A DNA stretch of 64,000 nucleotides, taken from NCBI RefSeq assembly GCF_022810765.1, contig NZ_CP094494.1, positions 1,550,001-1,614,000 on the forward strand. The letters are read 5' to 3'. How positions within the stretch are numbered: the first letter of the stretch is position 1; the number at the start of each line of letters is the position of its first letter. This DNA is from Winogradskyella sp. MH6. GTDB lineage: Bacteria; Bacteroidota; Bacteroidia; Flavobacteriales; Flavobacteriaceae. The position numbers and the translations under genes are program-made. The notes below the pieces were generated by a model. It ran no database searches, was not told the DNA's origin, and saw only the letters and a program-made list of their open reading frames with translations. Below are positions 1-64,000 of the stretch, in pieces.

Positions 1-397
1 ATTGAGAAGCAATTGCCATTCCTAATGCTGCCGAAATTGAAGTAGAAGAGTGTCCTACACCAAAAGTATCGTAAATACTTTCACTACGTTTTGGGAAACC
101 ACTAATTCCTTTTAGTTGTCTGTTGGTTTCGAAACTATCTTTTCTTCCAGTTAAAATTTTGTGACCATAGGCTTGGTGACCAACATCCCAAATCAATAAA
201 TCTTCTGGTGTGTTAAAGATGTAATGTAGTGCAATGGTCAATTCTATAACACCTAAACTGGCACCAAGATGCCCTTCTTTTGTTGCAACAATATTGATGA
301 TAAATTCACGCAGTTCTTTAGCTACTTGAGGTAAATCTTCAGCTTTAAGTTGACGTAAATCTTCGGGTAGGTTTATATGTTTTAAAAGGTTTTTCAT
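1..397 (-). CDS. dxs: 1-deoxy-D-xylulose-5-phosphate synthase, N-terminal part (cut by window edge)
   Basis: This is the first ~132 residues of DXS, the thiamine-diphosphate enzyme that condenses pyruvate with glyceraldehyde 3-phosphate at the start of the MEP isoprenoid pathway. I translated it from the reverse strand. It begins [18 protein letters not shown] and runs through the family landmarks [33 protein letters not shown] and [16 protein letters not shown], the last being near the start of the diphosphate-binding region. The reading frame is open to base 1, so the C-terminal ~450 residues lie outside the window. It is divergent from tadA with only 40 bp between start codons. A TAnnTTTG box ends 6 nt before the ATG, so the mRNA may have almost no leader. 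Identification is firm. Confidence 0.95.
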
Positions 398-403
398 TAA
401 ATA

Positions 404-435
404 CAAATGTACCATTTGAATTTGTATTTTTACAA
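404..435 (-). promoter_or_regulatory. Bacteroidota-type promoter of dxs
   Basis: On the minus strand a TTG (433-435) is followed after 21 nt by TACATTTG (404-411), matching the Bacteroidetes -33/-7 pattern TTG-N17-23-TAnnTTTG. The -7 box ends 6 nt before the dxs ATG. Confidence 0.5.
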
Positions 436-437
436 CA

Positions 438-887
438 ATGATACAGCCATTTGACGATACTTATTTTATGAAAAAAGCGCTTCAGGAAGCTGAGGTTGCT
501 TATGAAAAAGGCGAAATTCCTGTTGGAGCAGTAATTGTTGTGGAAGACCGTATAATTGCTAGAACGCATAATCTTACAGAACTTTTAAATGATGTTACTG
601 CGCATGCTGAAATGCAAGCTATAACAGCTGCAGCTAATTTTTTAGGTGGAAAATACTTAACCAAATGCACCTTGTATGTGACGTTAGAGCCTTGCCAAAT
701 GTGTGCAGGAGCATTATACTGGAGCCAAATTGCAAAAATAGTCTACGGCGCTTCAGATGAGCAACGAGGTTTTACAGCTATGGGAACCAAACTGCATCCC
801 AAAACAAAAGTGGTTGGTGGAGTTTTAGCAGATGAGGCTTCAGAATTAATGAAGCGATTTTTTATTGAAAAACGTAATTTGAATTAA
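438..887 (+). CDS. tadA: tRNA-specific adenosine deaminase TadA
   Basis: This 149-residue protein is a zinc-dependent cytidine/deoxycytidylate-deaminase fold enzyme that converts the wobble adenosine (A34) of tRNA-Arg(ACG) to inosine. The catalytic HAE motif is at residues 56-58 (His ligand and proton-shuttling Glu) and the second zinc-ligand motif PCQMC at 85-89. Length is typical of bacterial TadA. The start is the only ATG before the conserved N-terminal helix, about 40 bp from the divergent dxs start. The downstream lipoprotein gene begins 12 bp after the stop and may be co-transcribed. Distinction from guanine or cytosine deaminases rests on overall similarity; I am confident of TadA. 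Confidence 0.93.
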
Positions 888-899
888 ACACAAAGAAAA

Positions 900-1352
900 A
901 TGCATAAGTTATTAGGAATCGTAATCTTACTGTTTGCATTAAACTGTAAGTCCTCAGAAAATAAAGCAAAAATGACAAAAGAAGCTATTGTTCTTATAGG
1001 AAAGGGTAATCTGTATGGTTCTGGTTCAGAAGGTATAGAGAAACAGAATTTAATTATTACATCTCCTAAAGAATGGAAAGACTTGCTTAATAAAATGAAT
1101 GCAGTCAATAAGGTTTCTGATAGTTTTTCTGAAACAGATATTGACTTTTCTGAGTATACTGTAATTGCTGTTTTTGATGAGGTAAAGAATTCAGGTGGAC
1201 ATAGCCTAAACCTGGTTATTCAAGAAACTAAGGATAAGTTTTTGGTTGAGGTGTTACGGAAATCTCCAGATGGCATAGCTACTTCTGTTATGACACAACC
1301 TTATTATATTGTTAAAGTACCTAAGGGCGAATTACCAATAGTTTTTGAATAA
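900..1352 (+). CDS. PrcB-like (protease complex subunit family) lipoprotein
   Basis: This is a 150-residue predicted lipoprotein: a short hydrophobic N-terminus ends in ALNC with the lipidated Cys at residue 16. The C-terminal half has the pattern of the PrcB domain, running from a buried FSEYTVIAVF strand through SGGHSLNL to TQPYYIVKVPKG near the end. PrcB was named as a subunit of the Treponema denticola dentilisin protease complex. Flavobacterial homologues are usually solitary, and no protease gene is adjacent here. It lies 12 bp after tadA on the same strand. A specific role cannot be inferred beyond an envelope location. Confidence 0.7.
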   Translation: MHKLLGIVILLFALNCKSSENKAKMTKEAIVLIGKGNLYGSGSEGIEKQNLIITSPKEWKDLLNKMNAVNKVSDSFSETDIDFSEYTVIAVFDEVKNSGGHSLNLVIQETKDKFLVEVLRKSPDGIATSVMTQPYYIVKVPKGELPIVFE

Positions 1353-1386
1353 AAAAAACGCCCAACCAAAGGAAAGGTTGAGCGTT
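1351..1386 (-). terminator. Intrinsic terminator of the cold-shock gene
   Basis: Arms AACGCcCAACC (1357-1367) and GGTTGaGCGTT (1376-1386) form a 10-bp stem with one mismatch and an 8-nt loop. On the minus strand it is followed by a run of eight T (1358-1351). It ends cspA transcription and sits immediately after the convergent lipoprotein gene. Confidence 0.85.
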
Positions 1387-1409
1387 GAACTAAAAATAAA
1401 GTATATCTC

Positions 1410-1601
1410 TTAAAGAACGCTTACATTAGCAGCAACCATTCCTTTTCTGCCTTCTTCTTCTGTGTACTCTACATTGTCACCTTCGCGTAACTCTACGCCA
1501 TTAAGGTTTGATACGTGAACGAAAATGTCTTTTCCCGTTTCGTCGTTGGTAATGAATCCAAATCCTTTTGAATCATTGAAAAATTTAACTGTTCCAGTCA
1601 T
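1410..1601 (-). CDS. Cold-shock domain protein (CspA family)
   Basis: This 63-residue single OB-fold protein binds single-stranded RNA and DNA and acts as an RNA chaperone in the cytoplasm. RNP1 is seen as KGFGFI (residues 12-17) and RNP2 as DIFVHV (25-30). Length matches the CspA family (about 63-70 residues). The gene stands alone between an upstream small membrane-protein gene and a strong terminator. A TACATTTG box lies about 26 bp upstream of the ATG, giving a short AU-rich leader of roughly 20 nt. The very long leader typical of E. coli cspA is not evident, so classical leader-based cold induction cannot be claimed from the sequence. Confidence 0.95.
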   Translation of the reverse strand: MTGTVKFFNDSKGFGFITNDETGKDIFVHVSNLNGVELREGDNVEYTEEEGRKGMVAANVSVL

Positions 1602-1626
1602 TATAAATAAATAAAAAATTAAAACA

Positions 1627-1634
1627 CAAATGTA
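1627..1634 (-). promoter_or_regulatory. -7 element (TACATTTG) upstream of the cold-shock gene
   Basis: Minus-strand TACATTTG fits the Bacteroidota -7 consensus TAnnTTTG. I did not find a convincing TTG at the expected -33 position. Confidence 0.4.
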
Positions 1635-1702
1635 ATGTATTAACTAACACGTAAGGTTAATAAATCGTTTTATTTTAAAATATTGAAAATTAATAACTTA
1701 TA

Positions 1703-1951
1703 TCAGTACTTGTTTTCCCTTTGATTTTCGAGCATCTTTTCAAGATTTTCCTTGGTAAGCATATAGTCTTTAGCATCTTTTCCTTTCCATCTGTAGTAAG
1801 AGAATAAAGGAAATACGACGAAAAATAAACCCAATACACCAAACCCAATGAGCTTTTCGGTGTAATTTGTATCTAAAACTAGTCCACAAACGATACTTCC
1901 TACAGAGGTAATAAATGCAATAAGTGTTATAATATGAATAGGTTTCATCAA
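1703..1951 (-). CDS. Small two-helix membrane protein
   Basis: This 82-residue protein has two hydrophobic segments (about residues 5-25 and 35-52) and a charged cytoplasmic-looking tail rich in Lys and Glu. I do not recognise a family. It begins 7 bp after the end of the ClC gene on the same strand, so the two are almost certainly co-transcribed. A function linked to the channel is possible but only by proximity. The start uses the first Met of an MM pair. Confidence 0.65.
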   Translation of the reverse strand: MMKPIHIITLIAFITSVGSIVCGLVLDTNYTEKLIGFGVLGLFFVVFPLFSYYRWKGKDAKDYMLTKENLEKMLENQRENKY

Positions 1952-1958
1952 TTATATT

Positions 1959-3740
1959 CTAAGATGTAAAATTAATCAATTCGTTACGATACGCTGTTAA
2001 AAGTTTAGACTTTGAAACAAAACCGAAATATTTATTGTCTTTTACGACTGGTAAATTCCAAGCTCTAGATTGCTGAAATTTTTTCATTACTTTCTCCATA
2101 GAGTCCTCTTCGTAATAAATGATTTCTGGCGGTTTTTGCATAAAAGTTTCAACAGTTGTAGAGTTATAAAGTGACTGATCGAACATTACAGACCTAATAT
2201 TATCCAATAGAATGATACCGATAAAATTCCGTTCGCTATCTGTAACAGGAAATAGGTTTCGGTTAGATTTTGAAACTCCATTTTTCAACATATCTCCAAG
2301 TGTCATGTCTGGGTGTAATTCTACAAAATTTTGCTCAATAACAGAATCGAGCTTCATTAAGGTAAGAACGCTTTTGTCTTTGTTTTGAGTGAGAAGCGCA
2401 CCTTTTTCTAATAATTCTTTGGTGTAAATAGTATGGTCTAAACCATTTTTATTGATGATAAAAGACATAGAAGCAGTTATCATTAAAGGTACAAAGAGTT
2501 GATAGCCTCCGGTGATTTCGGCAATTAAGAAAATAGCAGTTAATGGAGCATGCAGCACACCTGCGATAAGACCTGCCATGCCAATTAAGGTGAAGTTAGC
2601 TTCAGACACGTTAAAACCTAAGCCGCAATGATTAATCACTTTTGCAACCACATTTCCTAAAGCACTTCCCATTACTAATGTAGGGATAATAATTCCGCCA
2701 GTTCCACCTGCTGCAAAGGTGGTAGTCATGGCAATGGCTTTAAAAATGGTAATTCCAAAAAGAAGGGCAATTACAATCCAGATATTGTCTAGGTGATCAT
2801 CAAAAGGTGTTTTGCCTAATGCTTCAATGTCATTACCGAGCAAAAGGTTATTTATAAAACCAAAACCTTCACCATAAAGTGGTGGAATAAAAAAGAGCAT
2901 TACTCCAATGGCTAATCCACCAATAATTAGTTTTTGTCTTGCGGACTTTAATCGGTTGAATATTGATGTAACTCCAAAATAAATTTTAGAAAAATAGATA
3001 GAAGCAACTCCAGTGCCAATGCCTAAAAGGATATAAAACAATGTGTCTTTTATGGCAAATTTGTCTGAAACGCTAAACTCAAATAAGACACTATCTCCTA
3101 GAAAGAAATACGAGGTTATTACCGAAGAAACAGATGCGATTAACAAAGGTAATAACGAAGCAAAAGTTAAGTCTAAACTAAATACTTCAATTGCAAAAAT
3201 AATTGCAGCAATAGGTGACTTAAAAATAGATGCAATAGCGCCTGCAGCAGCACAGGCAATTAATAAACTTCTGGTTTTTCTATCAATATGTAATAAGCGA
3301 CTAAAGTTAGAACTTAATGCAGATGCCGAAGCAATTGCAGGTCCTAACAAACCAACCGAACCACCAAAACCTACGGTTAGTGGAGCTGTGATTAATGGAT
3401 AATAAATTTTCTTCTTATCAATGATACCATCTCTTTTTGATAGGGCAAATAGAATAGAAGGTATGGCATGCTCGCTAGGTTTTTTTGAAATATACTTTAC
3501 AAACAAATACACCAAAAACAAACCCACAATTGGTAAAATAAAATAGATACTATTTTCTGAAAGAATAACTCCTTTTTCAAAAATAGCTTCAATAGCAAAA
3601 GTGATGTTTTTTATGAAAACCGAAATGAGTCCAGCTAACAAACCAATGATGAGACTTAGTAAAAAGACAAAGTTTTTTTCGGAGACATGTTTATATCTCC
3701 AAATGAGTAATCGTTTTAATAAGTTGGACTTAGTTGGCAT
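1959..3740 (-). CDS. ClC-family chloride channel/transporter with C-terminal CBS pair
   Basis: This is a 593-residue inner-membrane ClC protein with about ten hydrophobic helices over residues 20-430, then a cytoplasmic CBS-domain pair (about 455-590). Family signatures are SEHAIP (89-94, GSGIP position), GGSVGLLGPA (126-135, GREGP position) and GGIIIPTLVMG (GxFxP position). The glutamate that gates CLC-ec1 (E148) is replaced by Leu132, and the internal proton glutamate (E203) aligns with Val186, beside a retained Glu185. In known ClCs, loss of both residues uncouples Cl-/H+ exchange, so a passive channel mode is inferred. A small membrane protein follows 7 bp later. It is not essential housekeeping; osmotic or acid responses are typical roles. 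Confidence 0.9.
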   Translation of the reverse strand: MPTKSNLLKRLLIWRYKHVSEKNFVFLLSLIIGLLAGLISVFIKNITFAIEAIFEKGVILSENSIYFILPIVGLFLVYLFVKYISKKPSEHAIPSILFALSKRDGIIDKKKIYYPLITAPLTVGFGGSVGLLGPAIASASALSSNFSRLLHIDRKTRSLLIACAAAGAIASIFKSPIAAIIFAIEVFSLDLTFASLLPLLIASVSSVITSYFFLGDSVLFEFSVSDKFAIKDTLFYILLGIGTGVASIYFSKIYFGVTSIFNRLKSARQKLIIGGLAIGVMLFFIPPLYGEGFGFINNLLLGNDIEALGKTPFDDHLDNIWIVIALLFGITIFKAIAMTTTFAAGGTGGIIIPTLVMGSALGNVVAKVINHCGLGFNVSEANFTLIGMAGLIAGVLHAPLTAIFLIAEITGGYQLFVPLMITASMSFIINKNGLDHTIYTKELLEKGALLTQNKDKSVLTLMKLDSVIEQNFVELHPDMTLGDMLKNGVSKSNRNLFPVTDSERNFIGIILLDNIRSVMFDQSLYNSTTVETFMQKPPEIIYYEEDSMEKVMKKFQQSRAWNLPVVKDNKYFGFVSKSKLLTAYRNELINFTS

Positions 3741-3754
3741 AGTTTAAATCTAAC

Positions 3755-3780
3755 AAAAAATCCTGCAAGAAGCAGGATTT
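3755..3780 (-). terminator. Intrinsic terminator of aspS
   Basis: A perfect 9-bp stem AAATCCTGC (3758-3766) / GCAGGATTT (3772-3780) with a 5-nt loop is followed on the minus strand by six T. It lies 5 bp past the aspS stop codon. Confidence 0.85.
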
Positions 3781-3785
3781 AATAT

Positions 3786-5540
3786 TTATGATTTTAAATT
3801 CAATTTTAAATGGAGTTCCTGCAATTGTTCGTTATCGATAGGTGCAGGTGCATCTATCATTACATCTCTACCAGAATTGTTTTTAGGGAAGGCGATGAAA
3901 TCTCTAATGGTTTCTTGACCACCTAAAATAGCCACCAATCGGTCTAAACCAAATGCAATACCACCATGAGGTGGTGCGCCATATTCAAAGGCATCCATTA
4001 AGAAACCAAATTGTGCTCTAGCTTCTTCTTCAGAAAAACCTAGGTGTTTTAGCATAATAGCTTGTGTGGCTTTATCGTGAATACGAATAGAACCACCACC
4101 AATTTCGTTACCATTTAATACTAAATCGTAAGCATTAGCCTTTACTTCTCCTGGTTTAGAATCTAATAATTCTAATTGACCTGGTTTTGGAGACGTGAAT
4201 GGATGGTGCATTGCGTGGTAGCGCTCAGTATCTTCATCCCATTCTAAAAGTGGGAAATCCATAACCCAAAGTGGTGCGAATTCGTCTGGTTTACGTAAGC
4301 CTAAACGTTCTGCTAATTCCATACGTAAAGCACTTAATTGCGCTCTAACTTTATTAGTATTTCCTGAAAGCACACAGATTAAATCACCAGCTTTTGCTCC
4401 AGTCACTTCTGCCCATTTTGCTAAATCGTCTTGATCATAAAACTTATCTACAGAAGATTTGAAAGTGCCATCTTCATTACAACGGCAATACACCATTCCT
4501 AAAGCACCAACTTGAGGGCGCTTTACCCAATCAATAAGTTTATCTATTTCTTTTCTGGTATATGCATTTCCGCCAGGAACTGCGATACCAACTACCAACT
4601 CAGCAGAATTGAATACGTTGAAATCTTTATGTTTTGCAACGTCATTTAATTCGCCAAATTCCATCCCAAATCTAATGTCTGGTTTGTCATTTCCGTACAA
4701 ACGCATAGCGTCATCGTACAGCATTCTTGGGAACTTGTCGACTTCAACACCGTTTACTTCTTTTAATAAGTGACGAGTTAAGCCTTCAAACGTATTTAAA
4801 ATATCTTCTTGCTCAACAAATGCCATTTCACAGTCTATTTGTGTGAACTCTGGCTGACGGTCGGCACGAAGATCTTCGTCTCTAAAACATTTTACAATCT
4901 GAAAATATTTGTCCATGCCACCAACCATAAGCAATTGCTTAAAAGTTTGAGGTGACTGTGGCAATGCGTAAAATTGACCTTCGTTCATGCGAGAAGGTAC
5001 CACAAAATCACGAGCACCTTCTGGTGTAGACTTTATTAAGTATGGAGTTTCAACTTCAATAAAACCGTCATTAGAAAGATAATTTCTAACAGCTTGAGCA
5101 ACTTTATGTCTGAAGATTAAACTATTCTTCACAGGATTACGACGAATATCTAAGTAACGATATTTCATTCGTAGGTCATCACCACCATCGGTTTTGTCTT
5201 CAATAGTAAAAGGTGGTACTAAAGAGGTGTTTAAAACATTTAATTCAGAAACTAAAACTTCAATATCACCAGTTGGAATATTTGGGTTTTTAGAAGCACG
5301 CTCTACAACAGTTCCTTTCACTTGTACTACAAACTCTCTACCTAATTTTTGAGCGCTGTCTAAGATGTCCTTTGGTGTACGCTCCTCATCAAAATAGAGT
5401 TGTGTAATACCATATCGATCTCTTAAATCGACATACACCATAAATCCTTTATCTCTAACTCCTTGAACCCATCCTGAAAGGGTAACTTTTGCATTGCTAT
5501 CTGTGGCTCTTAATTCACCACAATTATGACTTCTGTACAT
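3786..5540 (-). CDS. aspS: Aspartyl-tRNA synthetase
   Basis: This 584-residue class II synthetase charges tRNA-Asp. The N-terminal OB-fold anticodon-binding domain (about 1-110, [15 protein letters not shown]) precedes the catalytic core. Motif 2 reads [18 protein letters not shown] and motif 3 [14 protein letters not shown] near residue 530. The insert typical of bacterial AspRS (GAD domain) occupies the middle. Length is that of the bacterial type, not the shorter archaeal type. The gene is monocistronic: it has its own -7 box upstream and a terminator directly downstream. Whether it also charges tRNA-Asn cannot be told here, but a separate asnS gene is present at 27598-29031. Confidence 0.97.
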
Positions 5541-5592
5541 ATCTAAATTTTATAATCTTCACCTTTGCGAAATGCTAGGGTGAATGCGGATG

Positions 5593-5600
5593 CAAATTTA
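5593..5600 (-). promoter_or_regulatory. -7 element (TAAATTTG) upstream of aspS
   Basis: Minus-strand TAAATTTG matches TAnnTTTG and would give an aspS leader of about 45 nt. No clear TTG is seen at -33. Confidence 0.4.
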
Positions 5601-5624
5601 ATGAAGTTAAATGATTAAAAAATA

Positions 5625-5654
5625 AAAAAGCCCCAACAATTGTTGAGACTTTTT
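5625..5654 (-). terminator. Terminator of the RND efflux operon
   Basis: The arms AAAAAGCCCCAACA and TGTTGAGACTTTTT pair at 12 of 14 positions around a CAACAATTGTTG palindrome (5634-5645), with T-rich sequence beyond the stem on the minus strand. It lies between the pump gene and aspS. Confidence 0.75.
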
Positions 5655-5713
5655 CTGCTATTAATCAAACCTTCTCAGTGAAATAAAGGTTGTTTTTTTC
5701 TGAATAGAAAACT

Positions 5714-8700
5714 TTATTGTTGACCTTCTACTCTTTTATCCATATTGAATGGCTCTTGTAAATCTGTTTCAGTTTCTGTGCTCGCTACTCGGTCTTTATG
5801 CATCCACATTTTTAATCTAACACTTAGATAGAATAAGATTGGTACTACAATGAGTGTTAGGAATGTAGCGATTAAGAGACCATAAATTACTGTCCAAGCC
5901 AAAGGTCCCCAGAATACTACGTTATCACCTCCCATATAAATGTTAGCATCAAAATCTGAAGCTAACGTAAAGAAGTTAATGTTGAGTCCTATTGCCAGTG
6001 GAATTAAACCTAATATAGTTGTAATTGCCGTTAATAGTACAGGTCTAAGACGTGCTTTACCAGCTTTAACAATGCTTTCGTATAAGTGTTCTTTAGTTAG
6101 ATATTGGTCTTCATCTAGATCGAGTTGGTTTTTCTTTCTATCGATAAGAAGTTGAGCATAATCTAATAATACCACACCATTATTTACCACAATTCCGGCA
6201 AGTGAAATAATACCAACCATCGTCATCATAATAACAAAGGCGCTTCCTGATAACACTATACCTCCAAACACTCCGATAAAACTCAAGAAAATAGCAAGCA
6301 TAATAATTGCTGGTTTAGAAATGGAATTAAATTGGAAAATCAATATGAAGAATATCAATGCCAAACCAGTAAAAAATGCACCCATTAAGAACGCCATTTG
6401 CTTGTTCTGCTCTTCAATCTGCCCTGTGTAATCAATTTTGATACCTTCTGGAAGACCCTTAAAGCTCTTCATTTCATTTTGAATCTGATTTACAATAGCC
6501 CCTGCATCTGTATGACCAGGTGCTAAGGCAGAATATACTGTAACCACACGCTTAGTATCTTTGTGTTTTATGGCACTGAACCCAGAATTATTTTTGTGTT
6601 TAGCGACAGCAGATAGCGGTATTTCTTTAATCTGACCAGTGTTATCTCTAAACGTAATATTCTGATTAAAAAGTGCACTTGTATTATATCTATTGTCTTT
6701 GTTGAATCTTACATAGATATCAAAATCGTCACCATCTTCTTTGTAAATACCAGCTTTAGCACCAAAAATTGAATTACGTAATTGGTCACCTATTTGCTTA
6801 GCACTAACACCAAGTTCACCAGCTTTTTCTCTATCAACTTCAACAATCATTGAAGGTTTATCCTTGTTGACATCGATTTTAAGCTCATCAATACCAGCAA
6901 TATTTTTAGAGTTAATAAACTCACGCATTTGCTCTGCGGTTACAATAAGTTCATCATAATCGCTACCTTCAATTTCAATATTGATAGGTGAACCAGCAGG
7001 TGGTCCGTTGGCATCTTTTTCAACTGAAATCAGAACTCCTGGATAAATACCAACCAAAGCTTCCTGTACTTTTTGGCGTAGGATCTCACTATCTTCACCA
7101 CGACGGTATTTGTACTCGCGCATTGAGGCAGTAATCTTGGCTTTATGAGGCATTTCTGCAGCAGATCCACCATCGGTTTGAGGGTTTCCGGCACCTTCAC
7201 CAACTTGAGATACAGCACTTTCTACCAAGAAGTTTCTGTCTCCATCCATGTAATGACTGTCGTTAACAACGTCATATACACGCTTTTCAATCTGCTTTGT
7301 AATTGCATTGGTTTTCTCAATTGCAGTTCCTTCAGGATATTCGATGTAGACAATAATTTGATTTGGTTTATTGTCAGGAAAAAATTCAACTTTTGTACGT
7401 TGTGTTCCTAATGAGATTCCAAACGCTATAAATGCAGCTATAAGTAATAAGAATGTACCGATACTAAGAAGGTAAGGCTTCCTTTTTGAAAGTGCCCAAC
7501 GCAATTGCCCTTCATACCAGCTTTCTAATTTAACTAAGGCTTTATTTTGGAAGCTATTAGCCCAGTTTCTAATAAATAGACGATAAGCCCAGAGCATTAT
7601 GGCTGTGAAAATCATGATGGTTCCTAAACCTCTGTAAGCTCCACCAAACAAAAGAATGAGTACACCAATAACTGCTACAATGACGGTAATTTTAATAATC
7701 TGCTTTAAAGGCATGTCTTTATCTTCAATAGTCATGTAGCGTGAAACTAAAACAGAGTTAAAGAAGATTGCAACAAATAGTGAAGAGCCTAAAACAATTG
7801 ACAATGTTATAGGTAAAATCTTCATGAATTCACCCATAATTCCCGGCCATAAACCGAGAGGAACAAATGCTGCAACAGTAGTTAAAGTTGAAATAATAAT
7901 TGGAAATGCAATCTCACCAATACCTTTTTTAGCAGCCTTTTTTCGACTCATGCCTTCTTCATCCATCAATCGATAGACGTTTTCAACAACTACAATACCG
8001 TTATCTACCAACATACCAAGACCCATGATAAGTCCAAAAAGTACCATAGTATTTAAACTATAGCCAATAAGGTTCAGAATCATAAGCGACATAAACATAG
8101 ACATTGGTATTGCAAAACCAACGAATAGTGCATTCTTAAATCCTAAGAAGAACATCAATACCGTTACAACGAGAATCACACCAAAAATGATGTTGTTTAC
8201 CAAGTCATCAACCTGACCAATGGTAACCGAAGATTGATCATTAGTTATAGAAACTTCTAAATCTTGAGGAAACACATTATCAATAGCATCTTGAACGATT
8301 ACTTGAATTTGCTCAGCAGCAGCCACCATGTTTTTTCCTGCACGTTTCTTAACATCGAGCATCACAACAGGCTCTCCTGATTTTCTAGCAAAAGTGGTTT
8401 TGTCCTCTTCTTTAAAAGACACTGAAGCCACATCTTTAAGGTAAATAGCATTACCGTTTTCAGATTTTACAACAAAATTCTCTAGCTCAGATGGGTCTTC
8501 AATTTCACCAATAACTCTAATGGTACGACGTTGTCCGCTAGCCTTTAGGTTGCCAGCAGATTGTGTTAAGTTTCCGTTGGAAATGGCTCCAATAATATCG
8601 CTGAAGGTAACTTTTGCTGCCATCATTTTATAGATATCTACAGCAACTTCAACTTCTTTTTCTTGCGCACCTCTAATATCAGCTTTTTTGATTTCTTGTA

Positions 8701-9250
8701 AATCTTCAATTTCATCTTGAAGATATTCAGCATAATCTTTAAGTTTTTCAATTGGGTAATCACCAGAAATATTAATGTTTAGAATAGGCATTTCTTCAGA
8801 AAGGCTTAATTCAAAAACATCTGGTTCTACTTTGGCTCCGTTAAACGTTGGCCAATCTTCACTAGCGGTTTCGGTATCAACTTCATCCTTTACCTTTTGT
8901 TTTGCCTGTTCTACGGTTAGTCCCTCATCAAACTCCACAATAACCATAGAGTAATCTTCTTGAGACGTTGAGGTAATTTCAACGACATTACTCACGGTTT
9001 TTAGTTCGTCTTCTAGTGGATCTGTGATAAGTTTTTCAATATCCTCAGCAGTATTTCCTGGGAATAATGTGCTAATGTAGATTTTGGTTTCGTTAACCTC
9101 AGGAAAATTTTCTCTTGGCATACTGAAAAATGCAGTTATACCAACATAGAAGAAAACCAAAATTAAGACATTCATCGTGGTTTTGTTGTTGATTGCCCAC
9201 GACGATAAGCCAAATTCCTTATCTGTATTTTTCTTCTTTTTATTTGCCAT
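5714..9250 (-). CDS. RND efflux pump permease (AcrB/HAE1 family)
   Basis: This 1178-residue inner-membrane pump exports drugs or hydrophobic compounds using the proton gradient, in a complex with the adaptor and TolC-like proteins encoded just upstream. The N-terminal TM helix (about 25-45), the large periplasmic loop and the TM4 signature MLVDNGIVVVENVYR are present; one of the two TM4 aspartates of AcrB is Asn here, as in many HAE1 pumps. It is about 130 residues longer than AcrB, and two extra hydrophobic stretches lie around residues 510-565 between the two halves. It starts 11 bp before the adaptor gene ends. The substrate is unknown. Fourth gene of a TetR-TolC-adaptor-pump operon. Confidence 0.93.
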   Translation of the reverse strand: MANKKKKNTDKEFGLSSWAINNKTTMNVLILVFFYVGITAFFSMPRENFPEVNETKIYISTLFPGNTAEDIEKLITDPLEDELKTVSNVVEITSTSQEDYSMVIVEFDEGLTVEQAKQKVKDEVDTETASEDWPTFNGAKVEPDVFELSLSEEMPILNINISGDYPIEKLKDYAEYLQDEIEDLQEIKKADIRGAQEKEVEVAVDIYKMMAAKVTFSDIIGAISNGNLTQSAGNLKASGQRRTIRVIGEIEDPSELENFVVKSENGNAIYLKDVASVSFKEEDKTTFARKSGEPVVMLDVKKRAGKNMVAAAEQIQVIVQDAIDNVFPQDLEVSITNDQSSVTIGQVDDLVNNIIFGVILVVTVLMFFLGFKNALFVGFAIPMSMFMSLMILNLIGYSLNTMVLFGLIMGLGMLVDNGIVVVENVYRLMDEEGMSRKKAAKKGIGEIAFPIIISTLTTVAAFVPLGLWPGIMGEFMKILPITLSIVLGSSLFVAIFFNSVLVSRYMTIEDKDMPLKQIIKITVIVAVIGVLILLFGGAYRGLGTIMIFTAIMLWAYRLFIRNWANSFQNKALVKLESWYEGQLRWALSKRKPYLLSIGTFLLLIAAFIAFGISLGTQRTKVEFFPDNKPNQIIVYIEYPEGTAIEKTNAITKQIEKRVYDVVNDSHYMDGDRNFLVESAVSQVGEGAGNPQTDGGSAAEMPHKAKITASMREYKYRRGEDSEILRQKVQEALVGIYPGVLISVEKDANGPPAGSPINIEIEGSDYDELIVTAEQMREFINSKNIAGIDELKIDVNKDKPSMIVEVDREKAGELGVSAKQIGDQLRNSIFGAKAGIYKEDGDDFDIYVRFNKDNRYNTSALFNQNITFRDNTGQIKEIPLSAVAKHKNNSGFSAIKHKDTKRVVTVYSALAPGHTDAGAIVNQIQNEMKSFKGLPEGIKIDYTGQIEEQNKQMAFLMGAFFTGLALIFFILIFQFNSISKPAIIMLAIFLSFIGVFGGIVLSGSAFVIMMTMVGIISLAGIVVNNGVVLLDYAQLLIDRKKNQLDLDEDQYLTKEHLYESIVKAGKARLRPVLLTAITTILGLIPLAIGLNINFFTLASDFDANIYMGGDNVVFWGPLAWTVIYGLLIATFLTLIVVPILFYLSVRLKMWMHKDRVASTETETDLQEPFNMDKRVEGQQ

Positions 9251-10430
9251 TACCTTCTTCTTTATAGTTGATTACTTCCACAGATTGTCCGTCTCTAACA
9301 CTACGCGCACCTTCTTTAATAATTTCTGCTCCGGTTTCTAAGCCGTTTAGAATTTCTATAACATCTCCTTGAGTTTTTCCTGTTTCAATAATGACACGTT
9401 TGGCATTGCCAATACCTTTTTCGTTTTTGTTTGTAACCACATAAACGTATTGCTCACCTTCAGCATTTTCTGAAATTACACTTTGAGGAATAAGAATGGC
9501 TTCTTTATTAGTATAATCGTTAATCTTTAACTTAGCTGTAAGGTTTGGCTTTATAGATTTGTCTTTATTAGGTACTTCAATTTCAACTTTAAAGGTTCTG
9601 TTTGCTGGATTTATAACATCACCTGCTTGACGAATTTTAGTGTCGATTTTTTTGTTTAGAACAGGAAGTTCAACAATAACATCTTTATTTTTTACAACAT
9701 CAGTAACGTATCGCTCTGGAACTTCAGTTTCGATATACATATTATTAAGATTTACAATACGCATTAATGGAGATGCACCAGCGGCAACTACACTTCCTTG
9801 CTCAGTAATAACATCATCAATAGTTCCAGAAAAAGGAGCTTTTACTACAGTTTTTGCAATTTGCTGTTGCATTTGATTCACCGCTTCTTGTTGAGATTCG
9901 TAAGTAGACTTAGCTTGTAAATACTGAATTTCACTACCTATATTTTGATCCCAAAGACGCTTTTGACGTTCGTAAGTTGTCTTTGCTAAATCAGCCTGGA
10001 TTTTTAATTGTGCTAGCTGTTGACTTAAGCCACCATCATCAATTTTTGCTAGTGTTTGTCCTTTACTAACTTGTTGCCCTTCCTTTACATATACGTTAGT
10101 TAGAATACCATTATACTCTGGTGTAATAACCAAAAGATCTTTTGTGGTGACGTTTCCTTGAAGTTCTAAAATATGCTTAAACTCTTCGGTTTTGGCAGTG
10201 ATTGTAGTAATTAAAGGAACGTGTTGTACAGTATCTAAAGTCGCGATTTTTTCATCCAATAACTTTATTTTTTCGTTAATGGCATCTTGCTCGTTAACTA
10301 ACTCACCACGTTTTTTTCTTATGGTTTCTAGGTTATCGCTTTCTAGAACTTTTTCTACAGAATTCTTTTTTTGCTCTCCGCATGAGGCTAAAAGAATCGA
10401 TAATAATAGTATGGAATATATTTTTTTCAT
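9240..10430 (-). CDS. RND efflux periplasmic adaptor (membrane fusion protein)
   Basis: This 396-residue lipoprotein adaptor bridges the inner-membrane pump and the outer-membrane channel. The signal ends LLASC with the lipidated Cys at residue 17. A coiled coil (about 30-65) is followed by the biotinyl-lipoyl-like hybrid motif (GQTLAKIDDGGLSQQLAQLK, about 120-140), an alpha-hairpin, and beta-barrel and membrane-proximal domains (VTNKNEKGIGNAKRVIIETG). An extra coiled coil before the lipoyl half is frequent in Bacteroidota adaptors. It overlaps the pump gene by 11 bp and follows the TolC-like gene by 20 bp, so translation is probably coupled. Confidence 0.92.
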   Translation of the reverse strand: MKKIYSILLLSILLASCGEQKKNSVEKVLESDNLETIRKKRGELVNEQDAINEKIKLLDEKIATLDTVQHVPLITTITAKTEEFKHILELQGNVTTKDLLVITPEYNGILTNVYVKEGQQVSKGQTLAKIDDGGLSQQLAQLKIQADLAKTTYERQKRLWDQNIGSEIQYLQAKSTYESQQEAVNQMQQQIAKTVVKAPFSGTIDDVITEQGSVVAAGASPLMRIVNLNNMYIETEVPERYVTDVVKNKDVIVELPVLNKKIDTKIRQAGDVINPANRTFKVEIEVPNKDKSIKPNLTAKLKINDYTNKEAILIPQSVISENAEGEQYVYVVTNKNEKGIGNAKRVIIETGKTQGDVIEILNGLETGAEIIKEGARSVRDGQSVEVINYKEEGNGK

Positions 10431-10450
10431 AATTCGTTTCTTTTGATTGA

Positions 10451-11797
10451 TTATTTTGGTGAAATGGTGTTTAGTGCTGTTTCTAACTCTGCTTTGGTAT
10501 TAATAACGTCTAGCATGGCTTGTAATAATTCTTGCTGAGCAGTATAGAGCTGCGTTTGTGCTTGGCGTAACTCAAAACTAGAACCAATACCTTCAAAAAA
10601 CTTCGTTTGATTTTTGTTTTCTATACGCTCTGCGAGTTTTAGATTTTCTTGCTTGTTTTGATAGTCTTCAATAGCAAATTGGTAATTACTTTTTGCTGTT
10701 TCAATCTGTAATTTTAGACGTTGTTCTGTTTCGGTAAGGTCATCTTGTGATTTTTCAAGATTAATTTTTGCACGTTGAGTTGCAGCGCTTCTTTTACCAG
10801 AACTAAAAATTGGGATATCGAGGTTAAAACCAAATGCAGAGAAACCAGCCCAACTTTGTTCTTTGTCTAAAAATGTAAACTCATCACTAAACCCTAAATA
10901 GCCACCATTAAGATATGCGCTAAGCGTTGGTAGTGCTCTGGTTTTTTCTAATTTTAGTAAAAGTTCTTTAGACTTTTTGTCGTTTTCTGCAATTTTATAA
11001 TCAATATTTGCTGTTATATCATTCTCAAATTCTAAAGTTTCTAAAGAAATATTCTTTTGGGTGAGTTGTTCTAAATTCTCAGTCAGCGTTATTTTAGCAG
11101 CATAGTCTATACCCAATGTAATGTTGAACATTTGGTAAGCAATACCTCTAAGACGAATGGAATTGTTGAGATTGCTTTTTAGGTTTGACAGTGTTATTTG
11201 CAATTGCTCAACGCTTTCCTCTTCTTCTAATCCATTTTCATAGATTTTGGTAGTTTCGTTAAGATTCTTCTCTAAAACTTCAATGTTTTTTTCTAAAATA
11301 AGTACGCTTTCTTCGGAAAGTAGTACGTTGCCGTAAGCATTAATCACATTTTTTCTTACCTCTAAATCTGTTTTCTCTTTAGCATTTTTTGAAATTTCTA
11401 AAAACACCTTAGCAGATTGAAGGCCAACTAAATAAGATCCGTCAAATATTAACTGGTTTAGTGTTGCTGTTGCATTAACATTTTGCTTGGTGCCAAAAAC
11501 TACTTCAGCAAAATCGCCTTCCTGTCCTCCAAAAAATTCAGCAGGTACTAAAGACACTTGTTGTTTTAAATTGTTTTGATAACTCGCATTTGCGCTCAGT
11601 TGAGGTAAGCCTGTTGCAGTGGTTTCCCATTTTTGTTTTTTAGCAGCTTCAATATCTCTAGCCGCATTTTTTGCTTGTCTATTGTTCTCTAGTGCATAAT
11701 CGATAGCTTCTTGTAAAGTAAAACTTGTAGGTTGCTCTTGAGAAACACCTATGGCACTTGCAAATAAACATGTAATTAATATGAGTGTTTTTCGCAT
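10451..11797 (-). CDS. TolC-family outer-membrane efflux protein
   Basis: This is a 448-residue outer-membrane channel component with a cleavable signal (about 1-19, ending ASAIGVSQ) and two repeated long helical regions typical of outer-membrane efflux proteins. The N-terminal repeat begins FTLQEAIDYALENNRQAKNA. The closing segment (ELRQAQTQLYTAQQELLQAM) is the matching helix of the second repeat. It lies 6 bp after the TetR gene and 20 bp before the adaptor, completing a tripartite pump operon. Regulation is probably through the palindrome upstream of the TetR gene. Confidence 0.92.
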   Translation of the reverse strand: MRKTLILITCLFASAIGVSQEQPTSFTLQEAIDYALENNRQAKNAARDIEAAKKQKWETTATGLPQLSANASYQNNLKQQVSLVPAEFFGGQEGDFAEVVFGTKQNVNATATLNQLIFDGSYLVGLQSAKVFLEISKNAKEKTDLEVRKNVINAYGNVLLSEESVLILEKNIEVLEKNLNETTKIYENGLEEEESVEQLQITLSNLKSNLNNSIRLRGIAYQMFNITLGIDYAAKITLTENLEQLTQKNISLETLEFENDITANIDYKIAENDKKSKELLLKLEKTRALPTLSAYLNGGYLGFSDEFTFLDKEQSWAGFSAFGFNLDIPIFSSGKRSAATQRAKINLEKSQDDLTETEQRLKLQIETAKSNYQFAIEDYQNKQENLKLAERIENKNQTKFFEGIGSSFELRQAQTQLYTAQQELLQAMLDVINTKAELETALNTISPK

Positions 11798-11803
11798 TGG
11801 GTA

Positions 11804-12412
11804 TTATTGATTTTGATTGATTTCTAAGATTTTGTTTAATTTTTCTAATCCTTTTGAAGTACAAATACCTCTAAGATGATATTCTAAATAATATTCCATT
11901 AAAGTGTTCATAGAAAAAGCTTTTAAAGGAAATAGTTCCTGGTCTTTAAGAGTTACCATACAGTTGAAGTAAATTCTTGAAATAAAATTAACGTTAATGT
12001 TGTCTCTGTATAGACCAAGTTTAATACCTCTATTTAAGTTTTCTATCACACAACCTTGCATCACTTCAAACTGTTTAGATTTCAACGAGGCAAAAATTTT
12101 AGGATAATATTTTTGTAACTGGTATTGTGGAGAGGACTTTTCGTTTTTCAGATGTTCCATCACAAATTTTTTCACATCAAAAACCTCCTCAATGGGATTT
12201 TTTTCTAATGCACATATATGATCAATACCACAAGAAATGGTTTCAAACATATATAATGTTGTAGCTTCTACCAATTTGGTTTTGTTTGGAAAATGCACAT
12301 AGATGGTTTTCTTTGATATGCCCATTTCGTTAGCAATATCATCCATAGTTACGCTCTTAAACCCATAGTTTAAGAACATATCAACAGCTGTTTTTAAAAT
12401 TTTGTGTTTCAT
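11804..12412 (-). CDS. TetR/AcrR-family transcriptional regulator of the efflux operon
   Basis: This 202-residue regulator has an N-terminal helix-turn-helix (about 1-48; TMDDIANEMGISKKTIYVHF is the recognition region) and an all-helical ligand domain of unknown specificity. It is the first gene of the efflux operon. A textbook promoter (TTTG-N19-TAGATTTG) lies directly upstream, with the -7 box ending 10 nt before the ATG. An 11-bp inverted repeat covers the -33 element. Autorepression, and therefore repression of the whole pump operon until an inducer binds, is the natural reading. The inducer is not predictable. Confidence 0.92.
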   Translation of the reverse strand: MKHKILKTAVDMFLNYGFKSVTMDDIANEMGISKKTIYVHFPNKTKLVEATTLYMFETISCGIDHICALEKNPIEEVFDVKKFVMEHLKNEKSSPQYQLQKYYPKIFASLKSKQFEVMQGCVIENLNRGIKLGLYRDNINVNFISRIYFNCMVTLKDQELFPLKAFSMNTLMEYYLEYHLRGICTSKGLEKLNKILEINQNQ

Positions 12413-12422
12413 AATTAAGGCG

Positions 12423-12453
12423 CAAATCTACAACAGGAAACTTTAAAAACAAA
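12423..12453 (-). promoter_or_regulatory. Promoter of the TetR-efflux operon
   Basis: Minus strand: TTTG (12450-12453), exactly 19 nt, then TAGATTTG (12423-12430). This is a full match to the Bacteroidota sigma-ABfr consensus TTTG-N19-TAnnTTTG. Confidence 0.8.
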
Positions 12454-12465
12454 AAAAGTTTCCTG
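12434..12465. promoter_or_regulatory. Palindromic operator overlapping the efflux promoter
   Basis: CAGGAAACTTT (12434-12444) and AAAGTTTCCTG (12455-12465) are perfect 11-bp inverted arms separated by 10 bp. The palindrome covers the -33 box and part of the spacer, as expected for a TetR repressor site. Confidence 0.7.
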
Positions 12466-12520
12466 CGTTTTAATAATTATTTAACATTGGTAATCTTAGC
12501 TTTAAATTTGCCGAAAGCAT

Positions 12521-12528
12521 TATTTTTG
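12521..12528 (+). promoter_or_regulatory. -7 elements upstream of the prenyl synthase gene
   Basis: TATTTTTG (12521-12528) ends only 4 nt before the ATG, implying a leaderless transcript. A second match, TAAATTTG, at 12503-12510 would give a leader of about 16-20 nt. I cannot tell which is used. Confidence 0.4.
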
Positions 12529-12532
12529 TCTT

Positions 12533-13507
12533 ATGCAAAACATTGAAGCTTACCAAAAGTCCTTTATAAAGTATTTAGAGGATTTTGCTATTGAAAGAGA
12601 ACCGGTAAATCTCTACGAGCCTGTAAATTATATATTAAAGTTAGGTGGAAAGCGTCTTCGACCAGTACTAACTATAATGGCGGCTGATATTTTTGGGGAC
12701 AAGGCAGCATTAGCCATGAATGCAGCACTTTCTGTTGAGGTTTTTCATAATTTTTCGCTGGTACACGATGATATTATGGATGATGCTCCATTAAGGCGTG
12801 GTAAGAAAACAGTACACGAAAAATGGGATCTTAATACAGGAATATTATCTGGTGATGCTATGTTGATTTTAGCCTATCAACTGTTTGAAAACTATGAGCC
12901 AAAAATCTTTCAATCTTTAGCAAAGTTGTTTAGCAAAACAGCTTTGGAGGTTTGTGAAGGTCAACAATACGATATTGATTTTGAAACACGAAACGACGTT
13001 ACAATACCTCAATATCTTAAAATGATAGAGTATAAGACAGCAGTTTTAGTTGGTGCAGCCATGAAAATGGGAGCCATCGTAGCTGAAGCCTTAGAACAAG
13101 ATCAGGATGGTATTTATGATTTTGGACGTTACCTAGGTATTGCTTTTCAGCTTCAAGATGATTATTTAGATGCTTTTGGTAATCCTGAAACCTTTGGTAA
13201 GCAAGTAGGAGGAGATATTTTAGAAAACAAAAAAACCTATTTATACCTTAAAACACTAGAACTTGGTAGTGATATAGAGAAGTATAATTTATTAGAGTTA
13301 ATGTCTAACACTTCAATTACTAATGAAGATAAGGTCGAAAAAGTAAAAGCACTTTTTAATGCTTCAGGTGCGGCTGACGCCACGCAATTAGCTGTTAAAG
13401 ATTATACTAAAAAAGCGTTTAGTGTATTAGAAAAACTAAATATTTCTGAAGATAAGAAACAAATACTCCAATTGTTTGGTGAACAATTAATGAATAGACG
13501 TGTGTAA
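12533..13507 (+). CDS. Polyprenyl diphosphate synthase, probably geranylgeranyl-PP (C20) type
   Basis: This 324-residue trans-prenyltransferase condenses isopentenyl diphosphate with an allylic diphosphate. The first Asp-rich motif is DDIMD (79-83) with no two-residue insertion and the second is LQDDYLD. Phe74 sits five residues before the first Asp; in archaeal-type GGPP synthases an aromatic residue here stops elongation at C20, whereas long-chain IspB enzymes carry a small residue. I therefore infer a C20 product for carotenoids or for the GGGP synthase encoded at 53663-54385, rather than a quinone tail. The next gene overlaps its stop (TAATG), so they form an operon. Confidence 0.9.
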   Translation: MQNIEAYQKSFIKYLEDFAIEREPVNLYEPVNYILKLGGKRLRPVLTIMAADIFGDKAALAMNAALSVEVFHNFSLVHDDIMDDAPLRRGKKTVHEKWDLNTGILSGDAMLILAYQLFENYEPKIFQSLAKLFSKTALEVCEGQQYDIDFETRNDVTIPQYLKMIEYKTAVLVGAAMKMGAIVAEALEQDQDGIYDFGRYLGIAFQLQDDYLDAFGNPETFGKQVGGDILENKKTYLYLKTLELGSDIEKYNLLELMSNTSITNEDKVEKVKALFNASGAADATQLAVKDYTKKAFSVLEKLNISEDKKQILQLFGEQLMNRRV

Positions 13508-13860
13508 TGGCATTGCCTGTAAACTTTAAAGACCTAATTGCCGAGGCAAATGCATTAAAGTTGTACAAAAAACTAATTGTTCAGCTTAATAAAGATTTAC
13601 TTTTTGCAAATGTAGATATACAATTTAATGAGGAGACATTGCCAACTAGCTTAAAATTGGTTCTACAAGACACTATTTTTCATCTTATACAGCACAAATT
13701 TTCAGACTATCTTAATTTGCTTTATCAGGTAGATGTATCTGAGCAAAAAATTAAATCACTTGATAGTGATGATATGGTTAAATTATCTGAAGATGTTACT
13801 TTTTTAATTCTTCAAAGAGAGTGGCAAAAGGTTTGGTATAAAAATAGGGGTTCATCCTAA
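13507..13860 (+). CDS. Conserved-looking hypothetical protein paired with the prenyl synthase
   Basis: This 117-residue soluble protein has no signal peptide or membrane helix, and I do not recognise a family. Its start codon overlaps the stop of the prenyl synthase (TAATG), so it is translationally coupled and is very likely real. The composition is helical, rich in Leu and Lys, with two hydrophobic heptad-like stretches (LKLVLQDTIFHLI and the segment VTFLILQREW). No function can be given. Confidence 0.7.
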   Translation: MALPVNFKDLIAEANALKLYKKLIVQLNKDLLFANVDIQFNEETLPTSLKLVLQDTIFHLIQHKFSDYLNLLYQVDVSEQKIKSLDSDDMVKLSEDVTFLILQREWQKVWYKNRGSS

Positions 13861-13897
13861 ATCCTTTCCTTTGATAAGCCTAGGTTGGACTTTGTTT

Positions 13898-14440
13898 CTA
13901 AAACCAAAACCTAACAAAAGGCATCCAAGCTTGGTTTTGTATGCTCTTATCTTCATCATAAAGCACATCATACCTTATACCAAAAGTTACATTGCCGCTT
14001 CGGTAACCAATACCCAAAAATAATGCAGGATACCAATAGCTGTCATCTACATTACTTACAAACTGTTCATCAAAATCTCGGTTTACATAAAGTTGTTCAA
14101 ATTCAGTAGAAATTTGTAACTCTCTATAAGGATTAAATAAGCCAATTACACTGCCGCCAACAACGGTAGATTTAAATACATCGCGCTGCGAGCTATATTG
14201 AAAATTGAGCCCAATACCAGTAGAGACATACGGATTAAAATTATATAAAGCATTAGGAGCAATAGCTCCGCTAAAAAAACCATCTCCAAAGTTTAATCCA
14301 ACACCACCACCAAATTGAACGTTTCTCCAAAAATTATCTCCATCAGTAGTACTCTGAGCATTTGAAGAAACCATAAAAAAACATATAAGAACACTGCTTA
14401 AAATTATTTTTATGGAAGTCTTTAATCTAAATTTTATCAT
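13898..14440 (-). CDS. Outer-membrane beta-barrel protein
   Basis: This is a 180-residue protein when started at the ATG at 14440, which gives a normal signal peptide (MIKFRLKTSIKIILSSVLIC, cleavage near SSNAQ). An earlier in-frame start would add 49 residues and run into the sucA start. The mature part has alternating aromatic/glycine strands (FGGGVGLNFGDGFF, GIGLNFQYSS, LGIGYRSGNVTFGIRYDVLY) and ends in an aromatic residue (RFWF), typical of small 8-stranded barrels. It is convergent with the 117-residue gene and divergent from sucA. Its role is unknown; it may be a structural or porin-like barrel. Confidence 0.75.
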   Translation of the reverse strand: MIKFRLKTSIKIILSSVLICFFMVSSNAQSTTDGDNFWRNVQFGGGVGLNFGDGFFSGAIAPNALYNFNPYVSTGIGLNFQYSSQRDVFKSTVVGGSVIGLFNPYRELQISTEFEQLYVNRDFDEQFVSNVDDSYWYPALFLGIGYRSGNVTFGIRYDVLYDEDKSIQNQAWMPFVRFWF

Positions 14441-14508
14441 CTTAATAATTCTTGTATCCTTATTTGTTATAAATATAATAAAACGGTTAGTATATCTACT
14501 AAAAGTTG

Positions 14509-14516
14509 TATTTTTG
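14509..14516 (+). promoter_or_regulatory. -7 element (TATTTTTG) upstream of sucA
   Basis: TATTTTTG matches TAnnTTTG and lies 38 bp upstream of the chosen sucA ATG at 14555. Confidence 0.45.
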
Positions 14517-14554
14517 AAGAAATTTTGTTGAAACGACAACGTCTCGTAAAAATA

Positions 14555-17323
14555 ATGGATAAATATTCCTTTCTCAACGCAGCACATACAGCATATTTTG
14601 CTGACTTATACGACCAATATCTTAAAAATCCAGATGCCATAGAACCGAGTTGGCGTGCCTTTTTTCAAGGGTACGATTTCGGCTCTGAAAATTATGGAAT
14701 GGATGGTGAAATAGTAGAAGGTGTGTCTGCTCAAATTCCTGAACATCTTCAAAAAGAATTTCAGGTTGTAAAACTTATTGATGGTTATAGAAATAGAGGG
14801 CATTTGTTTACAAAAACAAACCCAGTTAGAGCTAGAAGAAAATACGCTCCAACTTTAGAAATTGAAAATTTTGGTCTTTCTAAAGATGATTTAAATACTG
14901 TTTTTTCTGCTGGTGAAATCATAGGTATTGGTACTTCGACACTACAGAGTATTATAGATCACCTAGAGAGCATTTATTGTGATTCTATTGGTGTAGAATA
15001 TATGTATATAAGGAAACCAGAGGAAATTCAGTGGATTCAAGAAAAACTGAATGTTAATGATAATCATCCTAAGTTTTCTCCAGATCAGAAGAAGAACATT
15101 CTAAGAAAATTAAATGAAGCTGTTTCTTTTGAAAATTTCTTACATACTAAATATGTTGGTCAAAAACGATTTTCTTTAGAAGGAAACGAATCTCTTATTC
15201 CTGCTTTAGATGCTATGATAGAAACAGCAGCTGAGTATGGAGTTAAAGAGTTTGTTATGGGTATGGCACATCGTGGCCGTTTAAGTACGCTTACAAACAT
15301 ATTTGGTAAATCTGCAAAAGATATCTTTAGCGAATTTGATGGTAAAGATTATGAAGAACAGATTTTTGATGGTGATGTAAAATACCACTTAGGTTGGACG
15401 AGTGATCGCGAAACCGACTCTGGTAAAAAGATAAACCTAAGTATTGCTCCAAACCCTTCGCATCTTGAAACTGTAGGTGCAGTTGTAGAAGGTATATCTA
15501 GAGCCAAACAAGACAAACCAGAAATTGAAGATGCTTCGCAAGTATTACCAATTGTAGTACATGGTGATGCTGCTATTGCTGGACAAGGCCTTGTGTACGA
15601 AGTTGTGCAAATGGCGCAATTAGATGGTTACAAAACAAACGGAACAGTACATATTGTAGTAAACAACCAGATAGGTTTTACTACAAATTATTTAGATGCA
15701 CGTTCTAGTACCTATTGTACAGATGTAGGTAAAGTTACCTTGTCACCAGTACTTCATGTTAATGCGGATGACGCAGAGTCTGTGGTACACGCAACATTAT
15801 TTGCACTTCATTTTAGAATGAAATTTAAGCGCGATGTATTTATAGACTTATTAGGTTACAGAAAATATGGTCATAACGAAGGTGATGAGCCTAAGTTTAC
15901 ACAACCATTGTTATACAAAGCAATTGCAAAGCACAAAAATCCAAGAGATATCTATGCAGAGCGATTAATTGCTGAAGGTGTAATAGATAAAGACCATGTT
16001 TCAAAAATTGAAAAAGATTACAAGGATAAATTAGAAGAAAAACTTGAAGATTCTCGTAAAGTAGAAAAGACTGTTATTTCTCCATTTATGCACGAGCAAT
16101 GGAAAGATTTTGAGCGTGTAGATGAAGAGGAAATGATGAAGCCTATTGATACAAAGGTTTCAAAGGAGCTTCTTACAGATATTACTAAGGTTATTTCTAA
16201 TTTACCAGAAGATAAAAAGTTTATCAGAAAGATTCAGCGTTTAGTAGAATCGCGTCAAACGATGTTTGATGAAGATAGACTAGATTGGGCAATGGCAGAG
16301 CATTTGGCTTATGGTTCATTGTTATCAGAAGGCTTTAATGTTAGAATTTCTGGTCAAGATGTTGAGCGTGGTACCTTCTCGCACAGACATGCTGTTGTTA
16401 AAGTAGAGGATAGTGAAGAAGAAATTATCTTACTAAAAAATGTATCAGACAACCAAGGGCAATTCAATATCTATAACTCATTATTATCAGAGTATGGTGT
16501 TGTAGGTTTTGATTATGGTTATGCCATGGCAAGTCCTAATACATTAACCATTTGGGAAGCACAGTTTGGCGACTTTAGTAATGGAGCACAAATTATGTTA
16601 GACCAATATATTTCTTCTGGTGAAGATAAATGGAAAACCTCTAACGGATTGGTAATGCTGTTACCTCACGGTTACGAAGGGCAGGGTGCAGAACACTCTT
16701 CTGGTCGCATGGAGCGTTATTTACAGTTGTGTGCAAAAGACAATATGTTTGTGGCAGATTGTACAACACCAGCCAATATGTTTCATTTGTTACGTAAGCA
16801 AATGAAGGCTAATTACAGAAAGCCATTAATTGTGTTTACACCAAAAAGTTTATTACGTCATCCTAAAGTAGTATCTACTGTAGATGAGTTTGCAAACGGA
16901 AATTTCCAGACGGTAATAGATGATGCAAGTGCTAGTGTAGATAAAGTTAAAACGTTAGTGTTTGTAACAGGTAAATTCTATTATGATCTTCTAGAAGAAC
17001 AAGAAAAGTTGGGTAGAGAAAATGTTGCTTTGGTAAGAATAGAGCAATTATTTCCATTACCAATAGATGAAATTAGAAACATAGTTGGTAAATATAAGAA
17101 TGCAGAAGATGTCGTATGGGCACAAGAAGAACCACGAAATATGGGAGCTTACAGTCATATGATGATGCATTTAGATGAAGCAAGAACATGGCGTGCAGCA
17201 AGTAGAAGGCCGTATGGTGCACCTGCAGCAGGGAGTTCGGTGCGTTCTAAAACAAGACATCAAGAAGTTATCGATTATGTTTTTGATAAAAGCAAGAATA
17301 ACCAAATAAGAAGTAAAAAATAA
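14555..17323 (+). CDS. sucA: 2-oxoglutarate dehydrogenase E1 component
   Basis: This 922-residue thiamine-diphosphate enzyme performs the decarboxylation step of the 2-oxoglutarate dehydrogenase complex in the TCA cycle. I start at the second ATG (MDKYSFLNAAHTAYFADLYD), the conserved N-terminus of the family, instead of ten residues upstream. The E1 core shows MAHRGRLSTLTNIFGK, the TPP/Mg loop GDAAIAGQGLVYEVVQM with NNQIGFTT, and the C-terminal half with PHGYEGQGAEHSSGR. sucB follows after 32 bp, forming the usual pair; the E3 gene is not nearby. Confidence 0.97.
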   Translation: MDKYSFLNAAHTAYFADLYDQYLKNPDAIEPSWRAFFQGYDFGSENYGMDGEIVEGVSAQIPEHLQKEFQVVKLIDGYRNRGHLFTKTNPVRARRKYAPTLEIENFGLSKDDLNTVFSAGEIIGIGTSTLQSIIDHLESIYCDSIGVEYMYIRKPEEIQWIQEKLNVNDNHPKFSPDQKKNILRKLNEAVSFENFLHTKYVGQKRFSLEGNESLIPALDAMIETAAEYGVKEFVMGMAHRGRLSTLTNIFGKSAKDIFSEFDGKDYEEQIFDGDVKYHLGWTSDRETDSGKKINLSIAPNPSHLETVGAVVEGISRAKQDKPEIEDASQVLPIVVHGDAAIAGQGLVYEVVQMAQLDGYKTNGTVHIVVNNQIGFTTNYLDARSSTYCTDVGKVTLSPVLHVNADDAESVVHATLFALHFRMKFKRDVFIDLLGYRKYGHNEGDEPKFTQPLLYKAIAKHKNPRDIYAERLIAEGVIDKDHVSKIEKDYKDKLEEKLEDSRKVEKTVISPFMHEQWKDFERVDEEEMMKPIDTKVSKELLTDITKVISNLPEDKKFIRKIQRLVESRQTMFDEDRLDWAMAEHLAYGSLLSEGFNVRISGQDVERGTFSHRHAVVKVEDSEEEIILLKNVSDNQGQFNIYNSLLSEYGVVGFDYGYAMASPNTLTIWEAQFGDFSNGAQIMLDQYISSGEDKWKTSNGLVMLLPHGYEGQGAEHSSGRMERYLQLCAKDNMFVADCTTPANMFHLLRKQMKANYRKPLIVFTPKSLLRHPKVVSTVDEFANGNFQTVIDDASASVDKVKTLVFVTGKFYYDLLEEQEKLGRENVALVRIEQLFPLPIDEIRNIVGKYKNAEDVVWAQEEPRNMGAYSHMMMHLDEARTWRAASRRPYGAPAAGSSVRSKTRHQEVIDYVFDKSKNNQIRSKK

Positions 17324-17355
17324 TTAAACCAAAAAAGGGTTAAATACAATAACGC

Positions 17356-18573
17356 ATGATTTTAGAAATGAAAGTGCCTTCACCAGGCGAATCAATTACT
17401 GAGGTAGAAATTGCAGAATGGTTAGTAGAAGATGGAGATTATGTAGAAAAAGACCAAGCTATAGCTGAGGTTGATAGTGACAAGGCAACATTAGAATTGC
17501 CAGCTGAAGCCAGTGGTACCATTACCTTAAAAGCTGAAGAAGGCGATGCTGTTGCTGTTGGGCAAGTTGTATGTTTAATAGATACCAGTGCAGAGAAGCC
17601 AGAAGGTAGTGAAAGTCCTGCTTCTACAAAAGAAGAAAAGAAGGAAGAAGCTCCTAAGGAAGAGGTAAAACCAGTTGCTACAGAATCTAAAACCTATGCA
17701 ACAGGTACTCCAAGTCCTGCTGCTAAAAAGATAATAGAAGAAAGAGGGCTAGATGCTAGTACTATAAGCGGAACTGGTAAAGATGGTCGTATTACAAAAG
17801 ATGATGCTGTAAATGCAGTGCCATCTATGGGAACGCCAACAGGAGGAAACAGAGGAACATCTCGTAGCAAAATGTCTATGTTGCGTCGTAAAGTAGCAGA
17901 GCGTTTGGTTGAAGCTAAGAATACAACAGCCATGTTAACGACTTTTAACGAAGTTAACATGACTCCAATTTTTGAATTACGTAAACAATATAAAGAAGAG
18001 TTTAAAGCTAAGCACGGAGTAGGTCTTGGTTTTATGAGTTTCTTTACATTAGCTGTAGTAAGAGCTTTACAAGAATATCCAGCTGTGAATTCTATGATAG
18101 ATGGAAAAGAAATGATTTCTTACGATTTTGTTGATGTAAGTATTGCTGTTTCTGGACCAAAAGGATTGATGGTGCCAGTAATAAGAAATGCAGAAAACCT
18201 AACTTTTAGAGGTGTTGAAGCAGAAGTAAAACGTTTGGCACTAAGAGCTAGAGATGGTCAAATTACTGTAGATGAAATGACAGGTGGTACCTTTACTATT
18301 TCTAATGGCGGTGTATTTGGTAGTATGTTATCTACACCAATTATAAATCCTCCGCAGAGTGGTATTTTGGGTATGCATAATATTATTCAGCGTCCAATTG
18401 CTGTAGACGGTAAGGTTGAAATTCATCCAATGATGTACGTCGCTTTATCTTACGATCATAGAATTATTGATGGCAGAGAATCTGTAGGTTTCTTAGTAGC
18501 AGTTAAAGAAGCTTTAGAGAACCCAACAGAATTATTAATGAATAATGATGTTAAAAAGGCTTTGGAATTATAA
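17356..18573 (+). CDS. sucB: Dihydrolipoyllysine succinyltransferase (2-oxoglutarate dehydrogenase E2)
   Basis: This 405-residue E2 subunit transfers the succinyl group to CoA. It has one N-terminal lipoyl domain with the lipoylation site DSDKATLE (about residue 43), an acidic/Ala-Pro linker (about 80-115), an E3-binding domain (about 118-150, [14 protein letters not shown]) and the catalytic domain (about 175-405) ending with the CAT-type active-site motif DHRIIDGRE. It is downstream of sucA with a 32-bp gap and is followed by a strong bidirectional-looking terminator. Confidence 0.97.
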
Positions 18574-18599
18574 AAGCCATATCAAGATTTTTATAAACT

Positions 18600-18635
18600 A
18601 AAAAAGCGCAATTAATTACTAATTACGCTTTTTTT
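18600..18635 (+). terminator. Terminator of sucAB
   Basis: AAAAAAGCGcAATTA and TAATTaCGCTTTTTT pair with one internal mismatch and are followed by T-rich sequence on the plus strand. Confidence 0.85.
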
Positions 18636-18667
18636 ACTCCTAACTAACAAAGAGTAACTAACTAAAA

Positions 18668-18781
18668 TTAACTAAAAAAATTAACAGCTATATTCGCTGA
18701 GATGACTATAACAGAACTTACAATTAATAGAATCATAAATATTTTATCCCTTTTTGTAGTGTCTTCTTTCATTGTTTCCAT
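18668..18781 (-). CDS. Possible 37-residue single-pass membrane protein
   Basis: A short minus-strand frame encodes a 37-residue peptide starting METMKEDTTKRDKIF, with a charged N-terminus and one hydrophobic helix (about residues 15-35, MILLIVSSVIVIS). It starts 15 bp after the T-run of the second small-RNA terminator, on the same strand as the response regulator and the small RNAs. An in-frame ATG at codon 4 could also serve. I favour it over the antisense 31-codon frame because it has a clear membrane-protein pattern, but it is too short to be sure. No function assigned. Confidence 0.4.
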   Translation of the reverse strand: METMKEDTTKRDKIFMILLIVSSVIVISANIAVNFFS

Positions 18782-18795
18782 AATATTTCTTTTTT

Positions 18796-18834
18796 AAAAA
18801 AGCTCTGAACGTTTATTTCTGCCCAGAGCTTTTT
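18796..18834 (-). terminator. Terminator at the end of predicted small RNA 2
   Basis: AGCTCTG (18801-18807) and CAGAGCT (18824-18830) form a stem flanked by A and T runs, so it could act in both directions. On the minus strand it closes the second repeat unit. Confidence 0.7.
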
Positions 18835-18877
18835 GAGAATATAATCTGAGGCATTGATTAATAGCTCTGTAAAATTC
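18796..18877 (-). ncRNA. Predicted small RNA 2 of a tandem pair
   Basis: This is inferred from a promoter-like unit shared with the neighbouring copy (71 bp, 64 identical) and a terminator about 80 nt downstream. Boundaries are approximate; the start assumes a TATAAT-like box at 18889-18884. The RNA would contain GAGCTATTAATCAA (18867-18854), a perfect 14-nt complement of the sequence directly before the ATG of the response regulator upstream. A 13-codon frame (starting MPQIIFSK) is present, but the element's conserved part lies outside it. No experimental support is visible. Confidence 0.45.
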
Positions 18878-18924
18878 TAAATAATTATAATACAATACTA
18901 TACGTAACTTTACGTATTTTTTGA
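18854..18924 (-). repeat. Promoter-like repeat unit, copy 2
   Basis: It is 71 bp and matches 19009-19079 at 64 of 71 positions (54 of 57 in the 18868-18924 part), in direct orientation with a 155-bp period. It includes the 7-2-7 dyad and a TATAAT-like box read on the minus strand. Confidence 0.9.
18900..18917. promoter_or_regulatory. 7-2-7 dyad, copy 2 (candidate NarL-family site)
   Basis: ATACGTAACTTTACGTAT is two perfect inverted half sites (TACGTAA / TTACGTA) with a 2-bp spacer. NarL-family regulators bind 7-2-7 inverted heptamers with outer TAC...GTA. An orphan NarL-type regulator is encoded 168 bp away. Confidence 0.55.
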
Positions 18925-18934
18925 GTTTTTTACC

Positions 18935-18966
18935 AAAAAAAGAGCCTCGGAAGACTTCCAAGGCTC
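18935..18966 (-). terminator. Terminator at the end of predicted small RNA 1
   Basis: GAGCCTcGGAAG and CTTCCaAGGCTC form a near-perfect hairpin (18942-18966) followed on the minus strand by seven T (18941-18935). There is no T-run on the other side, so the direction is unambiguous. Confidence 0.85.
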
Positions 18967-19032
18967 AAATAATCCCCTAAGAACTAATTAATAGCTCGTT
19001 ATTAACCCTTAATTAATAACAGTGTAAAATTC
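18935..19032 (-). ncRNA. Predicted small RNA 1 of a tandem pair
   Basis: About 98 nt, no ATG-initiated frame of note. Predicted architecture is typical of base-pairing RNAs: a 5' stem-loop with perfect 8-bp arms GTTATTAA/TTAATAAC (18998-19020), an unpaired stretch carrying GAGCTATTAATTAG, then an intrinsic terminator. The unpaired stretch can pair with the site before the response-regulator ATG with 12 Watson-Crick and two G-U pairs, and a second block (CTTAGGG) can pair 6 of 7 with CCCTTAG just upstream. It lies 54 bp downstream of the regulator's stop, behind a dyad and a TATAAT-like box. The 5' end is a guess. Confidence 0.5.
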
Positions 19033-19079
19033 CGAATAATTATAATACGATACTATACGTAACTTTACGTATTTTTTGA
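19009..19079 (-). repeat. Promoter-like repeat unit, copy 1
   Basis: Direct repeat partner of 18854-18924. It begins 7 bp after the regulator's stop codon. Conservation is concentrated in the dyad and the TATAAT-like region and fades into the transcribed part. Confidence 0.9.
19055..19072. promoter_or_regulatory. 7-2-7 dyad, copy 1 (candidate NarL-family site)
   Basis: Identical to the 18900-18917 dyad. It begins 14 bp past the stop codon of the NarL-type response regulator and sits upstream of predicted small RNA 1. Confidence 0.55.
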
Positions 19080-19085
19080 AAAATT

Positions 19086-19709
19086 CTAGAGATAATCAGA
19101 ATTTTCTTTTGCCCAAATAAGTAGACTGTTTTGTTTGCTCTGCAATTTTAATTTCTTAATAATATTGCTTTTGTGCTTTTCTACAGTTCTTGTAGATACA
19201 AAAAGTAAGTCGGCAATTTCAACACCAGTTTTGTTTTGTGCTATCAGCCCAATGATTTTAGTTTCTGTCTTTGTTAAAAGCTGTAGCTCTTCAGGTGCTT
19301 CATCAACTTCTATGTAAGCTAAAAGCTCTGGGCTAAAATAGGGTTTGTCTTCAGTCACTGAAGAAATACAGTTTTCAATTTCGTCTAATGCAAACTCTTT
19401 TAATACATAACCATAAACACCTAAAGCTTTAGCTTCGTTATATATTTTCTCATCTTTTTCAAAAGTAATGAGGACTATTTTGGTTTTGAGGTTCGCCTTT
19501 TTACATTTTTCAGCAATTTGTAAACCTGAAAAAAAAGGCATTTTAATATCTAGAATAGCAATATCAGGTGTATGAGCTTTTATCAATGCCAAAGCTTCTT
19601 TGCCATTTTTTGCACTGGCAAGGACATTATATTCTTTTTCGTGTAAAAAGTCTTGAAGACCTTTTAGCACCAAAGGATGGTCATCTGCTATTATAATGGT
19701 GGGATTCAT
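19086..19709 (-). CDS. Orphan NarL/LuxR-family response regulator
   Basis: This 207-residue protein is counted from the ATG at 19709; an upstream in-frame TTG would add five residues but overlaps the probable ribosome-binding region. The receiver domain (1-120) has acidic residues D9/D10, phosphorylation site D54 (ILDIKMP), T82 and K104, so it looks phosphorylatable. The C-terminal LuxR-type helix-turn-helix (about 145-195) includes GVEIADLLFVSTRTVEKHKS. No histidine kinase is adjacent. It follows an aspartic-protease-like gene by 48 bp. A 14-nt element before its ATG is complementary to the downstream predicted small RNA, suggesting feedback control of its translation. Confidence 0.93.
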   Translation of the reverse strand: MNPTIIIADDHPLVLKGLQDFLHEKEYNVLASAKNGKEALALIKAHTPDIAILDIKMPFFSGLQIAEKCKKANLKTKIVLITFEKDEKIYNEAKALGVYGYVLKEFALDEIENCISSVTEDKPYFSPELLAYIEVDEAPEELQLLTKTETKIIGLIAQNKTGVEIADLLFVSTRTVEKHKSNIIKKLKLQSKQNSLLIWAKENSDYL

Positions 19710-19710
19710 T

Positions 19711-19724
19711 GAGCTATTAATCAA
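19711..19724 (-). promoter_or_regulatory. Candidate small-RNA target site before the response-regulator ATG
   Basis: Minus-strand TTGATTAATAGCTC occupies -15 to -2 relative to the ATG. The same 14 bases occur on the opposite strand at 18854-18867, and 11 of them (ATTAATAGCTC) again at 18987-18997, inside the two predicted small RNAs. Confidence 0.5.
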
Positions 19725-19757
19725 CTAAGGGAGATAAATATAAAAAGAATCTTTTGG

Positions 19758-20210
19758 TTAGGAAATTTCTTTTAGCTTTAAGTAAAGGTATTTCTTCTCG
19801 TAATCGATTATCGCTTTTCCTTTCTTTAAAATATCTGCACCAATAATGCCGTCCACAGGATCTGCATTATGATTAACAAGTCCAGTGTTAACGTGCGAAA
19901 GGTTAAAAAGAATCAGTGCTACTCTACTTTTTTTCCATTTTCCAATTTTTAAGTTGTTGGATTTAGAAATTTGAGTCGTCATGTTAGAAGCTCCAGCACC
20001 AACGGCTTTAATTTCAGAATCCTTTACTCTAAGGTTAAAGCGTTCTATGGCTTCAAAGCCAACACAGCTACTGGAAGCGCCAGTGTCTAAAATAAATCGT
20101 CCTTTAACTCCATTAATAGTAGCCTTAATTTCAAAATGATTAGTCTTGGTCAATTTGAGTTTTATCTTGGAGTAGCCTTTGTTTAGAAGAAAGTCTTTTA
20201 ACGTTTCCAT
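19758..20210 (-). CDS. Retropepsin-like aspartic protease family protein
   Basis: This 150-residue protein has one pepsin-type half: the catalytic triplet DTGAS at 42-46 (FILDTGASSS) and a later GIIGADILKKGKAIIDY segment that forms the psi-loop partner of the retropepsin fold. Single-domain retropepsin-like proteins need to dimerise to be active. No signal peptide is evident, so it is probably cytoplasmic. The response regulator follows 48 bp downstream on the same strand, hinting at an operon, but no substrate is apparent. Some members of this family may not be proteases. Confidence 0.8.
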   Translation of the reverse strand: METLKDFLLNKGYSKIKLKLTKTNHFEIKATINGVKGRFILDTGASSSCVGFEAIERFNLRVKDSEIKAVGAGASNMTTQISKSNNLKIGKWKKSRVALILFNLSHVNTGLVNHNADPVDGIIGADILKKGKAIIDYEKKYLYLKLKEIS

Positions 20211-20246
20211 TTTAAAATTTTGTGTAAATATAACATACTAAACGTT

Positions 20247-20254
20247 TATTTTTG
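20247..20254 (+). promoter_or_regulatory. -7 element (TATTTTTG) directly before tatD
   Basis: TATTTTTG ends 4 nt before the tatD ATG, predicting a leaderless transcript. TTTG at 20219-20222 is 24 nt upstream, slightly further than the usual spacing. Confidence 0.45.
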
Positions 20255-20258
20255 GCAA

Positions 20259-21026
20259 ATGATTATTACTGATACACACACGCATTTATACAGCGAAGCT
20301 TTTGATGAAGATAGAGCAACTATGATACAGCGTGCTTTGGATGAAAATGTTTCACGCTTTTTTATTCCTGCAATAGACTCTACCTACACCGAAGCAATGC
20401 TTCAACTTGAAAAGGATTTTCCTGAGCATATTTTTTTAATGATGGGATTGCACCCTACACATGTAAAGGAAAATTTTAAAGATGAGTTAGCGCATGTAGA
20501 GGACATGTTGTCACAACGAAAATTTTATGCAGTTGGTGAAATAGGAATTGATTTATATTGGGATAAGACCACATTAGATATTCAGATTGAAGCATTCAAA
20601 TATCAAATCAATCTGGCAAAAAAATATAAGTTGCCAATTGTCATTCACTGTAGAGAAGCATTTGATGAGATTTTTGAAGTTTTAGAACAAGAAAAATCAG
20701 ACGATCTTTTTGGAATTTTTCACTGTTTTACTGGTACGCTAGAGCAAGCACATAAAGCCATATCGTATAATATGAAGTTAGGTATAGGTGGAGTAGTGAC
20801 TTTTAAGAATGGAAAAATAGACCAGTTTATAAATGAGATCGATTTAAAACACATTGTTTTAGAGACAGATTCACCTTACTTAGCGCCAAAACCATATCGT
20901 GGTAAGCGTAATGAAAGTCTATATGTTATTAAGGTATTAGAAAAATTATCCGAACTTTACGGAATGAGTGTCGAAGACATAGCGGCTATCACAACCGAAA
21001 ATTCAAAACAAGTATTTGGTATATAG
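20259..21026 (+). CDS. TatD-family metal-dependent hydrolase (3'-5' DNase type)
   Basis: This 255-residue TIM-barrel metallohydrolase starts at MIITDTHTHLY, with metal ligands H7 and H9. Further ligands lie in VGEIGIDLYWD, IVIHCREAF, FHCFTG and LETDSPYLAP. Related enzymes act as 3'-5' exonucleases in DNA repair or deacylate D-aminoacyl-tRNA, and sequence alone does not separate these. I chose this start over an upstream one that would add 13 residues lacking conservation. The asparaginase gene begins 1 bp after the stop, so the two are an operon. Confidence 0.92.
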   Translation: MIITDTHTHLYSEAFDEDRATMIQRALDENVSRFFIPAIDSTYTEAMLQLEKDFPEHIFLMMGLHPTHVKENFKDELAHVEDMLSQRKFYAVGEIGIDLYWDKTTLDIQIEAFKYQINLAKKYKLPIVIHCREAFDEIFEVLEQEKSDDLFGIFHCFTGTLEQAHKAISYNMKLGIGGVVTFKNGKIDQFINEIDLKHIVLETDSPYLAPKPYRGKRNESLYVIKVLEKLSELYGMSVEDIAAITTENSKQVFGI

Positions 21027-21027
21027 T

Positions 21028-22053
21028 ATGCAAAAGCCCAATATCTTATTAATATATACAGGTGGAACAATTGGTATGATAAAAGATGCCGATACAGGAG
21101 CGTTAAGAGCCTTTGATTTTGATAGTATTTTAACGCGTATTCCAGAGATTCGTCTTTTAGATTGTAATATCGAAACCATTTCTTTTGAGGAGCCTATAGA
21201 TTCTTCTAACATGAGCCCTAAATATTGGGCAGATATAGCTCAAATTATAGAGGTTAATTATCTAACTTTTGATGGTTTTGTAGTGTTGCATGGTAGTGAT
21301 ACTATGAGTTATTCAGCTTCTGCATTAAGTTTTATGCTAGAGAATTTAACAAAGCCAGTCATTTTTACAGGATCTCAATTACCAATAGGAGATTTAAGAA
21401 CAGATGCTAAGGAGAATTTAATCACATCTATTCAGATGGCATCGTTACAACAAGATGGCTTACCTGTTATAAGAGAAGTAGGTCTTTATTTTGAATACAA
21501 ATTATACAGAGGCAATAGAACAACTAAAATAAATGCGGAGCATTTTGAAGCCTTTGAATCCTTTAATTATCCTAATTTGGCAGAGTCTGGTGTACACCTT
21601 AATGTTAATAAGGAGTATTTATGGCGAACAGTATCAAAAGATCAATTAATAGTTCGCAAAAAGATGAATACTAATGTTGGTGTTTTAAAATTGTTTCCAG
21701 GTATCTCTGAGGTGTTAGTTGAAACAATGCTAAATTGTGAAACACTTGAAGGATTAATACTAGAAACCTATGGCGCAGGCAATGCAACAACCGAAGATTG
21801 GTTTGTAGATTTATTAAAAAAAGCAATATCAAGAGGTCTCCATATTATTAATGTGTCGCAATGTGCAGGAGGAAGTGTTAATATGGGACAGTATGAAACC
21901 AGTTCTAAACTAAAAACCATAGGTGTCATTTCTGGAAAAGACATTACTATAGAAGCTGCCATTACTAAATTAATGTACCTTCTAGGAGAGAATATACCTC
22001 ACTCAGAATTCAAAAAAACATTTGAAACGTCCTTACGTGGCGAAATGACCTAA
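21028..22053 (+). CDS. ansA: Type I L-asparaginase
   Basis: This 341-residue cytoplasmic asparaginase hydrolyses L-asparagine to aspartate and ammonia. The nucleophile motif YTGGTIG is at 10-16 (Thr14) and the second active-site motif VLHGSDTMSYSASAL holds the Thr-Asp pair. The third conserved block is GSQLPIGDLRTDAKENL. No signal peptide is present, consistent with the low-affinity cytoplasmic type I. The ATG at 21028 directly follows the tatD stop; an earlier in-frame start overlaps tatD and adds only four residues. Confident in the family. Confidence 0.93.
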   Translation: MQKPNILLIYTGGTIGMIKDADTGALRAFDFDSILTRIPEIRLLDCNIETISFEEPIDSSNMSPKYWADIAQIIEVNYLTFDGFVVLHGSDTMSYSASALSFMLENLTKPVIFTGSQLPIGDLRTDAKENLITSIQMASLQQDGLPVIREVGLYFEYKLYRGNRTTKINAEHFEAFESFNYPNLAESGVHLNVNKEYLWRTVSKDQLIVRKKMNTNVGVLKLFPGISEVLVETMLNCETLEGLILETYGAGNATTEDWFVDLLKKAISRGLHIINVSQCAGGSVNMGQYETSSKLKTIGVISGKDITIEAAITKLMYLLGENIPHSEFKKTFETSLRGEMT

Positions 22054-22128
22054 AATTAACGATACAAATTTTAGTGTTTGAAGTTTTTTTTGTTATTTGG
22101 CACACCGTAATTTTTTGATAAAATTTAC

Positions 22129-22216
22129 AGAGAGGTGGCCGAGTGGTCGAAGGCGCACGCCTGGAAAGTGTGTATACTCCAAAAGGGTATCGAGGGTTCG
22201 AATCCCTTCCTCTCTG
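22129..22216 (+). tRNA. tRNA-Ser (anticodon GGA)
   Basis: The 88-nt cloverleaf has acceptor arms AGAGAGG / CCTCTCT with discriminator G, an anticodon loop CTGGAAA reading UCC/UCU, a long variable arm (type II, as expected for Ser) and a T arm GGGTTCGAATCCC. CCA is not encoded in full. Confidence 0.95.
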
Positions 22217-22291
22217 CACAGATTTTAGGCGATTGTTACATTATTTTTTTTATCTTTAACACTTTAACTAATAAAATTAAGATTAAGAACA

Positions 22292-23062
22292 ATGAAAAGA
22301 TTATTTTCTATTCTTGCCATAACATGTTTAATGGCTATCGGAACTGTTAATGCCAATGCAACAACATTAGCAACTACAACAGCAACTATCACTACAGTAA
22401 CTCAAGATGCTGGCGAAACAGCAGGTGAAGATTTGAGTTTCCATCAAGAATTAAAAAAGCGTTTTATTGAAGGTGGCCCAGGCTTTATGGGTATTGTATT
22501 ATTATGTTTAATTCTTGGTTTAGCAATCGCTATTGAGAGAATTATCTTTTTAAACCTTTCAACTACAAACACTAAAAAATTAACTCAAAATGTAGAAGAT
22601 GCACTTGCGTCTGGTGGTATAGAAGCTGCTAAAGAAGTTTGTAGAAACACAAAAGGACCAGTTGCCTCTATATTCTATCAAGGTTTAGATAGAGCTGACG
22701 AAGATATCGATGCTGCTGAAAAAGCTGTAGTAGCTTATGGTGGTGTACAAATGGGTCAGTTAGAAAAGAATGTGTCTTGGATTTCTTTATTTATAGCATT
22801 AGCACCAATGCTTGGTTTCATGGGTACGGTAATCGGTATGATTCAGGCCTTTGATAAAATTGAAGCGGCAGGTGATATGCAACCATCTTTAGTAGCAGGT
22901 GGTATTAAAGTAGCACTTTTAACAACAGTATTTGGTCTTATTGTGGCTATTATTCTTCAAATCTTTTACAACTACATCATCGCTAAGATTGACAGTATTG
23001 TAAATGACATGGAAGATGCATCAATTACATTGATGGACTTATTAGTAAGACACAAAAAATAA
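22292..23062 (+). CDS. exbB: ExbB/TolQ/MotA-type proton channel
   Basis: This 256-residue inner-membrane protein forms, with ExbD, the proton-driven motor that energises TonB. An N-terminal signal-like segment (1-24, ending NANA) is followed by a periplasmic stretch, TM1 (about 65-85), a cytoplasmic domain, and TM2 and TM3 (about 165-215) containing the family signature ALAPMLGFMGTVIGMI. It is first of a four-gene cluster (exbB, small membrane protein, two exbD). The extra N-terminal segment is common in Bacteroidota ExbB proteins. Confidence 0.93.
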   Translation: MKRLFSILAITCLMAIGTVNANATTLATTTATITTVTQDAGETAGEDLSFHQELKKRFIEGGPGFMGIVLLCLILGLAIAIERIIFLNLSTTNTKKLTQNVEDALASGGIEAAKEVCRNTKGPVASIFYQGLDRADEDIDAAEKAVVAYGGVQMGQLEKNVSWISLFIALAPMLGFMGTVIGMIQAFDKIEAAGDMQPSLVAGGIKVALLTTVFGLIVAIILQIFYNYIIAKIDSIVNDMEDASITLMDLLVRHKK

Positions 23063-23077
23063 AAGATCATATAAACT

Positions 23078-23533
23078 ATGTTACATAAAATATTAAAAAT
23101 AGTTGCCGCATTATTGAGTCTGGCTGGGATTGTTTCCCTTGTTAGAATCATTGCTGCAGGTGACGACGCAATTAAAACAGGCGAAAAAGCTGGGTTAGTA
23201 GACCCTATGGCTTATATCGCTTATATAATTCTGATTTTAGTTTTAGCTTTTGTGGTGGTTTTTGTAATAAAAAATCTTTTCACAAATACAGCAGGACTAA
23301 AAAATACGTTAATAGGAGTAGGTGCTTTTGCAGCGGTATTAATCATATCTTACGTGATATCAGTAGGTCCAGACGAATCATTCCTTAAAGGGTTGTATAA
23401 ATCTGGAGATGTAATGGCTACAGAGAGCGAGTCTAAGTTAGTAGGTGGAGGTCTTATCGCTTTTTACGTACTAATTGTTATTGCTGCAGTTGCAATGATA
23501 TTCTCAGGAGTTAAAAAAACATTAAGTAAATAA
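23078..23533 (+). CDS. Small membrane protein within the ExbBD cluster
   Basis: This 151-residue protein has four hydrophobic segments (about 5-25, 48-68, 82-100, 128-145). I do not recognise a named family. It lies between exbB (15-bp gap) and exbD (6-bp gap), so it is co-expressed with the TonB energiser and could be an accessory membrane subunit. Nothing in its sequence gives a mechanism. Confidence 0.7.
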   Translation: MLHKILKIVAALLSLAGIVSLVRIIAAGDDAIKTGEKAGLVDPMAYIAYIILILVLAFVVVFVIKNLFTNTAGLKNTLIGVGAFAAVLIISYVISVGPDESFLKGLYKSGDVMATESESKLVGGGLIAFYVLIVIAAVAMIFSGVKKTLSK

Positions 23534-23539
23534 TAAGGT

Positions 23540-24181
23540 ATGGCAAAAAGAGCAGCACCAGAAGTTAATGCAGGTTCAATGGCTGACATTGCCTTCTTAC
23601 TACTCATCTTCTTCTTGGTAACAACTACTATAGAAAAAGATAAGGGTTTGTTAAGAAGTTTGCCACCTATTGACGACACTGAGGTTGAGCCACCTATTAT
23701 TAAACAAAAAAACCTATTTACTGTTCTTATAAACAGAAATAACCAATTGCTAGTAGAAGAAAAGCAAATGGAATTAAAGGATTTAAGACAAGCAGCTATA
23801 GAGTTTTTGGATAATGGTGGAGGAACCAATGCAGCAGGTGAACGATGTGATTACTGTAAAGGAAAGAGAGACGAATCATCGTCTGACCATCCTGATAAGG
23901 CAATTATATCTATGAAACACGACAGAGAAACATCGTACGAGAAATATATAGACGTGCAAAACGAACTTGTAGCGGCCTATAATTTCTTAAGAGAGAGAGA
24001 AGCTAAACGTTTGTTCGGTAACTTAAAAGAATACCGAGGAACTGAAAAAGTTTATCAAGCGATGTTAGAAGAGAAAGAAAAGAACCAATTTAGTAAGGAT
24101 ACAATTTTGAATGGCCGAATAGAAGCTGTTAAAAAATTATTCCCTATGAAATTGTCTGAAGCAGAACCAGATAAAAGTTAA
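23540..24181 (+). CDS. exbD: ExbD-family biopolymer transport protein, first copy
   Basis: This 213-residue ExbD/TolR-like protein has a short cytoplasmic N-terminus, one TM helix (about 14-34) with the proton-carrying Asp in SMADIAFLLLIFFLV and a periplasmic domain. At about 213 residues it is well over the 140 usual for ExbD. The extra length lies in the periplasmic part and includes a CDYCKGKRDE segment with a CxxC pair. It sits 12 bp before a second exbD. The two proteins probably form a heteromeric complex with ExbB. Confidence 0.9.
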   Translation: MAKRAAPEVNAGSMADIAFLLLIFFLVTTTIEKDKGLLRSLPPIDDTEVEPPIIKQKNLFTVLINRNNQLLVEEKQMELKDLRQAAIEFLDNGGGTNAAGERCDYCKGKRDESSSDHPDKAIISMKHDRETSYEKYIDVQNELVAAYNFLREREAKRLFGNLKEYRGTEKVYQAMLEEKEKNQFSKDTILNGRIEAVKKLFPMKLSEAEPDKS

Positions 24182-24193
24182 AAAGTAACAATT

Positions 24194-24655
24194 ATGTCAA
24201 AGTTTAAAAAAGGAAAACAAGGAGATTTGCCAGCGATTTCAACGGCATCTTTACCAGATATTGTATTTATGTTACTTTTCTTTTTCATGGTAGCAACTGT
24301 AATGCGTGATAGTTCTCTAATGATAGAGAATAGATTGCCAAGCGCAGATCAGGTAGAGAAGCTTAAGAAAGATAGAACCGCTTTTATATATGCAGGTAAA
24401 CCTAGTGCTCAATTCAAACAATTGGGTACAGAGCCAGTAATACAATTTAATGACAAAATCATTAAGGTAGAAGAGGTTCAATCTAGTGTATTAGAAGCTC
24501 AGCGTGAGTTAACCGAAGAACTACAACCAAAGTTTGTTGTAGGTCTTAAAGTTGATAAAGACACACATGCAGGTTTAGTTTCTGATATTAAGCAAGAGCT
24601 TAGAAAAGCAAATACATTAAAAGTAATGTATATTGCTAACGCTAGAGCTGAATAA
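24194..24655 (+). CDS. exbD: ExbD-family biopolymer transport protein, second copy
   Basis: This 153-residue ExbD/TolR-like protein has one TM helix (about 20-40) with the conserved Asp in LPDIVFMLLFFFMVA, then a periplasmic domain (to the C-terminus). It is 12 bp downstream of the larger exbD. Paired exbD genes behind one exbB are usual in Flavobacteriia. A clear terminator follows. Which TonB partner it works with is not visible in this window. Confidence 0.9.
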   Translation: MSKFKKGKQGDLPAISTASLPDIVFMLLFFFMVATVMRDSSLMIENRLPSADQVEKLKKDRTAFIYAGKPSAQFKQLGTEPVIQFNDKIIKVEEVQSSVLEAQRELTEELQPKFVVGLKVDKDTHAGLVSDIKQELRKANTLKVMYIANARAE

Positions 24656-24680
24656 AAATAGTCTTAATTTTTATATATAA

Positions 24681-24707
24681 AACGTCCTGAGTAATCAGGA
24701 CGTTTTT
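24681..24707 (+). terminator. Terminator of the exbB-exbD cluster
   Basis: A perfect 10-bp stem AACGTCCTGA/TCAGGACGTT with a 4-nt loop, followed by a run of five T (24703-24707). Confidence 0.9.
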
Positions 24708-24744
24708 GTTTTATATCGTATAAAGATTTTGTAGTTTTATCTTT

Positions 24745-25443
24745 ATGAAGAATACCTTTTTAGTTGTTTTGTTTATTACAAGCTTCATCGGCTTTTCACA
24801 AAATACAGAAGATAAAGAAAAATCTGAATTGTATAAGAACTATCGCGAAGATCAGTTTTATATTTCAGTGACTTATAACCTTCTTAACCAAAAACCAGGT
24901 GATGTTAGTCAGAGTGGGTTTTCCTCTGGGTTTCATTTTGGTTTCATTAGAGATATGCCTATTAATGAAAAGCGAACAGTTGCTTTAGGTATAGGTTTGG
25001 GGTTGTCTACAAATTCCTATAATCAGAATATAGCCATTAGCGAAACAAATAATCTGGTTTCATTTAATGTGATAGATGAAAGTGGAATCAATGTTTCAAA
25101 GAATAAATTTACAACCTATCTATTAGAAGTACCTTTTGAATTTCGATGGAGAAAATCTAGTCCGACCAATTATAATTTCTTAAGAATATATCCAGGATTT
25201 AAATTAGGATATCTTTTTTATAATTCAACAAAATTTAAAAGTGATCAAGGCAGCGAGAAGCTTTCTAATATTGATAACTTTAATAAACTACAGTATGGAT
25301 TAACCTTAAGTGCAGGTTATAGCACGTGGAATGTTCATGTTTATTATGGTCTAAATCCTATTTTTAAAGATTCTGCAAAGTTAGATGGGGAAATTCTAGA
25401 CATAAGCTCTTTTAAGATTGGTTTAATGTTTTACATTTTATAA
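24745..25443 (+). CDS. PorT-like outer-membrane beta-barrel protein
   Basis: This 232-residue protein has a signal peptide (1-18, ending GFSQ) and a barrel-like mature part with alternating strands (GFSSGFHFGFIRDMP, ALGIGLGLSTNSY, LLEVPFEFRWR, YGLTLSAGYSTW, FKIGLMFYIL). Length and strand pattern match the PorT/SprT family, a component linked to the type IX secretion system and gliding motility. No other T9SS gene is in the window, so the T9SS assignment is only likely. Its last codons overlap the convergent neighbour by 6 bp. It is preceded by the exbD terminator. Confidence 0.6.
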   Translation: MKNTFLVVLFITSFIGFSQNTEDKEKSELYKNYREDQFYISVTYNLLNQKPGDVSQSGFSSGFHFGFIRDMPINEKRTVALGIGLGLSTNSYNQNIAISETNNLVSFNVIDESGINVSKNKFTTYLLEVPFEFRWRKSSPTNYNFLRIYPGFKLGYLFYNSTKFKSDQGSEKLSNIDNFNKLQYGLTLSAGYSTWNVHVYYGLNPIFKDSAKLDGEILDISSFKIGLMFYIL

Positions 25444-26046
25444 CCAGTATTTCATAAATAGAATTTGTGGAAATAACCCTGTTATTAGACCAATTAGAAG
25501 CTCTTGGTTGGTATGTGCCTTAAGATGTAGGCGAGATGTTGCAATAGCGCCTAAGATAATCATCATTAAAGCTATTGTTCCATTAATATTTATCTTATAA
25601 TGAAGACCTATAGCTACTGCAAACATAAAGAAACCAGAAGCTGCAATCATATGTATACTTGCTTTAATCTTAAAAACTGCCATTATAAAACAAGCTAGCG
25701 TAGAGCATAATATTCCTAAAAAGAAATAATATAACTCAACAATTTCATTTGGTGTTAATACTCTTATTAGTATTAGGGTTATAATTACACAGTTAATAAG
25801 TAGAGGGATCAAGCGTTCTCTCGTACTTTTTAAATAAATAGTATCTACCTTGTTTATAGTTTTAAGTAGAAAAAATAACAAGACAGGCAGTATTATAGTA
25901 AGTATAACTATAGAGAAAATTTTAGCATTCTGTATAGGTTTTGGGATATAACGAGGTGTTTTGTGAAAATAAAACATCACACCAAGTAAAGGCATAATCA
26001 AAGGATGAAAAACAAAAGATATGCTCTTTAAAAGAAAATTTTTCAT
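25438..26046 (-). CDS. PAP2-like integral membrane protein with a degenerate active site
   Basis: This 202-residue inner-membrane protein has about six hydrophobic helices. It has echoes of the PAP2 phosphatase motifs: KSTRERLIP for KxxxxxxRP, KASIHM where PSGH is expected, and SRLHLKAHTNQE for SRx5HxxxD with Glu in place of Asp. The central Ser-Gly-His is altered, so catalysis is uncertain. It lies upstream of rpoN's 3' side, 13 bp after rpoN's stop on the same strand, and is probably its downstream operon partner. A lipid phosphatase or a binding-only homologue are both possible. Confidence 0.55.
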   Translation of the reverse strand: MKNFLLKSISFVFHPLIMPLLGVMFYFHKTPRYIPKPIQNAKIFSIVILTIILPVLLFFLLKTINKVDTIYLKSTRERLIPLLINCVIITLILIRVLTPNEIVELYYFFLGILCSTLACFIMAVFKIKASIHMIAASGFFMFAVAIGLHYKININGTIALMMIILGAIATSRLHLKAHTNQELLIGLITGLFPQILFMKYWL

Positions 26047-26058
26047 CCAGAAATTAAA

Positions 26059-27522
26059 TTATAGTTCTTTTCTCAATCTTGCAACAGGAATGTCTAATTG
26101 CTCTCTGTATTTAGCAACTGTACGTCTGGCGATAGGATAGCCTTTTTCTTTTAAAATTTTAGATAGGGCTTCGTCAGTTAGAGGTTTCTTTTTGTTTTCT
26201 TCTTCAATTACCGTTTCTAAAATCTTTTTTATTTCTCTTGTAGAAACTTCTTCACCTTGGTCGTTGGTCATCGATTCAGAGAAAAATTCCTTTATCAATT
26301 TGGTACCGTAAGGAGTGTCTACATATTTGCTGTTTGCTACTCTCGAAATTGTTGAAACATCCATTTCAATTTCATCAGCAATATCTTTTAAGATCATTGG
26401 TCTTAGCTTACGTTCATCGCCTGTAAGAAAGTATTCTTTTTGATAATGCATAATGGCACTCATGGTAACAAAAAGTGTCTGCTGACGTTGTCTTACAGCT
26501 TCTATAAACCACTTCGCGGCATCTAACTTTTGTTTTATAAAGAGTACAGCGTCTTTTTGTGCTTTAGATTTCTCCTTAGTGTCTTTATAACCTTTAAGCA
26601 TATTGCTATACTCTCTAGATACATGAAGCTCTGGTGCATTTCTTCCGTTTAGGGTCAATTCTAACTCACCGTCAACTATTTTAATAGCAAAATCTGGGAC
26701 AATATGCTCAACGATTTTGTTGTTACCAGCATAAGAACCACCAGGTTTAGGATTAAGGCGTTCAACTTCTTCAATAGCATCTTTGAGTTGCTCTTCATCA
26801 ATACTAAACTTTTGCATCAATTTCTTATAATGCTTCTTAGTAAACTGCTCAAAAGCTTTATCTATAATCTTACTGGCTAACTCTACATCTGGATTTTGCT
26901 CTTTTCTGTTCAGTTGAATGCTTAAACATTCTTGCAAATTACGAGCACCAACACCAGCTGGATCTAGCTGCTGAACAATTTTAAGAACCTTTTCAACCTC
27001 TTCTTCAGATGTGTATACATTTTGAGTAAAAGCTAAATCATCTGTGATGTCAGATAACGAACGTCTTATATAACCACTTTCATCTACACTACCTACTAAG
27101 AAGTAAGCAATTTCTTCTTCTTGCTCAGAAAGTCTGAAGGTGTTAAGCTGATTAATTAAATGTTGCGTAAAGGATGTTCCTGCAGCGTACGGTACGTTTT
27201 TTTCTTCGTCATCAGAACTATAATTATTCGCCTGTGTACGATAGTCAGGAATTTCATCATCGCTTAAATATTCATCAACATTTATATCGTCAGCATCAAT
27301 AGTATCGTTGTCATTATAGTCGTCTACAGAGTTGTCAAACTCATCAAAATTATCGTCTGTAGGTTCATCTTTTCCAGTATCTAAAGCAGGGTTTTCTTCA
27401 AGCTCTTGCTTTAAGCGTTGTTCAAAAGCTTGTGTAGGAAGCTGTATCAACTTCATAAGTTGAATTTGCTGTGGAGAAAGCTTTTGAGAAAGCTTAAACT
27501 GTAAATACTGTTTTAGGGACAT
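26059..27522 (-). CDS. rpoN: RNA polymerase sigma-54 factor
   Basis: This 487-residue sigma factor directs RNA polymerase to -24/-12 promoters that need enhancer-binding activators. The glutamine-rich N-terminal region I (LSPQQIQLMKLIQLPTQAFE) is followed by an acidic region II (about 50-110), the core-binding domain and the DNA-binding C-terminus with the RpoN box ARRTVAKYR (465-473). Bacteroidota often carry rpoN. It is followed 13 bp later by the PAP2-like gene. asnS lies upstream, behind its own terminator. Confidence 0.95.
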   Translation of the reverse strand: MSLKQYLQFKLSQKLSPQQIQLMKLIQLPTQAFEQRLKQELEENPALDTGKDEPTDDNFDEFDNSVDDYNDNDTIDADDINVDEYLSDDEIPDYRTQANNYSSDDEEKNVPYAAGTSFTQHLINQLNTFRLSEQEEEIAYFLVGSVDESGYIRRSLSDITDDLAFTQNVYTSEEEVEKVLKIVQQLDPAGVGARNLQECLSIQLNRKEQNPDVELASKIIDKAFEQFTKKHYKKLMQKFSIDEEQLKDAIEEVERLNPKPGGSYAGNNKIVEHIVPDFAIKIVDGELELTLNGRNAPELHVSREYSNMLKGYKDTKEKSKAQKDAVLFIKQKLDAAKWFIEAVRQRQQTLFVTMSAIMHYQKEYFLTGDERKLRPMILKDIADEIEMDVSTISRVANSKYVDTPYGTKLIKEFFSESMTNDQGEEVSTREIKKILETVIEEENKKKPLTDEALSKILKEKGYPIARRTVAKYREQLDIPVARLRKEL

Positions 27523-27550
27523 TGAAATTTCTGTTGAATATAAAAGTAAG

Positions 27551-27587
27551 AAAAAAACCTGTGAGGTAACTTATACCTTACAGGTTT
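27551..27587 (-). terminator. Terminator of asnS
   Basis: Arms AAACCTGTgAGGTA and TACCTtACAGGTTT form a 14-bp stem with one G-U pair, followed on the minus strand by seven T. Confidence 0.85.
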
Positions 27588-27597
27588 AATAATAATT

Positions 27598-29031
27598 TTA
27601 GAACTCTGCGTTTTGAGGTGTTCTTGGATACGGAATAACGTCTCGAATATTACCCATTCCTGTTGCAAACATGACGAGTCTTTCAAATCCAAGACCAAAA
27701 CCAGAATGAACAGCTGTACCATATTTTCTAAGATCTAAGTACCACCATAATTCTTCTTCTGGGATATCTAGTGCTTTCATTTTTTCTTTAAGAACCTCTA
27801 AACGTTCTTCACGTTGAGATCCACCTACCATTTCACCAATACCAGGGAAAAGTATATCCATAGCTCTTACGGTTTTTCCATCCTCATTTAAGCGCATGTA
27901 GAATGCTTTAATGTTAGCAGGATAATCGAATAAGATTACAGGACATTTAAAGTGTTTTTCAACTAAATAACGTTCATGCTCAGACTGCAAGTCTGCTCCC
28001 CATTCTTCAATGATATATTTGAATTTCTTTTTCTTATTTGGCTTACTGTTTCTTAGGATATCTATAGCTTCTGTATAGCTTACACGTTTAAAGTTGTTTT
28101 CTACAACAAACTTAATCTTGTCTAGTAAGTTCATTGGGCTACGCTCTGCCTGAGGTAGTGTCTTTTCAGCATCTTGTAAACGCTTATCTAAAAATTCTAA
28201 GTCTTCTTTGTTGTTTTCTAGCACATAGCCTAAAACAGATTTTAAGAAATCTTCAGCTAAATCCATGTTGCCAGCCAAGTCCATAAAAGCCACTTCTGGT
28301 TCTATCATCCAGAATTCAGCTAAGTGGCGAGAGGTGTTTGAATTTTCAGCTCTAAAGGTTGGCCCAAACGTATACACCTTACCTAAAGACATTGCGAAAG
28401 TTTCAGCTTCTAGTTGTCCAGAAACGGTTAGGTTAGTTTCTTTCCCGAAAAAATCTTCTTTATAATTTACATCGCCATCTTCTGTTAAAGGTGGATTTTT
28501 AGGATCAAGAGTACTTACTCTAAACATTTCACCAGCACCTTCAGCATCACTTCCAGTGATTATAGGAGTATGCATATAGTAAAAGCCATTCTCGTTAAAA
28601 TACTTATGAATAGCAAATGACAATGACGATCTCAAACGCATTACAGCACTAAACGTATTAGTTCTTGTACGTAAGTGAGCGTTTTCTCTTAAAAACTCGA
28701 AGGTGTGTTTTTTTGGCTGAATAGGATAGGTTTCAGGATCCGAATCTCCTAAAACTTCAAGTTCTTTTACCTGTATTTCTACCGATTGGCCTTTTCCTTG
28801 GCTTTCTACCAGTTCACCTTTTATATGAATAGCAGCACCAGTTGTGATGCGCTTTAATAAGGCTTCATCAAAATTTTCAAAATCTACAACACATTGAATA
28901 TTATTTATGGTAGAACCATCATTTAAAGCAATAAATCTGTTGGCTCTAAACGTTCTTACCCATCCCTTTACGGTAACATCTTGTAAAGTGATATCTTGAG
29001 ATAATAATTCTGCTACTGTTTTTGTTGTCAT
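27598..29031 (-). CDS. asnS: Asparaginyl-tRNA synthetase
   Basis: This 477-residue class IIb synthetase charges tRNA-Asn. The N-terminal OB fold ([20 protein letters not shown]) is followed by the catalytic domain with motif 2 ([21 protein letters not shown]) and motif 3 ([15 protein letters not shown]) close to the end. The Asn-type signature FRAEnSnT replaces the Asp-type FRDED seen in the aspS protein of this window. A TATCTTTG -7 box lies about 20 bp upstream of the ATG. Confidence 0.96.
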
Positions 29032-29051
29032 TTTAATGTATTTTGAAAATG

Positions 29052-29059
29052 CAAAGATA
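29052..29059 (-). promoter_or_regulatory. -7 element (TATCTTTG) upstream of asnS
   Basis: Minus-strand match to TAnnTTTG, ending 20 nt before the asnS ATG, in the 34-bp gap after the MMPL gene. Confidence 0.45.
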
Positions 29060-29065
29060 ATTCTT

Positions 29066-31471
29066 CTAATCGTTTTTTATAGTGTCTTCGTTATCGTCTT
29101 CCGAAGGTATAATATCTATTGTTGGTTTACGTAATACTTCCTTATTGGCAATATTACGTTCTAATGATAATAATAATGAAGGTAATAATAACAAGTTAGA
29201 TAACATGGCGAACAATAAAGTGATTGAAACCAATGCTCCTAATGCTACAGTACCGCCAAAACTCGATATGGTAAATACAGAGAAACCAAAGAATAGTACA
29301 ATAGATGTGTAAAACATACTTACACCAGTTTCTCTTAAAGCGGCATAAACCGATTTTCTAATCTTCCAATGGTTAGCTTGTAATTCTTGTCTGTATTTGG
29401 CTAAGAAGTGAATGGTATCATCTACAGAAATACCAAAAGCAATACTAAAAACTAATATTGTTGAGGGTTTTATAGGAACCCCTAAATAACCCATTAAACC
29501 AGCAGTAACTAACAATGGCAAGAGGTTAGGGATAAGTGATACAATAATCATTCTAAACGAACGAAACAGATATGCCATAAACAATGAAATTAAGAATATT
29601 GCAAGTGTTAACGAAATAACAAGGTTTCTTACCAAATACTTAGTGCCCTTTTGAAACACAAGAGCTTTACCTGTCATAGTAACTTCGTAACGTTCTTTAG
29701 GAAAAACCTTATCTATTTTATTCTGAAGATTTTCTTGAATACGTTCCATTTTGTCCGTACCAATATCTTTCATAAAGGTAGTAATGCGAGCATATTGCCC
29801 AGTGCTGTCTACAAAATTCTTAAGTAAATCTACATCTGAAGATGAATTTTTTGCATAAGACAGAATAAAACTATTTTCTTGACTTGTGGGTAACTGGTAA
29901 TATTTTGGATTGCCGTTAAAGTAAGCCTGTTTGCTATACTTCACTAAACTCACTACAGAAATTGGTTTAGAAAGTTCTGGTGTTTCTTCAATAAGTTCTT
30001 CTAACTCATTAATACGTTTTAAGGTAGACAATTTCATAACTCCCTTTTTACGCTTGGTGTCCACCATTATCTCTAAAGGCATAATGCCGTTAAACTCTTC
30101 TTCAAAAAAGCGAATATCCTTGAAAAATTGCTTGTCTTTTGGCATGTCTTCAATCAAACTACCAGATATTTTCATTTGATTGATACCTATCATACTCGCC
30201 ATAATAAGCACGAATGCTGTTGCATAAATAGTAATTCTTCTATGCTTCACCATACGTTCCATCCAATCTACAAAGCCACTAATCCAACGTTTGTTTAAAT
30301 GTTCTAAATGACGCTCTTTTGGATATGGCAAAAACGTGTACATTATAGGTATAATGAGCAAACAGAGAATGAAAATAGCCAGAATACTCAGCGATGCTAC
30401 TATACCAAATTCCTTTAGCAGCTTGCTTTCAGTTAAGATAAACGTTGCAAAACCAGAAGCGGTAGTAACATTAGTCATTAAGGTAGCATTACCAACTTTA
30501 GTGATAACGCGCTGTAAAGATTTCACCTTGTTACCATGCGACCTAACTTCATGCTGATACTTATTAATTAAGAAGATACAGTTTGGTATCCCAATAACAA
30601 TAATTAATGGTGGAATTAGAGCTGTTAGTACTGTAATTTCATAGCCCAATAAGCCGAGTATTCCAAAGGTCCACATTACACCAATACATACTACTATAAG
30701 TGAGATAAATGTAGCTCTAAAAGACCTAAAGAATAAAAAGAAAATAAATGACGTTACAAACAAAGCAGCACCAATAAAAATTGGTATTTCGTCAACAATA
30801 TTTTGTGAGTTGAGTGTTCTGATGTAAGGCATGCCAGATACTCTAACCTCTAGATTTGTTGCCTCCTTAAAGTCGTTTATTTGTTTTTCAAGAACATCTA
30901 TAATAAAGTCCTTTCTGGCGGACGTATTAACGATGTCTTTCTTTAGATATATTGCAGTACGTAATGTTTTGGTTTTTGCATTAAATAAAAAGTTATCGTA
31001 AAAAGGATATTTCTTAAAAAGGTCTTCTTGAAGTTGATCTATTTGTTTTAAGCTAGAAATAGAGTCCTTTATAAAAGGGACTAAATCAAACTGTTTTTTT
31101 TCGGTGTTTTTAACAAGCTTTTGAAGGTCTTTTATAGACAGAACGGTTTCAACTTCGTCATAAGGTTTAAAGGACTCTGCAAGGTTGTTCCATGCATTAA
31201 ACTGTTTAACCGTAAATACACTAGAGTCTTTTACTCCTAAAACAATGAGATTACCCTCTTCTCCAAAAACTTCTAAAAAATCGTTGTAAGTTAGGTTAAC
31301 TTCATGGTCATCAGGCAACATATTAGCTTCGGTATATGTAAAGCGCATATGTTTCCATTGCATGCTCAAGAACACAGTTGCTACTATAATAGCAATAAGA
31401 ATGAAGATTTTATTACGAAGAATAATCCTCGCAACACCTTCCCAAAATCCTGTAGTCAATAGTTTAAACAT
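29066..31471 (-). CDS. MMPL/RND-superfamily exporter (patched-like)
   Basis: This 801-residue inner-membrane protein has two repeats of TM helices: an N-terminal TM1 (about 20-38), a periplasmic domain (about 40-215), five helices (about 220-390), then a second repeat with a periplasmic domain and five helices (about 620-770). [16 protein letters not shown] in the second half (with Asp pair) is the typical RND TM4 motif. Such proteins export lipids, hopanoids or carotenoid-like compounds in other bacteria; no adaptor gene is adjacent, so the substrate is unknown. It has its own TACCTTTG box upstream. Confidence 0.85.
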
Positions 31472-31526
31472 GTGTGATTTTCTGCGTCTTTAAGTTGCAA
31501 ATAATACCTTGATTTGAAACGAGCCG

Positions 31527-31534
31527 CAAAGGTA
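31527..31534 (-). promoter_or_regulatory. -7 element (TACCTTTG) upstream of the MMPL gene
   Basis: Minus-strand match to TAnnTTTG, 55 nt before the start codon. Confidence 0.4.
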
Positions 31535-31597
31535 GAAAAAACCTAAGGATTAGCTAAGGAATTAACACTAATATAATAGTTCAAATAAATAGAAATG

Positions 31598-31639
31598 AAA
31601 GTCTTAAGTCCTTCTAGTTTTTGAAGGACTTAAGACTTT
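31598..31639 (-). terminator. Long perfect hairpin after the aldo-keto reductase gene
   Basis: A perfect 17-bp stem AAAGTCTTAAGTCCTTC/GAAGGACTTAAGACTTT with an 8-nt loop, starting 14 bp past the reductase stop. The T-tract on the minus strand is weak (TTTCATTT), so this may be an RNA-stabilising or bidirectional structure. Confidence 0.6.
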
Positions 31640-31653
31640 ATGTTATTTGAAAA

Positions 31654-32691
31654 TTAAGTCGCAGGATTTGGCATACTTGCATGAACTTCATCAATAGCTT
31701 TTAACACATCATCAGACAGATTAATATTGATACTGTCGATATTTTCTTCAAGCTGTTTTGTGCTTGTAGCTCCAATAATATTGCTAGTTACAAATGGTCT
31801 CTGATTAACAAATGCTAGAGACATTTGTGCTAGAGTCATTCCATGATCTTCAGCTATTTTTAAGTAAAGTTTTGTGGCTTCTGCACATTGTGCACTACTA
31901 TATCTTGCAAACCTTGGGAATAAGTTTAAACGTGAGTTTTCATTATCTAAACCTTTGATGTATTTTCCAGATAAAACACCAAAAGCCATAGGAGAATACG
32001 CTAAAAGACCAATATCTTCTCTATGAGAGACTTCGGCCAATTCACTTTCAAAAGTTCTATTCAATAAAGAGTAAGCATTTTGAATAGTAATCATTTTGGG
32101 CAAATTATTGTATTTGGATTCTTCCAAGTAACGCATGGTTCCCCAAGCTTTCTCATTAGACAATCCTATATGCCTAATTTTTCCGGATTTAATTATATCA
32201 TCTAAAGTGTTTAATACGTCATTAAAATTGTCTTCCCACTTATCATTTGGGTTGTGCTTGTAGTCTCTAATACCAAAAGTATTGGTTTGGCGTTCTGGCC
32301 AGTGTAGTTGGTATAGATCTATATAATCCGTTTGTAAGCGTTTTAGACTATTATCTACCGCTTCATTTAAGGCTTGTTTACTAAAACCAGTAGTTCTTAT
32401 GTGAGCTGTATAGTCACCAGGACCAGCAATTTTAGTGGCTAAAACAACCTTATCTCTGTTTCTTGTTTTAGCAAACCAATTACCAATAATGCGTTCTGTT
32501 TCTGCATAAGTTTTTGCTTCTGCTGGTACAGGATATAATTCGGCGACATCAAAAAAGTTAACACCTTTGTCTAAGGCCATGTCCATTTGAGCAAAACCTT
32601 CGTCTTGAGTGTTTTGATTTCCCCATGTCATGGTGCCTAAACATATTTTACTAACTTTTATATCTGTGTTTGGTAAGGTTGTGTATTTCAT
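31654..32691 (-). CDS. Tas-like aldo-keto reductase
   Basis: This 345-residue NADPH-dependent oxidoreductase of the AKR superfamily closely follows the E. coli Tas layout: LGTMTWGNQNT near the N-terminus, FFDVAELYPVPAEAKTYAET with the catalytic Asp/Tyr, ATKIAG with the Lys and LHWPE with the His, then IIGATSTKQLEENI for NADPH binding. A physiological substrate is not known for the family. A 7-bp hairpin (TTCCTGT/ACAGGAA) sits 7 nt before the ATG. The gene is monocistronic. Confidence 0.85.
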   Translation of the reverse strand: MKYTTLPNTDIKVSKICLGTMTWGNQNTQDEGFAQMDMALDKGVNFFDVAELYPVPAEAKTYAETERIIGNWFAKTRNRDKVVLATKIAGPGDYTAHIRTTGFSKQALNEAVDNSLKRLQTDYIDLYQLHWPERQTNTFGIRDYKHNPNDKWEDNFNDVLNTLDDIIKSGKIRHIGLSNEKAWGTMRYLEESKYNNLPKMITIQNAYSLLNRTFESELAEVSHREDIGLLAYSPMAFGVLSGKYIKGLDNENSRLNLFPRFARYSSAQCAEATKLYLKIAEDHGMTLAQMSLAFVNQRPFVTSNIIGATSTKQLEENIDSININLSDDVLKAIDEVHASMPNPAT

Positions 32692-32697
32692 ATTAAT

Positions 32698-32715
32698 TTC
32701 CTGTGAAGACAGGAA
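32698..32715. repeat. Short palindrome in the leader of the aldo-keto reductase gene
   Basis: TTCCTGT/ACAGGAA with a 4-nt loop. It resembles the short intergenic palindromes found elsewhere in the window (61430-61449). Confidence 0.5.
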
Positions 32716-32747
32716 TTTTTTAAATTAATCTTTTCAGTTTTTATAAA

Positions 32748-32773
32748 GATTGCCACGCTTTGCTCGCAATGAC
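32748..32773. repeat. Intergenic palindromic repeat
   Basis: ATTGC...GC...GC...GCAAT forms an imperfect hairpin. The sequence type (attgccacg...cgcaatgac) looks like a dispersed flavobacterial intergenic element. Confidence 0.5.
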
Positions 32774-32836
32774 AATGCTACTACAAAAATAAGAAGACCT
32801 TTCATGTTGTAAAAACACGAAAGGTCTAAATCTATG

Positions 32837-33220
32837 TTAAGGTTTTGTTTTAATAGTCCGGTAGATATTAAGTCCAAAGACAATAATTGAAATCAAACTG
32901 ATTATTAAAATTTCGATTCCAAATAGATCCTTTACGATTCCAATTATCAAAGTCAGAATGAAAATTACTAAGTGGGCAATAGATAAATTTAAGTCCGTTT
33001 TTCTTCTCGTCAAAGCTATAATTCCGTAACCAGTAAAAAAAAACAGCCAAGAAGCAAAAACTACAAACCCGTTTATAATCCAGTGATTTGATTGGTCAAA
33101 AGTCCAGCCTCCAGTTTTGTTCACTCCACGTAATTCAAGTCCACTGAAATAATTTCCAATAAAAAATGTTAGGATTAAAACCCAAAACATTCCTTTTTCA
33201 AAAATCCATTTCCAATTCAT
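32837..33220 (-). CDS. Four-helix membrane protein of unknown function
   Basis: This 127-residue protein has four hydrophobic segments (about 8-25, 47-68, 80-95, 99-118) and no recognised motif. It lies 27 bp after the OmpA-family gene on the same strand. Codon use and composition fit the region, and the frame is fully open. I cannot assign a family or function. Confidence 0.55.
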   Translation of the reverse strand: MNWKWIFEKGMFWVLILTFFIGNYFSGLELRGVNKTGGWTFDQSNHWIINGFVVFASWLFFFTGYGIIALTRRKTDLNLSIAHLVIFILTLIIGIVKDLFGIEILIISLISIIVFGLNIYRTIKTKP

Positions 33221-33247
33221 ATCGGTTTCTCAACTCACGTACAGCAA

Positions 33248-34207
33248 TTAAATCTCATTCAACAGTTTTGAAATCTCATCAAGTTTTGGAGTTAAGATTA
33301 CTTCTATTCTGCGGTTTTTAGCTCTGCCTTCCGCACTGTCGTTAGAGGCTACTGGTGCATATTCTCCGCGACCTGCTGCTGTTAAATTTTCAGGGTTAAT
33401 AGCATTATTCTCTCTAAGAATATTTACAATTGCTGTCGCACGCTTAGTCGATAAATCCCAGTTGCCACTTAATTGTGCATTGCCCTTGTAAGGTACGTTG
33501 TCTGTATGACCTTCAATTAAAATGGCAATATCTGGATTGTCTGCTAAAACGCTTGCTAATTGTTTTACAGCTTGCTTCCCTTGTGCACCAACATACCAAC
33601 TTCCAGATTCAAAAAGTAACTTATTTTCCATAGACACATAAACTTTACCATCGCGTTGCTCTACCGTAAGACCTTTGCCTTCAAAGTTAGTTAAGGCTTT
33701 AGAAATAGCATCTTTTAAAGCACGCATGTTAGCATCTTTTGCAGCAATTACACTCTCTAATTCTGCAACACGTTGCGATCTGCTTTCAAGTTCTTTTTTT
33801 AGTTTTTCTAAACGCTCATTTTCGGCAGCAAGGGCTTGTTCTTTAGCTTCTAATTGCGCTAAAAGCTCTCTGTTTTTTTTAGCATTTTTTGCAATTTCAG
33901 CAGAGCTATTTTTTTCTAATGCATCGTAGGACGCTTTTAAATTATCTAGGTTAGTTTTTGTAGCAGCATAATCTGAACGTAATTGATCCCTTTCTTTTAC
34001 AGCATCGTCATAAGCTGCTTGTAAGCTGTTTAAATCGTTGGTTAATTTGTTTTTGTCTACAGAAAGTGTTTCCACTTCATCAGATAAGGCTCTGTTTTCT
34101 TTTTTAAGATTAGCGTATTTATCTTCAAGTTCTGTGTATATTTTTTTAGACACACAAGACGTCATTGTGAGAAGTAAAAGTGCTATTAATGAAAGTTGTT
34201 TAATCAT
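33248..34207 (-). CDS. OmpA-family peptidoglycan-binding lipoprotein
   Basis: This 319-residue lipoprotein is counted from the ATG at 34207, which gives the lipobox LTMTSC (Cys18); an earlier start would add 18 residues with no signal. A long coiled coil (about 25-165, Lys/Glu/Asn-rich) is followed by an OmpA-C domain (about 200-310) with EGHTDNVPYKG and LSTKRATAIVNILREN, which binds peptidoglycan diaminopimelate through Asp and Arg. It should anchor the outer membrane to the wall through a rod-like spacer. The neighbouring xth gene ends 23 bp upstream. Confidence 0.9.
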   Translation of the reverse strand: MIKQLSLIALLLLTMTSCVSKKIYTELEDKYANLKKENRALSDEVETLSVDKNKLTNDLNSLQAAYDDAVKERDQLRSDYAATKTNLDNLKASYDALEKNSSAEIAKNAKKNRELLAQLEAKEQALAAENERLEKLKKELESRSQRVAELESVIAAKDANMRALKDAISKALTNFEGKGLTVEQRDGKVYVSMENKLLFESGSWYVGAQGKQAVKQLASVLADNPDIAILIEGHTDNVPYKGNAQLSGNWDLSTKRATAIVNILRENNAINPENLTAAGRGEYAPVASNDSAEGRAKNRRIEVILTPKLDEISKLLNEI

Positions 34208-34230
34208 GTTTAAAATTGAATAAAATATGG

Positions 34231-34992
34231 TTATAAATCTAATTCTAATAAAATTGGGCAATGGTCGCTATGCACAGCTTCAGTGAGTATAACGCTTCGT
34301 TTTATTTTTTCTTGTAAAGGCTCGCTCACCATAGCATAGTCTAATCTCCAACCTTTGTTATTGGCTCTGGCATTGGCTCTGTAACTCCACCATGAGAATT
34401 CTTGTTTTTCTGGATGTAGATGTCTAAAACTATCAATAAATCCGCTGTCAATAAAATTACCTAACCATTCACGTTCTTCAGGTAAATAACCAGAAACACC
34501 TTTCATTTTCGGGTTATGAATATCTATAGGCTCATGGCAAATATTATAATCTCCACAAACCACAAGATTTGGTTTTTCGTTTTGTAACTCGTTTAAATAA
34601 TTATGAATTAAATCCATATACTCAAACTTGTGCGATAACCTTGCATCGTTAGTGCCAGAAGGTAAGTACATGCTCATTACAGAAACGGCATCGTAATCTA
34701 CTCTAAGGTTTCTACCTTCAAAGTCCATAGACTCTATACCAGTACCAAACTCAATATGGTTTGGTTCTTTTTTGCAAAGAATGGCAACACCACTATAGCC
34801 TTTTTTTTGAGCGCTAAACCAGTAATTATATTCATAGCCTGCATTTGTAAAGAGATCTAAGTCGAGTTGGTCTTCCATGGCTTTAATTTCCTGTAAACAA
34901 ATTACGTCTGGATTTGTGGCTTGTAACCAATCTATAAAACCTTTATTTATGGCAGCTCTTATGCCATTAACATTGTACGAAGCTATTTTCAT
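34231..34992 (-). CDS. xth: Exodeoxyribonuclease III (AP endonuclease)
   Basis: This 253-residue DNA-repair enzyme incises at abasic sites and trims 3' blocked ends. The EEP-family motifs are clear: YNVNGIRAA (Asn7), ICLQEIKA (metal-binding Glu), VCGDYNICHEPIDI (Asp/Asn), and SDHCPILLEL with the catalytic His near the C-terminus. Length matches E. coli Xth. It is 23 bp upstream of the OmpA lipoprotein gene on the same strand. Confidence 0.95.
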   Translation of the reverse strand: MKIASYNVNGIRAAINKGFIDWLQATNPDVICLQEIKAMEDQLDLDLFTNAGYEYNYWFSAQKKGYSGVAILCKKEPNHIEFGTGIESMDFEGRNLRVDYDAVSVMSMYLPSGTNDARLSHKFEYMDLIHNYLNELQNEKPNLVVCGDYNICHEPIDIHNPKMKGVSGYLPEEREWLGNFIDSGFIDSFRHLHPEKQEFSWWSYRANARANNKGWRLDYAMVSEPLQEKIKRSVILTEAVHSDHCPILLELDL

Positions 34993-35126
34993 TTGTTTTT
35001 AAATTCCTGATTTTTGATAAATTTATCGGTATTCTGCTAAAATAAATAATAGAGTACTTTTACACTATAAATTTATACTGCTTTTAACGATAAAATATTT
35101 CAAACGTTAGGCAGTTATTATTTTAG

Positions 35127-38100
35127 ATGAAAAAAGCGCTATTTCTTATTACATTATTGATTTCTTTTTTGGGTTTTACTCAAGAAAAATCGAGTAATTA
35201 TAAGAAAAAACGCGTTGCTGTAGCAGATTCAATTCTCATAGATTCTGTAAGTATAAATCCATCAAAGTTTGTTGTGAAAACTAAGCAAGGCGTTGTTCTT
35301 GATTCTACACTTTATAAAGTTGATTTTTCAAAATCTATTTTGAAGTTTAATCAACAGGTTGAAATAGACTCAATTGATATTGAATATTTACGCTACCCAA
35401 ATTTTATAACAAAAGTATATAAGCAATTAGATGATGATGTTATTGTAGATCGTTCGGTCGCTGGAATAGAAACTTTGTATAAGTTAGAAAACTCCTCAAA
35501 CCGAAACGTTTTTACACCTTTTGATGGTTTAACCACTTCAGGTAGTATTTCAAGAGGTGTAACGATTGGAAACAATCAAAATTCGGTACTAAATAGCGAG
35601 CTTGACCTGCAGATTTCTGGTAAATTGAGCGATAAGGTGTCACTCAGAGCTTCAATACAAGATGCTAATATTCCGTTGCAAGAAAGTGGATATTCCCAGC
35701 GATTAGATGAGTTTGATCAAGTATTTATAGAACTTTTTAGTGATAACTGGAACATTAGAGCAGGTGATATAGACCTAGTGGACACCAAAAGTTATTATGC
35801 TAACTTTTCTAAGCGTGTGCAAGGTTTGATGGTTAATGCTAACTTGAGTGATAAGACTTCGGTTTTTGCTTCAGGAGCACTCGTACGAGGTCAGTTTACA
35901 ACAACACAATTTACGGCTCAAGAAGGCAATCAAGGACCTTACAAATTACGAGGGCCAAATAATGAGTTGTTTGTGCTTATTGTTTCTGGCAGCGAGACCG
36001 TTTATGTTAATGGTGTACCTATAGAGCGCGGCGAAAATAATGATTACATCATTGATTATAATGCTGGCGAGATTATTTTCAACTCAACCTATCCGATTAC
36101 TTCCGAAATGCGTATTACAGTAGATTACCAGTTTAGTGAGCGAAATTATTCGCGGTTTACAGTGTTTGGTGGTAGTACTTTTCAAACCGAAAAATTACAA
36201 TTAAACGTCTCTGTATATTCTGAAAGTGATGCCAAAAATCAGCCGTTGCAGCAAAATCTATCGACAGAACAAACGGAAATTTTAGCAAATGCAGGTGATG
36301 ATACGGATTTGATGGTGGCGCCTTCAGCGACGGAAGAATCGTTTTCTGAAAACAGAATTCTCTACCGAAAAGAGATCGTAAGTGGTGAGGAAATTTTTGT
36401 CTTTTCTCAAAATCCAGAAGACCAGTTGTTTCGAGTTCGGTTTACCTTGGTTGGTGCAAATCAAGGGAATTATATACTAAGTAACGATAATGCTGTGAGC
36501 AATATTTTTGAATACGTTGCGCCAATTGGTGGTGTTCCGCAAGGAAATTACGAGCCTGTTACCCAACTCGTAGCGCCAGAACGCTTGCAAATTGCAGTAC
36601 TCAATGGTCGCTACCAACCTACAGAAAAAACAGATCTGTTTTTTGAATTGGCAGGAAGTAAAAATGACATCAATTTATTTTCGAGTTTAGATGATGATGA
36701 CAATGATGGTTTTGCTGGGAAATTTAAAGTGAATCAAAAGTTAATTAAACACGATAGCCTTTGGAATTTGTCTGCATTAGTTGATGCTGATTTTATTCAA
36801 GAGAATTTTAGAACCATTCAGCGTTTGTACAGAGCAGAATTTAATCGTGATTGGAACCTTGAAGATAACAGAGACGATCAAGGAAATTTTATTTTAGGGA
36901 ACCAACTTTTGCTCACTTCAGGATTACAATTATCACATGCTAAAAAAGGATTGGCATCCTATAATTTTGAATATTTAGATTACGCCAACAATTTTAATGG
37001 AAGTCGTCATAATCTTATGGCAGACCTGCGTTTGGGTAGCTTTAGGATTTTTACAAATTCAAGTTTTCTCAATAGCAAAAGTACCATTAATCGTTCCACC
37101 TTTTTAAGATCTTATAATCGTGTGGTATATGCCAAAAATAACAAATGGATTGGTGCAAAATTTGCTACAGAAGACAATGAGCAAACCGTTATTGCTACCG
37201 ATTCATTAACGCCATTAAGTCAGCGATTTTCAGCATACGAAGCCTTTGTTGGAATAGGTGATAGTACTAAAGTCTATGCTGAGGTTGGCTATATAAAACG
37301 TTTTAATGATAGTTTACGGAATAATAATCTAGAGCGTGTAAATGCTTCAAGTACCTATTATCTCAAATCACGATTAATTCAAAATAAAAATACCAATCTA
37401 CAACTCTTTGTGAACTATAGAAGTTTGAAGGCTGAAGACGACACATCAGAAGACGAACAGAGTTTAAACAGCAGATTAAACTACAACCAAAAATTGTTTA
37501 ATAATCTTGTGCTTTGGAACACAAGTTTTGAAACCAATTCAGGTACGTTGCCACAGCAAGATTTTACTTATGTAGAGGTAGAAGCAGGACAAGGAGCTTA
37601 CACATGGATTGATTACAACGAGAACGGCATACAAGAACTCAATGAGTTTGAAATAGCACAATTTACAGACCAAGGCAATTACATACGCGTATTATTGCCA
37701 AACCAGGTTTTTGTACGGACGCATCAAAATAGATTGAGTCAAACGTTGACCATAAACCCGATGCAATGGAGCGGTTCAGAGGATAAAACAAAAAAGTTCT
37801 TTTCGCATTTTTACAATCAAACATCTTATCTAATTGATAGGAAGATTAGAAGAGAAGGCAATAATTTTAATTTAAATCCTTTTGAGGCTGATGAAGACAA
37901 CCAATTAGCGTTAAATAATAGTGTGAGAAACGTATTGTTTTACAACAGAGGAAAACAGCACTATACCACATCTTATACGTTTTTAACCAATACAAGTAGA
38001 AGTCTGCTGTCTATAGGGTTTCATGAAAATAAACTCACAAATCATCAGTTTAATTTTAACCACAAATTTGCCACTAATTGGTTGGCAAATGCGCAGGCAA

Positions 38101-38555
38101 GTTTTGGAACAGATGAAAGTCTTAGTGAAAACTTTGTCAACAGAAATTATCTGATTGAAGAAGAGCGTTTTCAACCTAAATTATCCTATTTATTTAGTGA
38201 AAATGCGCAGTTTGATGTCTTCTATCAATACACCTCAAAAGAAAATACTATTGGAAGTTTAGAGGCATTATCACAGAATAATTATGGGTTTTCTTTTACT
38301 TATAATAAAGCTGCAAAAATTGCATTAACAGGTGAGTTCAATATGTTTCAAAATGAATATGATGGTAATCCTAACACACCTGTAGCATACCAAATGCTAG
38401 AAGGTTTACAGCCAGGAAAAAACTTCACTTGGAGTTTGTTGGCGCAAAAAAAGCTGACTAAGTTTTTAGATTTAAACCTCAATTATTTTGGTCGTAAAAC
38501 TGAAACAGCAAAAACCATTCATACAGGAACTATTCAGTTGAAGGCTTATTTCTAA
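35127..38555 (+). CDS. Large putative outer-membrane beta-barrel protein
   Basis: This 1142-residue protein has a signal peptide (1-18, ending GFTQ) and a long mature part built of repeated short beta strands. It ends in Phe (TGTIQLKAYF), the usual signature for barrel assembly. One segment (YVNGVPIERGENNDYIIDYNAGEIIF, about 285-310, then RITVDYQF) resembles an element of SprA/Ig-like strand proteins of Bacteroidota. Further strands such as YLDYANNFNGSRHNL recur through the C-terminal half. I cannot name a family; an outer-membrane translocon or receptor is a guess. The gene is monocistronic. Confidence 0.6.
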   Translation: MKKALFLITLLISFLGFTQEKSSNYKKKRVAVADSILIDSVSINPSKFVVKTKQGVVLDSTLYKVDFSKSILKFNQQVEIDSIDIEYLRYPNFITKVYKQLDDDVIVDRSVAGIETLYKLENSSNRNVFTPFDGLTTSGSISRGVTIGNNQNSVLNSELDLQISGKLSDKVSLRASIQDANIPLQESGYSQRLDEFDQVFIELFSDNWNIRAGDIDLVDTKSYYANFSKRVQGLMVNANLSDKTSVFASGALVRGQFTTTQFTAQEGNQGPYKLRGPNNELFVLIVSGSETVYVNGVPIERGENNDYIIDYNAGEIIFNSTYPITSEMRITVDYQFSERNYSRFTVFGGSTFQTEKLQLNVSVYSESDAKNQPLQQNLSTEQTEILANAGDDTDLMVAPSATEESFSENRILYRKEIVSGEEIFVFSQNPEDQLFRVRFTLVGANQGNYILSNDNAVSNIFEYVAPIGGVPQGNYEPVTQLVAPERLQIAVLNGRYQPTEKTDLFFELAGSKNDINLFSSLDDDDNDGFAGKFKVNQKLIKHDSLWNLSALVDADFIQENFRTIQRLYRAEFNRDWNLEDNRDDQGNFILGNQLLLTSGLQLSHAKKGLASYNFEYLDYANNFNGSRHNLMADLRLGSFRIFTNSSFLNSKSTINRSTFLRSYNRVVYAKNNKWIGAKFATEDNEQTVIATDSLTPLSQRFSAYEAFVGIGDSTKVYAEVGYIKRFNDSLRNNNLERVNASSTYYLKSRLIQNKNTNLQLFVNYRSLKAEDDTSEDEQSLNSRLNYNQKLFNNLVLWNTSFETNSGTLPQQDFTYVEVEAGQGAYTWIDYNENGIQELNEFEIAQFTDQGNYIRVLLPNQVFVRTHQNRLSQTLTINPMQWSGSEDKTKKFFSHFYNQTSYLIDRKIRREGNNFNLNPFEADEDNQLALNNSVRNVLFYNRGKQHYTTSYTFLTNTSRSLLSIGFHENKLTNHQFNFNHKFATNWLANAQASFGTDESLSENFVNRNYLIEEERFQPKLSYLFSENAQFDVFYQYTSKENTIGSLEALSQNNYGFSFTYNKAAKIALTGEFNMFQNEYDGNPNTPVAYQMLEGLQPGKNFTWSLLAQKKLTKFLDLNLNYFGRKTETAKTIHTGTIQLKAYF

Positions 38556-38615
38556 TTCTATTTGTGTAAAAGTATTAAAAGCAGTATACTCCTCACATAA
38601 CATCAACTACAATTA

Positions 38616-39650
38616 ATGAAGGATTTTATAATAATAGGTGCTGCACAAGCAGGATTATCTATGGCTTATCATTTAAAGAAAAACGATAAGGATTTTTTAA
38701 TCATTGATAAAGAAAATGAAATTGGAGCATCTTGGCTTAATCGCTGGAATTCTTTAAAATTATTTACTCCTACCGAGTTTAATCATCTTGAAGGTATGCC
38801 TTTTCCTGCTCCAAAAGGACATTATCCAGATAAGTATGAAGTGGCCAACTATTTTAAGACTTATGCAGCGAAATTTGATTTTCCTGTTCAGTTAAATACA
38901 TTGGCAGAAAGTATTGAAAAATCAGATGATGGCTTTGTTGTAAAAACAAGTAAAGGAGATGTAAAATGTAAAGAAGTTATTATAGCCACAGGACCTTTTC
39001 ATATACCATATACACCAAAATTTCATAATAATATATCTGAGGATATTTTTCAAATTCATAGTAATTATTACAAGAATCCAGATCAACTTCAGAATGGTGA
39101 AACCTTAGTTGTTGGTGGAGGAGATAGTGGGTTTCAAATTTTAGATGAAATTTCAAAAAACACAGAAAACACCACCTATTTTTCTGGTAATACAGATATA
39201 AGAACGTTGCCTCAAGAAATTCTAGGTAAAACACTTTGGTGGTGGTTTACCATAACAGGTTTTTTAAGCTTTAGTAAAGATTCTTGGATAGGTAAAAGAA
39301 TAAGCAGTTCTAAACAGCCAATTATAGGTACAGATGTGCAAGATATTTTAGATAGAAATAATGTGAAAACCGTTGGTTACACTGTTGATGCTAGCCAAAA
39401 TACTGTAAAAACAACAAAGCAGTCATTAAACAATATTAAAAACATTATTTGGGCGACAGGTTATAAACCCAATTTTAAATGGATAAATAATATTGAACTG
39501 ACTAAAGATGGCTATCCAAAACATTATAGAGGTATTAGTACTACAAAAGGACTTTATTTTATTGGTTTACCTTGGTTGCACACACGTGGATCTGCTACCT
39601 TGGGTGGCATTAAAAAAGACGCAAAATATTTGGCGCAGAAAATAGTGTAA
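38616..39650 (+). CDS. FAD/NAD(P)-dependent oxidoreductase (flavin-monooxygenase-like)
   Basis: This 344-residue flavoprotein has two Rossmann dinucleotide motifs: GAAQAGLSMAYH at residues 8-19 for FAD and VVGGGDSGFQILDE (about 165-178) for NAD(P). The second ends in the GxGxxA/S type. IIWATGYKPNFKWI near 280 is the ATG motif of the family. It resembles bacterial CzcO/YpdA-type oxidoreductases; whether it oxygenates a substrate or reduces a thiol cannot be told. It is followed by a bidirectional terminator shared with glyS. Confidence 0.85.
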   Translation: MKDFIIIGAAQAGLSMAYHLKKNDKDFLIIDKENEIGASWLNRWNSLKLFTPTEFNHLEGMPFPAPKGHYPDKYEVANYFKTYAAKFDFPVQLNTLAESIEKSDDGFVVKTSKGDVKCKEVIIATGPFHIPYTPKFHNNISEDIFQIHSNYYKNPDQLQNGETLVVGGGDSGFQILDEISKNTENTTYFSGNTDIRTLPQEILGKTLWWWFTITGFLSFSKDSWIGKRISSSKQPIIGTDVQDILDRNNVKTVGYTVDASQNTVKTTKQSLNNIKNIIWATGYKPNFKWINNIELTKDGYPKHYRGISTTKGLYFIGLPWLHTRGSATLGGIKKDAKYLAQKIV

Positions 39651-39652
39651 TA

Positions 39653-39686
39653 AAAAAGCCCGAAACTTTAATATTTCGGGCTTTTT
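39653..39686. terminator. Bidirectional terminator between the flavoprotein gene and glyS
   Basis: A perfect 13-bp stem AAAAAGCCCGAAA/TTTCGGGCTTTTT with 8-nt loop serves both convergent genes. Confidence 0.9.
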
Positions 39687-39708
39687 GTATTTTGAGAATG
39701 TGTTAGAA

Positions 39709-41253
39709 TTATTTCATCTTCATCAACCATTCCTTAACATCAACTTCTTTTTTGATGATGTCACGTAATTCTTCAACCTTAACACGTTTTTGTTCCATAG
39801 TATCTCTATGACGAATAGTTACCGTATTGTCTTCTAAACTTTCGCCATCTACCGTAATACAAAACGGTGTGCCAGCAGCGTCTTGTCTTCTGTAACGTCT
39901 ACCTACAGCATCTTTCTCATCATAAACCACATTGAAATCCCATTTAAGATCGTCAACAATGTCTTTTGCCATTTTGGTCAACCCTTCATCTTTTCTTACT
40001 AGAGGTAGAATAGCAGCTTTAGTTGGTGCTAATACCGCAGGAAGTTTTAGTACTGTTCTTTCGCTTCCGTCTTCTAAGGTTTCGTCTTGTAGACTATTAG
40101 AGAAAACGGCTAAGAACATGCGATCTAAACCTATTGAAGTTTCTAATACATATGGTGTGTAGCTTTCATTATCTTCATGATCGAAGTATTGCAGCTTTTT
40201 ACCAGAGTATTCTTCGTGTTGTTTTAAATCGAAATCTGTACGCGAGTGAATACCTTCCAACTCTTTAAAACCAAATGGAAAATTAAACTCAATATCTGTA
40301 GCAGCATCTGCGTAGTGTGCTAATTTCTCATGGTCATGGAAGCGATAATTTTCGTCTCCCATTCCTAAGGACTTATGCCATTTTAAACGCGTTTCTTTCC
40401 AATAGTCAAACCATTCTTTTTGTGTGCCAGGTTTGATAAAGTATTGCATTTCCATTTGTTCAAACTCGCGCATTCTAAAGATAAACTGTCTTGCAACAAT
40501 TTCATTTCTAAAGGCTTTACCTGTTTGTGCAATTCCAAAAGGAATTTTTAGTCGTCCAGTTTTCTGAACATTTAGGAAGTTTACAAAAATACCTTGTGCT
40601 GTTTCAGGTCTAAGATATAAATCCATAGCAGTATCTGCAGAAGCTCCTAGCTTAGTACCAAACATAAGGTTGAATTGCTTAACGTCAGTCCAGTTACGAC
40701 TTCCTGTTAATGGATCGGCAATTTCTAATTCTTCAATTAAGGCTTTAACATCTGCTAAATCTTCTTTTTCTAAAGACTGACCTAAACGCTTAAGGATCGT
40801 ATCTATTTTTTCTTGGTAACCAAGTACACGACCATTAGTAGATACAAATTCTTCTTTATTAAAAGCATCACCAAAACGTTTTTCGGCCTTTTTAACTTCC
40901 TTATCTATTTTGGCTTCAATTTTAGCACAATAATCTTCTACTAAAACATCTGCTCTATAACGTTTCTTAGAGTCTTTATTGTCAATTAAAGGGTCGTTAA
41001 ATGCATCAACGTGTCCAGAAGCTTTCCATGTGGTTGGGTGCATAAAAATTGCAGCATCTATACCTACAATATTATCGTGCATTTGTACCATGGCTTTCCA
41101 CCAATAGTCTCTAATATTTTTCTTTAATTCTGCACCGTTTTGTGCATAATCGTATACAGCACTTAAACCATCATAGATTTCGCTGCTCTGAAATACGTAA
41201 CCATACTCCTTAGCGTGAGAGATTACCTTTTTGAATTTGTCGTCGTTTGCCAT
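39709..41253 (-). CDS. glyS: Glycyl-tRNA synthetase (alpha2 type)
   Basis: This 514-residue homodimeric class II synthetase charges tRNA-Gly; it is the eukaryote/archaea-like dimeric type used by Bacteroidota and not the alpha2beta2 form. Landmarks are NIVGIDAAIFMHPTTWKASGH near the N-terminus, motif 2 (FRNEIVARQFIFRMREFEQMEM), motif 3 (TSIGLDRMFLAVFSN, about residue 380-395) and a C-terminal anticodon domain (APTKAAILPLVRKD). A TATTTTTG -7 box overlaps the upstream terminator and ends 4 nt before the ATG, predicting a leaderless mRNA. Confidence 0.96.
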   Translation of the reverse strand: MANDDKFKKVISHAKEYGYVFQSSEIYDGLSAVYDYAQNGAELKKNIRDYWWKAMVQMHDNIVGIDAAIFMHPTTWKASGHVDAFNDPLIDNKDSKKRYRADVLVEDYCAKIEAKIDKEVKKAEKRFGDAFNKEEFVSTNGRVLGYQEKIDTILKRLGQSLEKEDLADVKALIEELEIADPLTGSRNWTDVKQFNLMFGTKLGASADTAMDLYLRPETAQGIFVNFLNVQKTGRLKIPFGIAQTGKAFRNEIVARQFIFRMREFEQMEMQYFIKPGTQKEWFDYWKETRLKWHKSLGMGDENYRFHDHEKLAHYADAATDIEFNFPFGFKELEGIHSRTDFDLKQHEEYSGKKLQYFDHEDNESYTPYVLETSIGLDRMFLAVFSNSLQDETLEDGSERTVLKLPAVLAPTKAAILPLVRKDEGLTKMAKDIVDDLKWDFNVVYDEKDAVGRRYRRQDAAGTPFCITVDGESLEDNTVTIRHRDTMEQKRVKVEELRDIIKKEVDVKEWLMKMK

Positions 41254-41257
41254 GGCA

Positions 41258-41265
41258 CAAAAATA
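41258..41265 (-). promoter_or_regulatory. -7 element (TATTTTTG) directly before glyS
   Basis: Ends 4 nt before the glyS ATG and abuts the terminator of the upstream gene. Confidence 0.45.
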
Positions 41266-41296
41266 AAAAACCGCTCAAATTAATTGAGCGGTTTTT
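41266..41296 (-). terminator. Terminator of the coiled-coil membrane protein gene
   Basis: AAAAACCGCTCAA/TTGAGCGGTTTTT perfect 13-bp stem with a 5-nt loop. Confidence 0.9.
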
Positions 41297-41315
41297 AAAA
41301 AATAATGAGATTGAT

Positions 41316-42203
41316 CTATTTTAATTCTATACTGGTACTTCCTAGTTTTCTGTTTTCATGAAAAACGTTTACAAAATAAGTTCCCTTTTTTAGAGGTCTG
41401 TCATCTTTGTAAGTAGCAACGGTAGTACAAATATTTAAATTTTTATTGTCAAAATTTACAACTTCTTTTTTACTGTAAATTAACGAAGAACTACTGAAGA
41501 ATACTTCACCTTTGTCTGCAATAACATTGTTACCTGGACTTACAATCTGAATGTAAATCTCTTTATTGCCTTTTTCGGTTAACGGATTTTCATTCAGTGC
41601 TATACAGATATCCATGGCGTTAACACGTTTGGCTCTTAGTGTAGATTTCTTTTTGGAGTTGTTAATTTTAAAAGCTTCAACGCTAACATAATTGGCTCTC
41701 AAAAGAGCTGCATTGTCAATGGTTTCGTTAAGAGAGTCATTGACTTCTTCTAGAGCATTGATGGTAAGGTTGTTGTTCTTAATGGTATTCATAGCGTAGC
41801 GTTTCTCTTTCTGCAATTTTAAATTAGCAGAGTTAAGAGAATCTACAGTAGCCAGTAATACTTTGCTCTTAGTTTTTATAACTGAAAGCTGGTCCTTAAA
41901 CTTTGTGATTATTGATAAGTCACTTTTTAATAATCTTAAAGAATCTAAAGCAATTTTAGTTTCTAGTTTTGCTTCTTGGAGCTGCGAAGACATAAGATCA
42001 TAATCTTGGCTTAGTTCGTCATAACTTGTTAAAATTTCTGATAGCTCTTTTTCTATCAAAACTTTTTCTTGTTTTAGGAATTCTTCGTAGGATTTAATGG
42101 ATTTATAATTGGTAAAACTATAGACTCCTAAAACAGTTAAAACGACTAATAAAGAACTTATAATTAATCTGTAGTTAAATAATTGAGGGTTAACTATCAT
42201 CAT
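41316..42203 (-). CDS. Membrane-anchored coiled-coil protein
   Basis: This 295-residue protein has one N-terminal TM helix (about 12-30), a long coiled coil (about 35-165, rich in Leu/Lys/Glu/Asp) and a C-terminal globular domain (about 190-295) with VNAMDICIALNENP and TYFVNVFHENRKLGST. It is probably anchored in the inner membrane with a periplasmic C-terminal domain. Similar proteins are often mislabelled as chromosome-partition proteins; I see no nucleotide-binding motif here. It is a single gene ended by a terminator, with comF divergent. Confidence 0.65.
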   Translation of the reverse strand: MMIVNPQLFNYRLIISSLLVVLTVLGVYSFTNYKSIKSYEEFLKQEKVLIEKELSEILTSYDELSQDYDLMSSQLQEAKLETKIALDSLRLLKSDLSIITKFKDQLSVIKTKSKVLLATVDSLNSANLKLQKEKRYAMNTIKNNNLTINALEEVNDSLNETIDNAALLRANYVSVEAFKINNSKKKSTLRAKRVNAMDICIALNENPLTEKGNKEIYIQIVSPGNNVIADKGEVFFSSSSLIYSKKEVVNFDNKNLNICTTVATYKDDRPLKKGTYFVNVFHENRKLGSTSIELK

Positions 42204-42265
42204 TAATTTCTTAGTTGAGGCGAAATTAGAGTATATTGAAGTGCATTTTTATTTTATTCGATTAA

Positions 42266-42946
42266 ATGGTAAAAAATTTGTTGAACTTATTCTTTCCTCA
42301 AGTCTGTGAAGCGTGTAATAATGTTTTGACAGATAATGAATTAGTTATTTGTACGAAATGCAGACATGATTTACCTATAACAAATTTTCATTTTGAAAAT
42401 GCAGATAACGTTAAAAATGTAGTTTATGGGCGTGTAAAACTAGAGGAGGCAACAGCACTTCTTCACTTTTCAAAAAAAGGTGTCGTTCAACAACTACTTC
42501 ACAATTTAAAATATAGAGGACATCAAAATATAAGCGGCTTTTTTGGTAAGTGGCTTGGGGCAGAACTAAAAACTGTTGAGGCTTATAATCAAATAGATGT
42601 TGTAGTGCCTGTACCGCTTTACAAAACTAAGTTGCGGCAACGAGGTTATAATCAGGTAGAACAATTTGGAAAAGCAATAGCAGAAGCTTTAAACGCGGGC
42701 TATAATGATAGGGTTCTTATTAAAACCAAGTCAACAAAAACAAAAGTGTTTAAAGGCAGACTATCTAGATGGAATGATGATGGTGCTGTTTTTGCAATCA
42801 GTGATAATTCGTCATTAAAAGGAAAGCATATTTTGCTAGTTGATGATATTATTACCACAGGAGCAACTGTAGAAGCCTGTGCCACCGAATTGTTAAAAAT
42901 TGATAATATTAAGTTAAGTCTTGCTACCATGGCAATTGCCGATTGA
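42266..42946 (+). CDS. comF: ComF-family phosphoribosyltransferase-like protein
   Basis: This 226-residue cytoplasmic protein is needed for DNA uptake in naturally competent bacteria, though in many species its role is unclear. An N-terminal four-cysteine zinc finger (CEACNNVL...CTKC, about 14-34) is followed by the phosphoribosyltransferase-like domain with the PRPP loop ILLVDDIITTGATVEAC (about 190-206). RQRGYNQVEQFGKAIA is the other conserved block. It is divergent from the coiled-coil gene and 56 bp before the Ig-like lipoprotein gene. Confidence 0.9.
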   Translation: MVKNLLNLFFPQVCEACNNVLTDNELVICTKCRHDLPITNFHFENADNVKNVVYGRVKLEEATALLHFSKKGVVQQLLHNLKYRGHQNISGFFGKWLGAELKTVEAYNQIDVVVPVPLYKTKLRQRGYNQVEQFGKAIAEALNAGYNDRVLIKTKSTKTKVFKGRLSRWNDDGAVFAISDNSSLKGKHILLVDDIITTGATVEACATELLKIDNIKLSLATMAIAD

Positions 42947-43002
42947 TTTTTTCGTTACTATGGTTTAAAAATTGTTTCTTTGTGCAAAATTATTCTCATT
43001 AA

Positions 43003-44619
43003 ATGCGTTCATATCTCACACGAATTTTAGGCATTGTATTTATAGCATTAATCATTGTTAGTTGTGCTAATCGTGGGTCTCCTTCTGGAGGTGAGAAGGA
43101 TATTGAACCACCTGTAATAACTAGTGAAAGTCCTAAGAACTTCTCAACCAATTTTAAAGGTGATGAAATAATAATCACTTTTAACGAGTATGTTAAAATA
43201 AAGGATTTAAGAAAGCAACTTATTATTTCGCCACCAATGGATACAGATCCTATAGTTTATCCTATGGGTGGAGCCAGTAAGTACATTTCAATAAAAATAA
43301 AAGACACATTACAGCCCAATACAACGTATGCATTTAATTTTGGAGAAAGTATTGTAGATAATAACGAAGAGAATCCTTATCCATACTATCGTTATGTGTT
43401 TTCTACAGGTGAAATGATAGATTCACTTTCTGTAAAAGGCTATGTTGAAGATGCACTTCTTAAGAAATCTGAAACTTTTATTTCTGTGATGTTGTATGAA
43501 GTAGATTCTACATATTCAGATTCTATAGTTTATAAAGAAAAGCCAAGATATATTACCAATACTCTAGATAGTGTTACCACCTTTAGCATAGATAATATAA
43601 AAGCTGGTACTTATAAATTGATTGCATTAAAAGATAAAAATAGTAATTACACCTTCGATCAAAAGAATGATAAAATAGGATTTTATGAAGATTTTATTAC
43701 TGTGCCAACAGATGCAGAACATAAGCTGACTTTATTTAAAGAGAAGGTTAATTTTAAAGCTGAGAGACCAAAGCAAGAAGGTGAAACCAGAATTATGTTT
43801 CCGTATGAGGGAAGTTACGAGAATATGCGTATAAAGGTTTTAGGAGACACACCAGAAGGTTACACTACAAGAATTACAAAAGATAAAGTTACGGATACGC
43901 TTTACTATTGGTACAAGCCAAAGTTTGAAATAGACACAACATTCTTTGTAGTAACTAATGAGAAATATATAGACACCTTTAAGCATCGTTTTAGAAGTCT
44001 TGATGCCGATACATTAAGCACCAAAATAGTTTCGCCACGAAGTTTAAATTACGATAAGCATTTTACTCTAGAAGCAACTACACCAATAGAAAAGATAGAT
44101 GTCTCCAAAATAAGCCTAATAGACAAAGACTCTATTGCAGTAAGTTTTGAGACAGAATACGATTCTATTTTAAATCAATTTAAGGTACCGTTCAAAAAAG
44201 AGGAAGGTCAGAAGTATTCTATTAAAATGTTACCAGGCACATTTACAGATTTCTACGGTAATATTAATAAGGATACAATAGTTGATGCTATTAATTCTAA
44301 AATGAAGTCTGAGTATGGGAATGTTAGAGTTAAATTAATAAATGCCAAATTTCCGCTAATTGTACAGATGGTGAATAACAAAGGAGAAGTGGAATATGAG
44401 CGTTATACAACCGAATCTCCAGTAGTAGATTTTACTAACGTGGTGCCTAAGTTATATGATATTAGAGTGATTTACGACGCCAATGAGAATGGTGAATATG
44501 ATACAGGAAATTACCTATTAGGTATACAACCAGAACGTGTAAGTTATATGCCTTCCTCTCAGCTCGAAGAAGTAAGGGCAAGCTTCGATTTTATTTATGA
44601 GTTTACACTTTTAGACTAA
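43003..44619 (+). CDS. Ig-like (Big_5/SbsA) domain lipoprotein
   Basis: This 538-residue lipoprotein has the lipobox IIVSC with Cys21. The next part (PPVITSESPKNFSTNFKGDEIIITFNEYVKI, about 35-65) is the start of an SbsA-type Ig-like domain and is followed by a C-terminal domain of extended strands (YDANENGEYDTGNYLLGIQPE near the end). It is exported to the outer envelope, with no enzymatic motif seen. Such proteins are conserved single copies in Flavobacteriia. Its 3' end overlaps the convergent amidase gene by 17 bp. Confidence 0.8.
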   Translation: MRSYLTRILGIVFIALIIVSCANRGSPSGGEKDIEPPVITSESPKNFSTNFKGDEIIITFNEYVKIKDLRKQLIISPPMDTDPIVYPMGGASKYISIKIKDTLQPNTTYAFNFGESIVDNNEENPYPYYRYVFSTGEMIDSLSVKGYVEDALLKKSETFISVMLYEVDSTYSDSIVYKEKPRYITNTLDSVTTFSIDNIKAGTYKLIALKDKNSNYTFDQKNDKIGFYEDFITVPTDAEHKLTLFKEKVNFKAERPKQEGETRIMFPYEGSYENMRIKVLGDTPEGYTTRITKDKVTDTLYYWYKPKFEIDTTFFVVTNEKYIDTFKHRFRSLDADTLSTKIVSPRSLNYDKHFTLEATTPIEKIDVSKISLIDKDSIAVSFETEYDSILNQFKVPFKKEEGQKYSIKMLPGTFTDFYGNINKDTIVDAINSKMKSEYGNVRVKLINAKFPLIVQMVNNKGEVEYERYTTESPVVDFTNVVPKLYDIRVIYDANENGEYDTGNYLLGIQPERVSYMPSSQLEEVRASFDFIYEFTLLD

Positions 44620-45382
44620 AGTTATCTCTGTCTTTTAAGAATCCAAGTCTTTCTCTGTATTTGGTAATATGAGATTTTTCAAGAGTTACGACTTCAACAG
44701 TTTCTGTGCTTTCAGGTATGCTATCCATACGATGTCCTAAAACATCATAAGCTGCTGAATGACCAGAATATTCATAATTATTGCCATCTAAACCAACTCG
44801 GTTTACACCAATACAGTAACTCATGTTCTCTATAGCGCGCGCTTTAAGAAGGGCATCCCAAGCTGCAATACGCACTTTTGGCCAATTAGCCACGTAGATG
44901 ATTACATCATAATCTTTAGTATTTCTTGCCCAAACTGGGAAACGTAAATCGTAGCACACCAAAGGGCAAATCTTAAACCCTTTATAATCGATAATTGTTT
45001 TTTCTGAGCCAGCAGTGTACACTTTATGCTCACCAGCTAAGGTAAAGGTATGTCGCTTGTCGTAAGTGGCTAACGTTCCGTTTGGGTCAACAAAGACTAA
45101 GCGATTATAGTAATTATTGTTTTCGGTAATGACCAAGCTACCTACTATTGCTGCATTTTTAGTTTTAGATAATGCTTTTAACCAAGCTATAGTTTCGCCA
45201 TCCATGGTTTCAGCAACTTCAGACGCATTCATGGTAAAACCAGAACTAAACATTTCTGGTAAAACAATAAGGTCAGCTGTAATGGAGCTGACCTTATCTT
45301 CTAAATGTGTTCTGTTAGCTTTTGGGTTTTCCCAAGCTAAAGTGGTTTGTACTAATGCAAGGTTAAGTGTGTTGTTTGTCAT
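44603..45382 (-). CDS. Nitrilase-superfamily omega-amidase (YafV/Nit2-like)
   Basis: This 259-residue cytoplasmic hydrolase deamidates alpha-ketoglutaramate/alpha-ketosuccinamate in the transaminase salvage route. The nitrilase triad is evident: Glu in LPEMFSSGF (about 42), Lys in TYDKRHTFTLAGE (about 110) and Cys in ICPLVCYDLRFPVWAR (about 144). The 260-residue length fits YafV. It ends 17 bp inside the convergent Ig-like gene and starts 1 bp after the next lysine-rich gene, so it is probably the last gene of that small operon. Omega-amidase is favoured, but exact substrate is not proven. Confidence 0.88.
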   Translation of the reverse strand: MTNNTLNLALVQTTLAWENPKANRTHLEDKVSSITADLIVLPEMFSSGFTMNASEVAETMDGETIAWLKALSKTKNAAIVGSLVITENNNYYNRLVFVDPNGTLATYDKRHTFTLAGEHKVYTAGSEKTIIDYKGFKICPLVCYDLRFPVWARNTKDYDVIIYVANWPKVRIAAWDALLKARAIENMSYCIGVNRVGLDGNNYEYSGHSAAYDVLGHRMDSIPESTETVEVVTLEKSHITKYRERLGFLKDRDNFSLKV

Positions 45383-45871
45383 TTATAATTTTCCTTTGGC
45401 TTTATCTACTTTTTCGGTAAGCTTTTCAATTTTATCTAACCACTTACCTTCATCAACAGGAGACAATTTACCTTTCTTTTTTAATTTTTCGTACTTCTTT
45501 TGGGCTTTTTTAAGATTGTCTTGTGCCTTTTTATAATTCTTTTGAAGCTTCTCCTTTTTCTTTAATGCCTTCTCAGCTTTCTTTTGTGCTTTTTCGGCCT
45601 TTTTTTGCGATTTTTCAGCTTTTCTCTTCTCTTTTTCTAGTTTTTTGGCTTCTTTTTCAGCTTTTTCAGCCTGTTTTAGTTTTTCAGAAATTACCGAAGC
45701 TTCTTTAAAAATAACTTCTTTTTCTTCAGTGCTTAAGGTGGCAGTAACATCTTCACCATTCAAGAATATTTTTTCCTTTTTTACTTCATATGTTTTTTCA
45801 CCTTTCTTTACTTCTTGTGAAAAACCAGTTAAATAAAATGCTAATAATAGTAGTATAATGTAATTTTTCAT
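45383..45871 (-). CDS. Secreted lysine/glutamate-rich coiled-coil protein
   Basis: This 162-residue protein has a signal peptide (1-18, ending GFSQ) and then a short conserved head (YEVKKEKIFLNGEDVTATLS) followed by a long K/E-rich helix (about 55-150). It is clearly related to the gene upstream (45884-46408): head, helix and tail (GKLSPVDEGKWLDKIEKL) line up. It lies 12 bp downstream of that paralogue and abuts the amidase gene. Periplasmic or surface filament-like helix is inferred. No enzyme motif. Confidence 0.65.
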   Translation of the reverse strand: MKNYIILLLLAFYLTGFSQEVKKGEKTYEVKKEKIFLNGEDVTATLSTEEKEVIFKEASVISEKLKQAEKAEKEAKKLEKEKRKAEKSQKKAEKAQKKAEKALKKKEKLQKNYKKAQDNLKKAQKKYEKLKKKGKLSPVDEGKWLDKIEKLTEKVDKAKGKL

Positions 45872-45883
45872 TTGTTCTTGGAG

Positions 45884-46408
45884 TTAATCAAATTTTTTTA
45901 ATTTGGATTTGGCTTCTTCAACCTCACTTTTTAATTTGTTGAGTTTTTCTTCCCAATCCTTAATATCGTTAGGGGAAAGTTCACCTTTACGTTTTAGTTT
46001 CTTATATTTTTTATACTCTTTATCGTATTTCTTTTTTAGTTCTATATAATTTTCTCTTGACTCTTTTTTAGCTTTTAGCTTATCTTCTAAGGCTTCTTTT
46101 TTGTCTTCTAATACCTTTTGTTTTTCTTGAGCCTCTTTTTCAATTTCTTCTTGGCGTTCCTTTTTTTCTTCAAGTTCTTTTTTAAGCTTTTCTGCTTCTT
46201 TTTCTGATTGTCTTTTTTTGTCAACTAATGCTTTTATCTTCTCTCTTTCGTCATAACTAAGGGTTTCAGTAATATTGTCACCGTTAGACTTTATTTTATT
46301 GCCTTTTACTTCGTATACGCTACCATCTTCTGTTATGATTTGCTCGTAACCTCCACAAGACACGAAGAGAATCAATAGCCATAAATATAAGATATTAATG
46401 AATTTCAT
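45884..46408 (-). CDS. Lysine/glutamate-rich coiled-coil lipoprotein
   Basis: This 174-residue lipoprotein has the lipobox ILFVSC (Cys18) and a head (YEVKGNKIKSNGDNITETLS) that matches the tandem neighbour, then a long Lys/Glu-rich single helix (about 60-145) and a shared tail (GELSPNDIKDWEEKLNKLK). Same strand and 12 bp from the neighbour, so the pair arose by tandem duplication; this copy is lipidated, whereas the other has an ordinary signal peptide. Antisense frames across these genes are composition artefacts. Confidence 0.65.
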   Translation of the reverse strand: MKFINILYLWLLILFVSCGGYEQIITEDGSVYEVKGNKIKSNGDNITETLSYDEREKIKALVDKKRQSEKEAEKLKKELEEKKERQEEIEKEAQEKQKVLEDKKEALEDKLKAKKESRENYIELKKKYDKEYKKYKKLKRKGELSPNDIKDWEEKLNKLKSEVEEAKSKLKKFD

Positions 46409-46481
46409 ATTTCATGTTTTTATGTTTAACTTACTATAAAGACACTAAGAATAGCCAAAAGTCACGGTGTTTATGATAGGT

Positions 46482-47630
46482 TTAACATTGTATTTTACAT
46501 AAAATTTCTGAAGCTTTTATTAAAGTCTCGTCAGTCTTGGCAAAACAAAACCGAAGCACCTTGTCATCTTTGCTATTTTCATTAAAAACAGAAAGAGGAA
46601 TACTCGCAATTTTGAATTCTTTTGTTAGATGTTTTGCAAAATCTACATCATGTTCATTAGTAATTTCTGAATAATCCAAGACCTGAAAATACGTGCCTTT
46701 TGATGGTGAAAATTTAAAACGAGATTCTGTGATTAAATTCAAAAATAAATCACGTTTTTGCTGAAAGAAATTATTCAAACCAAGATAAGTTTCGGTATCA
46801 GCCATATAATCTGCAATGCCTTTTTGCATTGGATGATTCACGGAAAACACATTGAATTGATGCACTTTTCTAAACTCGTTCATTAAGGATTCAGGTGCAC
46901 AGCAATACCCAATTTTCCAACCTGTATTATGAAATGTTTTTCCGAAGGAAGCTGTAATAAAGCTTCGTGATTTTAAATCCGGAAACTTGCAGGCACTATG
47001 ATGCTGTTTGTCATCAAAAACAATATGCTCATACACTTCATCACTCAAAACGATGATGTTGGTATCTTTGGTTAATTTTTCAAGTTGGAGCATGTCGTCT
47101 TCAGACCAAATTGTACCACTAGGATTATGAGGTGTGTTAACGATTATCATCTTGGTTTTAGACGAAATTTTTGAAGCCACTTCGTCCCAATTCATACGAT
47201 AATCTGGCGCAGATAATTGAATTGGAATTGTCTTTCCGCCATTAACTTCAATTGCAGGTTGGTAACAATCGTAAGCAGGTTTAAAAATTAGAACTTCGTC
47301 ATTTGGTTTTACAAAAGCTGAAATAATAGTGTAGATAGCCTGAGTTGCTCCAGCAGTAACCGTAATTTCGGTATCTGGATGGTAACTTGTATTGTAAAGT
47401 TGTTGAAATTTATTCGCAATAGCTAATCGCAAATCTAGATTACCAGCCATTGGTGCGTACTGGTTGTAGCCACTGTTCATAGCATTGGTAACCAGATCGT
47501 TTAATAGTTGCGGACTAGGATAATTTGGGAAACCTTGCGATAGGTTTAGGGCTTTGTATTCGTTGGCCAAAGCACTCATTACGGTAAAAATGGTAGTGCC
47601 TACATTGGGTAGTTTAGATTGGTGTTGCAT
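46482..47630 (-). CDS. Pyridoxal-phosphate aminotransferase (methionine/kynurenine type)
   Basis: This 382-residue class I/II aminotransferase is started at the ATG at 47630 (MQHQSKLPNVG); the 29 residues upstream in the frame look non-coding and run toward the divergent gene. Conserved blocks are LNLSQGFPNYP, TAGATQAIYT, NTPHNPSGTIW (PLP-binding) and the Schiff-base lysine in SFGKTFHNTGWKIGY. The pattern resembles YbdL/KYAT-like enzymes that use methionine or glutamine with 2-oxo acids; the omega-amidase gene nearby (44603-45382) fits the same salvage route. Substrate remains an inference. Confidence 0.88.
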   Translation of the reverse strand: MQHQSKLPNVGTTIFTVMSALANEYKALNLSQGFPNYPSPQLLNDLVTNAMNSGYNQYAPMAGNLDLRLAIANKFQQLYNTSYHPDTEITVTAGATQAIYTIISAFVKPNDEVLIFKPAYDCYQPAIEVNGGKTIPIQLSAPDYRMNWDEVASKISSKTKMIIVNTPHNPSGTIWSEDDMLQLEKLTKDTNIIVLSDEVYEHIVFDDKQHHSACKFPDLKSRSFITASFGKTFHNTGWKIGYCCAPESLMNEFRKVHQFNVFSVNHPMQKGIADYMADTETYLGLNNFFQQKRDLFLNLITESRFKFSPSKGTYFQVLDYSEITNEHDVDFAKHLTKEFKIASIPLSVFNENSKDDKVLRFCFAKTDETLIKASEILCKIQC

Positions 47631-47673
47631 AGACTGAAAGATACTAAATCTTAAAGTATTTCGTTTTGCTTTT

Positions 47674-48453
47674 ATGTCTAAATTAACCGCTTTACTTGCT
47701 TTTTTAACACTTCTCAATTGTCAGCAGAAAAGAGACAATAAAATTGAGGTTTTTCAAACAGAGATTCAACCAGAAATTGTTGAAGTTATTGAGCCTGTTG
47801 ATGATGTTAAAATGGACTCTTCAAAATTGAAACTTAATTTTAAACCTAAAGGGAATTATGCTTCAATTCTTCAGCAAATTTCAATAGACAAAGCTTACTT
47901 TAAAAATTTATATCACAGTAATCCGAACAAAGCTTTAGACTCGGTTTCGAGGTATATTTATTCTAAATTATTAAATGATATTGTGCCGCATTGGTACGGA
48001 ACAGAATGGGATTTTAATGGATATACCAACATACCAAAAAATGGCGAAATAGCTTGTGGTTATTTTGTGTCTACAACCTTGAAACATTTTGGTTTTAACT
48101 TAAATCGTTATAGAATGGCGCAAGCAGCAGGATTGGATGAGGCAAAACTGTTGCAGCCTAGAAATGCGCTTAAAGTCTTTTCAAATCTAACTTTTGAAGA
48201 GCTTAATCAGAAGCTGAATTTGGTTTACAAAGACGGACTTTACTTTGTGGGTTTGGATAATCACGTTGGTTATGTGTTGCTAAAAGATAAGGTGCCTTAT
48301 TTTTTACATTCGAGCTATTGTGTAGACCAAGTAGTTATTGAGTTAGCGGAAACTTCGCCTTGCTTTAGTTCTAACATCTATGTTTTTGCTGAGATTACAA
48401 CAAATGCGAGTCTGCTTAAAAAATGGATATTAAATGAAAGGCTTAACATCTAG
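47674..48453 (+). CDS. Lipoprotein with possible NlpC/papain-like cysteine peptidase core
   Basis: This 259-residue lipoprotein has the lipobox LTLLNC (Cys16) and a linker (about 17-55) ahead of a globular domain. GEIACGYFVSTTL (Cys128) and DNHVGYVLL (His197) have the order and spacing of the Cys-His dyad of NlpC/P60-like amidases or papain-fold peptidases. That is a motif match only; I see no third polar residue that I can name. It is divergent from the aminotransferase and 56 bp before the peptidase gene. The substrate could be cell-wall peptide. Confidence 0.55.
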   Translation: MSKLTALLAFLTLLNCQQKRDNKIEVFQTEIQPEIVEVIEPVDDVKMDSSKLKLNFKPKGNYASILQQISIDKAYFKNLYHSNPNKALDSVSRYIYSKLLNDIVPHWYGTEWDFNGYTNIPKNGEIACGYFVSTTLKHFGFNLNRYRMAQAAGLDEAKLLQPRNALKVFSNLTFEELNQKLNLVYKDGLYFVGLDNHVGYVLLKDKVPYFLHSSYCVDQVVIELAETSPCFSSNIYVFAEITTNASLLKKWILNERLNI

Positions 48454-48509
48454 TTGGGAATTGGTTTTAACATTCTTTCTATCTTTACAAAATCAATAAA
48501 ATATATACT

Positions 48510-50597
48510 ATGCGATTAATAAAATTACTCTGTTTTTTTGTTGTTTTTCAGGTGTCTGCTCAACAAGGTGGCATGTGGATTCCCTCACTTTTAGAAGGAA
48601 TGAATGAAGACGAAATGCAAAGCCTTGGTAGTAAATTAACTGCCAAAGACATTTACGATGTTAACAATTCTAGTCTTAAGGACGCTATTGGTCATTTTAA
48701 TGGTGGTTGTACCAGCGAAGTGATTTCAGACAAAGGTTTGGTGCTTACCAATCATCACTGTGGATTTAGCCAGATTCAGTCGCATTCGTCTTTAGAAAAC
48801 GATTACATAAAAAATGGATTTTGGGCAATGTCGCTCGAAGAGGAACTGCCAAATGAAGGTTTGTTTATTGAGTTTATAGTAAGCATTCACGATGTTACAG
48901 ATACGGTTTTAAATGGTGTAAACGATACTATGTCCGAAAAGGAAAAGCAATCCTTAATCACCAGAAACAGCAATGCTGCAATGGCATCTTGGTCAAAAGA
49001 AAATTGGCAAGACGTTAAAACAAAGTCGTTTTACGAAGGCAATCAATATTTCTTATTTGTAACTGAACGTTTTGAAGACATAAGATTGGTTGGTGCGCCA
49101 CCAAGCAGCATAGGTAAGTTTGGTAGCGATACAGATAACTGGGTGTTTCCAAGACATACAGGCGATTTTTCTATGTTCAGAATTTATGCTGATAAGAATA
49201 ACAGACCAGCAAAATACAGCAAAGACAATGTGCCTTACAAGCCAAAGCATTATTTACCTGTGTCGTTAGATGGTGTTGAAGAAGGTGATTTTACAATGGT
49301 TTTCGGCTTTCCTGGTCGTACCAATGAGTATTTACCAGCTGTAGCCATTGAGCATATCACTAAGGAATTCAATCCAACAAATATCGAAATTAGAGAAGCG
49401 GCTTTAAAAGTGATTGATGCCAATATGAAAGCCAGCGATGAGGTGCGTATTAAGTATGCGTCTAAACAAGCGAGAATTGCGAATGCCTGGAAAAAATGGA
49501 TTGGAGAAAACTTAGGAATCGAAAAAAGTGATGCTGTTGCAAAACGTCGTGAATTTGAAGCAACTTTTAAAAAAGCATTAAAGGAAAAGGGACTAGAAGC
49601 AAAGTATGGTCATATTTTACCTGAGTTTGATAAGCTTTACAAAGAATTTGGTCCAATAAATATTAAACGAAGAAATTTTGTTGAAGTCTTTTTAGTAACA
49701 AGTGAATTGATGCAAATGACCTTCAGAGCGTATCAGGTTGAACAAGCGCTGTTAGCAAATCCTGAAAGTTTAGAACGTGCCAAAGCAAGTTTAAAAGGCC
49801 GTATTGAAGGTATTCTGAAAAACTTTGATGCCAATGTAGATAAGGGTGTGTACTTAAATGTAATGCCATTATATGGAAAACCAGTTGATGCTTCAATCTA
49901 TAATAAAACGGCATTTACGGATTTAGATTCAGCTTTAAAATTATTAGAAGGTGATGCTGAAACTGTGATTAAAAACTTAAATGATGATGCGGCTTATGCT
50001 TATGCGAAACCTATTATTGATGAGTTTTTTAATACGATTGATGCAGAATTTCAACAAAAAAATGAAGCCATTTCAGCGTTACAAACTGAGTATATGACAG
50101 CCTTAATGAAAGCCTTACCAAACGAGCGTTATTTCCCTGATGCAAATAGTACGTTGCGTGTTACTTATGGTCAGGTTAGAGGGTATTCACCAAGAGATGC
50201 TGTGTACTACAGTCCTGTAACTTATTTAGAAGGTGTGGTGGAAAAGTATGTACCAGGTGATTATGAGTTTGATGTGCCACAGAAACTTTTAGACCTATAT
50301 AATACAAAGGATTATGGTCCTTATGCTGATAAAAACGGAAAAGTGCCAGTGTGCTTTTTAGGAACAAACCACACAACTGGTGGAAACTCTGGTAGTCCAG
50401 CTATTGATGCTGAAGGAAACTTGGTAGGTTTAAATTTTGACCGTGTTTGGGAAGGGACAATGAGCGATATGAACTACGATCCAGAAATCTGCCGAAACAT
50501 AATGGTAGATTTACGCTATGTACTTTTCATAGTCGATAAATATGCTGGTGCAAAACACTTAATTGATGAGATGACTTTGGTGCATCCTAAGAAGTAG
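48510..50597 (+). CDS. S46-family dipeptidyl-peptidase (DPP11-like)
   Basis: This 695-residue periplasmic serine peptidase removes dipeptides from the N-terminus of peptides. The signal peptide (1-18) ends VSAQ. The catalytic residues are in NHHCGFSQ (His82/83), DTDNWVFPRHTGDF (Asp) and GGNSGSP (Ser627). Eighteen residues after the Ser is Arg645 (LNFDRVWEG); in P. gingivalis DPP11 the equivalent is Arg673 and it confers Asp/Glu preference at P1, whereas DPP7 has Gly. It therefore looks like the DPP11 type, typical of asaccharolytic or protein-feeding Bacteroidota. Followed by a terminator. Confidence 0.93.
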   Translation: MRLIKLLCFFVVFQVSAQQGGMWIPSLLEGMNEDEMQSLGSKLTAKDIYDVNNSSLKDAIGHFNGGCTSEVISDKGLVLTNHHCGFSQIQSHSSLENDYIKNGFWAMSLEEELPNEGLFIEFIVSIHDVTDTVLNGVNDTMSEKEKQSLITRNSNAAMASWSKENWQDVKTKSFYEGNQYFLFVTERFEDIRLVGAPPSSIGKFGSDTDNWVFPRHTGDFSMFRIYADKNNRPAKYSKDNVPYKPKHYLPVSLDGVEEGDFTMVFGFPGRTNEYLPAVAIEHITKEFNPTNIEIREAALKVIDANMKASDEVRIKYASKQARIANAWKKWIGENLGIEKSDAVAKRREFEATFKKALKEKGLEAKYGHILPEFDKLYKEFGPINIKRRNFVEVFLVTSELMQMTFRAYQVEQALLANPESLERAKASLKGRIEGILKNFDANVDKGVYLNVMPLYGKPVDASIYNKTAFTDLDSALKLLEGDAETVIKNLNDDAAYAYAKPIIDEFFNTIDAEFQQKNEAISALQTEYMTALMKALPNERYFPDANSTLRVTYGQVRGYSPRDAVYYSPVTYLEGVVEKYVPGDYEFDVPQKLLDLYNTKDYGPYADKNGKVPVCFLGTNHTTGGNSGSPAIDAEGNLVGLNFDRVWEGTMSDMNYDPEICRNIMVDLRYVLFIVDKYAGAKHLIDEMTLVHPKK

Positions 50598-50619
50598 TAA
50601 TATATTATTTATAAAATTG

Positions 50620-50654
50620 AACCTCACAATCACCAATGTTTGTGAGGTTTTTTT
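50620..50654 (+). terminator. Terminator after the S46 peptidase gene
   Basis: AACCTCACA (50620-50628) / TGTGAGGTT (50641-50649) stem followed by a T-run. Confidence 0.85.
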
Positions 50655-50690
50655 ATGAAATATTTCTAAATAAAAAGACGTTATACATAA

Positions 50691-51461
50691 ATGAAAAAAC
50701 TACTACTTCTTTTATCAGTAATTATATGTCTTGCTTTTTCAAAATCTGATGAAGATTCTGTAAAGACAATTCATGTATTTGTAGCCTTGTGTGATAATGA
50801 TAACCAAGGTATTGTTCCGGTACCAAGCAAATTAGGAAATGGTCAAGGCCCAAAAAATAATTTGTATTGGGGAGCGCTTTACGGAGTTAAAACTTATTTT
50901 AAAAACTCTAAAGATTGGACTTTTGTTAAATCTATAAAAAGCGATAATTCAAAAATTTTAGAACGATTATTATTCAAACATAAATCATCCAATACTTTCT
51001 TACTAGCAGATGCTTATGATGGAAAACACATTAAGCAAACCACAATAGATTATATTGAAGCAACTGCTGGCAGAAACAGCTTTTCAATAACCTATAACTC
51101 AAGCAAACTTAATTTTGGTGGAGGCTCAGAACTATTGGCTTATGTTGGTCATGATGGACTGATGGATTTTAATGTTGAAGGCAATTTTTCACCTATCAAC
51201 AAAGCTAAACGTGACGCTATAGTATTAGCATGTGCTAGCAAATCTTATTATAAAACCTATTTCGAAAAAACCAAAGTGAATCCATTGGTGTGGACGACAG
51301 GATTGATGGCACCAGAGGCTTATACACTTAAAGCTTCTATTGATGGATGGATTTTAGGTGAGTCAGATGCTCAAATAGCTGAAGGAGCTGCGCAAGCTTA
51401 TCATAAATATCAAAAGTGTGGCATTAAAGGCGCAAGAAGATTGCTGGTTACTGGTTTTTAA
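50691..51461 (+). CDS. Secreted protein with caspase-like His/Cys pair
   Basis: This 256-residue protein has a signal peptide (about 1-18, ending AFSKS) and no lipobox. LLAYVGHDGLMDF (His154) and AIVLACASKSYY (Cys181) have the order of the His-Gly and Ala-Cys pair of caspase/clostripain-fold (clan CD) peptidases, each after a hydrophobic strand. The short mature length and lack of a recognised family mean this is a pattern-based guess. It stands alone between the peptidase terminator and the ahcY region. Confidence 0.5.
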   Translation: MKKLLLLLSVIICLAFSKSDEDSVKTIHVFVALCDNDNQGIVPVPSKLGNGQGPKNNLYWGALYGVKTYFKNSKDWTFVKSIKSDNSKILERLLFKHKSSNTFLLADAYDGKHIKQTTIDYIEATAGRNSFSITYNSSKLNFGGGSELLAYVGHDGLMDFNVEGNFSPINKAKRDAIVLACASKSYYKTYFEKTKVNPLVWTTGLMAPEAYTLKASIDGWILGESDAQIAEGAAQAYHKYQKCGIKGARRLLVTGF

Positions 51462-51510
51462 CTTCTCGATACAATTTGCTCGTGCCTCAGAAATCACTCG
51501 AAGTGACGAA
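51461..51510. repeat. Intergenic repeat, copy A
   Basis: Matches the reverse complement of 57764-57830 (shared cacttcgagtga and acttctcgata cores). It lies just after the secreted protein gene, next to the ahcY terminator. Confidence 0.6.
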
Positions 51511-51511
51511 T

Positions 51512-51542
51512 AAAAAATCCCAAACATTTCTGTTTGGGATTT
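51512..51542 (-). terminator. Terminator of ahcY
   Basis: AAATCCCAAACA (51515-51526) / TGTTTGGGATTT (51531-51542) perfect 12-bp stem followed by T-run on the minus strand. Confidence 0.85.
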
Positions 51543-51552
51543 GGTTTTATAT

Positions 51553-51580
51553 GAGATGCTGAAACAAGTTCAGCATGACA
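51553..51580. repeat. Intergenic palindrome (atgctgaa/ttcagcat type), copy
   Basis: ATGCTGAA(ACAAG)TTCAGCAT. The same core recurs in changed form at 57975-58000 and 60910-60930. Confidence 0.6.
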
Positions 51581-51588
51581 AGCCGATA

Positions 51589-52905
51589 TTAATATCTATA
51601 ATGCTCAGGTTTAAAAGGACCTTCAACTTCTACACCAATATATTTAGCTTGATCTGGTTTTAACTCAGTAAGCTCAACACCAATTTTTTCTAAGTGTAAT
51701 GCAGCTACTTTTTCATCTAAATGTTTTGGTAGCATATATACTTCGTTTTCATACTTATCAGAATGATTCCAAAGCTCTATTTGTGCTAAGGTTTGGTTTG
51801 TAAAAGAGTTACTCATTACAAAACTTGGGTGACCAGTTGCACAACCTAAGTTTACTAAACGTCCTTCTGCTAAAACAATAATATCATTACCATCTATAGT
51901 ATATTTATCTACTTGTGGTTTGATCGTGTTTTTAGTATTACCGTAGTTTTCATTTAACCAAGCCATTTGTATTTCGTTATCAAAATGACCAATGTTACAT
52001 ACTATGGTTTTATCTTTCATTGCTTTAAAGTGCTCTGCACGTACAATGTCTTTGTTTCCAGTTGTAGTAATTACGATATCTGCATTACCAACTACAGTTT
52101 CTAATTTTTTAACTTCAAAACCGTCCATTGCAGCTTGTAGCGCACAAATTGGATCAATCTCTGTTACTGTTACGATACTTCCAGCACCTTTAAAAGAGGC
52201 AGCTGTACCTTTACCAACATCTCCGTAACCACAAACTACAACGCGCTTACCAGCTAACATCACATCTGTTGCACGACGTATAGCATCTACAGCACTTTCG
52301 CGACAACCGTATTTGTTATCAAATTTAGATTTTGTTACCGAGTCGTTTACGTTAATAGCAGGCATTGGTAATGTACCGTTTTTAACACGCTCGTATAAAC
52401 GGTGTACACCAGTTGTAGTTTCTTCAGATAAACCTTTAATGCCAGAAGCTAATTCTGGGTATTTATCCAAAACCATATTCGTTAAATCTCCACCATCATC
52501 AAGAATCATGTTTAATGGCTTACGATCTTCTCCGAAAAATAAAGTTTGCTCGATACACCAGTCAAACTCTTCTTCAGTCATATCTTTCCAAGCATAAACA
52601 GCTGTTCCAGCTTCAGCAATTGCAGCAGCAGCTTGATCTTGCGTAGAGAAAATGTTACAGCTACTCCAAGTTACTTCTGCACCTAAAGCTTGTAATGTTT
52701 CAATTAAAACTGCAGTTTGAATGGTCATGTGTAAACAACCAGCAATACGTGCACCTTTTAAAGGTTGTTCGTTTTTATATTCTTCACGTAAGCTCATTAA
52801 ACCTGGCATTTCTGCTTCGGCTAATTCAATTTCTTTTCTTCCCCAAGCCGCAAGCGACATGTCTTTTACCTTATTTGGTACGTAAGCAACTGTTTTTGTA
52901 CTCAT
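51589..52905 (-). CDS. ahcY: Adenosylhomocysteinase
   Basis: This 438-residue NAD-dependent enzyme splits S-adenosylhomocysteine into adenosine and homocysteine, clearing the inhibitor of methyltransferases. I start at the ATG at 52905 ([20 protein letters not shown]), the usual N-terminus; an earlier in-frame TTG would add 24 Lys-rich residues. Landmarks are the substrate region [36 protein letters not shown], the NAD motif [13 protein letters not shown] (about 220-232) and the C-terminal [23 protein letters not shown] -7 box lies about 97 nt upstream, so the leader is longer than usual. Confidence 0.96.
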
Positions 52906-53001
52906 TTCTTTTCTTTCTTTTTTAAATTGTTTGCCTTTGGGTTTAGCCTTGAATTGGTTAAATTCGTCCACAAACAAATGCTAAATCGGCCTTAGGCGAT
53001 G

Positions 53002-53009
53002 CAAAGATA
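53002..53009 (-). promoter_or_regulatory. -7 element (TATCTTTG) upstream of ahcY
   Basis: Minus-strand match to TAnnTTTG, giving a leader of about 90 nt. I saw no known riboswitch fold in the leader. Confidence 0.45.
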
Positions 53010-53032
53010 ATCAATAGCTTTTAGAATATTAA

Positions 53033-53659
53033 ATGCCACTCTATAAATCCATTAGTGTAAATTCACAAACTACTGTTAAAATCTGGAAGATTGAAGAATC
53101 TTATGATGAGCTATTTGAATCTTTAGACTTAAAACCTCAAAGCTTGGATCGTGTTTTAGGCATGAAAAGTGAATTGCACCAACGTGGATTTTTAAGCGTC
53201 AGACATTTGCTTCGTGAGTTTGGTTACACAGACCAGGATTTATTTTATGATGATAACGGAAAACCGCACCTTAAAGATGGTAACCATATTTCTATAACAC
53301 ACAGTTTTACGTTCTCTGGTGTTATTGTTAGTGATAAGGAAGTCGGTATAGATATTGAAATGCAGCGCGATAAAATTGCAGTTATTGCGCATAAGTTCGT
53401 GGACTATGAGTTTAATTATCTCGACAAATCTGCTGACGACTACATCAATAAACTTACTGTAATTTGGGGAATTAAAGAATCGTTGTATAAGCTTTTTGCA
53501 ACACCTGGCATGTTATTTAAAGAACATTTTTTAGTGATTCCATTCACGTTCGATGATGGCGAAACCATTGCTTGGATAGATTATAAAGGCAGAAAATACA
53601 GATACAATACTGCGTTTTTAGAGTTTGAAGGCTTTACATGTGCATACGTTGTTCCTTAA
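53033..53659 (+). CDS. 4'-phosphopantetheinyl transferase family protein
   Basis: This 208-residue enzyme transfers the phosphopantetheine arm from CoA to carrier proteins. The signature motifs are VGIDIEMQRDK (about 103-113) and WGIKESLYKLFATPG (about 143-157), giving the Asp/Glu/Lys Mg-CoA site. Length suggests the Sfp type rather than the AcpS type, which is about 120 residues. It heads a run of seven co-directional genes (53033-57754) with gaps of under 5 bp at the next steps. Confidence 0.9.
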   Translation: MPLYKSISVNSQTTVKIWKIEESYDELFESLDLKPQSLDRVLGMKSELHQRGFLSVRHLLREFGYTDQDLFYDDNGKPHLKDGNHISITHSFTFSGVIVSDKEVGIDIEMQRDKIAVIAHKFVDYEFNYLDKSADDYINKLTVIWGIKESLYKLFATPGMLFKEHFLVIPFTFDDGETIAWIDYKGRKYRYNTAFLEFEGFTCAYVVP

Positions 53660-53662
53660 TCT

Positions 53663-54385
53663 ATGACCATCTATTCTCACATAAAAACTTCTATAGCAGA
53701 AGCTAAAAGGTTACTGGCGGTTTTAATCGATCCAGATAAAACACAACTTGACACTATTGAAGGTATTGTAGCAAAAATCAATCAATCTATAGCAACTCAC
53801 ATTTTTGTTGGAGGCAGTGAAGTGGATGAAGGTGTTACAGAAGTTTTGGTAAAAGCTATCAAACATCATACAGAGTTACCTATAATTTTGTTTCCAGGAG
53901 ATGTAACTCAAATTACGGATAAGGCTGATGGTATTCTGTTTTTGTCATTAATCTCAGGTCGAAATCCGGATTACCTCATTGGTAAACATGTTGAAGCGGT
54001 TTCTAAATTAGTCAAAACGCAACTGGAAGTACTTCCAACAGGATATATTCTTATTGAAAACGGAAAGCAAACTGCCGTAGAACGTGTAAGCAATACCAAA
54101 CCCTTAAGTAGAACGAATAAGCAACATATTGCTGATACAGCTAAAGCAGGAGCATTTTTAGGTATGCAATTAATCTACCTTGAAGCTGGCAGCGGAGCAA
54201 CGCATCCTATAGAGCCTGAAATTATTTCTGCAGTAAAACAGGAATTAAACATACCTCTTATTGTTGGAGGTGGTATTAGATCTAAAGCACAATTAGAAGC
54301 AGCGTATGAAGCAGGAGCCAATCTTGTGGTCATTGGCACTGCCTTTGAGAATAATCAACATTTTTTTGAACAACTAAAATCATAA
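53663..54385 (+). CDS. pcrB: Geranylgeranylglyceryl / heptaprenylglyceryl phosphate synthase
   Basis: This 240-residue TIM-barrel prenyltransferase joins a prenyl diphosphate to glycerol-1-phosphate, the first committed step of archaeal ether lipids. Bacteroidota carry a group whose enzymes use GGPP. Conserved blocks are LLAVLIDPDKTQ, HIFVGGSEVDEGVTE, IILFPGDVTQI and the phosphate loop PLIVGGGIRSKAQLEAAY. It starts 3 bp after the PPTase gene. The prenyl synthase at 12533-13507, which looks C20-type, could supply the substrate. The physiological product in bacteria of this group is uncertain. Confidence 0.9.
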   Translation: MTIYSHIKTSIAEAKRLLAVLIDPDKTQLDTIEGIVAKINQSIATHIFVGGSEVDEGVTEVLVKAIKHHTELPIILFPGDVTQITDKADGILFLSLISGRNPDYLIGKHVEAVSKLVKTQLEVLPTGYILIENGKQTAVERVSNTKPLSRTNKQHIADTAKAGAFLGMQLIYLEAGSGATHPIEPEIISAVKQELNIPLIVGGGIRSKAQLEAAYEAGANLVVIGTAFENNQHFFEQLKS

Positions 54386-54387
54386 TC

Positions 54388-54648
54388 ATGCAAATATCAG
54401 TAGACTTAACCTTATCACCATTACAAGACGATTATGAAGCTCATATCATAGATTTTATCAAGGTGTTAAGAGCTTCAAAATTCAAAGTTTTGGAAAACCC
54501 TTTAAGTACTCAGATTTTTGGTGAGATTAATGAACTAATGTCTTTTCTGACTGAAGCTATTGAAACATCTTTTGAAAATACGGATATTAGTGTACTCACC
54601 ATGAAAGTTGTAAAAACTAATAGAAGCAATTATGAACCACATTTTTGA
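54388..54648 (+). CDS. Thiamine-binding (YkoF/MTH1187-type) family protein
   Basis: This 86-residue protein has the beta-alpha-beta pattern of the thiamine-binding domain (MQISVDLTLSPLQDDYEAH, then KVLENPLSTQIFGE). Members in this family bind thiamine or its precursors in the cytoplasm. It sits just before a PnuC-type transporter and a kinase (17-bp overlap), and the locus continues to a TPP-riboswitch-controlled TonB receptor, so a role in thiamine uptake fits. It is 2 bp after pcrB. Confidence 0.8.
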   Translation: MQISVDLTLSPLQDDYEAHIIDFIKVLRASKFKVLENPLSTQIFGEINELMSFLTEAIETSFENTDISVLTMKVVKTNRSNYEPHF

Positions 54649-55264
54649 TTTTTTTCTTGATGCTTATCAAAACACACCAACCAATCAAATAGTATTAGAA
54701 GCTGTAGCTTTTGTTTTTGGTGTTCTTAGTGTATACTATGCAAAAAAAGCTAATATACTGGTATATCCAACAGGTCTAATCTGTACAGTTATTACCGTAT
54801 ATATTCTTAATGTAAATGAATATTACGGAGATATGATGATGAACTTTTACTATTCAATTATGAGTATTTATGGATGGTGGAATTGGGCTAGAAAAAGAGA
54901 AGACAAACCTGTTGTGCCGATTTCTCGTACTAATTCCAAAGAAAAAATTATAGGTGTAATTTTCTTCTTAGTGACTATGATTGTCACTTATGCTGTTTAT
55001 AAGGCTTATGATTACGATATGCAAGTTCCAAATTATATAGATGTTGTCACCTCTGGTATATTTTTTACGGCCATGTGGTATATGGCTAATAAAAAATTAG
55101 AGAATTGGACATTGTGGATAATAGGAGACATTATAACAATTCCGCTTTATGCATATAGAGGTTTAGGGATGTTATCATTGCAATATCTTATCTTTACAGT
55201 ATTAGCAATTCAAGGATATATTGCATGGAAGAAAAGCTTAAACAGCAACCAAGCAACTGCATAA
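54632..55264 (+). CDS. PnuC-family transporter, probably for thiamine (PnuT-like)
   Basis: This 210-residue inner-membrane protein has seven hydrophobic segments and the PnuC core pattern (FVFGVLSVYYAKKANILVYPTG; YYSIMSIYGWWNWARKRE, the W-NW motif). PnuC-like proteins move vitamin precursors by facilitated diffusion and depend on a kinase to trap the product. Its start overlaps the thiamine-binding gene by 17 bp and its end overlaps the kinase by 40 bp. Context favours thiamine over nicotinamide riboside as substrate; sequence alone does not settle it. Confidence 0.85.
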   Translation: MNHIFDFFLDAYQNTPTNQIVLEAVAFVFGVLSVYYAKKANILVYPTGLICTVITVYILNVNEYYGDMMMNFYYSIMSIYGWWNWARKREDKPVVPISRTNSKEKIIGVIFFLVTMIVTYAVYKAYDYDMQVPNYIDVVTSGIFFTAMWYMANKKLENWTLWIIGDIITIPLYAYRGLGMLSLQYLIFTVLAIQGYIAWKKSLNSNQATA

Positions 55265-55794
55265 AAGTTGTGTTATTTGGTCCAGAATCTACAGGAAAAA
55301 CAACACTTTCTAGACAATTGGCCAGACATTACAATTCGGTTTGGGTGCCAGAATATGCACGAGAGTATCTTCAAAATAAATGGAATAACGAAAGAAAAAC
55401 CTGTGAGCCTCACGATTTATTGCCAATAGCCATTGGCCAAATGAAATTAGAAAATGACTTGGCTAAAAAAACAGATTCAGTGCTCATTTGCGATACAGAT
55501 ATACTTGAAACTAAGGTGTATAGCGAAGCATACTACTCTGGTACATGTGACCCGATTTTAGAAGCACATGCTCTAAAAAATTCGTATGACCTCTATTTTT
55601 TGACCTATATTGACACGCCTTGGGAAAAAGACGATTTAAGAGATAAACCCAATGAAAGAGAACGAATGTTTAAAGCATTTGAAAACGCTTTAATTAAATA
55701 CGACAGACCATATGTTCTGTTAAAAGGAAATAAAGAAGAGCGCTTAAAAAAAGCAGTTGAACATATTGATAACCTACTTAAAAATAAAAAATGA
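55225..55794 (+). CDS. NadR-like ATPase/kinase linked to the PnuC transporter
   Basis: This 189-residue P-loop protein resembles the kinase domain of NadR (ribosylnicotinamide kinase). Walker A is GPESTGKTT (19-27); SVWVPEYAREYL, LICDTDILETKVYSEAYYG-type and LTYIDTPWEKDDLRDKPNERE follow in the order seen in NadR kinases. Its gene overlaps pnuC by 40 bp and the next gene by 4 bp (ATGA). In a thiamine locus it may phosphorylate thiamine to trap it inside the cell. NR kinase is the alternative. Confidence 0.82.
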   Translation: MEEKLKQQPSNCIKVVLFGPESTGKTTLSRQLARHYNSVWVPEYAREYLQNKWNNERKTCEPHDLLPIAIGQMKLENDLAKKTDSVLICDTDILETKVYSEAYYSGTCDPILEAHALKNSYDLYFLTYIDTPWEKDDLRDKPNERERMFKAFENALIKYDRPYVLLKGNKEERLKKAVEHIDNLLKNKK

Positions 55795-57347
55795 GTTTTA
55801 CAAAAAACGACATTAAACAAATAGAGGCTAAAGGATTAACCGTAAACCAAGTAGAGTCTCAAATAGAATTATTTAAAACCGGAATTCCATTTACAAATAT
55901 TGCGGCAGCTGCTACGATTGGTGATGGTATTCTAGATTTATCTGAACAACAGAAAGAAGAAGCCATTACACATTTTGATAGTAATAAAAAAGGCTTATCA
56001 CTTCTAAAATTTGTTCCTGCTTCTGGTGCAGCAACTAGAATGTTTAAGTTTTTATTTAAGTTTTTAAAGGACTACAACCCTCAAAAAGAATCATTAAACT
56101 CTTTTATCAATAAGAATGATTCAAAGGATTTAGCTTTTTTTCTGGTTGGTTTAGAGAAATTTCCATTTTATGAGCAAGTTTTAGAACGCTTACATGAAAA
56201 AGGAATTGATTTCAAAACTTTATCTACACAAGACAAGGCAGTCCACTTTGTGCAAATTATGCTTGGTGAAGACGAACTTAATTTTGGTAATTCCCCAAAA
56301 GGGTTACTTCCATTCCACAAGTACAAAAACGGCTATATTTCAACAGCGTTTGAAGAGCATTTGTACGAAGCAGCATTGTATGCTTCAAATGATAAGAAAG
56401 CGGAGCTTCATTTTACAATTTCAGAGAATTACAGAGATAAATTCACAGAAGAGTTTAGACGTATTGAAGAATATGTTGAGGAAAACACAGGAGTATCATT
56501 CAATATTTCATTTTCTTACCAACAAGAATCCACAGATACTATAGCAGTTACTCCAAAGGACATACCTTTTAGAAACGATGATGACACGTTGCTCTTTAGA
56601 CCATCTGGCCATGGTGCATTATTAAAAAACTTAAACACATTAGATTCTGACGTTATATTCATAAAGAATATAGATAATGTGGTTGTAAAACAATACAAAG
56701 AAGAAGTTGCAAAGTATAAAAAGGTGCTTGCAGGAATTTTATTGAAACTTCAAACCAAGTCATTTGAATGTCTTAGAGTGTTGGATCAAGAAAGTATTTC
56801 AGATAAAGAGTTTGAAATGGTTGAAACCTTTTTAACCAATGAAATGTGTGTTAAAATTTCTGGTGAATACAAAAAATATTTAGATAAATACAAGATTGAA
56901 TACCTGAAAGAAAAATTGAATAGACCTATCCGAATTTGCGGTATGGTAAAAAATGAAGGTGAACCAGGAGGTGGTCCTTTTTGGGTAAGAGATATCTATG
57001 GTAATCTGTCTTTGCAAATTGTAGAGTCTGCGCAAATAAATCTAAAGAATAAAGGTCAGAAGGACATTCTAACCAATGCAACACACTTTAATCCTGTTGA
57101 TTTGGTTTGTGGTGTAAAAAACTACAAAGGAGAAAAGTTTGATTTAGAAGATTTTGTGGACCATAATGCAGCATTTATTACAGCAAAAACCAAACTAGGA
57201 AAAGATCTGAAAGCATTAGAATTACCTGGACTTTGGAATGGTAGTATGGCACATTGGAACACTATTTTTGTTGAGGTGCCAATCATTACATTCAACCCAG
57301 TAAAAACAGTAAATGACTTACTAAAAGCACCACACCAAATAGACTAG
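55791..57347 (+). CDS. DUF4301 family protein
   Basis: This 518-residue protein matches in length and order the DUF4301 proteins of Bacteroidota, which contain LKFVPASGAATRMFKFL near the N-terminus (about 65-82) and GEPGGGPFWVRD and GLWNGSMAHWNTIFVEVP towards the C-terminus. There is no signal peptide. Some DUF4301-containing proteins resemble nucleotidyltransferases; GASGAATRMFKF is faintly like a sugar-nucleotide loop, but no function is established. ATGA overlap with the kinase ties it to the thiamine locus. Confidence 0.75.
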   Translation: MSFTKNDIKQIEAKGLTVNQVESQIELFKTGIPFTNIAAAATIGDGILDLSEQQKEEAITHFDSNKKGLSLLKFVPASGAATRMFKFLFKFLKDYNPQKESLNSFINKNDSKDLAFFLVGLEKFPFYEQVLERLHEKGIDFKTLSTQDKAVHFVQIMLGEDELNFGNSPKGLLPFHKYKNGYISTAFEEHLYEAALYASNDKKAELHFTISENYRDKFTEEFRRIEEYVEENTGVSFNISFSYQQESTDTIAVTPKDIPFRNDDDTLLFRPSGHGALLKNLNTLDSDVIFIKNIDNVVVKQYKEEVAKYKKVLAGILLKLQTKSFECLRVLDQESISDKEFEMVETFLTNEMCVKISGEYKKYLDKYKIEYLKEKLNRPIRICGMVKNEGEPGGGPFWVRDIYGNLSLQIVESAQINLKNKGQKDILTNATHFNPVDLVCGVKNYKGEKFDLEDFVDHNAAFITAKTKLGKDLKALELPGLWNGSMAHWNTIFVEVPIITFNPVKTVNDLLKAPHQID

Positions 57348-57349
57348 TT

Positions 57350-57754
57350 GTGGATGTTGAAGCCTTAAAATCTGAATTAACTTATAAAGCTGTCAGAAGC
57401 TCAGGTAGTGGTGGACAGAATGTCAACAAAGTAGCTTCAAAAGTAGTGCTCTACTTTAATCTCGAAGCTTCAGAACAATTTACAGACGACGAAAAAACAC
57501 GCTTGGCTGAGTATTTTCAGAATAGGTTGAACAAACAAGGTGTTTTAATCTTAGATTCTAGCGAAACCCGAAGCCAGTTTAGAAACAAAGCTTTAGTTAC
57601 TCAAAAGTTTTTAGATCTTATTGTTGAAGGATTAAAAGAAGAAAAGGAGCGTAAACCCACCAAAGTACCTAAAACGGTAAAACGAAAGCGCCTCGATACC
57701 AAACGCAAAAACGCTGAAAAAAAGGCAAACAGAAAACCTCCAAAAATCGACTAA
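57350..57754 (+). CDS. arfB: ArfB-like peptidyl-tRNA hydrolase
   Basis: This 134-residue protein carries the release-factor GGQ motif in RSSGSGGQNVNKVASK (about 17-32) and a basic C-terminal tail (KRKRLDTKRKNAEKKANRK) of the sort that lies in the ribosomal mRNA channel. ArfB frees ribosomes stalled without a stop codon by hydrolysing peptidyl-tRNA. Translation most likely begins at a GTG at 57350, two bases after the DUF4301 stop. Family placement is firm. Confidence 0.85.
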   Translation: MDVEALKSELTYKAVRSSGSGGQNVNKVASKVVLYFNLEASEQFTDDEKTRLAEYFQNRLNKQGVLILDSSETRSQFRNKALVTQKFLDLIVEGLKEEKERKPTKVPKTVKRKRLDTKRKNAEKKANRKPPKID

Positions 57755-57763
57755 CTGAATAGT

Positions 57764-57830
57764 GCGTCACTTCGAGTGATTCTGAAGTATTTCGAGTGAT
57801 TCTGAAGTATGAAGAATAGTATCGAGAAGT
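57764..57830. repeat. Intergenic repeat, copy B, with internal 20-bp duplication
   Basis: Inverted copy of 51461-51510. It contains an exact 20-bp tandem duplication: 57771-57790 and 57791-57810 (ttcgagtgattctgaagtat). Confidence 0.65.
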
Positions 57831-57850
57831 TTAATTATTGCAGTTTTTCA

Positions 57851-57881
57851 TTTGCTAATCTTTAAATGTGACATATCTTTG
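57851..57881 (+). promoter_or_regulatory. Promoter of the TPP-riboswitch transcript
   Basis: TTTG (57851-57854), exactly 19 nt, TATCTTTG (57874-57881): a full match to the Bacteroidota consensus. Transcription would start around 57886, just before the riboswitch. Confidence 0.8.
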
Positions 57882-57887
57882 CAGCGT

Positions 57888-57965
57888 TCTCAAAAAAGGG
57901 GTGCCAATAAGTGGCTGAGATCATACCCATTGAACCTAGAACAGGTAATGCTGTTTAGGAATTTA
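57888..57965 (+). ncRNA. TPP (thiamine pyrophosphate) riboswitch
   Basis: The THI-box core is clear: GGGGTGCC, GGCTGAGATCATACCC, TTGAACCT, GAACAGGTAATGCTG and TTTAGGAA in the standard order. Thiamine pyrophosphate binding would lower expression of the downstream TonB-dependent receptor. The expression platform is not resolved; a dispersed palindrome (57975-58000) lies between the aptamer and the gene. Confidence 0.95.
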
Positions 57966-57974
57966 AGATGACTT

Positions 57975-58000
57975 GTCATACTGAACTTGTTTCAGTATGG
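57975..58000. repeat. Palindromic repeat inside the TPP-riboswitch leader
   Basis: CATACTGAA/TTCAGTATG hairpin with a 5-nt loop, of the same class as 51553-51580 and 60910-60930. It separates the aptamer from the TonB-receptor start. Confidence 0.6.
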
Positions 58001-58071
58001 TATCATCACAAAATCAATTATTAACAAAGAATAATTACCTCTTTTTATTCGATTATAAATTTATAGTCGTA

Positions 58072-60306
58072 ATGAAAAACTTATTCAACAATCTCTTAAA
58101 AACAAAACGACAGAGATTATCACTTTTCATTTTTATTTTAAGCCTTTGTTCAGCTTATGGACAAGAAAAACAGCAAGACAGTACTAAAACAGAAAAACTA
58201 GATGAAGTTTTAGTAAAAGCAGTTCGTGTAAAGGAAAAAGCGCCGATTACACATTCTAATGTCACTAAAGAAGAGATTGCAAAACGTAATTTAGGGCAAG
58301 ATATTCCAATATTATTGAACTTTTTGCCATCTGTAGTTACCACAACAGATGCAGGTGCAGGTGTAGGTTATACAGGTATTAGGGTAAGAGGTGTAAGTCC
58401 GCAATCTACTAATGTAACTATTAATGGTATACCTTATAATGATGCAGAATCTTTAGGAACATTTTGGGTTAATTTAGGAGATATAGCATCTTCTGTAGAA
58501 AGTTTACAGCTACAACGTGGTGTTGGTACATCTACCAATGGTTCTGGTGCTTTTGGTGCAAGTATCAATGTGCTTACAGATGCTGTTGCAAAGGATGCTT
58601 ATGGCGAAATTTCAAATTCTTTTGGTAGTTATAATACCAGAAAGCATACAGTAAAATTTAGCACAGGATTGTTAAACGATCATATTGAAATTGCTGGTCG
58701 TTTGTCTAATATTGTTTCAGATGGTTACATCGACCGAGCTTCGGCAGACTTAAAATCTTATTTCTTACAAGGAGCTTACGTAGATGACAATACTTTAATA
58801 AAAGCGGTTGTATTTGGTGGTAAAGAAGTAACATACCAATCTTGGAATGGTTTAGAAGATCTAGACTTGCTAGAGAATGACAGAACCTACAACACAGCAG
58901 GAATGTACGGAGACGATGAAGGAAATATCAAATTTTATGATAACGAGGTAGATAATTACAGTCAAGATCATTATCAATTACACTGGAATCAACGTTATAA
59001 CAATAACTGGTCTACAACTATTGGCTTAAACTATACCAATGGTCGTGGGTATTTTGAGCAGTACAAAGAAGATGAAGATTTCGCAGATTATGGTTTAGAA
59101 GAATTAGACTTTAATGGTGAAGTGGTCAACACTACGGACCTTATTCGTCGTCGTTGGTTAGATAACGATTTTTATGTTGTAAATGCCACTGCAAACTATA
59201 AAGACGCTAATATCGATTTAATTTTTGGTGGTTCTTTTAGTCATTACGATGGAGATCATTTTGGTGAAATTATTTGGGCAGAATTTGCGAGCCAAAGTGA
59301 AATTAGAGACCGTTATTACGATGGAAATAGTTTAAAAAATGATTTATCCGTTTTCTCTAAAGCTAACTATAAGCTAAATGATAAAGTAAGCCTTTACGGA
59401 GATTTACAGGTTAGAAACGTAACCTATAAAACCTTCGGAAACACATCTGATTTAGTAGATTTTGAAGTTAATAAAGATTTCACATTCTTTAATCCAAAAG
59501 CAGGTATAACCTATGATTTAAATGCAGGTAACAGCCTTTATTTCTCTTATGCGAGAGCGAACAGAGAACCAAACCGTACCGATTTTGAAAGTAATAACGA
59601 TATTGAGCCAGAGCAGCTTAACGATTTTGAGTTAGGTTGGAGACACAAAAACGGAAACTTTACGTTAAATGCCAATGCTTACTACATGTTGTATAATGAG
59701 CAGTTGGTGTTGTCTGGTCAGTTAGATGATGTTGGTAACCCAATACGTACCAATAGTGGTGAGAGTTATCGTTTAGGTTTAGAGTTAGAAGCTATAATTC
59801 CGGTAACACCAAAATTAACCTTACAACCTAATGTAACGCTGAGCTCTAACAAGAACAAAGAAACTATCATAGATTTTGATGGTGAATTACAAAACTTGGG
59901 AAAAACTGATATCTCGTTTTCACCAGAACTTGTAGCAGCAAATGCAATTGTGTTTCAGCCAGTACAAGATTTACAAATGGCTTTATTAAGCAAATATGTC
60001 GGTGACCAATACATGAGTAATACTGAAGCTGATGCTTCTAAGCTAGATAGCTACTTTATTAACGATTTTAATGTTAGTTATAAATTATCATTCCGAGGCA
60101 CTGAGGATTCTCAACCTATTTTTGATTCTATCGTGTTCACAGGATTGGTAAACAATATATTTAATGTAAAGTATATTTCTAATGGTTACTATTACACTTA
60201 TGATGATACGTGGTCAGATCCTAGTGTAGTAACAACTATTGAAGGCGCTGGTTTTTATCCACAAGCTACAACCAACTTCTTGGTTGGTATGACTTTGAAT
60301 TTTTAA
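58072..60306 (+). CDS. TonB-dependent receptor, thiamine-regulated
   Basis: This 744-residue outer-membrane receptor starts at ATG 58072, which leaves a normal signal peptide (ending SAYGQ); an in-frame upstream ATG would add 25 residues of riboswitch-leader sequence. The plug domain (about 50-180: IPILLNFLPSVVTTTDAGAG, TGIRVRGVSPQSTNVTINGI, VESLQLQRGVGTSTNGSGAFG) is followed by a barrel ending in LVGMTLNF. It lies behind a TPP riboswitch, so its ligand is almost certainly thiamine or a precursor. It ends in a terminator. Confidence 0.93.
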   Translation: MKNLFNNLLKTKRQRLSLFIFILSLCSAYGQEKQQDSTKTEKLDEVLVKAVRVKEKAPITHSNVTKEEIAKRNLGQDIPILLNFLPSVVTTTDAGAGVGYTGIRVRGVSPQSTNVTINGIPYNDAESLGTFWVNLGDIASSVESLQLQRGVGTSTNGSGAFGASINVLTDAVAKDAYGEISNSFGSYNTRKHTVKFSTGLLNDHIEIAGRLSNIVSDGYIDRASADLKSYFLQGAYVDDNTLIKAVVFGGKEVTYQSWNGLEDLDLLENDRTYNTAGMYGDDEGNIKFYDNEVDNYSQDHYQLHWNQRYNNNWSTTIGLNYTNGRGYFEQYKEDEDFADYGLEELDFNGEVVNTTDLIRRRWLDNDFYVVNATANYKDANIDLIFGGSFSHYDGDHFGEIIWAEFASQSEIRDRYYDGNSLKNDLSVFSKANYKLNDKVSLYGDLQVRNVTYKTFGNTSDLVDFEVNKDFTFFNPKAGITYDLNAGNSLYFSYARANREPNRTDFESNNDIEPEQLNDFELGWRHKNGNFTLNANAYYMLYNEQLVLSGQLDDVGNPIRTNSGESYRLGLELEAIIPVTPKLTLQPNVTLSSNKNKETIIDFDGELQNLGKTDISFSPELVAANAIVFQPVQDLQMALLSKYVGDQYMSNTEADASKLDSYFINDFNVSYKLSFRGTEDSQPIFDSIVFTGLVNNIFNVKYISNGYYYTYDDTWSDPSVVTTIEGAGFYPQATTNFLVGMTLNF

Positions 60307-60326
60307 ACAATTCTAAACAATAAAAT

Positions 60327-60358
60327 AAAACCCTGTAAGCTAATGTTTACAGGGTTTT
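60327..60358 (+). terminator. Terminator of the TonB-receptor gene
   Basis: AAAACCCTGTAA/TTACAGGGTTTT 12-bp stem with following T-run. Confidence 0.85.
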
Positions 60359-60377
60359 TTATGTGAAGAAATTCTTA

Positions 60378-60815
60378 TTAATTAGAAACCAAATATTGAC
60401 CATTACCCAAATCATCAACTCTATAGGGTTGCAAGGTGCAAGATTGTGTATTTCCATTCAATCCAATACCTGTAGATAAACTATATTGGTTGGCATCATC
60501 GCAACCACATACAACAACATCTCCAGTACCAGAGTCTGTTAAGGTAGAGCAGGCGCCAGGTGCATGACTTGGATCTGCAGCATCCCATGCATAAAGCGTA
60601 GAAGAGTTTAAGCGATATAACCAAATACCGTTATTCCCTTGGTTAGCAACATATACTGCATTAGTATTAAATTGAAGTTGATTAAACTGCGGCAAGTTTG
60701 TATTAACCGTCAGATTTACACCTGCATCAAATAAGAAGTTACAATTGCTGTTAATGTTATCGTCGCTACCGCACGATATAGCTATGAATGAGAGGATTAT
60801 AATCAGTTTTTTCAT
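60378..60815 (-). CDS. Rieske-like lipoprotein without obvious cluster ligands
   Basis: This 145-residue lipoprotein has the lipobox FIAISC (Cys15) and a small beta domain. The segment VVCGCDDANQYSLSTG has the layout of the second Rieske loop (C-P-C-H-G-S-x-F-D-x-x-T-G), but the His ligands are missing and the first loop is also changed, so a 2Fe-2S cluster is unlikely. Its role may be structural or binding. It is divergent from greA with about 137 bp between the starts. Confidence 0.6.
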   Translation of the reverse strand: MKKLIIILSFIAISCGSDDNINSNCNFLFDAGVNLTVNTNLPQFNQLQFNTNAVYVANQGNNGIWLYRLNSSTLYAWDAADPSHAPGACSTLTDSGTGDVVVCGCDDANQYSLSTGIGLNGNTQSCTLQPYRVDDLGNGQYLVSN

Positions 60816-60869
60816 CTTAATTTTTGAGGCTCAATTTACAATTATTTAAGCTTTACGCTAAATATTTTA

Positions 60870-60877
60870 TATATTTG
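60870..60877 (+). promoter_or_regulatory. -7 element (TATATTTG) upstream of greA
   Basis: Match to TAnnTTTG. The transcript would begin around 60883, exactly where a terminator-like hairpin begins. Confidence 0.5.
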
Positions 60878-60883
60878 CAAAGT

Positions 60884-60909
60884 AATCTCGTTGACGCGAG
60901 ATTTTTTTT
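60884..60909 (+). terminator. Terminator-like hairpin in the greA leader
   Basis: AATCTCG (60884-60890) / CGAGATT (60897-60903) with a run of eight T (60902-60909). No plus-strand gene ends here, as the TonB-receptor gene has its own terminator, so this looks like premature termination of the greA transcript. Confidence 0.55.
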
Positions 60910-60930
60910 ATGCTGAATTTACTTCAGCAT
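60910..60930. repeat. Palindrome (atgctgaa/ttcagcat type) in the greA leader
   Basis: ATGCTGAA/TTCAGCAT with a 5-nt loop, directly after the leader terminator. Confidence 0.55.
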
Positions 60931-60952
60931 CTTTTATTAAAACGAATGAATT

Positions 60953-61426
60953 ATGAGTAAAGTATCTTATTATACAGCAGAAGGATTAAAAAAGTTAAGA
61001 GAAGAGTTAAATCAACTTAAAGACATTGAGCGTCCAAAGGCGTCTCAGGCCATTGCAGAAGCAAGAGATAAAGGTGATTTAAGTGAAAATGCTGAGTACG
61101 ATGCAGCTAAAGAAGCGCAAGGCATGCTTGAGATGAAAATTTCTAAGATGGAAGAAACTTTAGCCAATGCTCGTGTTATTGATGAGTCTCAACTAGATAC
61201 TTCTAAAGTGTTAGCTTTATCTAAAGTGAAGATAAAAAACCAAACCAACGGTATGGAGATGACCTATACTTTGGTAGCTGAGAGTGAAGCAGATTTGACT
61301 TCAGGTAAAATTTCTGTAAACTCACCAATAGGTAAAGGCTTGTTGGGTAAGTCTGTTGGTGATATAGCAGAAATTCAGGTGCCAAATGGTATATTGAAGT
61401 TTGATATTTTAGAGATATCTAGATAA
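60953..61426 (+). CDS. greA: Transcription elongation factor GreA
   Basis: This 157-residue RNA-polymerase cofactor stimulates cleavage of backtracked transcripts. The N-terminal coiled coil (about 10-75) carries the acidic tip in RDKGDLSENAEYDAAKEA (Asp/Glu pair about residues 42-45), and the C-terminal FKBP-like domain binds polymerase (SPIGKGLLGKSVGDIAEIQVP). Length is exactly that of typical GreA. The leader contains an intrinsic-terminator-like hairpin, so attenuation is possible. HIT gene follows after a terminator. Confidence 0.96.
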   Translation: MSKVSYYTAEGLKKLREELNQLKDIERPKASQAIAEARDKGDLSENAEYDAAKEAQGMLEMKISKMEETLANARVIDESQLDTSKVLALSKVKIKNQTNGMEMTYTLVAESEADLTSGKISVNSPIGKGLLGKSVGDIAEIQVPNGILKFDILEISR

Positions 61427-61429
61427 CAA

Positions 61430-61449
61430 ATTTCTGCGAAAGCAGAAAT
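61430..61449. repeat. Short intergenic palindrome
   Basis: ATTTCTGC/GCAGAAAT with a 4-nt loop, similar to 32698-32715. Confidence 0.45.
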
Positions 61450-61470
61450 CCTACAATTATTAAGACATAT

Positions 61471-61500
61471 AAAAGATTCCTTAATCAAGGAATCTTTTTA
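61471..61500 (+). terminator. Terminator after greA
   Basis: AAAAGATTCCTT/AAGGAATCTTTT perfect 12-bp stem with a 4-nt loop and flanking T. Confidence 0.85.
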
Positions 61501-61529
61501 TATTTATAGAGTATTGAAAAACCCTACCA

Positions 61530-61919
61530 ATGGCTACACTTTTTACAAAAATTATTAATGGTGAGATTCCGTCATACAAAGTTGCAGAAACCGACGAGTT
61601 TTTTGCGTTTTTAGATATTAATCCTAATTCTAAAGGCCATACGCTTTGCATACCTAAAAAGGAGGTTGATAAAATTTTTGACCTAGATGAGGAAACATAC
61701 ATGGGATTAATGCAGTTTTCGAGACGTGTAGCTTTAGCCATAGAAAAGGTAATTCCCTGCCAACGTGTTGGCATGTCTGTAATTGGCTTAGAAGTACCTC
61801 ACGTACATGTGCATTTAATACCGCTTCACACTATGGAAAACGCACGTTTTACGCATAAAGAAAAATTGACTTCAGAAGAGTTTGAAGCGATAGCTCAAAA
61901 AATAGCTTCGCATTTATAA
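61530..61919 (+). CDS. HIT-family nucleotide hydrolase
   Basis: This 129-residue HIT (histidine triad) protein hydrolyses nucleotide phosphoramidates or dinucleoside polyphosphates. The triad HVHVHLIPL is at about 90-98, and LDINPNSKGHTLCIPKKEV precedes it in the usual place. Length is typical of Hint-like proteins. It is 29 bp after the greA terminator and its stop abuts the convergent zinc-ribbon gene. Confidence 0.92.
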   Translation: MATLFTKIINGEIPSYKVAETDEFFAFLDINPNSKGHTLCIPKKEVDKIFDLDEETYMGLMQFSRRVALAIEKVIPCQRVGMSVIGLEVPHVHVHLIPLHTMENARFTHKEKLTSEEFEAIAQKIASHL

Positions 61920-62276
61920 TTAAAAGGAAATTACTCCGGTTACAAATAAGATTATCACAGTTACAAGAAGTACATCAAAAACGATGAATATCCAGGCTAA
62001 TGGCTTTAGCTTTATAGATTTTGGTCTGGGTTTTACAGCACGTTGCTGATATTTCACAACACGTTCTATGTTATCTGTCCAACGCACCGGAAAAATTGTA
62101 GTATTACAATTGTAACAGTGCATATGATGGGAAGTTTCCGAAGTTATGGCTTTGTAAAAGACATTTTCGGTCAACTTTTGCTTAAAGGTAATTTCCAAAC
62201 CATCATTAGAGTAACATTCTGGGCAATTATTGCTCAGTCTGGCTTCTTTTAACGTAAAGTATTTTGATGAACCCAT
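61920..62276 (-). CDS. Zinc-ribbon membrane protein of unknown function
   Basis: This 118-residue protein has a CPEC...CYNC four-cysteine pattern (about 18-21 and 54-57) resembling a zinc ribbon, and a C-terminal TM helix (about 93-115). I start at the ATG at 62276; an earlier TTG adds two residues only. A TACATTTG -7 box ends 3 nt upstream of the ATG, predicting a leaderless transcript. Function unknown. Confidence 0.65.
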   Translation of the reverse strand: MGSSKYFTLKEARLSNNCPECYSNDGLEITFKQKLTENVFYKAITSETSHHMHCYNCNTTIFPVRWTDNIERVVKYQQRAVKPRPKSIKLKPLAWIFIVFDVLLVTVIILFVTGVISF

Positions 62277-62279
62277 ACT

Positions 62280-62287
62280 CAAATGTA
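62280..62287 (-). promoter_or_regulatory. -7 element (TACATTTG) directly before the zinc-ribbon gene
   Basis: Ends 3 nt before the ATG. Confidence 0.45.
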
Positions 62288-62357
62288 TAATATTTTTTTA
62301 AATTCTTTATTATGAGTTGTTTAAGTGAAAGGTATTGTTCAATTATTCTTTTTTGGC

Positions 62358-63518
62358 TTAAATGGTTTTTAAGGTAATTTGTATGGTTGTGCCTTTATCG
62401 ATTTCAGACTCAACGACTTTTATTTTTCCGTTATGATAATCTTCAATGATACGTTTGGCTAAAGATAAGCCAAGTCCCCACCCCCTTTTTTTAGTGGTGT
62501 AACCAGGTTCAAAAATTTTAGAGAATACTTGTTTGGGTATGCCTTTACCAGTATCTGTAATATTTACAAATACCTGTTTTTCGGTTTGAGAGATATTGAG
62601 TTTTAAATCCCCTTTGCCTTTCATGGCATCAATGGCATTTTTTACTAGATTTTCAATCGTCCAACTGTATAATTGCGCATTAATTTTTACAGGGATTTCG
62701 GTATCAGGATGTTCAATCTCAAAATTGATAAGTTTTGAAGATCTCGATTTTAAATACTCGTAAGACGATTTTGTAACTTCAACTAGATCTAAAGTTTCTA
62801 AAGTTGGGGCAGAACCAATTTTACTGAAACGATCTGTGATTGTTTGCAGACGGTCTATGTCCTTTTCAATTTCGGCAATATATTCTGGATTTACATTTTC
62901 GGTTTTCAAAATTTCGGTCCAACCTACTAAAGAAGACAATGGAGTACCTATTTGATGTGCTGTTTCTTTGGCCATACCTGTCCATAGTTTATTCTGTTCG
63001 GCTGTTTTGGTGCTTCGGTAAAAGAAGTAAACAACGGCTGCAAATAGCAGAATAATTAGAAGTAAAGCCAAAGGATAGTATCCTATTTTTTTGAGAAGCG
63101 GTGAATTACCATAATAAATAGTTTGAAAAACTTCTCCTTTATATACGACTTCTATAGGTTCATTTTCACTTGAAAATTTCTTTATAAGATAGTTAATATA
63201 GGTTGTGTCTTTAAGTTTTTCTTCATCAAGATTTATATGATTATTTACATCTCCTCTTTTGTCTATAATCAGCATTGGAGTACTGGTTGTTGTTTCTGTA
63301 AGTACGTGTGTAGTTACAGGGTCCACATCAGCAGTTAAATCATCTATACTTCTCAAAAAATTGTTTTGTGCAACAGACCAGGTTTTAATTTTTACACGTT
63401 CTTCAGCCTTAAATTTTTGAAAGAAGGAATACGTATTCCAAAGAATGAGAGATACAATAATGAAAGAAGAGAAAATAATAATCCAACGGATAAGATTTCG
63501 GTTTGAGCTAAAGGTCAT
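62358..63518 (-). CDS. Sensor histidine kinase
   Basis: This 386-residue inner-membrane kinase has TM1 (about 10-30), a periplasmic sensor (about 31-145), TM2 (about 146-167), then the H-box ETAHQIGTPLSSLVGW (His of the HisKA-like helix near 187), an N-box LVKNAIDAM and a G-box DTGKGIP/GWGLGLSLA in the ATPase domain. No response regulator gene is adjacent. The orphan regulator at 19086-19709 is over 40 kb away, so a link cannot be made from this window. HisKA with HQxGTP is common in Bacteroidota kinases. Confidence 0.92.
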   Translation of the reverse strand: MTFSSNRNLIRWIIIFSSFIIVSLILWNTYSFFQKFKAEERVKIKTWSVAQNNFLRSIDDLTADVDPVTTHVLTETTTSTPMLIIDKRGDVNNHINLDEEKLKDTTYINYLIKKFSSENEPIEVVYKGEVFQTIYYGNSPLLKKIGYYPLALLLIILLFAAVVYFFYRSTKTAEQNKLWTGMAKETAHQIGTPLSSLVGWTEILKTENVNPEYIAEIEKDIDRLQTITDRFSKIGSAPTLETLDLVEVTKSSYEYLKSRSSKLINFEIEHPDTEIPVKINAQLYSWTIENLVKNAIDAMKGKGDLKLNISQTEKQVFVNITDTGKGIPKQVFSKIFEPGYTTKKRGWGLGLSLAKRIIEDYHNGKIKVVESEIDKGTTIQITLKTI

Positions 63519-63614
63519 TAGTTATTGCAATTTCTTTTTAAATATAATGTAAAACTGTTAATAATATTGTTTAGATACAACGGTAAAACATTTTCATTGA
63601 CACAGCAATATAAT

Positions 63615-63622
63615 TATCTTTG
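63615..63622 (+). promoter_or_regulatory. -7 element (TATCTTTG) upstream of the flavin-reductase gene
   Basis: Match to TAnnTTTG, 20 bp upstream of the ATG. Confidence 0.5.
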
Positions 63623-63641
63623 TTGAAAATCAGTAAGCTAC

Positions 63642-64000
63642 ATGATTTCATACAATCCAAAAGACCTTTCAACAGGGAGATTACATGGTTATTTGCTAAG
63701 TGCAGTGGCACCAAGACCTATAGCTTTTGCGAGTACTATAGATAAAGATGGCAACCCTAATTTGTCGCCATTTAGTTTCTTTAATGTGTTTAGTGCTAAT
63801 CCTCCAATTTTAATTTTTTCTCCTGCAAGACGTGTTAGAGATAATACAACTAAGCATACCTTAGAAAATGTTGAAGCGGTTAACGAAGTAGTGATTAATG
63901 TGGTGAATTACGATATTGTGCACCAAATGTCATTAAGTAGTACAGAGTATCCTAAAGGTGTTAATGAGTTTGAAAAAGCGGGTTTAACCATGTTGCCTTC
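63642..64000 (+). CDS. Flavin reductase-like (FMN-binding split barrel) protein, N-terminal part
   Basis: This partial gene runs off the right edge; 119 residues are visible. MISYNPKDLSTGRLHGYLLS, APRPIAFASTIDKDGNPNLS and SFFNVFSANPPILIFSP are the usual first strands of the FMN-binding split-barrel flavin reductases. Members reduce FMN with NAD(P)H for monooxygenases or have other roles. It lies behind its own -7 box. The C-terminal half, needed for a subfamily call, is missing. Confidence 0.85.
   Translation, partial: MISYNPKDLSTGRLHGYLLSAVAPRPIAFASTIDKDGNPNLSPFSFFNVFSANPPILIFSPARRVRDNTTKHTLENVEAVNEVVINVVNYDIVHQMSLSSTEYPKGVNEFEKAGLTMLP

Follow-up and report, generated by a model that had tools for sequence, protein, structure and literature searches.

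A candidate feedback loop between a NarL-type response regulator and two tandem small RNAs in Winogradskyella and related flavobacteria

The locus described here raises the question of why a 14-nt element lying beside the start codon of a response regulator gene should also occur, on the opposite strand, in the short region behind that gene. The window, by which we mean the whole 64 kb stretch of DNA analysed, comes from a genome of a single 3.5 Mb contig (G000) whose nearest named relatives are Winogradskyella. On its minus strand, a protease gene is followed by a NarL-type response regulator, two tandem sRNA units and a 37-aa ORF. The features needed for the argument are listed in this order.

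19758..20210, minus strand: retropepsin-like aspartyl protease gene, upstream of the regulator (Asp_protease_2, 2.2e-13)
19725..19732, minus strand: upstream part of the regulator leader, UCCCUUAG, predicted in the duplex to pair with UUAGGGGA of sRNA2 after a 3-nt bulge
19711..19724, minus strand: leader element TTGATTAATAGCTC of the regulator gene, complementary to sRNA1 and sRNA2 (motif search, leader comparison, duplex prediction, shuffles)
19086..19709, minus strand: NarL-type response regulator, 207 aa, no adjoining kinase gene (ORF read from the ATG at 19709)
19056..19071, minus strand: palindrome TACGTAAAGTTACGTA in the sRNA2 promoter, where the regulator presumably binds (sequence, linkage)
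19025..19032, minus strand: -7-like element of the sRNA2 promoter, GAATTTTA, compared with the consensus TAnnTTTG
18936..19020, minus strand: predicted sRNA2, with 5' hairpin, GAGCUAUUAAUUAGUUCUUAGGGGAUU core and terminator (start predicted)
18942..18966, minus strand: intrinsic terminator stem-loop of sRNA2 (terminator prediction)
18901..18916, minus strand: palindrome TACGTAAAGTTACGTA of the sRNA1 promoter (sequence)
18870..18877, minus strand: -7-like element of the sRNA1 promoter, GAATTTTA (sequence)
18795..18865, minus strand: predicted sRNA1, with seed GCUAUUAAUCAA at the 5' end and a stem-loop and U run at the 3' end (start predicted)
18668..18781, minus strand: 37-aa small ORF behind sRNA1, with a single hydrophobic segment (conserved in relatives)
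18600..18634, no strand assigned: inverted repeat separating the small ORF from the convergent gene (repeat search)

The regulator matches the Pfam families Response_reg (5.3e-26) and GerE (6.1e-13), and therefore holds both the receiver and the LuxR-type HTH domain by which the NarL/FixJ class is recognised. These two are the only domains above the Pfam cut-off, which separates it from the sigma-54 activators, and its score against the UvrY/SirA/GacA equivalog PRK09483 (77.7 bits, cut-off 280) places it outside that group as well. Of the residues expected in such domains, the translated receiver retains the acidic pair, the T, the K and the aspartate within LDIKMP, so that phosphorylation by another donor is possible. 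The 37-aa ORF, with the hydrophobic segment METMKEDTTKRDKIFMILLIVSSVIVISANIAVNFFS, has no match in Pfam or NCBIfam; small ORFs like it lie behind the sRNAs in most relatives inspected and directly behind the regulator in several loci of the kinase type described below. The inverted repeat that follows is perhaps a two-way terminator, and genes resembling 2-oxoglutarate dehydrogenase E1 and E2 by eye (14525-18573, plus strand) converge on the locus. The E2-like gene also adjoins the regulator in the distant relatives L064 and L199.

Each sRNA unit consists of the palindrome TACGTAAAGTTACGTA, 27 nt, TTTACA and a short stretch ending in a stem-loop, and the two units share a 71-nt repeat of 90% identity. 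The starts were inferred from the flavobacterial sigma-A consensus TAnnTTTG at -12 to -5, as given in the excerpted text of PMC9723704, with the first T of TTT at -8; on this basis the sRNAs would begin near 19020 and 18865, with the palindrome spanning about -51 to -36. At this locus the -7-like elements have GAnnTTTA and so depart from the TAnn of the consensus. The spacing from palindrome to TTT is nearly fixed across units (27 nt in 126/131, 26 nt in 5). Both sRNAs carry a GCUAUUAAU-like seed, sRNA1 at its 5' end and sRNA2 behind a 5' hairpin; part of the sRNA2 seed falls within a predicted hairpin. Across 175 units, GCTATTA stands at offset 2-3 in 109 and further in in 41, and is missing from the first 110 nt in 25.

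Our own terminator scan of these 175 units did not discriminate (58/60 real units passed, as did 52/60 shuffles), and covariation was used instead. In 24 units of the GCUAUUAAUUAGUUCUUAGGG kind, hand-picked from the unit lists and drawn from many genera, 12 of the 14 pairs of the terminator stem have changed on both sides, with a covariation of 0.606 vs 0.347 in shuffles (0/500 shuffles) and at most 0.224 in slid controls. The 5' hairpin of Winogradskyella sRNA2 is near-invariant in 18 sequences chosen in the same way, and thus uninformative on covariation in either direction, and the 5' part of the units is far more conserved than the sequence of the terminator stem. At gathering score, Rfam, which includes the Qrr, OmrA-B and Rsm/Csr models, recognised only tRNA in the window and in 20 relatives' loci; raising E up to 5 gave 15 sub-threshold matches. 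The 21-nt core, with up to 2 mismatches, occurred in 0/104 genomes of other families in the order and in 3/15 of its own family. We are close to certain that the units represent a conserved sRNA family.

How, then, does the leader element relate to these RNAs? The exact 14-mer has two sites in the window, at 19724-19711 on the minus strand and at 18854-18867 on the plus strand, and a single A (19710) stands between TTGATTAATAGCTC and the regulator ATG at 19709. The element is exactly complementary to a minus-strand RNA from 18867-18854, that is, to sRNA1, which bears out the first-pass annotation of an opposite-strand match directly by the ATG. Its description of a shorter second copy, able to pair over 14 bp with two G-U wobbles, also held: on the plus strand at 18984-18997 (CTAATTAATAGCTC), both mismatches can be read as G-U. 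Within the window no site has exactly 1 mismatch and three, the second copy among them, have 2, and at up to 3 mismatches 13 were seen against 13.7 expected; the motif is not enriched and its placement is what counts. This unremarkable count is what would speak for a chance match in AT-rich DNA, which had been judged unlikely at the outset. We consider chance extremely improbable, as it is already contradicted by the retention of the element in relatives, and as only 2/20,000 dinucleotide shuffles of the regulator leader reach a 14-nt complement. None of 19,659 random 43-nt stretches of the window exceeds 12 nt, and when the leaders of all 63 ATG ORFs in the window that reach 80 aa are compared, none is complementary to the two predicted sRNAs over a longer run than that of the regulator (14 nt, next 11).

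The predicted pairing goes beyond what had been claimed, since with sRNA2 it extends into UCCCUUAG; in addition, both sRNAs lie behind an identical palindromic promoter and a conserved 37-aa ORF follows them. Predicted duplex energies with the regulator leader are -30.3 kcal/mol for sRNA2, possibly too favourable since the regulator mRNA may start near 19730 and leave part of the UCCC stretch untranscribed, and -25.3 kcal/mol for sRNA1. With its start placed at 18865, sRNA1 would retain 12 of the 14 pairs, and the sRNA2 copy lies internally. The position, strand and RNA lengths originally proposed, and the antisense idea itself, thus fit the locus and gain backing from the promoter, the seed, the terminator covariation and the conserved leader complement. 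Another long complementary stretch, which joins the sRNA1 terminator to codons around 126 of the regulator, was dropped as it is not conserved (12 loci).

The palindromic promoter is tied to the regulator well beyond this genome. A protein search returned 70 regulator loci, of which 66 are close relatives (the remote matches L067-L070 were left out), and palindromes with at most 1 mismatch, or two if symmetric, lie behind the regulator in 63 of these 66; the three exceptions come from Aequorivita (two) and Polaribacter (one). A single regulator can be followed by as many as four palindromes. The promoter pattern has 111 occurrences in 42/149 family genomes (reversed control, 2). Sixty-four of them, in 32 genomes, fall between -60 and 1500 bp downstream of a regulator homologue, where roughly 0.07 would be expected, 57 on the regulator strand and 7 on the opposite one. 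The remaining 47 lie elsewhere, and 10 of the 42 genomes hold only such unlinked copies. Two regulator paralogues of 38-43% identity (L260, L261) also adjoin palindromes, and no GCTATTAAT unit was found at these loci. Because of this linkage, we think that the palindrome is the binding site of the regulator, a site predicted from the DNA. Distant copies of the palindrome were observed in this genome in a related element of about 150 nt (L101, L105, L106 and L107, at G000 135330, 3208692, 3240237 and 3346699), sharing TTG-CTT after the palindrome, AACTT and ATT-AAAC-GAACT, and located upstream of different genes, one SIR2-like by eye. At L104 (G000 2150530), a palindrome stands well upstream of the -7-like TATGTTTG, followed by GCTATTAATCA, and might mark the start of an sRNA-like RNA or leader away from the regulator.

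Relatives also retain elements in the regulator leader that match the sRNAs. In 30 of 45 Winogradskyella-type loci (L001-L047 without L036 and L044), TTAATAGC is found no more than 25 nt from the start, compared with 1 of 5220 upstream 25-nt windows from the same loci; 15 leaders are without it near the start. Across genera, it is present in 18/49 sRNA-bearing loci (0.4 expected) and 0/14 others, TCCCT, complementary to AGGGA, in 21/49 (4.1 expected) and 0/14, and CCCT in 24/49 (10.1 expected) and 2/14; as the loci share ancestry, these counts measure conservation and not independent events. A match of at least 9 nt to the locus's own sRNAs occurs in 18 of 35 genus-level leaders (null mean 3.2, maximum 11) and is missing in 17, and the longest complement summed over 31 loci reaches 257 against a null of 203.2 (sd 5.9). 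By RNAduplex energy, only 18/63 loci fall within the best 5% of shuffles. The feature expected of an OmrA/B-type system, sRNAs complementary to the regulator mRNA around its start, is thus found in the window and, with gaps, in relatives.

A lack of covariation between the copies had been named as a ground for refutation, and here the outcome is divided: complementarity is kept across relatives, and pairing with own sRNAs is not above that with foreign ones (8.61 vs 8.35 over 38 loci, p=0.40, no trend). Among seven loci inspected individually, which include L177, L190, L058 and L048, the leaders that pair clearly better with their own sRNAs are those of Bizionia (L058 and L190, ACTAACTAA against UUAGUUAGUU) and of L177 (AAAAUCCCUC); L048 was rejected as a case of co-change as its leader matches foreign sRNAs better. 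Where both elements are present, the order is AATAG then CCCT in 11 loci and the reverse in 6, which argues against one continuous duplex as a general rule; two separate leader sites, perhaps one per sRNA copy, fit better. A -7-like motif begins 26-42 nt before the ATG in 50/63 leaders (8.8 in shuffles), which suggests a regulator 5' UTR of about 14-30 nt (21 here), scarcely longer than the target site.

The presence of the sRNAs follows the gene upstream of the regulator. This was examined in 63 loci, almost one per genus, made up of the window, the 29 regulators ranking next after that of the window (L175-L203), 13 loci fetched for an adjacent palindrome (11 regulators and 2 paralogues; a fourteenth, L262, was dropped for want of a regulator match) and, from the 36 regulators left over that have no exact palindrome beside them, 20 taken mainly from the upper part of the score range. 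In all 63, the gene before the regulator encodes a protease or a histidine kinase, the kinases being typed by Pfam in L064 (TPR, HisKA_3, HATPase_c) and by scripted short motifs in other loci. A promoter-proximal seed is present in 47/47 protease-type loci vs 2/16 kinase-type loci (L199, and L260 by a loose match). Even among the 20 loci without an exact palindrome, all 16 of protease type have the seed, often behind variants such as TACGTAGAAGTGCGTA. Altogether, it lies downstream of 48/62 regulators, compared with 3.4 in shuffled stretches and 2 on the other strand. In L193-L195, which are of the kinase type, a promoter with a near-palindrome runs straight into a small membrane ORF, with no sRNA in between. 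A search of this genome for a cognate kinase elsewhere gave no close orthologue (best match, 33% identity over 222 residues). L199 has a kinase gene as well as the regulator, a single sRNA unit and a small membrane ORF, and is a possible evolutionary intermediate. It is conceivable, though doubtful, that in Flavobacteriaceae the kinase gene was lost from an ancestral kinase-regulator operon, that a family of tandem, Hfq-independent, self-activated sRNAs came to set the output of the regulator in its place by limiting regulator synthesis, that these sRNAs derive from the 5' leader of a tiny membrane protein gene, the first target of the regulator, and that L199 is the surviving intermediate.

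The elements, their conservation and their linkage to the regulator were computed directly. From them we infer transcription of the sRNAs, their activation by the regulator, pairing in the cell and repression. The NarL-type regulator, with no neighbouring kinase, would bind TACGTARNNYTACGTA, centred about 43 bp upstream of the sRNA starts, and in its active form would turn on both tandem sRNA genes just behind it, the sRNA1 promoter also reading toward the small membrane protein. The sRNAs carry the GCUAUUAAU seed, with an AGGGG segment besides in sRNA2, and these would pair with the very short 5' UTR of the regulator, at AUUAAUAGC and, where present, at UCCCU. Pairing beside the start codon would block translation initiation and limit the regulator by negative feedback. 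On sequence evidence, this loop as a whole, in which the regulator activates sRNAs that pair with its own 5' UTR and repress it, is probable. Weighing against it are the leaders without a match, the duplex energies and the parity with foreign sRNAs described above, the variable order of the leader elements, the position of the sRNA2 seed partly inside a predicted hairpin, the 66/175 units that depart from GCTATTA at offset 2-3, the GAnn of the -7-like elements, and a search of this genome that gave no Hfq. Given the conserved sRNA family, control by this regulator is very likely, and given both, direct repression of the regulator is likely to a scarcely lower degree.

The alternative to be taken most seriously is that the sRNAs are real and activated by the regulator and act mainly on other mRNAs, the match in the regulator leader being a relic or a minor side effect. 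Conservation of the sRNA core around GCTATTAATTAGTTCTTAGGG beyond the need of any one leader would agree with this, as would the 17 of 35 leaders lacking a 9-nt match and the lack of any advantage of own over foreign pairing. In addition, CCCT with ATTAATAGC before an ATG has 28 matches in 22/41 genus genomes (reversed control, 1), of which 6 are at the regulator and 7 at another gene, which comes second in a sigma/anti-sigma-like pair. That gene has no match in this genome at E 1e-30 (it is present in 14/41 genus genomes), and its motif overlaps the last codons and double stops of the sigma gene, leaving the sigma/anti-sigma-like target candidate ambiguous. Further against a main role on other mRNAs, the leader elements are enriched where sRNAs are present, TTAATAGC and TCCCT being absent from the 14 loci without sRNA, and the complement of the 21-nt core, with up to 3 mismatches, occurs in this genome only at the sRNA itself. 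We therefore regard this explanation as unlikely. The sigma/anti-sigma-like candidate is the pair at L207 and its relatives, where a sigma-70-like gene (Sigma70_r2) precedes a gene for a TPR protein and, in 7 genomes, the region around the start of the latter is similar to the sRNA complement. Another recurring near-match was seen at the end of a ribosomal protein gene, S12 by eye (L269). The pattern ATTAATAGCN0-12ATG has 30 matches in this genome vs 3 for its reverse, four of them before an ORF of at least 200 aa (names by eye): the regulator, a GH2 glycosidase-like gene, a FabH-like gene and L118. Only the regulator is claimed as a target among these four; in the GH2 glycosidase-like case the element overlaps the last codons of the upstream gene, and at L118 the open frame begins upstream of the element, which may be coding.

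It is improbable that the units are simply 5' leaders or attenuators of the small membrane protein genes, with no action in trans. Such an arrangement is suggested by the place of sRNA1 directly upstream of the 37-aa ORF, by the first unit preceding a similar small ORF in some other genera, and by the sRNA-less promoters of L193-L195; it fits poorly with sRNA2, which ends in a terminator followed by a promoter and not by an ORF, with the presence of up to four palindromes per regulator, and with a 5' part so much better conserved than the terminator stem. In the UvrY and GacA pathways, CsrB or RsmZ titrate CsrA, and by analogy the sRNAs could be decoys for an RNA-binding protein via their AGGG motifs. 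A NarL-type regulator with a palindromic site, and AGGG at positions predicted to be unpaired or in loops, are what such a decoy would have; yet no CsrA was found in this genome, and titration would leave the GCUAUUAAU seed and the matching leader elements unexplained, which makes this reading very improbable. The reading that we prefer remains the feedback loop onto the regulator's own leader.

This loop can be compared with several known systems. The OmrA/B genes are located away from ompR, unlike the sRNA genes here, which adjoin the NarL-type regulator. GacA belongs to the NarL family, and RsmX/Y/Z and CsrB/C bind CsrA/RsmA, a partner that distinguishes the Gac/Rsm systems from our locus, as CsrA had no match in this genome (the search control was positive in 3/14 named genomes). 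The likeness to GacA/UvrY-RsmX/Y/Z and CsrB/C lies in a palindromic site ahead of several sRNA genes, which the excerpted text of PMC2375449 describes as an upstream activating sequence and potential GacA site. According to the available part of PMC12692685, OmrA and OmrB are duplicated homologous sRNAs that are activated by OmpR, pair through a conserved 5' end and repress ompR-envZ, with a predicted pairing in Yersinia that overlaps the ribosome-binding site. Our locus resembles this system in its two homologous sRNAs, which have in common a pairing segment close to the 5' end (behind the 5' hairpin in sRNA2), in the predicted response-regulator activation and 5' pairing, and in the predicted repression of their own regulator. 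It differs in that OmpR has the linked kinase EnvZ and that OmrA/B use Hfq, as stated in the same text (PMC12692685); neither was found here, the search for Hfq giving no match in this genome (control positive in 5/14).

The Qrr sRNAs of Vibrio are also several, activated by LuxO and repress luxO translation, and they act with Hfq downstream of a sigma-54-dependent activator, in the part of PMC3482212 available; regulator class, promoter and sequence differ from ours. The parallel with OmrA/B-OmpR is as close as that with LuxO-Qrr, or closer. We conclude that the locus would work like the OmrA/B and Qrr loops and, by regulator class and Rfam, is a member of neither. In Flavobacterium psychrophilum, Rfp18 and other sRNAs have predicted mRNA targets, for Rfp18 metalloprotease targets, and the excerpted text names no regulator feedback (PMC9723704); Rfp18 is set apart here by this description and not by sequence. 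In rhizobia, NtrBC and the sRNA NfeR1 are also reported to form a loop (PMC10746234). For Bacteroidota, the titles and abstract openings among the matches listed in the open-access literature, which takes in few subscription papers, contained no regulator-sRNA loop, and the portion of the B. thetaiotaomicron atlas at hand (PMC10994844) does not mention 'response regulator'.

In conclusion, conservation across genomes makes it likely that a self-limiting loop of this kind recurs across many genera of marine flavobacteria. The best-known feedback loops between regulators and sRNAs are those of Proteobacteria, which involve Hfq, and to our knowledge few Bacteroidota sRNAs have established targets. 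If the loop is true, it would provide Bacteroidota with a defined sRNA, promoter and target, all within about 1.2 kb, in which to study sRNA pairing in the absence of Hfq and the control of a regulator that lacks its kinase. The tie between the sRNAs and the missing neighbouring kinase gene (47/47 vs 2/16 in the sampled loci) makes the evolutionary question a testable one.
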